31,419 bases of DNA from a virus. Made by a program: the position numbers and the translations under genes. This document shows, in pieces, positions 1 to 31,419 of this stretch. Below the pieces are notes generated by a model. The model was given only the letters and a program-made list of their open reading frames with translations, searched no databases and was not told the origin of the DNA. Each line of letters begins with the position of its first letter. The first letter of the stretch is position 1. Where the stretch lies: IMG/VR virus record IMGVR_UViG_3300034072_001408, positions 1 through 31,419 of that record. The stretch is one strand, 5' to 3'.

Positions 1-32
1 GCATAAATTTTTAAAGTTCTAAAAATTTATGC
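1..32. repeat. Perfect AT-rich inverted repeat before the tRNA
   Basis: Positions 1-13 (GCATAAATTTTTA) are the exact reverse complement of 20-32, with a 6-nt loop (14-19). It lies directly upstream of, and overlaps the expected -35 region of, the tRNA promoter. Being at the window edge, it could continue to the left. It may be a terminator-like hairpin of an upstream gene or a protein-binding dyad; the sequence does not decide. Confidence 0.7.
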
Positions 33-38
33 TATAAT
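10..38 (+). promoter_or_regulatory. Probable promoter of the tRNA-Arg gene
   Basis: A perfect TATAAT hexamer sits at 33-38, placing the transcription start near 45, a few bases before the tRNA at 49. The -35 is weak: TTTAAA at 10-15 with 17-bp spacing or TTAAAG at 11-16 with 16-bp spacing, both inside the inverted repeat at 1-32. Confidence 0.6.
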
Positions 39-48
39 TCAAAGCTTA

Positions 49-125
49 GCGGCTGTAGCTCAGCTGGATAGAGTACTTGGCTACGAACCAAGGGGTCGTG
101 GGTTCGATTCCTGCCAGCCGCACCA
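49..125 (+). tRNA. tRNA-Arg (anticodon ACG)
   Basis: The cloverleaf folds fully. The acceptor stem GCGGCTG (49-55) pairs perfectly with CAGCCGC (115-121), followed by the discriminator A and an encoded CCA at 123-125. The D arm begins GCTCAGCTGGATAGAG. The anticodon stem CTTGG/CCAAG encloses the loop CTACGAA with anticodon ACG at 83-85. The T arm carries TTCGATT, with wobble pairs in its stem. It is probably a host gene: the integrase gene ends 60 bp away and points at it, so its 3' part is the likely integration target. The gene stays intact at this junction. Confidence 0.97.
86..125. other. Putative attL region in the 3' half of the tRNA gene
   Basis: Tyrosine integrases of temperate phages often use the 3' part of a tRNA gene as attB, and the integrase here lies immediately next to this tRNA. 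The core cannot be delimited, because the second copy (attR) should lie beyond the right end of the window and no second copy was seen inside it. The extent given is only the anticodon-to-CCA segment usually used. Confidence 0.4.
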
Positions 126-131
126 ATAGGT

Positions 132-165
132 AAGCCCTGCAAGTCTTTGATTTGCAGGGCTTTTT
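132..165 (+). terminator. Intrinsic terminator after the tRNA
   Basis: AAGCCCTGCAA (132-142) pairs with TTGCAGGGCTT (152-162) around a 9-nt loop, and a T run follows (161-165). It would end tRNA transcription and also separates the host gene from the convergent integrase gene. Confidence 0.85.
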
Positions 166-184
166 CCTTTGTAGGGTGCGTTCT

Positions 185-1375
185 TCACGCTACCCGCTCC
201 AGTGCCCTTGTGGGGACTTTTGGGGGACTCTCTCCCCCGGCGATACGCGCCTGGTGTTCTGCGCGCAGTGTTGCCAACGATTTATTCCAAGCCCCCGAGT
301 CGGCGGTGATCTTCTCCAGCGCCCCATGCAGCTCCACGATCTGCGCCGTGCTGTAGTGCTGGGTCATGCTCCGCGTGCTGTGCCACAGCACATCGGAAAT
401 GGTGCCTTCGGGCACGCCTGCCTCGCGCAACCGCATTCCCACGGTGTGGCGCAGGTCGTGCACATGCAGATCACCAAGCCCTGCTGCCGCCCGTGCGTTT
501 TGCCAGCCCGTGTTGTTCATGGTCTGGATGCGTCGGTACTTCATCAGTGGGGCCTTGTCGGTGTTCGTCTTGCGCTCGCGGCGGTACACGAACACGTTGC
601 GGGGGTGCTGGCCGCGCACAGACTCAATCACTGATTGGGCGACCGAGTTGCACACGACCAAGCGGCCACGGTTCTTGCCCTTCACGTGCTCGCGAGGCAC
701 GTCGAACACTGAGATCCCCAGCTCCGGGATCTGGATCTCCCAATCCCACTCCAGGCTGCAGACCACGTCGTCGCGCACGCCAGTGTTCAAAACGAACAGC
801 GCCATGCGGGCAAGGTGGTCGGGCAGCATGGGGAGCAACTTGCGCTGCTGGCCCCAGCTGATGGGGGATGGTTCGCGCTGGTGGCCCACCAGGGGCAAAA
901 CAGTGATCTTGGGGGCGGTGTCGAGCCAAGTGCGGCCATCTTCGTCGCGCCAGGTGGTGGCGGCCAGATTGAGAATCCGGCGCACCACTCCCAGGGCGAG
1001 GTTGATGGTCTTGTTGGCACGGCCTTCCTTCTTGCGCGCAGCGATGTACGGCACCAGGGTGGCGTCGTGGATCTGCACGAGTTCAAGGTGGCCGATGAAG
1101 GGCATGATCGATTTCAGCAGGATGGCCTCGGTTGCGAGTGAGGCTTTGTCCTGGTTCGTCAGCAGGTAGTGGGCGGCCACCCCGTCGAAGATGCGCGCCT
1201 GGCGGGCTCCGTGGAGCACCACCTCGCGTTTTTCTGCCAGCTGCTTGATCAGCCAGCTTTCTGCCTCTTCAAAACTAAGGAGACCGCGCTGGCGAAATCG
1301 CTCACCGCGCCACCACTTGTCAACTTGCCAGGTGTTGTTTTTGTCGGGGTAGATGCCCGTTTGTCTTTGGCCCAT
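185..1375 (-). CDS. int: Phage tyrosine integrase
   Basis: 396-aa site-specific tyrosine recombinase, expected to catalyse integration and, with an excisionase, excision between attP and the tRNA-Arg attB. The catalytic set is visible: Arg201 in LNTGVRD, the His306-x-x-Arg309 box (HDLRH), Trp331/His332 (LWHST) and the nucleophile Tyr341 (TQHYS). Lys234 in KGKNRG could be the active-site lysine. The N-terminal 60 residues (YPDKNNTWQVDKWW) look like an arm-site DNA-binding domain, and residues about 65-140 form the core-binding domain. The start at 1375 has a strong ribosome-binding site (AAGGAAGG) a few bases upstream. It is the last gene of the long minus-strand operon and its 5' end overlaps the preceding gene by 127 nt. 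Confidence 0.95.
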   Translation of the reverse strand: MGQRQTGIYPDKNNTWQVDKWWRGERFRQRGLLSFEEAESWLIKQLAEKREVVLHGARQARIFDGVAAHYLLTNQDKASLATEAILLKSIMPFIGHLELVQIHDATLVPYIAARKKEGRANKTINLALGVVRRILNLAATTWRDEDGRTWLDTAPKITVLPLVGHQREPSPISWGQQRKLLPMLPDHLARMALFVLNTGVRDDVVCSLEWDWEIQIPELGISVFDVPREHVKGKNRGRLVVCNSVAQSVIESVRGQHPRNVFVYRRERKTNTDKAPLMKYRRIQTMNNTGWQNARAAAGLGDLHVHDLRHTVGMRLREAGVPEGTISDVLWHSTRSMTQHYSTAQIVELHGALEKITADSGAWNKSLATLRAEHQARIAGGESPPKVPTRALERVA

Positions 1376-1635
1376 GTGTTCCTTCCTTTCTCTGTGGGCC
1401 GTCCGTTCCTGGCCGCATTGTGCGCGCTATCGTTCGCCGCGTCTTGTGGTGCTGGCTGCTCGATCTGGGCTTCTGCCTTCATTTCGTCAAACAAGCGGTC
1501 GAGGTCTTGCTTGTCGTAGATGAGGCAAACGCCCTGGTGCAGGCCTGTCAGCCGGGGCGCCCAGTTGGCCTCCCAGGTGCGTCGCTTAACGCCGACGTAG
1601 GCCATGGCTTCTTGTTGGGTCAGGCCGCGTTTCAT
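1249..1635 (-). CDS. Excisionase-like helix-turn-helix protein
   Basis: 128-aa protein beginning MKRGLTQQEAMAYVGVKRRT, a MerR/excisionase-type winged helix at about residues 3-50, followed by a polar Lys/Thr/Gly-rich tail without clear fold. Its position directly upstream of the integrase makes a recombination directionality factor or integrase regulator likely; this is inferred from context. I chose the start at 1635 rather than 1656: it gives a 4-nt ATGA overlap with the upstream stop and has GGAG 8 nt upstream. The last ~41 codons lie inside the integrase reading region in another frame, an unusually long overlap. Confidence 0.7.
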   Translation of the reverse strand: MKRGLTQQEAMAYVGVKRRTWEANWAPRLTGLHQGVCLIYDKQDLDRLFDEMKAEAQIEQPAPQDAANDSAHNAARNGRPTEKGRNTWAKDKRASTPTKTTPGKLTSGGAVSDFASAVSLVLKRQKAG

Positions 1636-2144
1636 TTCAGACGCTCCATTTCCCATAGATGGCTGGCATGTTTATGCGCGGCCTCACGTGTTTGGAAGCC
1701 GCTGCTGATTGAGCCAACGATCAATCTCCAGCAGCACGCATCGAGGTCCCAGCTCTCCAGCCAAACATAGAACCCGTTGTGGAGGGGGGACTCTCGCCTG
1801 GACTCTGGCACCAATCCAGCGACCACCTGAACGAGCTTGATGCGACAAGCGTGATGCGGTGGGACCGAAAAAATCCAGGTTGCTCCGCCGCTGTGACGAT
1901 CCATGGCCTCGCCTAGGGGCTTAGGTCGCAAAGCGATGCAGGGCTTGCTGCGGCCGTCTTTGAGCCAGGGATCGTCGCCGCAGTGACTTAGGCAGTCGCA
2001 TGTGTCTGGGCTATCACTGCGCCCCACGCAGTGAGGCCCCTTGTCGCCGAGGCAGGGTGACCCGCATCGTGTCGGGGTAGTGCAGACGGCGCACTTCTCG
2101 GGTTGCGGCCCTTGTGATCCCGTGGTGGTGGGGCGTTTCTTCAT
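1632..2144 (-). CDS. Cys-rich protein of unknown function
   Basis: 170 aa. The N-terminal 70 residues hold nine cysteines (C18, C21, C27, C31, C39, C49, C51, C55, C69), including CxxC and CxC spacings, which suggests metal binding. The C-terminal half (SGGATWIFSVPPHHACRIKL and onward) has two more conserved-looking W/C clusters (residues about 135-150) and no motif I can name. The start at 2144 makes an ATGA overlap with the upstream ASCH gene, and the stop makes an ATGA overlap with the downstream HTH gene. A longer frame upstream of 2144 is Arg/Pro-rich shadow sequence. Function unknown. Confidence 0.7.
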   Translation of the reverse strand: MKKRPTTTGSQGPQPEKCAVCTTPTRCGSPCLGDKGPHCVGRSDSPDTCDCLSHCGDDPWLKDGRSKPCIALRPKPLGEAMDRHSGGATWIFSVPPHHACRIKLVQVVAGLVPESRRESPLHNGFYVWLESWDLDACCWRLIVGSISSGFQTREAAHKHASHLWEMERLK

Positions 2145-2533
2145 GTTGCCACCGCCTCTTTTGGCACGTTGAAAAACCCCAACCGCCCCTTGAACGGCAC
2201 GAAGGGAATGGGGTGGCTGTCGCGCAGCACGAACCCGTGTGTTCCCTCCTGCTTCCAAGGGGACGGGTGGTGCTGGCGGCAGTCGGTGATGTGTGTCCAG
2301 CCGACGAAGCCGCCGCGCGGCAGGTCTTCGTAGGCGGGCATGTTGGCGGGCAGCAGGCCCATGCGCAGCAGCTCCTCGCAGGTCTCGTCGTAGTAGCGGC
2401 GGGCCATGGTTTGGCCTGCGTGCACCAGCAAGCGGCCCCGGAAGTTGGTGGGCCAGTCGCGGTTCTCGATGTCTTTGAAGCCGTGGACGATGAGCCAGGC
2501 CCACGGCTGGCGGATGCTGAGTGCGGGGATCAT
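2141..2533 (-). CDS. ASCH-domain protein
   Basis: 130 aa with the diagnostic ASCH start ALSIRQPWAWLIVHG at residues 4-18, then ENRDWPTNFRGRLLVHAG and a C-terminal GRLGFFNVP. ASCH domains are PUA-like RNA/nucleic-acid binding folds, and small single-domain ASCH proteins are common in phages, where their role is mostly unknown. Some relatives are amidohydrolases acting on modified cytidines, but nothing here decides between binding and catalysis. It is embedded in the minus-strand operon with ATGA overlaps on both sides. Confidence 0.85.
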   Translation of the reverse strand: MIPALSIRQPWAWLIVHGFKDIENRDWPTNFRGRLLVHAGQTMARRYYDETCEELLRMGLLPANMPAYEDLPRGGFVGWTHITDCRQHHPSPWKQEGTHGFVLRDSHPIPFVPFKGRLGFFNVPKEAVAT

Positions 2534-3042
2534 GCGGACACCTCCATGCCCAGATCGGCGGGCGCCACGTTCACCAGCTGACCGCCCCCTTGGCTTTGCA
2601 TGTGAGCGATGACGCGCTTCGTAGCGGTGTGCAGCTCAGCGGCGGTAAGCTGGCGCAACTGGTGGTCGTGCAGGTCAACCATGCAGGTGATGGCGTCCAG
2701 CTCGTAATAGCGCAGCGTGGGCGGGTGCCATTGGCTCGTCTCGCTGCCGCGATCCAAGACAGATTTGATGGCGACCAGCGCGGCCTCAATGTGTCCCTGC
2801 ATGCCGCGTACGTAGCCCAGGCGCTCTATCTCCAGCGCGATCAGCATGGTGGTGCGCAGGGTTTGCACCTGCAGTTCTGTTGCCACTCCCTCACGCACGC
2901 GGGTAGCGCAGTGGCGAACTGCATTCATGGTCTCGCGGATTTCTCGCTCGGTGAGGCGGGTGGCGCGCTGCAGGGCCTTGCGCATGGTGTCAGCGGGCAC
3001 GGGCTGGCGGCGTTGGGGGATGCGGTAGCGGGGCAGGCCCAT
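2530..3042 (-). CDS. Conserved phage-type protein, function unknown
   Basis: 170 aa, starting MGLPRYRIPQRRQPVPADTM. A mostly helical region (residues about 20-160) contains REIRETMNAVRHCATRVREG and a second helical part RYYELDAITCMVDLHDHQLR. No catalytic motif recognised. The start at 3042 overlaps the stop of the ParB-like gene by one base (TGATG) and has GGAGGTG upstream. The stop overlaps the ASCH start (ATGA), so translation is probably coupled on both sides. Confidence 0.7.
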   Translation of the reverse strand: MGLPRYRIPQRRQPVPADTMRKALQRATRLTEREIRETMNAVRHCATRVREGVATELQVQTLRTTMLIALEIERLGYVRGMQGHIEAALVAIKSVLDRGSETSQWHPPTLRYYELDAITCMVDLHDHQLRQLTAAELHTATKRVIAHMQSQGGGQLVNVAPADLGMEVSA

Positions 3043-5213
3043 CACACACCTCCCTGCGTGGAGTCGGCGTCCGCAGCCTCCAGCTCGGTGTAGTCCACGG
3101 TCAGTTCTATGGGCTCGGGTTCTTTGCCTGGGAAGGGCCATGGATCAGGAAGCGTTACCACCCACTTGCGACCGCTGGCGCGCACGATGGTGGCTATGTG
3201 ATCCTTGCAGTGGATCACGCCGCTCGACGGGCCTTTGACGTCGCTCTTGAGTTTGACGGTTTGCCCCTCGGTGAAGTTGTTGGGCGTGTCTGCCTGTTGC
3301 ATGGCCTGGGCGATGCCTGCCATCACGTCGGCCTGGCTGGCCTTGCCGGTGCCGTCCACGGCGCCCTTGGCTTTGCCCTTGGGCTTGATGGTGGGCTTGG
3401 CCTTGTCGGCGGGCGCGTCAGGCTGGGCCTCGGCTGCGCGCTCTGCGGCTTCTTCCTTCATCGCGTCTTGTGCGGTGGCCTTGTGATAGCTGGTGTCGAT
3501 GTGGGCCAGCTTCGCAGCGGCGTCTAGCAGCTTGGCCTCGTCGGGTGGGCGTTGAAAGCGTGGCTCTACGTCCACCGTGGCCGCCAGCATGATCAGAGTG
3601 AGGAGCTGAGCCCGAGGGCTGGACTCAGCGCACTGGCGGGCCGCCCGTTCAAGTTCAGCGTCGGTGAACTGTTCGGGCAGATCGAAGATGAGTCGAGCCA
3701 GGGCTTCATCCGCCTCGCGCGCCTCGGCAAGGATGTAGTGATATGCCACCTCGGCGGGCAATTCCACTTCGTCAGGTGTGTCGTTCTGCAGCGACTCGAT
3801 GATCTGCGTGATGGCCGCGCGTCTCCAGCGGCTCTGGTAGTCGGCCTGCAGTTCCTCTTTGGTGGGCTCGGCGGTCTTCTTGGCGGCCTTGCTTGCCGCG
3901 CCCTTGGCCTGCAGCGCTTCCCCTGCAGCACGCACAGGCACTGCCTCTACCACGCCGCCTGTGGGCGTCTCGATCAGCACCACCTTGCCCTGCGGCACTT
4001 CCTGGCCCAGCACTTGGCGCATGGGCTCGGTGTCGCCCTTCTTGGGCTTGTCCAGCAGTATGTAACCCTTGGGTGTGGCGCCTTCCGTGGGCATAAGCTC
4101 GCGGGCTTCGCGGCCCGTGATGATCTTGCGCCCCTTGGCCTGGGCTTCGGCCTTGAGGGCGTCGTAGTGGGCCTCTTTCTTGTCGGCAAAGCAGGCGGTG
4201 TCGGTACAGACGTCTGCACCCGCCTTGTCCCACAGCTCGGGGTTGGCGCCGGTGCGTTTGGGGCACTGAGTGCAGGCGCCAACCTTGGGCAGCAGCTGGG
4301 CGTTGTCCAGGGCGAAGGGCGCCTGGGTGAGGTCGGTCATGTACTGGCGCTGGGCCAGGTCTTTGGCGCTGCGGTAGCTGAGCGGGCCGCCATCGGGGCC
4401 GCCTGTGAGCACCTTCTTGGTGAACTCGGTCTGCAGGGCGGGCGTTGGGCGCTGCGCCACAAGCAAGGCCACACTGCGATTGAGTGCGCCTGACTTGAGG
4501 GCTGCGGTGGCCTCGGGGCAGATGTTGAGCAGGCGCAGGCTTTCGATAACGTGCGTGCGGCTGCGCTTGAGTGCGTCGGCCACGGCATCGCGGGTCAGCT
4601 CAAAGTCATCCACCAGCAACTGGATGCCGTGGGCCTCGTCCAGTGGGTTGAGGTTTTCTCGGTGCAGGTTCTCGATGAGCTGCATGACTACCGCCGCTGT
4701 GTTGTCGGCGTCTTTCATCAGCACGGGCACTTCGCGCAGGCCTGCGATGCGCGCCGCCACAAAGCGGCGCTCGCCCGCGATGATTTCATGCGTAGCGTGG
4801 CGCGTCTCTTCGTCAATGAAGGTGTCTTGCAGCCGCTCGGCAGGCAGGCGCCGCACCAGCAGGGGCTGGAGTACGCCGTAGATCTTCATGGTGGCGGCCA
4901 TTTCCAGCAGGGCTTCGTCTTCCACGATCTGGCGATTGGTTTTGCTGCGCACCAGGGCAGTGAGCGCCAGGGTGCTGCCACCGGGGGCGGTGTGCTCGAT
5001 GGCATCGGCGTCGGGCACAGTGAAATCCGACATGGGCAGCGTCGCAATCGTGTCGCCGCACTGGATTTGGTACTGCCGCCCGCCAGGGGTTTTGCCGATG
5101 ATCTCGCCCTCCTGGCCCGCTTGCGGGTGGGGCTTGCCGCCCTTGAGGGTGGTGGCGTCTTCGTTGATGCGGGCCTTTCGGCCAATGAGTGGGTCTTTGG
5201 TGGCCATGGTCAT
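3042..5213 (-). CDS. Large ParB/RepB/Spo0J-family protein
   Basis: 723 aa from the chosen start, about twice the size of chromosomal ParB. The ParB core is clear: GERRFVAARIAGL at about 147-159 and ENLHRENLNPLDEAHG at about 181-196, followed by a KorB/ParB-type HTH region (about 205-245, LTRDAVADALKRSRTHVIES). A CxxC...C....C cluster (C314, C317, C336, C341) suggests a zinc knuckle. N- and C-terminal segments (10-65 and ~650-715) look like small beta-barrel/KOW-type modules, and the linker at ~590-640 is Lys/Ala/Pro-rich. No ParA partner is in the window, so plasmid-type partitioning is unlikely; a CTP-dependent DNA clamp or nuclease-like role in phage DNA metabolism is an inference. Start 5213 gives an ATGA overlap; 5207 is possible. 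Confidence 0.85.
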   Translation of the reverse strand: MTMATKDPLIGRKARINEDATTLKGGKPHPQAGQEGEIIGKTPGGRQYQIQCGDTIATLPMSDFTVPDADAIEHTAPGGSTLALTALVRSKTNRQIVEDEALLEMAATMKIYGVLQPLLVRRLPAERLQDTFIDEETRHATHEIIAGERRFVAARIAGLREVPVLMKDADNTAAVVMQLIENLHRENLNPLDEAHGIQLLVDDFELTRDAVADALKRSRTHVIESLRLLNICPEATAALKSGALNRSVALLVAQRPTPALQTEFTKKVLTGGPDGGPLSYRSAKDLAQRQYMTDLTQAPFALDNAQLLPKVGACTQCPKRTGANPELWDKAGADVCTDTACFADKKEAHYDALKAEAQAKGRKIITGREARELMPTEGATPKGYILLDKPKKGDTEPMRQVLGQEVPQGKVVLIETPTGGVVEAVPVRAAGEALQAKGAASKAAKKTAEPTKEELQADYQSRWRRAAITQIIESLQNDTPDEVELPAEVAYHYILAEAREADEALARLIFDLPEQFTDAELERAARQCAESSPRAQLLTLIMLAATVDVEPRFQRPPDEAKLLDAAAKLAHIDTSYHKATAQDAMKEEAAERAAEAQPDAPADKAKPTIKPKGKAKGAVDGTGKASQADVMAGIAQAMQQADTPNNFTEGQTVKLKSDVKGPSSGVIHCKDHIATIVRASGRKWVVTLPDPWPFPGKEPEPIELTVDYTELEAADADSTQGGV
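4204..4219. repeat. 16-bp palindrome GTACAGACGTCTGCAC, copy 1
   Basis: A near-perfect dyad with one mismatched pair, extended by one more pair at 4203/4220. It lies inside the ParB-like gene, in the codons of the Cys cluster region. Two further copies are at 18088-18103 and 26590-26605, in unrelated genes and different coding contexts. Confidence 0.75.
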
Positions 5214-5548
5214 GCCGATGTGGTTTTGTTGAAGGCGGTGCGGCTTGGCAGAGCGAATGCATCTGCTGAGCCGTTGCGGTGGGGCCTGGTGCGCAGCTCG
5301 GGGCATGTGTACGGCGCGCCCCCCGTCACGGTGCTGTTGCGTACCGGCTTGTCGGCGCTGGCGACTTCCAGGCGTTCGTCCATGCGGCGCTGTGCTTCTC
5401 GCACCTGGGCGCTGGTGGTCTTGCCGATGGGCTGCAGGCCGTTGGTGCGCAGCGCGGGCGGTGGCCCGTAGATCAAATGCACGCCCGTGGTGTTGGGCTT
5501 CGTCAGGCGCAGGGTGTCTGCCGCTGGGGAAATTGGGCGTCGCTTCAT
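5210..5548 (-). CDS. Hypothetical protein
   Basis: 112 aa, starting MKRRPISPAADTLRLTKPNT; polar and basic, with a helical stretch SAQVREAQRRMDERLEVASA at about 47-66 and a Pro/Thr-rich tail. No recognised domain. The start at 5548 overlaps the upstream stop (ATGA), and the stop overlaps the ParB-like start (ATGA). A longer upstream extension is Arg/Gly/Pro shadow sequence and was not used. It might be an accessory of the ParB-like protein because of the coupling; that is only context. Confidence 0.6.
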   Translation of the reverse strand: MKRRPISPAADTLRLTKPNTTGVHLIYGPPPALRTNGLQPIGKTTSAQVREAQRRMDERLEVASADKPVRNSTVTGGAPYTCPELRTRPHRNGSADAFALPSRTAFNKTTSA

Positions 5549-5868
5549 GCTGCAGCCCCCTGTGGTGCGGGTGGTGTGCCCAGGCCTAGCGGGCGGCCTA
5601 TGGCGCGGCTGGCTGCGGCGATGATGGTGGGCTTGTCCGCGTGGCCTAGTGCCTCCGGGTTGAACAGATCCAGGACGAAAGCCAGTGCTGCATCCTGGCC
5701 GCGCCAGTGCTGCACTTCCGCGCGGTGCTTGCATTCGCACAACAGATCCAGCGCCAGAGCGCGGCCTGGGCTAAGGCGTTCGCCTGGCTTGGGGCTGGCG
5801 GCGGTGGTGCAGACGGTGAGTTTTCCGTCTGCCGCTTCGATGATGTGGATGGTGATGGCTGAGGTCAT
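5545..5868 (-). CDS. Hypothetical protein
   Basis: 107 aa, MTSAITIHIIEAADGKLTVC at the N-terminus (a short beta-rich segment), then a helical region with two cysteines (LDLLCECKHRAEVQHW), ending in Pro/Ala. No family recognised. ATGA overlaps join it to both neighbours, so it belongs to the same translation-coupled operon. Confidence 0.65.
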   Translation of the reverse strand: MTSAITIHIIEAADGKLTVCTTAASPKPGERLSPGRALALDLLCECKHRAEVQHWRGQDAALAFVLDLFNPEALGHADKPTIIAAASRAIGRPLGLGTPPAPQGAAA

Positions 5869-6185
5869 TCCAGGTCCTTGCGGGTGGATGCGGCCTGATA
5901 GGGCAGACCGATGTGGGCGGCGTCGCAGTCGAGCCGACGGGCGCGAAAGCGTGGGTTGGTGGCCTCCAGCTCTGCCACCTGGCCGCGCAGGCTGCGCGCG
6001 AGGGCGCTGGCCGCGTAGTGGCTGGCGGCGCTGGCGTTGGGGTAGGTGTGGCGTGCCACGACGTGCTGGCCTGACTGGGTGTCAGTGAGGTGCACATCGA
6101 GCACGGGCACGCCTGCCCTGGTGGTGCCACAGATGGCCGAGGTGACCGGGCCGCGTATGCGCAGCTGCAGGGTGCCCGTGGTCAT
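5865..6185 (-). CDS. Hypothetical protein
   Basis: 106 aa, starting MTTGTLQLRIRGPVTSAICG. The N-terminal half looks like beta strands (LDVHLTDTQSGQHVVARHTY), the rest is a helix with ASHYAASALARSLRGQVAEL. No motif recognised. Coupled by ATGA overlaps to both neighbours. Confidence 0.65.
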   Translation of the reverse strand: MTTGTLQLRIRGPVTSAICGTTRAGVPVLDVHLTDTQSGQHVVARHTYPNASAASHYAASALARSLRGQVAELEATNPRFRARRLDCDAAHIGLPYQAASTRKDLE

Positions 6186-6322
6186 GGCCGTTCCTTCAGG
6201 CGCTTTCGAAGCTCGCGCAACTTCATGTCCATCCGCGTGGCGGCAAGGGTGCGAACGTGATTGCCGTCAAACGTGGGCAGGTTGCGCAGGTAGAGCAGGG
6301 CGAAGATGAGGGCTTGCAGCAT
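6182..6322 (-). CDS. Small hypothetical protein
   Basis: 46 aa: a hydrophobic start (MLQALIFALLYLRNLPTF) followed by a basic helix ending MKLRELRKRLKERP. The hydrophobic segment is too short for a confident membrane span. Support is mainly organisational: its stop overlaps the next start (ATGA at 6182-6185) and its start is one base after the previous stop. Function unknown. Confidence 0.55.
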   Translation of the reverse strand: MLQALIFALLYLRNLPTFDGNHVRTLAATRMDMKLRELRKRLKERP

Positions 6323-6323
6323 G

Positions 6324-6467
6324 TCAGGCCCCCAGCAGTGCAGCGATGCCCGCCGCAATGAATGGCGAGCCCAGCAGCAGGCCCGCCAGTGCGCCCACGG
6401 CTATGCGGCGGCGATGGTGAGCGCGGCGGCAGAAGTAGGGGCCGTCGATTTGGATCGGGGATCTCAT
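6324..6467 (-). CDS. Small membrane protein
   Basis: 47 aa. A basic N-terminal half (FCRRAHHRRR, residues 12-21) precedes one hydrophobic helix (about residues 22-46, VGALAGLLLGSPFIAAGIAA), so a single-span inner-membrane protein with cytoplasmic N-terminus is predicted. The start at 6467 overlaps the upstream stop (ATGA). No homologue recognised. Confidence 0.6.
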   Translation of the reverse strand: MRSPIQIDGPYFCRRAHHRRRIAVGALAGLLLGSPFIAAGIAALLGA

Positions 6468-6619
6468 TGCCGTCTCCCCTGCATTCGTGACAGGTTGAGA
6501 ACGCTGGCGGGCGGCGCGTCGGGATAAAGCGCCTCGGCGTCGGCCTGGGCCTGCGCGGCACTGGCAAAGATGCCCGTGTAGCCTTTGTGGCCGGGCACCT
6601 TGATGAGGAAGATCAGCAT
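6464..6619 (-). CDS. Small hypothetical protein
   Basis: 51 aa, MLIFLIKVPGHKGYTGIFAS and then a helix SAAQAQADAEALYPDA. It reads like a compact beta-alpha domain rather than a membrane protein. Overlaps the upstream gene by 7 nt and the downstream gene by 4 nt. Function unknown. Confidence 0.55.
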   Translation of the reverse strand: MLIFLIKVPGHKGYTGIFASAAQAQADAEALYPDAPPASVLNLSRMQGRRQ

Positions 6620-6846
6620 GGCGATGCCTCCTTGTTCGCGCTTTGTTGCTTTGGTGTGAACACTGCGCGGCCTGCCTCGGTGGGGCGGTCAGCAGCGTCA
6701 ATGAGCCCGCGCTGTCGCAAGGCGTGCAAAGTCTGGAACGAGCCGCCGTGCTGGCTTTGACCGTTGAGGTGTGCCCATGGGCCTTTGCCGCTGAGGATGC
6801 TGCGCAGCATGTTGCGCATGGCGGGGGATAGACGTGGAGAGGTCAT
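6613..6846 (-). CDS. Small winged-helix-like hypothetical protein
   Basis: 77 aa, MTSPRLSPAMRNMLRSILSG at the start, then SFQTLHALRQRGLIDAADRPTEAGRAV (about residues 37-63). The order 'helix - LxxRGLI - short turn - T.AGR' resembles the recognition-helix/wing part of small winged-helix phage proteins. DNA binding is therefore possible but not shown. ATGA overlap with the upstream gene fixes the start at 6846. Confidence 0.6.
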   Translation of the reverse strand: MTSPRLSPAMRNMLRSILSGKGPWAHLNGQSQHGGSFQTLHALRQRGLIDAADRPTEAGRAVFTPKQQSANKEASPC

Positions 6847-7286
6847 GGAGTGGGCACCTCCACCAAGTCGCCGAAGTTGTCGGGCACGTAGTAGTGGTAG
6901 GAGCCATTCCACTCCTCGCCTCCCAACACGGCCTTGCGCGTCTCGAAGCCCTCCCAATAGTGACCGAAGCGTCCGACGCTGTTACGCCACACGATGTGCC
7001 CGTTGGCGGAGTACTTGTTCCTGTCTTCGTGCCAGAAAAGCGGCTTAGGCTCCGGGGAGTCCAGCAAGACCGTTTGCGGATCGATCTCTGCCTGTAGGTC
7101 GCTTGGCCAGGGTTCGAACTTGAGCGTGGCTTCGTGCTGTCGCTGCAGTTCGGCTGGGTCCAGGCTGTTCGCGCTGGCGGCTTCTTCGATCAGCAGCTCG
7201 TAGGTGCGGCTGCCAGGCCCGATGAGCCACGCCAGGCGTGCGTCGCTCTGCATTTGGCGCAGGATGTGGTGGACGGCGGCGCTCAT
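6843..7286 (-). CDS. Hypothetical protein
   Basis: 147 aa. The N-terminal 50 residues are helical (MSAAVHHILRQMQSDARLAW); the C-terminal half is rich in Trp, Tyr and His (LFWHEDRNKYSANGHIVWRN, then a GHYWEGF segment), suggesting a small beta domain. No family recognised. Coupled by ATGA overlaps to both neighbours. Confidence 0.65.
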   Translation of the reverse strand: MSAAVHHILRQMQSDARLAWLIGPGSRTYELLIEEAASANSLDPAELQRQHEATLKFEPWPSDLQAEIDPQTVLLDSPEPKPLFWHEDRNKYSANGHIVWRNSVGRFGHYWEGFETRKAVLGGEEWNGSYHYYVPDNFGDLVEVPTP

Positions 7287-7501
7287 GCTGCACCGCCTTG
7301 TGTGTTCTGAGCAGGCTTATCGGTAAAACGCCGTGGAAACCAGTCGCAATAGGTGTCAGTTGGCTTGTGCCCAAAAATCATGCAGCAACGGCGCTCATGC
7401 ACGCAGTGGCCGCAGGTCTTTGCGTCAGGCAACTGCATGCACGTCTTCTCGTCGCACGATTTGTCAGCGCAGCAGCCGTGCGAATGTTGTGCAGTGCTCA
7501 T
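7283..7501 (-). CDS. Small Cys-rich protein
   Basis: 72 aa with nine cysteines at 10, 11, 16, 21, 30, 33, 39, 40 and 52, plus several histidines; CGHCVHERRCC (30-40) is the densest part. This pattern suggests a small zinc-binding protein. The start at 7501 overlaps the upstream stop (ATGA); the longer frame upstream is shadow. It is the second Cys-rich protein in this operon. No function can be assigned. Confidence 0.65.
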   Translation of the reverse strand: MSTAQHSHGCCADKSCDEKTCMQLPDAKTCGHCVHERRCCMIFGHKPTDTYCDWFPRRFTDKPAQNTQGGAA

Positions 7502-7989
7502 GCCACACCGCCTTCCATCACCTTGCCGACATGCGCCTGCAGCAGGGCCAACTCCAGCCGCGCCCGCACGCGGGGCGTGCAGAAGAAGTCGACGTCGTGC
7601 AGGGCCATGTGCTTGGTGCCCTCGCTGCCCCATTCGCACTCGAACAGGGCGGTGTCGTCGTCAGCGTCGCCCTGGGTGATCAGCTCGCGGGCGTCGGTGA
7701 TGTTGTAGATGAGGCCCCGATCACACCAGCTGCTGGTGTCGATGTTCCATGCCAGCGCCAGCAGCGCTTCCAGGCGCTCGCCGGGGTTGGTGTTGCCCGG
7801 GCAGTCAAAAAAGACCCATCGCTCCTGCAGCGGCCGATCGCGCTCGCACATGCAGTCTGGCAGCGAGACGATGGCTCGGTACAGGCGACCGTGAGCTTGG
7901 AAGTGGGCGGGGTGGATGCGGCCTGTGGGTGGCCGGGGTGCGTTGGCTTGCGTTGCGAGGCTGCTGCAAGCTGTACTGATAAATGACAT
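7498..7989 (-). CDS. Hypothetical protein, first gene of the leftward operon
   Basis: 163 aa, MSFISTACSSLATQANAPRP at the start. The middle contains RLYRAIVSLPDCMCERDRPL and WVFFDCPGNTNPGERLEALL, and the end is a helix RARLELALLQAHVGKVMEGG. No family recognised. It has the only strong free-standing ribosome-binding site of this operon's promoter end (GGAGG at 7994-7998, 4 nt before ATG) and follows the operator pair at 8027-8065, so it is likely the promoter-proximal, repressor-controlled gene of the 16-gene operon. Confidence 0.7.
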   Translation of the reverse strand: MSFISTACSSLATQANAPRPPTGRIHPAHFQAHGRLYRAIVSLPDCMCERDRPLQERWVFFDCPGNTNPGERLEALLALAWNIDTSSWCDRGLIYNITDARELITQGDADDDTALFECEWGSEGTKHMALHDVDFFCTPRVRARLELALLQAHVGKVMEGGVA

Positions 7990-8026
7990 GAAACCTCCAT
8001 CGCCCGGGGTGGGCGTGGAGGCACTT

Positions 8027-8065
8027 TAGCAAAGTATTGCTAAGTATTCAAGCAAAGTATTGCTA
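8027..8065. promoter_or_regulatory. Operator pair in the divergent promoter region 7990-8116
   Basis: Two dyads: TAGCAAAGTATTGCTA at 8027-8042 and AAGCAAAGTATTGCTA at 8050-8065, starting 23 bp apart. They share TAGCAA-N4-TTGCTA with the pair at 9054-9092, next to the repressor gene, so the same CI/Cro-type protein probably binds all four. They lie between the leftward 163-aa gene and the rightward 76-aa gene. I could not assign -35/-10 hexamers with confidence. A 7-bp hairpin (8081-8087 with 8095-8101) lies in the leader of the rightward gene. Confidence 0.75.
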
Positions 8066-8116
8066 TGTCTGCAATAATTCATCCGCCGCCATGTGGCGGA
8101 TTCACCGGAGATTTAG

Positions 8117-8347
8117 ATGAGCACTGAAAGCAACGGGTGGGGCGAAAGCGCGGATATGGGACTGTTTGTGGCTGCAAAAAAGAGCCGCAGGTACCACATG
8201 TCACTAGAAATGTTGGAGGGCTGCCTTGAGCGCGCGGCTCGGCATTCTCGCGATGCCGGGCGGCTGGAGAATGTGGCGGGGGAACTGGACGAGATGCGGC
8301 GGCGTGTGCTGGATATCTATGCCGCCGAGCTGCGAGCAGCCGGTTAG
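8117..8347 (+). CDS. Small hypothetical protein under operator control
   Basis: 76 aa, starting MSTESNGWGESADMGLFVAA, mostly helical (LEMLEGCLERAARHSRDAGR and ELDEMRRRVLDIYAAELRAA). It has GGAG at 8107-8110, 6 nt before the ATG. It is transcribed away from the long minus-strand operon, and the operator pair lies in the shared region. It ends 8 bp from the convergent 90-aa gene. Function unknown; a small regulator or lysogeny-linked factor is a guess from location. Confidence 0.65.
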   Translation: MSTESNGWGESADMGLFVAAKKSRRYHMSLEMLEGCLERAARHSRDAGRLENVAGELDEMRRRVLDIYAAELRAAG

Positions 8348-8355
8348 GTTGGGCG

Positions 8356-8628
8356 CTACTCGGCGCCGATTTGGTCAGCCACGGACTCAAGCGCGGACGC
8401 TATGGCGTCTAGCGCATCCTTTATCTGGCTGATGGCTTCATGCAAAGATTCCGAGGCGATGCCTGAGCTGTAGTCCATTACAGCCGTTTGCATGAAGGCC
8501 GCGACGAGTTCGGGGTGGGCGCGTGCATAGCCCTCGCCGAACTCGGCATCGATATCACGGATGGCTGCGTTCAGGTAGTTGCCGGCGGCCAGCTTCGAGC
8601 TGTCATGAATGATTTTGTCATTTGGCAT
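8356..8628 (-). CDS. Small acidic helical protein, downstream of the repressor
   Basis: 90 aa, MPNDKIIHDSSKLAAGNYLN at the start, with a C-terminal amphipathic helix SLHEAISQIKDALDAIASAL. Acidic; no motif recognised. It lies 48 bp after the repressor gene on the same strand, so it is likely co-transcribed from the repressor's promoter and may be expressed in the lysogen. No clear ribosome-binding site was seen upstream. Confidence 0.65.
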   Translation of the reverse strand: MPNDKIIHDSSKLAAGNYLNAAIRDIDAEFGEGYARAHPELVAAFMQTAVMDYSSGIASESLHEAISQIKDALDAIASALESVADQIGAE

Positions 8629-8676
8629 GGCGTTTAGGTTCGTTGAGGGAATTGATAAATCGTGGCACTGCGCCGA

Positions 8677-9030
8677 TTACCCGACCGTGCCGTTTCTTTT
8701 TGGCTGAGTTTCTGTTGTTATTTTTGGATGAAGCGCACGGTAGGCTGTCTCGATTGCTTCATAGGCAATTCGCTCGTCGTGTGAAAAGGAGCGCAGCAGT
8801 TGCCAGGGTTCGATGTCCAGGGCGGTGGCCATCATCTCAACTTCGCTGAGCTTCGCGGAGGGGGCTTTGCCAGATGCTCCTACTGGGCGGCGCCCTGGGT
8901 TGAGGTAGTTGCTGATGGTTGTTTGGGCGACACCACTCTTTGCCGCCAGTGTCTTTTGAACGAGGTCGCGCTCTTTCATAAAGTGGCGGAGGTTCTCCGC
9001 GAGAGTTTCATTGATGGGTCTTGCTGCCAT
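8677..9030 (-). CDS. CI-like repressor (XRE-family HTH, short form)
   Basis: 117 aa. The HTH_3/XRE domain covers about residues 8-80: LAENLRHFMKERDLVQKTLA then SGVAQTTISNYLNPGRRP as recognition helix. There is no LexA-like serine-peptidase C-terminal domain, so RecA-stimulated self-cleavage is not expected and induction must work in another way. The start at 9030 places the operators (9054-9092) directly upstream; the longer frame would run through them. No ribosome-binding site precedes this ATG, so translation may start on a short or absent leader. Confidence 0.85.
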   Translation of the reverse strand: MAARPINETLAENLRHFMKERDLVQKTLAAKSGVAQTTISNYLNPGRRPVGASGKAPSAKLSEVEMMATALDIEPWQLLRSFSHDERIAYEAIETAYRALHPKITTETQPKRNGTVG

Positions 9031-9053
9031 CAATTGAGTGTCCAAGCGATAAC

Positions 9054-9096
9054 TAGCAAAGTGTTGCTTTGATGGATAGCAAAACTTTGCTATAGT
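9054..9096. promoter_or_regulatory. Operator pair and rightward early promoter
   Basis: Dyads TAGCAAAGTGTTGCTT (9054-9069) and TAGCAAAACTTTGCTA (9077-9092, perfect except the two central bases) start 23 bp apart, the same spacing as at 8027/8050. A rightward promoter fits: -35 TTGATG (9069-9074), 16-bp spacer, -10 TATAGT (9091-9096). The second dyad fills the spacer and overlaps the -10, so bound repressor would block RNA polymerase. The expected start (~9103-9104) coincides with the cro-like ATG at 9104, suggesting a leaderless mRNA. Confidence 0.75.
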
Positions 9097-9103
9097 GGGC
9101 GCC

Positions 9104-9361
9104 ATGCTCATACCTCTCCCTGACCTTGTTCGTGCCCAGCTCTTAGAGCGACGCGGTGAGTGGCCCAACATTGCCAAGCAGGCAGATGTGAGTCATTCCT
9201 GGATCTCGAAATTCGTGAACAAGCGCATCCCCAATCCGGGTTACGCAACGCTTGCCAGACTGAACGAATTCATGAATTCGGAACAAAAAGACCCTCCAGC
9301 GCTTTCCCAGCAAGCGCAAGGCGCTATCAATTCTGAATCTGCGGAGGCCTCCCATGCGTGA
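9104..9361 (+). CDS. Cro-like HTH protein
   Basis: 85 aa, MLIPLPDLVRAQLLERRGEW then an HTH: PNIAKQADVSHSWISKFVNK (about residues 21-40), and a polar C-terminal tail. Divergent from the CI-like repressor across shared operators, the classic Cro position, so it probably competes for the same dyads. I chose ATG 9104 over an upstream in-frame GTG at 9095, which lies within the -10. No ribosome-binding site precedes it. Confidence 0.8.
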   Translation: MLIPLPDLVRAQLLERRGEWPNIAKQADVSHSWISKFVNKRIPNPGYATLARLNEFMNSEQKDPPALSQQAQGAINSESAEASHA

Positions 9362-9674
9362 GCAGGCCTTCGCCCTCCAGCTTCTTGCCATGGCTGAGCG
9401 CTGGGCTGGTGCCGCTGGCGCCACACTGCGCGACCGCAAGAATTTCTCGGCCACCGTTTTCAGTGTGACACGCCGCCCGGAAGAGCGCGCGCTGTTGGCT
9501 GCGGCGGTGGAGCTGTATGACCTGGTGGGCGCCTCTGTGGAGGGCGCGCGGGTCATGCGATCTATGGATCTGGACCCAGACGCTGGTGCGCTGCTTGAGG
9601 CGCATGACTTGGAGACCCGGTTTGATGAATGGGCGGCGACCAAGCTGTTTGGTGGCTCTGCCGAGCAGGGGTGA
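9354..9674 (+). CDS. Hypothetical early protein
   Basis: 106 aa, MREQAFALQLLAMAERWAGA at the start, helical throughout, ending acidic (LETRFDEWAATKLFGGSAEQ). No motif recognised. It overlaps the end of the cro-like gene by 8 nt, so it is the second gene of the rightward early operon. Confidence 0.65.
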   Translation: MREQAFALQLLAMAERWAGAAGATLRDRKNFSATVFSVTRRPEERALLAAAVELYDLVGASVEGARVMRSMDLDPDAGALLEAHDLETRFDEWAATKLFGGSAEQG

Positions 9675-9756
9675 TCAGCGATGTATGCAGACCACCTGGA
9701 AGCCCGCTTCAGCGCCTGGATGGCGTCCAAGCGCTTTGTAGTCTCGGGCCCCGCGA

Positions 9757-9990
9757 TCAGCTGGCCGCAGCCACTGCAGCGCGGTGCATGTCCATCAGGA
9801 TGGTTTCGGTCGCGGTGTTGCCTTGTTGCTCCTCGCTTTTTGCAAGCCGCGCCAAGTCTTTGGCAAAGGCTTCTTGCTTGTCTGCGGGCAGTTGTCGCAC
9901 GGTGGCGAACACCAGGGCGCCGAGGGCGTTGACTATGGCGTTGGCTGTCTCTGCTGTCAGCGGCTGGGTGTTGTCGTTCGATGCGCTCAT
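9757..9990 (-). CDS. Small protein on the minus strand within the early operon
   Basis: 77 aa, starting MSASNDNTQPLTAETANAIV; a helical, well-mixed composition (ALVFATVRQLPADKQEAFAK, then DLARLAKSEEQQ) typical of a real protein. A good ribosome-binding site (AAGGA at 9994-9998) stands 4 nt before the ATG. It runs against the surrounding early genes. A plus-strand frame from 9681 overlaps it and reads plausibly for only about 22 residues. Function unknown. Confidence 0.6.
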   Translation of the reverse strand: MSASNDNTQPLTAETANAIVNALGALVFATVRQLPADKQEAFAKDLARLAKSEEQQGNTATETILMDMHRAAVAAAS

Positions 9991-10192
9991 GGGTTCCTTC
10001 AATTCCTTCAATGGTTCTTTTCGAGTCGGGGGTGTAAGCGGCCCCCGGGTCATTTTCCGCCACGTGGCCGCTTTCAGCGGTAGCTGTGCTCTCCGTTCCT
10101 TCCTTCCTCCCTCCTTGGGTGGCGCGGCTGGCGGCTTTTTCTTCCTGGGGTTGGTTCGTGTGGGGCATGGCTCCATTTTTGACGCCCCCCTT

Positions 10193-10240
10193 TGATAACC
10201 AGTGATATCGGGTGATAACAGATGAAATCAGCAGTTATCA
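10193..10240. repeat. 10-bp phased TGATAWC repeats with an inverted copy
   Basis: TGATAAC at 10193-10199, TGATATC at 10203-10209 and TGATAAC at 10213-10219 are spaced exactly one helical turn, on one DNA face. An inverted GTTATCA follows at 10234-10240 inside the first codons of the next gene. The rest of the 230-bp gap 9991-10221 shows nothing else I can name. Probably a regulator-binding site; an iteron-type role is also possible. Confidence 0.6.
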
Positions 10241-10614
10241 AGCGCCTGCCAGCGGGCGCCGCCAGTGAGCAGCAGCTCACCTTGTCGTTCGAGCCGGGCA
10301 TCAGCGACCGTTTTGGCTCGCTGCGGGAGTGCATTGCCACGGGCGTTTACCAGCGCGGCCTGAAGCGGGTGGCGATTGACCTGGACCAGGCGCCCAGCAA
10401 CCTGAGCGTGCAGCTGAGTGATGACCCGTCGCGCCATCTGAGTGTGGATAGCCTGGAGCGGTACATCGAGCGCACGGGCGACCTGGTGCCCATCTACTTC
10501 CTGGTGGAGAAGTACATCAAGCCGCGCGACGGGCGCCAGGAGGCGGCGCTGGCCCAGTTGCCCGCCCTGGCTGAGCAGCTGCAGGCGATGCTGAAACAGG
10601 CGGGGATGGCCTGA
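10222..10614 (+). CDS. CII/CP76-like regulatory protein (candidate)
   Basis: 130 aa, MKSAVIKRLPAGAASEQQLT at the start. The middle (SLRECIATGVYQRGLKRVAI, DLDQAPSNLSVQLSDDPSRH, LSVDSLERYIERTGDLVPIY) follows the pattern of the phage regulatory CII/CP76 family: an HTH that scans 'cells as sites' followed by LTVDEL..Y...TGD. A short helical tail follows. Its location before the replication genes fits a regulator. The resemblance is by eye, so treat the family name as tentative. Confidence 0.55.
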   Translation: MKSAVIKRLPAGAASEQQLTLSFEPGISDRFGSLRECIATGVYQRGLKRVAIDLDQAPSNLSVQLSDDPSRHLSVDSLERYIERTGDLVPIYFLVEKYIKPRDGRQEAALAQLPALAEQLQAMLKQAGMA

Positions 10615-10616
10615 GC

Positions 10617-11684
10617 GTGGACAACTATCAGCAAGTGCTTCTGCAGATGCAGGAGTTTGGCATCGAGTTCCGGGACAAAGATTTGCCTCTGGAGATTGAC
10701 ACTCCAAAGAGCAAGACCTGTGGCAAGGGGGGGAAGGATTGGTACAAGCTCTACCTCTTCCGCCGCGACCCGGACAAAGGCGGCGGGACATACGTGGTGG
10801 GCACCTTTGGCACCTATCGCCACGGCGGGGCCAGCCAGAAGGTGCATGTGGAGTGGGCGCCCCTCTCCCCTGAGGAGCGTGCGCGACGGGCTGAGGAGCT
10901 GCGGGCGCAGCGCGTGAAGGCTGCGGTGGAGCGCCGGGCCGAGATTGCCAACGCCATGGCGGAGGCTATTGATGTGTGGCGCCGGGGCGTGAAGGATGGG
11001 CAGTCGCCCTACCTTGAGCGCAAGGGCGTGACTGGTGAGGCCTGCCGCTATCTGGCAGAGCCATTGGTGCTGCGCTGGCCGGGTGAGCCTGGGGAAGAGG
11101 ACACGCGGGTGCATCTGCCTGAGGGGACGGTGCTGGTGCCGTTGCTGCGATATGACTTGCCGCGCGAGGAGGCGCTGCGGGCCCTGCAGTTCATCAGGCC
11201 GGATGGCGCGAAGATCTATCAGCGTGGCATGGACAAGCCCGGCTGCTCCCTGCGGCTCGGCTCTATCGACACCAACACTACCCCGCTGTTGTTGGTGGTG
11301 GAGGGGTATGCAACGGGCCTGACGGCCCGCCAGGCGGTTGACCAGAAGTACCCTGTGTTTGTGGCGCTTGATGCGGGCAACTTGGCGCACGTGGTGCCGC
11401 TGCTGCGCAAGCTGTACCCCTTCACCCGTATTTTGATCCTGGCCGACGACGACTGGATGACGCGCGACAAGGTGTCGGGCGAGTTGACCAACCCTGGCCG
11501 CAACGCCGCAAGGGCCGTAGCCCGCAAGGTGGAAGGGGCGGATTTGGTGTGGCCAATATTCAAGCATGCCACTCGGCAGGAGAAGGACACCGACTTCAAC
11601 GATCTGCAGGCGCGTGAGGGCCTTGATGCGGTGCGCAAGCAGCTGTCTGGCGTGGTCGAGATGATGGCGAGGCGCTATGGCTGA
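10617..11684 (+). CDS. Toprim-domain primase
   Basis: 355 aa, starting with GTG at 10617, two bases after the previous stop, with GGGGAT upstream. The Toprim fold is visible in the C-terminal half: LLLVVEGYATGLT with Glu229 (about 225-236) and LILADDDW with the Asp triad 277-279, then TDFNDLQ (325-331) typical of phage/plasmid primases of the TraC/DUF type. The N-terminal 80 residues (KDWYKLYLFRRDPDKGG, GTFGTYRHG) look like a small binding module. It would synthesise RNA primers for phage DNA replication together with the next gene, which overlaps it by 8 nt. Confidence 0.85.
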   Translation: MDNYQQVLLQMQEFGIEFRDKDLPLEIDTPKSKTCGKGGKDWYKLYLFRRDPDKGGGTYVVGTFGTYRHGGASQKVHVEWAPLSPEERARRAEELRAQRVKAAVERRAEIANAMAEAIDVWRRGVKDGQSPYLERKGVTGEACRYLAEPLVLRWPGEPGEEDTRVHLPEGTVLVPLLRYDLPREEALRALQFIRPDGAKIYQRGMDKPGCSLRLGSIDTNTTPLLLVVEGYATGLTARQAVDQKYPVFVALDAGNLAHVVPLLRKLYPFTRILILADDDWMTRDKVSGELTNPGRNAARAVARKVEGADLVWPIFKHATRQEKDTDFNDLQAREGLDAVRKQLSGVVEMMARRYG

Positions 11685-13380
11685 AATTACGCCAGACAGC
11701 GGCCCACAGGGCGGTGCGGTGGAGCCCGCGCCGCATGCGCGCGAAGACGCGCATGCCTTCGATGCCATCGGCGCGCCAGCGCCGCACGATAGTTCTGTCG
11801 TTCGCGTGGACTTTGGCGCTGGCAAGGGGCAGGGCGGTGGTGCCGGGTCTTCTGACGCTGAAGCCGGTCCCAGCTCGGCCCCGCCCCCCCTCCCCCAAAG
11901 TAGCGCAGCTGCGCTCATGTCGGGGGATGGGGGTGGTGACGCCGGGGAGACTTCTGAGCAGTCTGCCGATGACGTCGCTGACGACAAGCCGGTGCAGGGG
12001 CGCAAGAAGGAAAAGACCATTGATTGGGGGAAGTTCAATCACCTGATCGAGCACTTTGTGCTGATCTACGGCACGGATACCGTGTGGGATGGCTCTGAGC
12101 GGCTGCAGATGAAGATCGCCAATATGGGCCACGCCCATGGCGCCGATATGGTGCGCATGTGGAAGACCAGCGAACGGCGGCGCACTGTGCGGCTGGATGA
12201 CGTGGTGTTTGACCCCACGATGAAGTGCGACCCTGAAACGACGGTGAACCTATACGACGGTATGGCCATGGTGCCCAAGGAGGGCAACGTGGACCCAATC
12301 CTTGACCTGGTTCGCTATCTCACCAGCCGGGCGGCTGAGCATGAGGCGGAGTGCGAGGAGATCATGCATTGGCTGCTGTGCTGGCTGGCCTACCCGCTGC
12401 AGCACCCGGGTGCGAAGCTGCGCACTGCGGTGGTGATGCACGGGGATGAGGGCGCGGGTAAGAACTTTCTGTTCGACATCATGGTGGCGATCTACGGGAA
12501 GTACGGCGCCCTGGTCGGCCAGGATGAGCTGGAAGACAAGTTCAACGACTGGCGCAGCTGCAAGATGTTTGTGGTGGGGGATGAGGTGTCCAGCCGGGCG
12601 GAGTTGGTGCACAACAAGAACCGGCTGAAGGCGCTGATCACGTCGCCCACGGTACAGATCAACCCGAAGAACCTGGCTCGGCGGGAAGAGAAGAACCAGA
12701 TGAACATCGTGTTCCTCTCGAATGAGCTGCAGCCGCTGGCCCTGGATAACTCAGACCGGCGCTACCTGGTGGTGTACACCCCCCGGGCCAAAGACCCTGA
12801 GTATTACCGCAGCCTGGGTGAGTGGCGCGATAACGGGGGCGCTGAGGCGTTCTATCACTTCCTGCTTACATACCCCCTGGATGGCTTCCACCCTTACTCG
12901 CCCGCCCCAATGACTGCGGCGAAGGTGGCTCTGATCGAAATCAACCGCAAGAGCCCTGAGCAGTTCTGGGCTGAATGGTCTGCTGGTGAGCTGGATCTGC
13001 CCTACCAGGCCTGTGCGGTGGATCAGGCGTATTCGGCTTACCTGAAGTGGTGTCAGCGCACGGGCGACCGTTACCCGTTCAAGCGCAATCAGTTCACGCC
13101 CACGCTGACCCGGTTCTCAGAGGGGCAGGGCAGGCCAGCCCGTACCAAGGCAATGAACGTCACCAAGCCCGGCGAGGCAAAGAAGACCACCCGAATGCTG
13201 CTGGTGTCTGAGCCGGTGCTGCGCAAGCCCGATGCCGGGCCTGACGACGTAGCCATGACAGAAGGGGAGTGGGCCACCAGCTCGGTCAGTGACTTCGCAA
13301 TTGCACTGCGCAAGTACATCGGCTATGGCTCGGGCTCCCCCTCCCACGATGGCAGCGATGCCGATGGAGGTGATGAATGA
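11677..13380 (+). CDS. SF3-type replicative helicase (DUF5906-like)
   Basis: 567 aa. Residues 1-110 are low-complexity, Gly/Ala/Pro/Asp-rich and probably disordered. The ATPase core has Walker A GDEGAGKN (256-263), Walker B FVVGDE (298-303) and motif C NIVFLSNE (343-350) with the sensor Asn, the order of superfamily 3 helicases. After residue 440 follows a domain with AYLKWCQRTGDRYPFKRNQF, like the D5/primase C-terminal winged region. With the overlapping Toprim gene it forms a split primase-helicase. The noncoding array follows its stop directly. Confidence 0.85.
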   Translation: MAEITPDSGPQGGAVEPAPHAREDAHAFDAIGAPAPHDSSVVRVDFGAGKGQGGGAGSSDAEAGPSSAPPPLPQSSAAALMSGDGGGDAGETSEQSADDVADDKPVQGRKKEKTIDWGKFNHLIEHFVLIYGTDTVWDGSERLQMKIANMGHAHGADMVRMWKTSERRRTVRLDDVVFDPTMKCDPETTVNLYDGMAMVPKEGNVDPILDLVRYLTSRAAEHEAECEEIMHWLLCWLAYPLQHPGAKLRTAVVMHGDEGAGKNFLFDIMVAIYGKYGALVGQDELEDKFNDWRSCKMFVVGDEVSSRAELVHNKNRLKALITSPTVQINPKNLARREEKNQMNIVFLSNELQPLALDNSDRRYLVVYTPRAKDPEYYRSLGEWRDNGGAEAFYHFLLTYPLDGFHPYSPAPMTAAKVALIEINRKSPEQFWAEWSAGELDLPYQACAVDQAYSAYLKWCQRTGDRYPFKRNQFTPTLTRFSEGQGRPARTKAMNVTKPGEAKKTTRMLLVSEPVLRKPDAGPDDVAMTEGEWATSSVSDFAIALRKYIGYGSGSPSHDGSDADGGDE

Positions 13381-13391
13381 GCGCCCACGGA

Positions 13392-13617
13392 GTTACACGG
13401 TTACGCATGCGCGTAACGCTGAAAGCTAGCACTGGCGCGGGTAGTTACGCGATTACGCAGTTACGCGCCACATGCGTGTGCGTATGTGTGCGGGCATGCA
13501 GGCGGGCGCGTGTGTGCGTGCATGCATGTGTGTGCGTGTGCAGCGTAACCGCGTAATCGCGTAACTCGCTAGGCGTGGCGCGGGTTGTGGCGTTACGCGT
13601 GCGCATAACCGCGTAAC
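13392..13617. repeat. Mirror-symmetric array of twelve RTTACGC elements
   Basis: Forward elements (GTTACGC and one-base variants) start at 13392, 13400, 13444, 13452, 13460 and 13592; reverse elements (GCGTAAC and variants) start at 13411, 13543, 13551, 13559, 13603 and 13611. The six pairs 13392/13611, 13400/13603, 13411/13592, 13444/13559, 13452/13551 and 13460/13543 are all exactly symmetric about 13504.5. The inner triplets (13444-13467 against 13542-13565) match at 22 of 24 positions. The sequence between the elements is not palindromic, so this is an arrangement of binding sites rather than decay of one long palindrome. The centre (about 13470-13541) is mainly alternating TG/CG. Candidate replication origin or packaging/resolution site. 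Confidence 0.85.
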
Positions 13618-13654
13618 TCGTTTCTTGTTTTTTTAAGAAGAAAGGAAAAAGAGA

Positions 13655-13834
13655 ATGGAATGGATCAAGCGAGGTCGGGCGGCTGTCGGCTGGAAAGCTC
13701 AGACCACCGTGGGGCCCCACCCCCCAGTAGGTACTCCCGGAGCACTTCTCCGTGGGGGTAATTCGACCCCCGCGCGCGCATTAGTTGCTGGCGCTGGAAA
13801 AAGTCCGGGATTTAGTCCGGTTTCGGGGAAATAG
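13655..13834 (+). CDS. Possible 59-aa ORF before the small terminase (weak)
   Basis: Starts MEWIKRGRAAVGWKAQTTVG and is rich in Gly, Pro and Ala. AAGGA lies about 9 nt upstream of the ATG and the stop is 4 nt before the small terminase start, which would fit an operon. Against it: low-complexity composition, no recognised family, and its 3' codons are the AGTCCG repeats that may be a packaging site. Confidence 0.25.
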   Translation: MEWIKRGRAAVGWKAQTTVGPHPPVGTPGALLRGGNSTPARALVAGAGKSPGFSPVSGK

Positions 13835-13838
13835 TCCG
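13802..13838. repeat. Three AGTCCG repeats immediately before the small terminase
   Basis: AGTCCG occurs at 13802-13807, 13814-13819 and 13833-13838; the second and third are in the longer context TAGTCCG. The last ends at the base before the small-terminase ATG. In lambda-type cos phages the small terminase binds three R repeats just upstream of its own gene; the position and number here are similar. This is a candidate cosB-like site by analogy only. Confidence 0.5.
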
Positions 13839-14411
13839 ATGGCTGTGCAGCTCATGAGCAAGGCGGCCTACGCGCGGCACCGTGGCTGCGATGAAAAGGC
13901 CGTGCGTAAGGCCATCACCGACGGGCGGATCAGCACCATCGGCGGGAAGATCGACCCCGAAGTGGCGGACATCCAGTGGGCAAAGAACACCCGCGCTCGG
14001 GCCGATAGCAAGCGCACGGGCGGGGGCGCGGCCATTGATGCCGGTTCCCCCTTGCTCGATGCCGAAACACCCGCCAGCGGCCCGGATGCAGCGCCCGGTG
14101 CGCCTGCCTCGCCCGGGTATGCCGATTACCGCGCAATGCGCGAGAAGGCCGACGCCGAAATGGCAGTGCGCGCCAACCTGAAAGACGCGGGCCTGCTGGT
14201 CGAGCGTGCCCATGTCCAGCGCGGCACCTTCGATGTGGTGCGTGCCTTCCGCGACTCGGTGATGGTCATCGGCCAGCGCGCCGCCCCTCGATGCATCGGA
14301 CTTGCCGACTCCCGCGAGATCGAGCACGTGATCGTTGATGAAACCCGCAAGGCGCTGGAGGGCTTCGAGGCCCGCATGGCTGCGCTGTTGCCTAACAAGG
14401 AAGTCACCTGA
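13839..14411 (+). CDS. Small terminase subunit (candidate)
   Basis: 190 aa. The N-terminus is a compact HTH (MSKAAYARHRGCDEKAVRKA, then ITDGRISTIGGKIDPEVADI), typical of Nu1/DUF1441-like small terminases. A Pro/Gly/Ala linker follows (about 75-105), then a helical oligomerisation part with YADYRAMREKADAEMAVRAN and a C-terminal helix ending in MAALLPNKEV. The start at 13839 has GGGGA ~10 nt upstream; an in-frame TTG at 13785 was rejected. It would recognise phage DNA and load the large subunit. The stop overlaps the methyltransferase start by one base. Confidence 0.8.
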   Translation: MAVQLMSKAAYARHRGCDEKAVRKAITDGRISTIGGKIDPEVADIQWAKNTRARADSKRTGGGAAIDAGSPLLDAETPASGPDAAPGAPASPGYADYRAMREKADAEMAVRANLKDAGLLVERAHVQRGTFDVVRAFRDSVMVIGQRAAPRCIGLADSREIEHVIVDETRKALEGFEARMAALLPNKEVT

Positions 14412-16132
14412 TGCAGAACCCTCAATTCATCCTCGGTCTGGACGATGAGCTGCTGGTCGATGAGTTCGCCTGCGGCGGCGGCATGTCTGAAACCATTGAG
14501 CAGGCCACTGGTCGCCACGTGGATATTGCCGTCAACCACGATGAAGACGCCTGCAGCATGCACGCGGCCAATCACCCCCAGACCGAGCACCACTGGAAGG
14601 ATGTGTTCGAGGTATGCCCGCGCCGGGCTACCAAGGGCCGCGCCGTTGGGTTGTTGCACCTCTCGCCCGATTGCACCCACCACAGCCAGGCACGGGGCGG
14701 CCAGCCACGCAGCAAGAAGCTGCGCGGCCTTGCCTGGATCGGCGTGCGCTGGGCCGGGATCAAGCGGCCGCGCATCATCACGCTGGAGAACGTCAAGCAG
14801 ATCCTCCAGTGGGGGCCGCTGATCGCCAAGCGTTGCCCGAAGACGGGCCGGGTGGTGAAGCTCGACGGCACCGTGGCCGTCGAGGGTGAGCGCGTGCCAG
14901 TGCAGCAGCAGCACCTGGTGCCAGACCCACGGCACGCGGGGCGCACCTGGCGCGCGTTTGTTCGGGCGCTGGAGCACCTGGGCTACACGGTCGAGGCCCG
15001 TGTGCTGTGCGCCGCCGACTACGGCGCCCCCACCACGCGCAGCCGCCTGTTCATGGTCGCGCGCTGCGACGGCGCCCCAATCGTGTGGCCTGAACCCACC
15101 CACTTCAAGAACCCTGCCAAAGGCCAGAAGCGCTGGCGCTCCGCAGCCGAGTGCATCGACTGGAGCATCCCTGGCAAGAGCATCTTTGAGCGCGAAAAGC
15201 CGCTGGCCGACGCCACGCTGCGCAGAGTCGCACACGGCATGAAGCGGTACGTCCTGGACAGCGCCGACCCTTTCATCGTGCAGATCGCCAACTGGTCGCG
15301 CGATGGTGTCACCAGTGCCCGCGATCCCCTCTCAACCGTCACAGCGTGGCCGCGCGGTGGGTCGCATGCGGTTGTTGCCCCTGTGATGGTCCAAGCAGGC
15401 CACGGTCAGGGCACCCCAGATGCCCCCCGCTGGAGCCACGGCAACAAGAGCGTGCGCGAACCTGTGGGCACGGTTACCGCCAGCGGCGGCGGCCAGGCCG
15501 TGGCACTAGGCACGCTGGTGCAGATGGGCTACGGGGAACGCGAAGGCCAGGCCCCGCGCGCCCTTGATGCGCGCCAGCCCCTGGGCACCGTTGTGGGGGC
15601 GGGCAAATTCGCTGCCGTCACTGCGTTTGTCGAACAGGCCAACGGCGGCTTCAACGCCACCCCTGCCCGCGATGCGCGCGATCCACTCTCCACCAGTACC
15701 GCCACGGGCTCACAGCAGCGGCTTGTCACGGCCACAGTGGTGGAGCCGACCCTTACGCCCAGCCAGGAAGAGGGCGCACTCCGTTGCGCAGCCTTCCTGA
15801 TCCGCTACTACGGCCAGGGCGGGCAGCTCGGCGATATGCGTGAGCCCATGTCCACCAGCACCACCAAAGACCGCCTTGCGCTGGTCACGGTGTGGCTGCG
15901 CGGCACGCCCTATGTCATCGTGGATATCCAGCTGCGCATGCTCACCCCGCGCGAGCTGTACAACGCCAACGGCTTCCCCAAGACCTACATCATCGACCGG
16001 GGCCATGACGGGCGTGTGTTCAGCAAGTCCACCCAGGTGCGCATGTGTGGCAACGCTGTTCCGCCGCCTCTGGGGCGTGCTGTGATCGAGGCGAACTGGG
16101 ACAGCAAGGTTCCGATGAGGAAGGCTGCATGA
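14411..16132 (+). CDS. DNA cytosine-5 methyltransferase
   Basis: 573 aa. C5-methyltransferase motifs in order: I (VDEFACGGGMSE, about 16-27), IV with catalytic Cys88 in SPDCTHHSQ (the phage variant of PPC), VI ENV (126-128), VIII APTTRSRLF (206-214), IX RMLTPRELY and X GNAVPPPLG (547-555). The target-recognition region (about 300-490) holds five copies of R-x-P-L/V/M-S/G-T-x-T/V at 304, 349, 388, 423 and 477. It appears intact and active. No restriction partner is present, so it most likely protects phage DNA from host restriction or marks it. It sits between the small and large terminase genes, coupled to both by overlapping start and stop codons. Confidence 0.93.
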   Translation: MQNPQFILGLDDELLVDEFACGGGMSETIEQATGRHVDIAVNHDEDACSMHAANHPQTEHHWKDVFEVCPRRATKGRAVGLLHLSPDCTHHSQARGGQPRSKKLRGLAWIGVRWAGIKRPRIITLENVKQILQWGPLIAKRCPKTGRVVKLDGTVAVEGERVPVQQQHLVPDPRHAGRTWRAFVRALEHLGYTVEARVLCAADYGAPTTRSRLFMVARCDGAPIVWPEPTHFKNPAKGQKRWRSAAECIDWSIPGKSIFEREKPLADATLRRVAHGMKRYVLDSADPFIVQIANWSRDGVTSARDPLSTVTAWPRGGSHAVVAPVMVQAGHGQGTPDAPRWSHGNKSVREPVGTVTASGGGQAVALGTLVQMGYGEREGQAPRALDARQPLGTVVGAGKFAAVTAFVEQANGGFNATPARDARDPLSTSTATGSQQRLVTATVVEPTLTPSQEEGALRCAAFLIRYYGQGGQLGDMREPMSTSTTKDRLALVTVWLRGTPYVIVDIQLRMLTPRELYNANGFPKTYIIDRGHDGRVFSKSTQVRMCGNAVPPPLGRAVIEANWDSKVPMRKAA

Positions 16133-18219
16133 ATCTGGCTGACGGCTACGAACTCGTAATCCGCGCCGCCATGGAGGCCGCACGCCCCGACCCCGAGCTG
16201 CGCGTGGACGAATGGGCAGAGGAGTTCATGATCCTGCCCAAGAGCGGCCCGCAGCCGGGGCCGTTCCGCTTCGACCGCAGCTACCCGGCGCGGCGTGTGC
16301 ATCAGGTGCTGTCGCCCAGCCATCCATGCAAGCGGGTGGTGGCCAAGGTGGCGTCGCAGATGTTCAAGACGCAGACCGCCTTGAACTGGATCGGCGCCCT
16401 GATGCACCGCAGGCCGCGCAATATCTTGGCGCTGGAGCCTACCGACACGCTGGTCAAGCGGTTCTCGGCCCGCGTCAGCACCATGATCCGCAACGTGCCA
16501 GAGCTGCGCGAGCGTGCTGCAGCGGCCAAGAGCCGCGACAGCCGGAACACGGTGCAGGCCAAAGACTTCCTGGGCGACGCAACGCTGTACATGAACACCG
16601 CAGGCTCTGCGGCCAACCTGGCCGAAGTGTCGGCACCCTTCATCTACGTGGACGAGATCGACCGCCTGGAATTGAACGTTGACGATGAAGGCGACCCTGT
16701 GGAGCTGGCCGAAGCCCGCGCCACCCAGTACGCCAACGACTGCAAGTTCTTCTACACCAGCAGCCCCAGCGTGGAGGGCTTCAGCAAGATCGATGACCTG
16801 TTCAACATGGGCACCAAGGAGGAATATCACGTCCCCTGCCCAGACTGCGGGCACCTCCACCCCCTGGTGCTCGACAACTTCCGCTTCGAGCGCGACCCAG
16901 ACACCGGCTACATGGACCGTGCCTGGTTTGTGTGCCCGGCCTGTTTCTTCGAGATCGATGAACACCACAAGACCACGATGCTGCCCGATATCGGCGCGGG
17001 CGGAGAAGCGCGCTGGGTGGCAACGTCTACGGGCGACGGTGAAACGATCAGCTTCACCCTATCGGCGTTCTACATGCCCATCGGGGCCATCACCTGGCTG
17101 TCGCTGGCGCGTCAGTACGCACGCGCCAAAGACCGCCTAGCGCGCGGCGACCATGAAGGAATGCAGGTGTTCTACAACACCCGCATGGGCTTGAGCTACC
17201 GAAACACCGAGTCCAACACCACTGCCAAGCAGCTGCAGGACAGGGCTGAAGACTATCCACCCCGGGTGATCCCCAATGAGGCCCTGGTGGTGACGATGGC
17301 CACCGACACGCAGGACACCCGCCTTGAAGTGCAGATCGAAGCGTGGGGGCCTGGCATGCAGCACTGGGTGCTGGATTACATCGTGCTGCCAGGTCTGCCC
17401 TCTGATTCACCAGAGGACCCCAACAGCGTGTGGGCGCGGCTTGATGAGATCCGCCGCACGCCGCTGTTGCATGCCAGCGGTCGCGCCATCATGATCAGCG
17501 CCGATGGCATAGATGCGGGCGGGCACCACACCCAAGACGTCTACAACTATGGAGCGGCGCGCGCGCATCTTGGCTGCACGGTCTTGGGCGGATCTCCCAG
17601 GCCCAACCGCCCCATCATCAGCAACTCACCCTCCAAGGTCGATATCGACTGGGGCGGCACTAAGCGCCCCGGTGGCGTAGAGCGCTGGCAGGTGGGTACA
17701 GACGTCGCGAAAGACCACCTGTTCAACCGATTCCACCTGACGGAAGGGGCGGGCGCCATGCGCTTTCACAAGCACCTCCCTGCTGAATGGTTTGCTGGGC
17801 TGGTGGTAGAGCAGCCCCGCACCCGCTACGTCAAGGGCCGCGCTGTGCGCGAGTGGGTCAAGCCCAACGGTGCGCGCAATGAGCCACTTGATCTCTCTGT
17901 CTACAACCTCGCCACCGCCTACCGCTTGGGGCTGCACAAGTGGAGCGCCTTGGATTGGCAGCGCTTGCGGGATCGCCTGATACCGCCTACCCCCGACCTG
18001 TTCGCGCCTGCAATTCCAGTCGCTCCAGTGGTGCCGCCTTTGCCAGTGGCTGAACCCCTAGCCCTTCCTGAACCGGCCCCAGCCGCTGTACAGACGTCTG
18101 TACCCCAGCAGCCCGTCTCATCAGCATTGCCGGTGACAGCGCCTACCCCGGAACGTACTACGCCCGCCATCCATCAACCCGCCCCCGTGGGGCGTCGCAT
18201 TCTTTCAAGAGGTATCTGA
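16129..18219 (+). CDS. terL: Large terminase subunit, GpA family
   Basis: 696 aa ATPase/nuclease of the lambda GpA type, which packages DNA into the prohead and usually cuts cos sites. ATPase: atypical Walker A region KVASQMFKTQTAL (73-85) and Walker B FIYVDEID (171-178). Two CxxC pairs (CPDC 237-240, CPAC 269-272) form a zinc motif. Nuclease acidic residues are likely in MATDTQD (390-396) and ISADG (456-460). The last ~80 residues are a Pro/Ala linker containing palindrome copy 2. The start at 16129 gives an ATGA overlap; the longer frame runs into the methyltransferase gene. Confidence 0.95.
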   Translation: MNLADGYELVIRAAMEAARPDPELRVDEWAEEFMILPKSGPQPGPFRFDRSYPARRVHQVLSPSHPCKRVVAKVASQMFKTQTALNWIGALMHRRPRNILALEPTDTLVKRFSARVSTMIRNVPELRERAAAAKSRDSRNTVQAKDFLGDATLYMNTAGSAANLAEVSAPFIYVDEIDRLELNVDDEGDPVELAEARATQYANDCKFFYTSSPSVEGFSKIDDLFNMGTKEEYHVPCPDCGHLHPLVLDNFRFERDPDTGYMDRAWFVCPACFFEIDEHHKTTMLPDIGAGGEARWVATSTGDGETISFTLSAFYMPIGAITWLSLARQYARAKDRLARGDHEGMQVFYNTRMGLSYRNTESNTTAKQLQDRAEDYPPRVIPNEALVVTMATDTQDTRLEVQIEAWGPGMQHWVLDYIVLPGLPSDSPEDPNSVWARLDEIRRTPLLHASGRAIMISADGIDAGGHHTQDVYNYGAARAHLGCTVLGGSPRPNRPIISNSPSKVDIDWGGTKRPGGVERWQVGTDVAKDHLFNRFHLTEGAGAMRFHKHLPAEWFAGLVVEQPRTRYVKGRAVREWVKPNGARNEPLDLSVYNLATAYRLGLHKWSALDWQRLRDRLIPPTPDLFAPAIPVAPVVPPLPVAEPLALPEPAPAAVQTSVPQQPVSSALPVTAPTPERTTPAIHQPAPVGRRILSRGI
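18088..18103. repeat. 16-bp palindrome GTACAGACGTCTGTAC, copy 2
   Basis: This copy is perfectly palindromic. It lies in the Pro/Ala-rich C-terminal linker of the large terminase, where it encodes the only non-Pro/Ala run (VQTSV), which looks like an insertion into the linker. A shorter 11-bp match, GTACAGACGTC, occurs at 17696-17706 in the same gene. Confidence 0.8.
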
Positions 18220-18722
18220 TGCACAACCCCAAAGACCAATACGACACCGAAGCCATGAGCCTTGCCGCCCCTGCGCCCAGCAGTGACGACCAGGAGCCCG
18301 CAGCTACTGCAGAAGATGGTGACCTCGATGACCTCTGCGAGCGCTGGGTGAGCTGGTGCAGCACCAGGCGCTTCTATGCACCCGCGCCCAACTACGTGAA
18401 CATCCTGGGCCAGATGAGCGGCACCACAAAGCCCGTGCGGCCCAATGGGCCTGACGCTGCCAACAGCCCCGAGATCATGGCCCTGCACCTTGCCTACCTG
18501 GGCCAGCCCGATGCCCTCGACAAGCGGGTGTTTGAGCTGTACTACGTACACCGCATCAGGCCCATCAAGCGTGCGGCAGATGCGTTGGAGATCTCTCGCA
18601 AGCACTTCTACACAGTGCTGCGAGATTTCCGGCGCCGCCTTCGGATGGCGGCCAAGGGCATCTTGGCAGGCAACGAAGCGGCCCGCGAAGCACTGCCTCA
18701 CTTCGTGCCAGAGCAGCGCTGA
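18219..18722 (+). CDS. HTH protein after the large terminase
   Basis: 167 aa. A disordered acidic N-terminus (1-45) precedes an all-helical domain with LCERWVSWCSTRRFYAPAPN, then KRVFELYYVHRIRPIKRAAD and ALEISRKHFYTVLRDFRRRL (about 110-145). The latter resembles sigma-70 region 4 or a Q/RinA-type late antiterminator: a fixed 'E..Y......K.AA..L.IS...F......' pattern. A late-transcription regulator is possible, since a terminator and the structural genes follow, but this is inference. Start overlaps the terL stop by one base (TGATG). Confidence 0.65.
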   Translation: MHNPKDQYDTEAMSLAAPAPSSDDQEPAATAEDGDLDDLCERWVSWCSTRRFYAPAPNYVNILGQMSGTTKPVRPNGPDAANSPEIMALHLAYLGQPDALDKRVFELYYVHRIRPIKRAADALEISRKHFYTVLRDFRRRLRMAAKGILAGNEAAREALPHFVPEQR

Positions 18723-18749
18723 TATAGCTTTCGAGGAGCAGTGTCAAAG

Positions 18750-18801
18750 CCTATTTTGTCACCTGTGGAGGTGACAAAATAGGACTCGCCAACAGGTGAC
18801 A
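18750..18801 (+). promoter_or_regulatory. Strong stem-loop with a competing pairing
   Basis: 18750-18764 and 18769-18783 form a perfect 15-bp stem with a GTGG loop. The segment TGTCACCTGT (18757-18766), part of the 5' arm and loop, is also perfectly complementary to ACAGGTGACA (18792-18801), so a 10-bp alternative helix excludes the first. No T run follows either. It lies between the last packaging gene and the terminator at 18892-18928, so an attenuator, RNA-processing site or a cluster of AGGTGACA protein sites is possible. Confidence 0.6.
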
Positions 18802-18891
18802 CTTTGGCCCAAAATTGACCCCAATTCAGGTAGGTCTCAAAACTCCGCCAGCCTGAAACTACACCAACCACAGCGCTCTGTTGTGCAGCAT

Positions 18892-18928
18892 GCCCCCGGC
18901 AGCCGAAAGGCTCCGGGGGCTTTCTTTT
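18892..18928 (+). terminator. Intrinsic terminator before the head genes
   Basis: GCCCCCGG (18892-18899) pairs with CCGGGGGC (18913-18920); inside, AGCC and GGCT pair around a GAAA tetraloop with one bulged C. TTTCTTTT follows at 18921-18928. It separates early/packaging genes from head genes, so read-through by an antiterminated polymerase or a promoter nearby would be needed. No clear promoter was seen in 18800-18941. Confidence 0.9.
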
Positions 18929-18941
18929 GGGGCTTCCATAC

Positions 18942-19676
18942 ATGCTTGAAATTCGCCGCAGCGGCAACATGGCCGATGTGATCGCATCGGTGCGTGACGT
19001 GCCAGCTCGCCTTGTGCCGTACGCCGTTTCTACGGCGCTCACGCGCACCGCGCAGCATGCTGCCAAGATCGAGCTGCCCGCCGAGATGCGTTCGGTATTC
19101 GGCAACCCCGTGGCCTACACCCTCAACTCGCTGCGCATTGAGCCAGCGACCAAAGACACATTGAGTGCCCGGGTGATGGTCAAGAACAGTGCTGCGGGCG
19201 TTGCGCCTGAGAACTTTCTGTTTCCCCAGGTCGAAGGCGTTGGCCGCAAGCACAAGCGTGCCGAGGCCGCCATGCGCTACGCCGGGGTGCTCGGCGCCGG
19301 GCAGTTCGCCATGCCTGGCAAGGGCTTGTCGCTGGACGCAAACGGCAACGTGAAAGGGGCGGAAGTCCGCACCATCCTCGGTGCTCTCAAAAACATTCGT
19401 GGTGGCGTGGGCGCCAAAGGTCAGAAAGCCGGGCGTGGACGCAAGCTGGCAAACGACCTGTTCGTCGGAAAGCCCAACGGTGGCAACCGGCCAGACGGCA
19501 TCTGGCGCCGCGAGGGCAAGCGCCTGCGGTCGCTCTTCATCTTCACGAACGACGCGCCCGACTACAGCAAGCGCCTGGATTTCACGGGTGTGGTGCAGCG
19601 CGTTGCGCTGGAGCGCTTTCAGCCGGAGTTTGAGAAGGCCATGGCCGCCATGCTGGCGCGTGGGGGGCAGGCATGA
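18942..19676 (+). CDS. Structural protein, possibly minor tail protein Z-like
   Basis: 244 aa, basic. The start MLEIRRSGNMADVIASVRDV and then LVPYAVSTALTRTAQHAAKI (residues about 24-44) resembles the 'AAAMAINR.A' N-terminus of lambda GpZ; LFIFTNDAPDYSKRLDFTGV near the C-terminus and a final helix are also in the GpZ order. Lambda Z is a head-tail joining/tail completion protein. The match is only by eye. I used ATG 18942; 18969 is an alternative. Stop overlaps the next gene by 4 nt. Confidence 0.55.
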   Translation: MLEIRRSGNMADVIASVRDVPARLVPYAVSTALTRTAQHAAKIELPAEMRSVFGNPVAYTLNSLRIEPATKDTLSARVMVKNSAAGVAPENFLFPQVEGVGRKHKRAEAAMRYAGVLGAGQFAMPGKGLSLDANGNVKGAEVRTILGALKNIRGGVGAKGQKAGRGRKLANDLFVGKPNGGNRPDGIWRREGKRLRSLFIFTNDAPDYSKRLDFTGVVQRVALERFQPEFEKAMAAMLARGGQA

Positions 19677-19921
19677 CTACCGCACCAGAGCTGACGCCAT
19701 TGGAGCAGGCCCGGCAGCGCCTGGCGAACTACCTGCAGGCAGAGACCCGCATCTTGCAGTCGCAGGAATACGCCGTGGGGCAGGGCGGCACCGCCCGCCG
19801 CAACCGCCGTGCAGACCTTGAACAGGTGCAGGCAGGCATCAAGGCCACACAGGCCGAAATCGCCACCCTGCAGGCAGCCCAATCTGGCGCACGCCGCGTC
19901 ACCTACCTGCGCCCTCGCTGA
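19673..19921 (+). CDS. gpW/DUF6148-like head-tail joining protein
   Basis: 82 aa in the lambda W position directly before the portal. Architecture: helix LEQARQRLANYLQAETRILQ, short loop with YAVGQGGTARRNRR, helix ADLEQVQAGIKATQAEIATL, basic C-terminus. This is the 'helix - G-rich hairpin - helix' layout of gpW/DUF6148 proteins, which complete the head before tail attachment. Overlaps the upstream gene by 4 nt (ATGA). Confidence 0.7.
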   Translation: MTTAPELTPLEQARQRLANYLQAETRILQSQEYAVGQGGTARRNRRADLEQVQAGIKATQAEIATLQAAQSGARRVTYLRPR

Positions 19922-19923
19922 TC

Positions 19924-21564
19924 ATGACCATGAACTTCCTCGATCGCGCAATCCACCAGGTGGCCCCCGGTTGGTCTGAAAAGCGTCAGGCCGCCCGCGC
20001 CCGTGTGGATGTGCTGCAGCAACTCGACAAGCTCCTGCCAAGCGCAGGTGCCTCGGCCAGCATGGGCGGCGGCGAGGGCGGTGCCTATGGCAACCCCAGC
20101 GCTGCTGGTGGCCGCTGGTGGCGCACCACCCCGCGTGATGCCCGCTTCGACACACTGCGCCACCTGCCTACGCAGCGCGGTGCATCGCGCGAATTGGCCC
20201 GCACTAGCCCCATTGCTGCGGGGGCCATCAACACCAACATCGACCGCGTGGTCGGCACCGGGCTGGCGCTCAGTGCGCAGCCCAGTCTCACCATCCTAGG
20301 CTGGGAGGCAGAGCAGGCCGCCGAGTGGAAAGCTCGCTACGTCCAACCCGAGTTCGGCCTCTGGGCAGACAGCCCCGAGTGCGACATCGAGCGCACGCTC
20401 AACTTCTACCAGCAGCAGGCCCTGGTGCTGCGCGGTGCGCTGGAGAGTGGCGATTGCTTCACGCTCATGCCCGATGGCGAGCGCACATCCACCATGCCTT
20501 ACCGCCTGCGCCTGCAGGTGCTGGAGGCTGACCGCGTGGGCAACCCGCTGGGCGCCATGGATAGCGCTCAGATGGCGGGCGGAATCCGCTTCAACAGCGG
20601 CGGCGCCCCTGAGGCTTGCTTTCTGTACGACCGGCACCCAGGCGGTTACATCCCCGGGCTCAATGCCAAGGGCATTTACTCAGGCCAGTGGGTGGATTTC
20701 GTAGGCCGCAGCGGTCGGCGCCGCATCCTGCACCACTTCCGCAAGCTGCGCCCAGGCATGCCACGCGGCGTGCCTTACCTGGCGCCCATCATCGACAGCA
20801 TCAAACAGATCGCCCGGTACACCGAGGCCGAGATCATGGCCGCTGTCGTCACGGCCTACCTCACCATTTTCATTGAAACCCCCACCGGAAATGCCGCACC
20901 TGTGTTCGGTGCGGCCGCACCCGGCGCTGGTGGCATCGGCGGTGAGATTGGCTTGGGCATGGGCGCCATCGTAGGCCTGGCGCCAGGCGAAAAGCCGCAC
21001 GCCGTTAACCCGGGCCGCCCCAACCCCAACTTTGGGCCGTTCATCGACTCTGTGATCAAGCAGATGGGCATCGCCCTCAGCATTCCTTACGAGTTGCTGG
21101 TCAAGCAGTTCAACAGCAGCTACAGCGCCAGCAAGGCCGCGCTGCTTGATGCATGGGTGTACTTCCGGGGCGTGCGCATGTGGCTGGGCCTCAGCTTCTG
21201 CCAGCCCGTTTTCGAGACCTGGTTCACCGAGGCCGTCGCCATAGGGCGCATCCCGGCCCCCGGCTTCTTTGCTGACCCGCTCCTGCGCTGGGCCTACACC
21301 CGCGCCGCGTGGCCCGGCGACAGCATGGGCTCAATCGACCCCAAGGCCGAAGTGGCAGCGTACGCCGCAGCCATCGACGCCCGCCTGATGACGCGCGAGC
21401 GTGCCGAGTGGGAGCTGTTCGGCACCGACTGGAACGAGACCTACGGCCAAAAGCTGGCCGAGCACGACCGCCTTATCAAAGACAGCATGCAGCCCACACC
21501 CAAGGCTGGCGCCGCTGCGCCCGTAGCCCCCAAGCCTGCTGAACAGGAAGACCCCGAGCAATGA
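19924..21564 (+). CDS. Portal protein, lambda type
   Basis: 546 aa, the usual size of the lambda gpB portal family. Recognisable features: the N-terminal ARTSPIAAGAINTNIDRVVG (about 86-105), the FYQQQALVLRGALESGDCFT strand, the HHFRKLRPGMPRGVPYLAPI segment typical of this family, and the stem region PYELLVKQFNSSYSASKAAL. A disordered C-terminus follows. It forms the dodecameric vertex through which DNA enters. Starts 2 nt after the gpW-like gene. Confidence 0.95.
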   Translation: MTMNFLDRAIHQVAPGWSEKRQAARARVDVLQQLDKLLPSAGASASMGGGEGGAYGNPSAAGGRWWRTTPRDARFDTLRHLPTQRGASRELARTSPIAAGAINTNIDRVVGTGLALSAQPSLTILGWEAEQAAEWKARYVQPEFGLWADSPECDIERTLNFYQQQALVLRGALESGDCFTLMPDGERTSTMPYRLRLQVLEADRVGNPLGAMDSAQMAGGIRFNSGGAPEACFLYDRHPGGYIPGLNAKGIYSGQWVDFVGRSGRRRILHHFRKLRPGMPRGVPYLAPIIDSIKQIARYTEAEIMAAVVTAYLTIFIETPTGNAAPVFGAAAPGAGGIGGEIGLGMGAIVGLAPGEKPHAVNPGRPNPNFGPFIDSVIKQMGIALSIPYELLVKQFNSSYSASKAALLDAWVYFRGVRMWLGLSFCQPVFETWFTEAVAIGRIPAPGFFADPLLRWAYTRAAWPGDSMGSIDPKAEVAAYAAAIDARLMTRERAEWELFGTDWNETYGQKLAEHDRLIKDSMQPTPKAGAAAPVAPKPAEQEDPEQ

Positions 21565-21872
21565 GCACCACCGACTTCACTCCCCTGGCGGAGTTGGCCC
21601 ACCGCCGCCGCGTCACGTTCGACCCCACCATCAACCTCGGCCATGTCCTCACCTTTGTGGGGTTCCTCGTGACCGGGTTCAGTGCCTACAGCGCCCTGGA
21701 CAAGCGCGTGACGGTGATGGAGCAGCAGGCCGTAGCCGTGGTGGAGCGCAATCGCGAGAAGGACGCCAGTCTCAAAGACAGCCTGCTGGAACTCAAGAGC
21801 GATATCAAAGACCTGCAGCGGTCGGTGAACGACGTCAACCGCACGCTGTCAACCCCGAGGCCAAAGCCATGA
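21561..21872 (+). CDS. Single-span membrane/coiled-coil protein
   Basis: 103 aa. One hydrophobic helix at about residues 26-44 (LGHVLTFVGFLVTGFSAYSA) is followed by a long charged helix with coiled-coil character (VVERNREKDASLKDSLLELK and SDIKDLQRSVNDVNRTLS). Inserted between portal and protease, coupled by ATGA overlaps on both sides. Such small membrane proteins resemble holin-like or DUF-type phage proteins, but head-gene location argues against lysis. Function unknown. Confidence 0.65.
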   Translation: MSTTDFTPLAELAHRRRVTFDPTINLGHVLTFVGFLVTGFSAYSALDKRVTVMEQQAVAVVERNREKDASLKDSLLELKSDIKDLQRSVNDVNRTLSTPRPKP

Positions 21873-23230
21873 AGTACCCACACCTGGCCGCGCGGCTGTT
21901 CAACACGCCACTGTTTGTTCATCCTCAGAAGCTGGACGCCATCATTGCCGGTCTCGGCGCTCGCCTGCTGGGCGGCGAGATCTCGTCCCATTCGGTAAGT
22001 GGCGACTCGACGGCAATGCTGCCTGTCGACATGTTTAGCACCCGACGCGGCAAACGCGCTGATGCGGGCTACATGGTCGCCGATGGCGTTGCAGTGATCT
22101 CTGCGAACGGTGCATTGGTGCATCGCTCCCGCCTCGACGCCGACAGCAACTTCCTGCTGGGCTACAACGAACTGGCCCGCAAGGCCGAAGACGCCATGGA
22201 CGATCCAGACGTCCATGCCGTGCTCAAGATCTACGACTCCCCAGGCGGTGAAGTGTCGGGCGCGTTTGAGTACAGCGACCGCATGCACGCGCTGCGTGGA
22301 AAGAAGCCCATGTATGCCATCGCCGACAGCCTTGCCGCTTCGGCTGCATATCTGGGCGCCTCCGCCTTCGACCAGCTGTCAGTCAGTCAGACGGGCTACG
22401 CAGGCTCCATTGGAGTTGTCATGCGCCACGTTGACCTCTCGGTGGCGCTGCAGAACGAAGGCGTCCGCGTCACCCACATCTATGCGGGCGATCACAAGAT
22501 CGATGGCAATCCCTACGAAGCCCTGCCCAAGTCTGTACGTTCCGATTTTCAAGAAGAGATCAACAGCCTCTACGAGCTGTTTGTGGCTGCCGTCGCTCGC
22601 AACACAGGACTCACCCCAGGGGCAATTCGCGCAACCCAGGCAGCGGTCTATCGCGGCCAGGCTGCAGTTGACATTGGCCTCGCACATCGGGTCGCCACTA
22701 CCGACCAATTGCTTTCCGAGTTGGCCGCGCTCCGCGCGCGGTCGTTCCCCGTCGGGCAGACCGCCCGCGCAACCGCCGACGACAAAGGAGTCAATATGTC
22801 TGGCACAACCACCCCGGGCGGTCAAACAGCCGCCCAACCCGCCGCTGCACCAGCTGCAGCTTTTACCCAGGCCGACTTGGACGTGGCCCGCCTTGCAGGC
22901 GCAACCCAGGAACGCGAACGCATCCAGGCTGTGCTGGCTGTGGGCGCCAACCTCCCCGGCCACGAGAAGCTGCTCAATACCCTGGCCTTCGACGGCAAGA
23001 CCACGGCGCCCGAAGCGTCCATGGCTGTGCTGAAGGCCGAAGGTGACCAGCGTGCCGCAGCTATCAAGGCCCATGCCGACGACGCCCCCGAAGCTGCCAA
23101 GGGTAGTGCCGCGCCAGCCGACAAGGGCGCCAAGACCAAAGACCAGATGGTTGCCGAAGCCCAGGCCCATGCCAAGGAAAAGGGCGTCGACCTGGTCACC
23201 GCTCTCAAGGACCTGGGTTACGCGAGCTGA
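21869..23230 (+). CDS. Head maturation protease, S49/ClpP family, with scaffold domain
   Basis: 453 aa, like lambda gpC. The S49 peptidase core is at about residues 70-270: VLKIYDSPGGEVSG, the nucleophile Ser158 in ADSLAASAAY, and the general-base Lys210 in DHKIDGNP, the SppA/gpC Ser-Lys dyad. The C-terminal third (about 310-453) is Ala/Lys-rich and helical, a scaffold domain that would be cleaved after assembly. It contains an internal in-frame start (see the nested gene). Start overlaps the upstream stop (ATGA). Confidence 0.9.
   Translation: MKYPHLAARLFNTPLFVHPQKLDAIIAGLGARLLGGEISSHSVSGDSTAMLPVDMFSTRRGKRADAGYMVADGVAVISANGALVHRSRLDADSNFLLGYNELARKAEDAMDDPDVHAVLKIYDSPGGEVSGAFEYSDRMHALRGKKPMYAIADSLAASAAYLGASAFDQLSVSQTGYAGSIGVVMRHVDLSVALQNEGVRVTHIYAGDHKIDGNPYEALPKSVRSDFQEEINSLYELFVAAVARNTGLTPGAIRATQAAVYRGQAAVDIGLAHRVATTDQLLSELAALRARSFPVGQTARATADDKGVNMSGTTTPGGQTAAQPAAAPAAAFTQADLDVARLAGATQERERIQAVLAVGANLPGHEKLLNTLAFDGKTTAPEASMAVLKAEGDQRAAAIKAHADDAPEAAKGSAAPADKGAKTKDQMVAEAQAHAKEKGVDLVTALKDLGYAS
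22796..23230 (+). CDS. Nested scaffold protein (lambda Nu3-like)
   Basis: 144 aa, in frame with and sharing the stop of the protease gene. The internal ATG at 22796 (protein start MSGTTTPGGQTAAQPAAAPA) has a strong ribosome-binding site, AAAGGAG, 7 nt upstream, which is hard to explain by chance inside a coding region. In lambda, Nu3 is the scaffold made from an internal start in C. The product is Ala-rich and helical and would be removed during maturation. Basis: sequence plus analogy. Confidence 0.7.
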   Translation: MSGTTTPGGQTAAQPAAAPAAAFTQADLDVARLAGATQERERIQAVLAVGANLPGHEKLLNTLAFDGKTTAPEASMAVLKAEGDQRAAAIKAHADDAPEAAKGSAAPADKGAKTKDQMVAEAQAHAKEKGVDLVTALKDLGYAS

Positions 23231-23269
23231 TCGCGACCCACCTATCAACCAAATCAGGAGATCCCAGCC

Positions 23270-23638
23270 ATGACCGGCAACATTTCCCTCCTCACCCTCA
23301 CAGTCACGGCCGCCAGTGCGCTGGCCGCATGCCGCTTCGTCACTCAAGACGGGGCCTACCCAGCAGCTGGTGCCGCTGCCTTCGGCGTCACGCGCTCCAG
23401 CGCGGGCGGCGCGGGCGACCTGGTGCCCGTGGACGTTCAGGGCACTGCCATCGCGGAGTCCGGCGCTGCAATCGCCAAAGACGCCCCCTTGATGGTTGAC
23501 GCCACTGGCCGCGTGGTGCCTCTCACCGTGGGCAACAAGTCCCCTGTGGGCCGCGCCATGGAAGCCGCCACGGGCGCAGGCCAGCAGATCGAGATCCTGC
23601 TGGTTCCCAGTGCGGGCCTCGTCTCCGCAGCGTCCTGA
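23270..23638 (+). CDS. Head decoration protein (DUF2190/capsid cement)
   Basis: 122 aa, the size of lambda gpD-type/DUF2190 decoration proteins. Beta-rich: SLLTLTVTAASALAACRFVT, AAFGVTRSSAGGAGDLVPVD, VPLTVGNKSPVGRAMEAA. AGGAG at 23256-23260 precedes the ATG. It follows the protease and precedes the major capsid gene, the usual order. It would bind the expanded capsid and stabilise it. Confidence 0.8.
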   Translation: MTGNISLLTLTVTAASALAACRFVTQDGAYPAAGAAAFGVTRSSAGGAGDLVPVDVQGTAIAESGAAIAKDAPLMVDATGRVVPLTVGNKSPVGRAMEAATGAGQQIEILLVPSAGLVSAAS

Positions 23639-23677
23639 TCGGCGCACACCCCTCATCCCAACTTCAGGAGCATTCAC

Positions 23678-24616
23678 ATGCCACAAGCAACCCCCGGTCA
23701 GGCCCGTGTCGTCGACCCTATCCTCTCCGCTGTCGCGCGGGGCTACCGCAGCCCAAAGGCCGCTGTTGCGAGCGTCCTGTTCCCCATCGTCCCGGTGGGG
23801 CTGCGTGCGGGCCGCATCATCAGCTTCGGTCCTGATGACTTCAAGCTGGTTAACACCGCTCGCGCGCCCGGCGCTAATACCAAGCGCATTCAGTTTGGCT
23901 ACGCCGGTGAGAACTATTCGTTGGTGGATTACCGCCTTGAAGGCGCTGTGCCTAACGAACTGCAAGAGGAGGCCAGCAATGGCCCTGGCATCGACCTGTC
24001 CTCAAATGCTGTGCGCCGTGTTCAGAACATCATGGCTCTGGAGCGTGAAAAGCAGGCAGCCGATCTGGCGCGCAACGAAGCGCGTTATGGAGCTGGCAAC
24101 AAGGAAACTTTGAGTGGCACTAGCCAGTGGAGTGATCCCGCCAGCGATCCATTTACCGACATCATGGACGGCAAGGAATCCATCCGCGCCAAGATCGGCG
24201 AGCGCCCAAACGTCCTCACGCTCGGCCCCAAGGTGCTGACTGCTTTGCGCACCCACCCGAAGGTACTGGATCGCCTCTCCACAGCCAGCGATCGTCCGCC
24301 AGCAACCCTCCAGCAGTTGCAGGCTCTGTTCGAGCTGCAGCAAATCGTTGAAGGCGAAGCGGTGTACCACGACGGCTCGCAGTTCCAGGACGTCTGGGGC
24401 AAAGACGCCATCCTGGCCTACACCACTCCTGCCAGCATGCAGGAAATGGGCTCGCCCAGCTTCGGCTACACCTACCAGCTCGAAGACCGTCCAATGGTCG
24501 AAGAAGGCTATTCAGACCGCAACGCCAACAGCTGGTTCTATCCAGTGACGGATGCTTACCAGCCAGTGCTGGCTGGCGCCACAGCGGGCTTCCTGTTCAA
24601 GAGCGCAGTGGTCTGA
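23678..24616 (+). CDS. Major capsid protein
   Basis: 312 aa, HK97-fold type. The P-domain-like segment begins at ERPNVLTLGPKVLTALRTHP (about 172-191); earlier EKQAADLARNEARYG and the C-terminal YTYQLEDRPMVEEGYSDR, ending DAYQPVLAGATAGFLFKSAV, fit the lambda-like/DUF-type major capsid proteins of Burkholderiales phages. AGGAG at 23666-23670 gives strong translation, as expected for the most abundant virion protein. Confidence 0.9.
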   Translation: MPQATPGQARVVDPILSAVARGYRSPKAAVASVLFPIVPVGLRAGRIISFGPDDFKLVNTARAPGANTKRIQFGYAGENYSLVDYRLEGAVPNELQEEASNGPGIDLSSNAVRRVQNIMALEREKQAADLARNEARYGAGNKETLSGTSQWSDPASDPFTDIMDGKESIRAKIGERPNVLTLGPKVLTALRTHPKVLDRLSTASDRPPATLQQLQALFELQQIVEGEAVYHDGSQFQDVWGKDAILAYTTPASMQEMGSPSFGYTYQLEDRPMVEEGYSDRNANSWFYPVTDAYQPVLAGATAGFLFKSAVV

Positions 24617-24618
24617 TC

Positions 24619-24930
24619 ATGCCGAAGTACACAGCACTCACCCCCATCAAGCACGATGGGAAGCGCTATGCCGTGGGCGCCACCATCGACCTGAACAAGG
24701 CCGAGGCAGATGCTCTGCCAGATGGCACTGTGGAGCCGCCGCGCACCGAAGACGCTGCAGCCCGCAAGGCTGCTGAGAAGGCGCAGAAGGCCGAAGCCGA
24801 GCGCCTGGCGGCAGAGCAAGCCGAAGCCGCCCACAAGGCCCAGGAAGAAGCCGAAGCCGCCCAAAAGGCCGAGGCTGACCGCCTGGCCGCCGAGCAGCCT
24901 GGCGGCAGCACCAGCGGCGCGCAGGGCTGA
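24619..24930 (+). CDS. Coiled-coil protein in the lambda FI position
   Basis: 103 aa. A short N-terminal beta motif (MPKYTALTPIKHDGKRYAVG) resembles the small domain seen in many phage proteins next to the capsid gene. The rest is a charged Ala/Glu/Lys helix (RKAAEKAQKAEAERLAAEQA). It occupies the place of lambda FI, but no homology is claimed. Starts 2 nt after the capsid stop. Confidence 0.6.
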   Translation: MPKYTALTPIKHDGKRYAVGATIDLNKAEADALPDGTVEPPRTEDAAARKAAEKAQKAEAERLAAEQAEAAHKAQEEAEAAQKAEADRLAAEQPGGSTSGAQG

Positions 24931-24938
24931 CCACTGCC

Positions 24939-25274
24939 ATGCTGGATCTCGAAGAAGACATGGCCGCCGTGTTCTACGGCCCCGACTTCGCCAACACCTT
25001 CACGCGCCAGCGGCCCTCGGTCGCTGACGTGGATGTGGCGCTGATCTTCGGGGTGGTCGATGAAGAGGCCCTGGATGGCCGCGCCATCGCCGCCACACGC
25101 AAGGTGCAGATGCCTGTCACGCAGGACGTACGCGCCGACGATGTGCTGGTGGCCAAGCAGGCTATCCCGGCCCTCAGCATCGCCGTAGGCGCCCGGTTTC
25201 GCGTGCTGGACAACCCCCAGCGCGTGAACGACGGCATGGAGATGGAGGCGCTGCTGGGCAGCGTGTCGGCATGA
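24939..25274 (+). CDS. Head-tail attachment protein (FII-like)
   Basis: 111 aa. MLDLEEDMAAVFYGPDFANT then VDVALIFGVVDEEALDGRAI and FRVLDNPQRVNDGMEMEALL; the size and order (after capsid, before tail terminator) match lambda FII-type head-tail connector proteins. No catalytic motif. The stop overlaps the next gene by 4 nt. Family assignment is moderately supported by eye. Confidence 0.65.
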   Translation: MLDLEEDMAAVFYGPDFANTFTRQRPSVADVDVALIFGVVDEEALDGRAIAATRKVQMPVTQDVRADDVLVAKQAIPALSIAVGARFRVLDNPQRVNDGMEMEALLGSVSA

Positions 25275-25726
25275 GCGCACTCAAGCCCGACACACTGCCC
25301 GAAGGCGCCCCCTTCGCCATCGGTGCTGCCATCGTCCATGCACTGCGTTCCGACCCTGCACTGGCTGGTGTCACGGTGCTGGATAACCCGAAACGCGCAA
25401 GCGATCTGCAGACGGGGAGCCGCATCGTCTTTTTCGAAGACCAGGCCGACAAGCTCATCGAGCAGCCAGGCCAGTCGGCCAAGCGAACCTACAGCTTCAC
25501 GGTGGGGGTTATCAACCGCACCGAGCAAGACCGCCGGGGGGCGCATGCCGACTACCGGGCCGCCAAGCGCGCTGTGCGCAACTGCCTGCCAGCAATCAAC
25601 GTGCTGGTGCGGCTGGAAGCGCGCGGCATGGTCGAGGGCGATGTGCTCTACCGGCTTGAAAACATCGATGTTGGCGGCGGGCTGGTGCTTGGCCTGTTCA
25701 CCGTCGATTACCGCGATCCGGGCTGA
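25271..25726 (+). CDS. Tail terminator / minor tail protein (gpU-like)
   Basis: 151 aa: AIGAAIVHALRSDPALAGVT, TGSRIVFFEDQADKLI, then RTYSFTVGVINRTEQDRRGA and HADYRAAKRAVRNCLP, the alpha/beta layout of tail-terminator proteins (lambda gpU, HK97 gp10 neighbours). It would cap the tail tube and join it to the head. Overlaps the preceding gene by 4 nt (ATGA). A terminator follows. Confidence 0.7.
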   Translation: MSALKPDTLPEGAPFAIGAAIVHALRSDPALAGVTVLDNPKRASDLQTGSRIVFFEDQADKLIEQPGQSAKRTYSFTVGVINRTEQDRRGAHADYRAAKRAVRNCLPAINVLVRLEARGMVEGDVLYRLENIDVGGGLVLGLFTVDYRDPG

Positions 25727-25751
25727 CGCCTGTATCGAATCAACCAACCCG

Positions 25752-25785
25752 AAGCCCGCCACTGTGCGGGTTTCTTTGTTTTTGA
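25752..25785 (+). terminator. Intrinsic terminator between tail terminator and tail tube genes
   Basis: AAGCCCGC (25752-25759) pairs with GCGGGTTT (25766-25773; one G-T pair) around a 6-nt loop, and a T-rich run extends to 25783. A terminator inside a late operon suggests partial termination that sets expression levels, or read-through by a modified polymerase. The ribosome-binding site of the tail tube gene follows immediately. Confidence 0.75.
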
Positions 25786-25797
25786 AGGAAATTGATC

Positions 25798-26577
25798 ATG
25801 ACCACCACCGCACGCGCCGTATTGGCCGGGGGCCTTGTGTCTCTGAACATGTGGAACACCGTCACCCAGGCCTACAACGGCTTTGGCGACCCTCTCGACT
25901 CTGACAAATTCGAGATCAAGCCCAACTTTGAAGAAAAGGTCAGCGAGTCTCGCTCACACCTCGACTACGGTCAGGCCCGTGCCTCCGTCGTGTTGCCCAA
26001 GCCCACCGAAATCACCATCGAGCTGGCGGCAGCGACCGCTGAAGCCCTGGCTATGCAGTTCCAGGGGCTGGTGCAATCGCTCACACAGGCAAGTGGCGCA
26101 TTTGCAGCAGTCGACTTCACCGTGAGCGCGCTTGACAAGTGGCTGCCATTGGGCAAGCGGAACATCAGCGATTCTGGCTTTGAATTCACCAACGCTGCAG
26201 ATACCGTGACTTACGAGTTGGGCACTCACTACGAGGTCAACTGGCTGCGCGGCGAAGTGCGTTTCAAGTCTGCTGCTGCGGGCGCTCCCTCAGCGGCTGC
26301 AGTGCTCAAGTTGACAGGTAGCTATGGCGCTGTGGACGGCAAGAAGATCTTGGGCGGTCGCGTTACGCAGGTCCGCTGCCAGGCTCGGCTGGATGGCCGC
26401 AACATGGTGGACGGCTCGCCCATTGAGGTAGACGTGCATGAGTGCGTGCTCGGCTCCAACAACGGCTTTGACTTCCTGGGTTCCGACTACTCGGCAATCA
26501 CGTTGAGCGGGAAGATCGTCACGCCGCCCGGCAAGACCGAAGGCTACGAAGTTCGCCTGCCAGGCGCTACCACCTGA
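25798..26577 (+). CDS. Major tail tube protein
   Basis: 259 aa, beta-rich: YNGFGDPLDSDKFEIKPNFE, ASVVLPKPTEITIELAAATA, VTYELGTHYEVNWLRGEVRF, then CQARLDGRNMVDGSPIEVDV and SDYSAITLSGKIVTPPGKTE near the end. The pattern matches phage tail-tube proteins, and the location before the tape measure supports it. AAGGA at 25785-25789 precedes ATG 25798; an in-frame TTG at 25792 was rejected. No sheath gene is seen, so the tail is non-contractile. Confidence 0.85.
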   Translation: MTTTARAVLAGGLVSLNMWNTVTQAYNGFGDPLDSDKFEIKPNFEEKVSESRSHLDYGQARASVVLPKPTEITIELAAATAEALAMQFQGLVQSLTQASGAFAAVDFTVSALDKWLPLGKRNISDSGFEFTNAADTVTYELGTHYEVNWLRGEVRFKSAAAGAPSAAAVLKLTGSYGAVDGKKILGGRVTQVRCQARLDGRNMVDGSPIEVDVHECVLGSNNGFDFLGSDYSAITLSGKIVTPPGKTEGYEVRLPGATT

Positions 26578-26581
26578 TAGG

Positions 26582-26761
26582 TCAGCGCCGTACAGACGTC
26601 TGCACGGCGCCCATCAGCACCAGCACAGGCCATCCCACCACCACGGTGGCGATGGCTCCGCCACCCAGCGCCATCAGGCGCTCTGAATCCACCAGCAGGC
26701 CCAGCAGGGCCAGCGGAATGCCTACGCCCACCAGGGCGAAGCACCAAACCAAACCTTTCAT
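26582..26761 (-). CDS. Two-helix membrane protein, antisense in the tail operon
   Basis: 59 aa. Two hydrophobic helices: about residues 4-23 (LVWCFALVGVGIPLALLGLL) and 31-52 (ALGGGAIATVVVGWPVLVLM), with a short polar loop and the basic end VQTSVRR. Its ribosome-binding site is excellent (GGAGG at 26767-26771, 5 nt before ATG), while the plus-strand tape-measure start at 26774 has none. Palindrome copy 3 lies at its 3' end. It may be a moron or holin-like protein; its promoter would have to lie inside the tape-measure gene. Function unknown. Confidence 0.65.
   Translation of the reverse strand: MKGLVWCFALVGVGIPLALLGLLVDSERLMALGGGAIATVVVGWPVLVLMGAVQTSVRR
26585..26610. repeat. 26-bp palindrome containing GTACAGACGTCTGCAC, copy 3
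   Basis: The 16-mer at 26590-26605 is extended by five matching pairs (GCGCC/GGCGC), giving 12 of 13 matched pairs in total. It starts 8 bp after the tail tube stop and is also the last codons of the antisense 59-aa gene. No T run follows on the plus strand. Confidence 0.8.
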
Positions 26762-26773
26762 CTCATCCTCCAA

Positions 26774-29700
26774 ATGGCCGATCCCAAGATCAAATACGAC
26801 ATCGAAGCCGCCGTCAAGGGCGAAGCCGATGCCGAGCAGCTTGCCAAGACGCTGCGCGGGGTGGGTGACGTCCTCGAAGGCGATCTGCAAGAGGGGGCAA
26901 TTGCAGCAGCGCAGGCGCTGGAGGCCCTGGCGTCAAAGCAGCGCGCCATTGATACGTTTTCGGCGCTCAAGCGTGAAACTGCAGATCTGGAAAGCGCGCT
27001 CACCAAAGCGACTGCGCAAGTGGACCGCTTGGGGGCCGAGTTGCCGCAGGCGACTGCCAGCACCCAGCAGCTGGTCTCAGCAGAGCGCAGTGCAGCCACC
27101 GCGCTGGAGCAGGCGCGCGCCAGCTTGCAGAGCAAGCGAGATGCCCTCAAGGCCGTGCGCGAGGAGACGCAGGGTGCAGGCCGCCGTAGCGATGAATACA
27201 AGGCCACGGTCGTAGGCCTGAAGGATGGCATCAAAGCCGCCAACGCCGAGATCAAGGCCCAGCAAGACGCGCTGCGCACCACAGGTCAAGCCACGGCCCA
27301 GGCGCAGAACGCAGAGGCAGCCCTGCGCAAGGAATACGAACTGGCCATCGGCTCATCGGCTCGACTCAGCACAGAGCTGGGCAACAAGCGCCGCGCATTG
27401 TCTGAGACGCGCGAGATCATGCAATCCGTGGGCCTCAGCACTAGCAATCTGGCTCAGTCAGAAGCCAACTTAAAGACTGCAGTGGCACAGGTGCGGCAAG
27501 AGGTTGCCGCGATGGCACCGGCGTACCAGGCTGCCGCTGCAGCATCCAGCCAGTCCACCCAGGTACAAGCCCAAAATCAGCGTACGTTGCGTGAGGGCAT
27601 GACGTCCATAAGCACTCAGCTGCAGCGCATCCAGCAGATCGCTACTGTGGCGCTTGGGGGCAGCTACGTTGGGGGGCTTGCAAAGTCGGTGGCAGAGACC
27701 GCTGACGAGTTCCGCAACCTCGAAGCCCGCGTGAAGTTGGCGACTGGTGAAGGCCCCCAGTTCACGAAGTCATTTGGCGAAGTGCAGCGCATTGCTCTGT
27801 CAACCAACAGCGCCCTGGATGAGACAGGCACATTGTTCGCGCGGCTCACCAAGGCATCCCAAGAGGGAGGGCTTGCGGCAGTGGCGGCTCAGCAGCGGGC
27901 CCTCGGGTTGACGCAGACCATCAATCAGGCCATCCAGCTATCCGGTGGCTCTGCGGAATCCTCAAAAGCCGCGATCACTCAGTTGGTTCAGGGTTTGCAA
28001 GGTGGGGCCTTGCGCGGCGATGAGTTCAACAGCGTCATGGAACAATCGCCCCGCCTTGCCCAGGCAATGGCGGATGGTCTGGGCGTCACCACTGGTGAGC
28101 TGCGCCGGTTGGCAGAACAGGGCGCCCTGACCTCTGAGACTGTGATGCGGGCTCTTGAGGGCCAGGCAGACGCAGTTGCTGGCGAGTTCGGCAAGCTGCC
28201 CGCCACCGTGGGCCGTGCTTTGCAGAATTTGAGCACGCAGTGGACCATCTACGTCGGCAACGCTGACAAGGGCCTGCTCAGCTCAGCGAATGCCGCCAAG
28301 GTCATCAATGCGCTGGCAGCGAACCTTGACACTGTGGTGAGCACGCTCACGGCGGCAGGTAAGGCCTGGGCTGCAATCAAGATTGCTGGGCTGGTGGCAG
28401 ACTTTGCCAAGTGGGCTGCAAGCACAATGGCCGCGACCAAGGCGGTCGAAGCCAACACTGTGGCGACAGCTGCCAACACTGCGGCCCAGCGCGTAAACGC
28501 CACGGCGCAGGCCCAGACGGCAACGGCACAAGCTGCCAACACCGCAGCCACTACCGCCAACACTGCAGCCCGCGCAGCCAATGCCAAGGCCTGGGGCGAG
28601 ATAGGCGCGTTTGCGCGAGCAGGCGCAGCAGCCCAGGCCACAGCCACAGCAGCCACTACTGCCAGCACCGCGGCCCTTGCGGCGAACACAGCCGCAGCCG
28701 CACGGGGTGGAATTGTTTGGCGCGGTGCCTCGGCTTTGATGGGGCCTTGGGGTATAGCTGTTGCTGCGCTCACGCCAGAAATCATCGGCCTGACCCGCGC
28801 TCTTGGCGAGCAAGCCGCCAAAGCCATGGGCTGGGGCAAGGTGATGGAGGAAAACGAAGCCAAGCTGCGCCAGGCGGACGAAGCCGCGAAGATCCATGCG
28901 GAAACCTTGCGGCGTCAGGCTCTGCTGTACGAGGAAGCTCGCAACCGTTCCTTCGACCTCACGAACCAGTCAAAGGGTCTGATCGCTGAGTTCGACAAGC
29001 TCACAAAAGCGGGCGAGTCCTCCAGCGCGGCCATCGCGAAAATCGGCAAGGACTTCGACCCCAGCACCACGCAGGGAATACGGGACATGTCGGGAGCGCT
29101 CGACAAGCTGGCGGCTGACGGCAAAATTTCCGCAGACCAGGTCAAGCAGGCGTGGGTTGCGGCGCTTGATGGGCAGGATCTCGCGAAATTTGAAGTTCTG
29201 GCGCGCAACGCCTTTGCAGCGGCAGGGCAGGAAGCCGTAAAGCTCAGCGAGCAGATCCGCCAGGCGATTGACTCTGGCGCATCCCCTGCCGTGGTCGGTG
29301 AGTTGCAGAAGCGCCTGGAGGCGGCCATGTCGGCTGCCGCTCGTGAAGGCGAGCGTGTGGCCCAGATGATGGACACCGTCCTCAATGCTGCCGTGGCCCG
29401 TACAGGGTTGGAGTTCTCCGCCCTGGAAGGGCGCATTGGCGCAACTTCGCGGTCTGCCATCAATGACCTTGACGTCATCATTGGTGGACTGGATCGCCTC
29501 AAGGCCCAGGGGTTGGATGCGGGCAAGGCTCTGGAGGCCAGTTTTGTCAAAGCATTGGACACAGCCGACAGTCAGCGCGCTGTCGATGAGGTCACATCGC
29601 GGGTTGAGGCGCTGCGCAGGCAGCTGGGCGACAAGGTTGCCGATGGTTTGCTAGATCAGGCCAAGCAAAAGACTCAAGAGTTGAATGAGGCGCTGGACAA

Positions 29701-30706
29701 GGCAAAGCCAGGCATCAACAGCCTGGCCGAGGCCATGAAACAACTTGGCATTACTTCTGATGCGTCATTGAAGGACACGGCGGCTCAGGCGCGCGTGTCT
29801 TACGACGCTATTGCTCAGAGCGGCAAAGCCAGCGCGCGTGAGATGGCGGACGCTTTCAAGGTGGCGGCTGAGGCAGCCATTAAGGCCAATGGCGGGATCG
29901 CTCCATCGTGGGTTACGGCGCAGGCATCAGCGCGGGGCTACAAGATCGAGGTGGACGATGCGGGGCGCACCACTCTGGAGGCTATGAAGCGCGCCCAGGA
30001 CTCTCTTGGAGGTGTTGAGGGCGCTCACCGCAGCGCAGCTGGTGCGGCAAGAGACCAGGCTAATGCAGTTCAATCCCTTGCTTCTGCATACACCGATGCA
30101 GGCGCCAAGGCTATGGCCGCGCAAGGCCAGATCCTGGAGGCTGCCCAACGTCAAAAGAATGCCGACACGTCTGCCTCCAGCATCACGAACCGGAAGTCCA
30201 GCGAAACGATGTTTGTGTGGACGCGGTCCAGCATCATCGATTACCTCAAGCAATCCGGGCTTGAGGATGCGGTTGCCGAGCAACTCTCAAAGCAGTTTTT
30301 GAACGGCAAGGGCGAGGTGGACTACATCGCGAATGACGCTCAAAAGCGTTGGGCTGGCAAGTACGGCACCCTGGCCGAAGCCTTGGGAAAAGTGGCCGAG
30401 TTCTACAAGTACGACGAGGGCGGCCAGATAGAAGCGCTCGACATCGTGGACCGCGCGAAGCGCGACAAAGAACTACGCGACCGGCAGCGCAACCCCAAGG
30501 CGCCCGCGCCCGCACCAGCGCCTACGACACCTGGCGGCAATGGTGGATCAGGTGGCGACAGGGTCGATAGGGTGGTCAACGTCTACATCGGCAATAGCAC
30601 CCCCTACAGCGTGCCCACCAATGAAGGCGGACAGAAAAACATTGAAGCGATTGCCCGCGAGGTGCTGCGCTTACTTGAGCTGCAGCGCAACCAACTCGGC
30701 TATTGA
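26774..30706 (+). CDS. Tape measure protein
   Basis: 1310 aa, the longest gene of the window. N-terminal 270 residues are coiled coil (LESALTKATAQVDRLGAELP). Then comes the phage tape-measure N-terminal domain (about 300-490: FRNLEARVKLATGEGPQFTK, LSGGSAESSKAAITQLVQGL, GDEFNSVMEQSPRLAQAMAD). Next is an Ala/Thr/Asn low-complexity stretch (about 550-650), then hydrophobic segments and more coiled coil; the end is NVYIGNSTPYSVP. At about 0.15 nm per residue it would give a tail of roughly 200 nm, a standard estimate for siphoviruses. No ribosome-binding site before the ATG, unusual for a gene of this size. Confidence 0.93.
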   Translation: MADPKIKYDIEAAVKGEADAEQLAKTLRGVGDVLEGDLQEGAIAAAQALEALASKQRAIDTFSALKRETADLESALTKATAQVDRLGAELPQATASTQQLVSAERSAATALEQARASLQSKRDALKAVREETQGAGRRSDEYKATVVGLKDGIKAANAEIKAQQDALRTTGQATAQAQNAEAALRKEYELAIGSSARLSTELGNKRRALSETREIMQSVGLSTSNLAQSEANLKTAVAQVRQEVAAMAPAYQAAAAASSQSTQVQAQNQRTLREGMTSISTQLQRIQQIATVALGGSYVGGLAKSVAETADEFRNLEARVKLATGEGPQFTKSFGEVQRIALSTNSALDETGTLFARLTKASQEGGLAAVAAQQRALGLTQTINQAIQLSGGSAESSKAAITQLVQGLQGGALRGDEFNSVMEQSPRLAQAMADGLGVTTGELRRLAEQGALTSETVMRALEGQADAVAGEFGKLPATVGRALQNLSTQWTIYVGNADKGLLSSANAAKVINALAANLDTVVSTLTAAGKAWAAIKIAGLVADFAKWAASTMAATKAVEANTVATAANTAAQRVNATAQAQTATAQAANTAATTANTAARAANAKAWGEIGAFARAGAAAQATATAATTASTAALAANTAAAARGGIVWRGASALMGPWGIAVAALTPEIIGLTRALGEQAAKAMGWGKVMEENEAKLRQADEAAKIHAETLRRQALLYEEARNRSFDLTNQSKGLIAEFDKLTKAGESSSAAIAKIGKDFDPSTTQGIRDMSGALDKLAADGKISADQVKQAWVAALDGQDLAKFEVLARNAFAAAGQEAVKLSEQIRQAIDSGASPAVVGELQKRLEAAMSAAAREGERVAQMMDTVLNAAVARTGLEFSALEGRIGATSRSAINDLDVIIGGLDRLKAQGLDAGKALEASFVKALDTADSQRAVDEVTSRVEALRRQLGDKVADGLLDQAKQKTQELNEALDKAKPGINSLAEAMKQLGITSDASLKDTAAQARVSYDAIAQSGKASAREMADAFKVAAEAAIKANGGIAPSWVTAQASARGYKIEVDDAGRTTLEAMKRAQDSLGGVEGAHRSAAGAARDQANAVQSLASAYTDAGAKAMAAQGQILEAAQRQKNADTSASSITNRKSSETMFVWTRSSIIDYLKQSGLEDAVAEQLSKQFLNGKGEVDYIANDAQKRWAGKYGTLAEALGKVAEFYKYDEGGQIEALDIVDRAKRDKELRDRQRNPKAPAPAPAPTTPGGNGGSGGDRVDRVVNVYIGNSTPYSVPTNEGGQKNIEAIAREVLRLLELQRNQLGY

Positions 30707-30708
30707 CC

Positions 30709-31128
30709 ATGACCATCACCTTGACCAACGGTGGCACGACCCTTTCGTTGCCGCCAGACCTGATTTGGGCGGACGAACTGACCTGGTCAGCAGTTGCCCA
30801 AAGCACAGAGCGCGGGATCTTCGGCACCTTGATCGTCGATGCAATGGCCCGTAACGGTGGCCGCCCCATCACCTTGCAAGGTGATGGTGATAGCGCATGG
30901 ATTGATCGTGGAACCCTGCGCACGCTCGGTGCATGGGCTCAAACGCCCGGCTTGCGCATGGCTCTTGATGTGCGCGGCGAGATCTTCTCTGTGATTTTCG
31001 ACCACGGGCCAGAAGAGGAGACCCGCGCCATCGCAATGTCTGCCGTCATTGATTACTCCGACAAGCAGGACGGCGATTACTACTGCAGCCTTGTGCTGCG
31101 CTTTATCGAGGCAAGTGAAACCCTATGA
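30709..31128 (+). CDS. Distal tail protein, hypothetical
   Basis: 139 aa, MTITLTNGGTTLSLPPDLIW at the start; a beta-rich protein (ERGIFGTLIVDAMARNGGRP, MALDVRGEIFSVIFDHGPEE), ending in a strand YYCSLVLRFIEASE. Position after the tape measure fits a distal tail or tail-tip component. I chose the ATG at 30709, two bases after the previous stop, over an in-frame TTG at 30703. No family named with confidence. Confidence 0.65.
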   Translation: MTITLTNGGTTLSLPPDLIWADELTWSAVAQSTERGIFGTLIVDAMARNGGRPITLQGDGDSAWIDRGTLRTLGAWAQTPGLRMALDVRGEIFSVIFDHGPEEETRAIAMSAVIDYSDKQDGDYYCSLVLRFIEASETL

Positions 31129-31419
31129 CCATTCTTGAAGGCGACATCAAGCTGCTGGCCAGCCGCGTCATGGACGATGTGCCCGAAGGCGGCGGTGGCC
31201 CCACCGGTACCGTCATCCCCTACGGCGGCAGCAATGCAGTGTTTGGCGATGTGCCCGAAACCGCCCGCGCAGGCGGCAATGTGTCCATCCGGCAGGTGCA
31301 CATGGGCGTGCTCACACCCACCACCGACGCACTCATGGGCGCGAACGTCATCCTCTCGCGCCTGCCCACTGATCCCAATGTGTCGGTCAGCCTGGCCAAG
31401 TGCAACCTGTTCGCCCGCC
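31125..31419 (+). CDS. Large tail protein, 5' part (runs off the window)
   Basis: 98 codons visible, open at the right edge. N-terminus MTILEGDIKLLASRVMDDVP, then VIPYGGSNAVFGDVPETARA, NVSIRQVHMGVLTPTTDALM and SRLPTDPNVSVSLAKCNLFA. This N-terminus is familiar from large tail structural proteins of Burkholderiales siphophages, where the full protein usually has about a thousand residues. Overlaps the previous stop by 4 nt (ATGA). Confidence 0.75.
   Translation, partial: MTILEGDIKLLASRVMDDVPEGGGGPTGTVIPYGGSNAVFGDVPETARAGGNVSIRQVHMGVLTPTTDALMGANVILSRLPTDPNVSVSLAKCNLFAR

Follow-up and report, generated by a model that had tools for sequence, protein, structure and literature searches.

The segment at positions 13392–13617 is very probably the replication origin of a complete temperate phage, loaded by the helicase which is encoded immediately beside it. 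It lies in a window of 31,419 nucleotides, the whole stretch of DNA that we analysed (IMG/VR record IMGVR_UViG_3300034072_001408). Our description of the sites, their geometry, their conservation, their linkage to the helicase and the fold class of that helicase is drawn from sequence. A preliminary description had proposed three candidates, a bidirectional replication origin, a cos/packaging site and a resolution site; our analysis favours the origin and lent no support to packaging or resolution. The features concerned are:

10617–11684, plus strand: Toprim primase, a separate gene from the helicase here
11677–13380, plus strand: initiator helicase, DUF5906/VapE-like, with an NrS-1/SaPI5-PriRep1-like fold, 567 aa
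13392–13466, plus strand: left half-site; outer triplet at 13392+ (GTTACAC, 1 mismatch), 13400+ and 13411−, inner triplet at 13444+, 13452+ and 13460+
13418–13443, plus strand: left linker, containing AGCACTGGCGCGG
13467–13542, no strand: central spacer, 64% GC, 91% alternating purine-pyrimidine steps
13543–13617, minus strand: right half-site; inner triplet at 13543−, 13551− and 13559−, outer triplet at 13592+, 13603− (GTTATGC, 1 mismatch) and 13611−
13566–13591, plus strand: right linker, GCTAGGCGTGGCGCGGGTT
13618–13655, no strand: AT-rich flank, 74% AT
13785–14411, plus strand: small terminase gene (terS), true start probably ATG 13839
13802–13838, plus strand: three AGTCCG(G) repeats, immediately before terS and outside the mirrored array

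Twelve RTTACGC-type elements make up the array, ten of them exact and two with one mismatch. The first begins 12 bp past the helicase stop (13380), and the array occupies the interval between this stop and terS, approximately 220 bp upstream of the latter. The geometry of the right half-site is an exact inverted copy of the left, with each half containing one reversed site (13411− in the left, 13592+ in the right). Six mirrored pairs had been described about position 13504.5, and we confirmed that all six fall on that centre, with spacings of 8, 11, 33, 8 and 8. Exact RTTACGC was found 15 times in the window, against 3.1 expected and a count reached by no shuffle, and 10 of these 15 fall within 218 bp. 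When six oriented elements were placed randomly against the other six, a maximum of 4 pairs shared a common centre in 200,000 trials. Across 18 loci the elements were 89% mirror-complementary, compared to 43% for the linkers and 40% for the centre, showing that the array is not one long palindrome and bearing out the earlier statement that the sequence between the elements is not palindromic. The two linkers share a direct repeat (21 nt at 81%), and the right linker carries no mirrored copy of the AGCACTGGCGCGG motif. A search for DNA similarity between the array region and sequenced phages found none. A 59-codon open frame crosses the array (13377–13556), and frames lying on the arrays of Stenotrophomonas phage S1 (gp2, 2454–2804) and Halomonas phage H4907 (WJZ48887.1) are annotated as hypothetical proteins; these open frames are probably spurious.

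We used the 567-aa helicase as a query and obtained 21 loci from Acidovorax, Paracidovorax, Comamonas, Polaromonas, Aquabacterium and IMG/VR contigs, in all of which an array lies directly behind the helicase gene. Geometry was scored on the 5-mer core RTTAY in 18 distinct loci, including the window, whose helicases are 62–100% identical. The start offsets of the 5-mers within each half (8, 13, 31, 8 and 8) were invariant across these 18 loci; a few loci had lost one site by mutation, and no insertions or deletions were seen inside the halves. The gap between the halves was 58, 74, 76, 78, 80, 82 or 84 bp, an even number in every case, which may simply mean that the alternating purine-pyrimidine spacer gains and loses dinucleotides. 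As the spacing within halves is invariant and the gap is variable, the array consists of two rigid inverted six-site half-sites rather than being built about one fixed centre. The half-site is the conserved unit, and a common centre arises simply because two identical halves are present in inverted orientation, so that the single exact centre previously emphasised is true of the window but is not itself conserved. The spacing in these relatives strongly supports the proposal that the position of the elements is under selection, as it would be if a complex loads on two sides; this proposal was to fail if related phages with the same helicase lacked the symmetric spacing, and they keep it. In one locus (L013) the spacer is largely unrelated (69% alternating) and both half-sites are intact, which indicates that the spacer sequence is not strictly required.

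Arrays are also found in the same place, directly behind the helicase stop, where the helicases are only 30–40% identical to ours and the elements are different. These phages include Halomonas H4907, Stenotrophomonas S1 and Pseudomonas PG1, pAN, Lodos, Presto and KT1, with elements such as TCAGACA or TCCGACA, GTGCGGG, GTGTTGGGT and GGTTAGGGT. Using an array score based on a 7-mer repeated in both orientations, with a threshold of 6 or more, we detected arrays in 65 of 85 dereplicated helicase-downstream regions versus 1 of 937 control windows from the same loci. The S1-type arrays have two half-sites of 3 + 3 sites each, the left being mirrored with a deviation of no more than 1 bp, and there is one additional site. 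The inner inverted sites are retained in Pseudomonas- and Halomonas-type arrays, whose outer right sites have the opposite orientation. Taken together these layouts show an inner inverted core which is conserved across lineages and outer sites which vary by type. Near matches to the AGCACTGGCGCGG motif occur in several Pseudomonas-type arrays. No array was found directly downstream of the helicase of Detrevirus JM2 (29% identical), and the family is therefore limited. For many phages the position of these arrays gives a simple rule for finding the origin: directly behind this helicase gene.

In every array type the linkage is to the helicase and not to the terminase. The helicase model (pLDDT 77, with approximately the first 108 residues disordered) matched best in Foldseek to the C-terminal region of NrS-1 polymerase, with SaPI5 PriRep1 next among bacterial and phage proteins (7ola, 7om0 and 7pds; E 4e−11 to 6e−9). 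In many relatives a single fused protein carries both the helicase and the primase part. The C-terminal domain (residues ~426–548) was modelled at pLDDT 87 as helices followed by a beta hairpin and is predicted to be winged-helix-like; its best solved neighbours were Cdc6 in ORC-DNA and the P4 origin-binding domain 1ka8, which are weak matches, all with E > 0.001. A profile match of this domain to residues 717–759 of the SaPI5 primase-helicase was sub-threshold (E 0.44) and was discounted. The identity of the repeats diverges in step with the helicase (r ~0.87), and the C-terminal domain accounts for further variation beyond the helicase core (partial r 0.37, 0 of 2000 permutations). However, divergence of the core and of the C-terminal domain is nearly collinear (r 0.94), and co-divergence alone can therefore not single out the C-terminal domain. 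We propose the winged-helix-like C-terminal domain of the helicase as the element binder.

The preliminary description knew of no phage site with such a layout, a statement which has to be corrected, as a very similar layout is on record for the origins of SaPIs and PICIs (PMC6092414, PMC7581432). The origins of SaPIbov1, SaPI5 and EcCICFT073, which use Rep/Pri-Rep helicases, likewise lie directly 3' of the initiator helicase gene and likewise have two sets of short iterons around a centre. The C-terminal domain of SaPI Rep binds iterons directly downstream of its own gene, apparently as two hexamers (PMC7581432), and Gram-negative PICI origins always have two iteron sets around an AT-rich region (PMC6092414). 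The initiator helicases are of the same fold class as ours and have a C-terminal DNA-binding domain, which here is only modelled. The array is a variant of these helicase-adjacent iteron origins, sharing their location, two-set layout and initiator class. It differs in having six sites per half and a base-exact mirror geometry including one reversed site, in the primase being split from the helicase, and in its centre, which is GC-rich with alternating purines and pyrimidines whereas the SaPI/PICI centre is AT-rich. In addition, PICIs are satellites, whereas this is a complete tailed phage with TerL, portal, head protease, major head and tape-measure genes. The SCCmec helicase Cch2 is of a related class and its C-terminal domain binds an origin immediately downstream of its gene (PMC7581432), but that origin has only three AAGTG iterons, without mirrored six-site halves.

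Phage P4 (ori plus crr, alpha) likewise combines a helicase-primase initiator with multiple short sites; its alpha is a single fused protein, whereas primase and helicase are separate here, and has a winged-helix origin-binding domain to which the C-terminal domain of our helicase is weakly matched (1ka8). P4 replication requires two separate regions. Its two iteron regions contrast with the one RTTACGC cluster in our 31.4 kb, a record which may be incomplete. Non-coding origins in complete phages are not new as a general idea, since one is known from the replication module of Streptococcus thermophilus phage Sfi21 (PMC6356513). The comparison with Sfi21 covers the presence of a non-coding ori in the replication module. 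We know of no mirrored six-site halves in the Sfi21 ori. What is new is the precise six-plus-six mirrored half-sites and their breadth across temperate phages of Gram-negative hosts. The SaPI/PICI-like organisation found in complete temperate phages (Acidovorax/Comamonas, Stenotrophomonas, Pseudomonas and Halomonas) connects the replicons of satellites with those of phages.

We infer that the helicase binds the sites, with one hexamer per half and bidirectional firing. Each half would present six rigidly set sites to the C-terminal domain of the helicase; six subunits on one half would assemble a helicase ring there, and on the inverted second half another ring would form, oriented towards the first. 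Two forks could then depart in opposite directions from the resulting complex of two hexamers, with primers made by the primase encoded next to the helicase. Two rings starting two forks are proposed by analogy with SaPI, PICI, Cch2 and NrS-1, and NrS-1, the nearest solved relative of the helicase, forms a hexameric ring (PMC7102993). The agreement between six sites per half and the number of ring subunits is suggestive of one hexamer per half. The rigid six-plus-six geometry gives a testable count of initiator subunits per origin and bears on the assembly of self-loading hexameric helicases. More tentatively, and with less than even confidence, we suggest that the half-site might be a DNA template for exactly one hexamer, its six sites at the fixed 8-11-33-8-8 spacing placing six subunits and the two inverted templates placing two rings face to face, with melting via a Z-DNA-prone GC-rich centre or the AT-rich flank outside instead of an AT-rich element in the middle; if true, replicative helicases of phages would here have a distinct, countable way of loading themselves.

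As the centre is GC-rich, melting must begin elsewhere or be forced. The spacer has an AT content of 36%, an AT-rich melting region between iteron sets is absent here, and no other 76-mer in the window exceeded the alternation score of the spacer. The weakest duplex downstream of the helicase is the flank at 13618–13655, outside the array on the right, a position which is conserved in close relatives; this flank is a candidate unwinding element and/or ribosome-binding region of the small ORF that follows. Arrays of the Pseudomonas and Halomonas types are usually weakest in the interval that separates the inner from the outer sites on the right, and in Moraxella Mcat7 an AT-rich stretch is present in the middle of the array. 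No DnaA boxes were found in the window. The GC skew of the window has no origin-like minimum at the array; the cumulative skew climbs to a peak near 15.0 kb and declines thereafter, a polarity opposite to the one expected of a simple bidirectional origin. Skew was therefore not used as evidence for one. The skews of S1, PG1 and H4907 also had no clear extremum at the array.

The array could instead be a control region between the helicase and late genes, composed of repressor operators or a terminator/attenuator hairpin, as its intergenic location and the possible ribosome-binding site in the AT-rich flank that follows would allow. We consider this very unlikely: complementarity is restricted to the elements, which does not make a long hairpin, there is no Rfam match at the array, and the array accompanies the helicase across phages whose downstream genes differ. 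A helicase bound at the array could nevertheless have an additional regulatory role.

It is also highly improbable that the array is a cos/pac site at which the small terminase binds the mirrored elements and starts packaging, despite its position upstream of terS. Separate repeats immediately before terS swap with the type of TerS, AGTCCG occurring with TerS ...YARHRGCDEKAVRKAI and GTGAAC with TerS ...YARRRGVAKSAVAKAV, a pairing which was consistent in every locus where either TerS type was recognised. The GTTAC array does not track TerS and is unchanged while TerS type and repeats swap, a swap which is seen between the window and a locus (L001) with a 94% identical helicase. In PG1 and H4907 the array and terS are separated by lysis and other genes, and in other phages terS is kilobases away. 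The AGTCCG(G)/GTGAAC repeats are themselves likely to be TerS-binding (cosB-like) sites with matched specificity, judging from this pairing. Most close loci share a conserved block upstream of terS, at 13720–13780 in the window (around ggtactcc...ggggtaattcgacccccgcgc), and this block is a candidate cos region.

The least credible alternative is a partition or resolution site for a recombinase or for the ParB-like protein of the phage (754 aa, 3042–5306, minus strand), whose gene is present in the window and in 9 of 10 related records but lies far from the array, is lacking from one array-bearing record (possibly a fragment) and is not annotated in the complete array-bearing genomes of S1, PG1 and H4907, while the array follows the helicase and its element sequence changes along with it.

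Elsewhere in the window, a C5-cytosine methyltransferase gene (14411–16132) separates the small terminase gene from the large one. The only Rfam match in the window was a tRNA at 49–122, which adjoins the integrase gene (185–1375) and is a probable attachment site.
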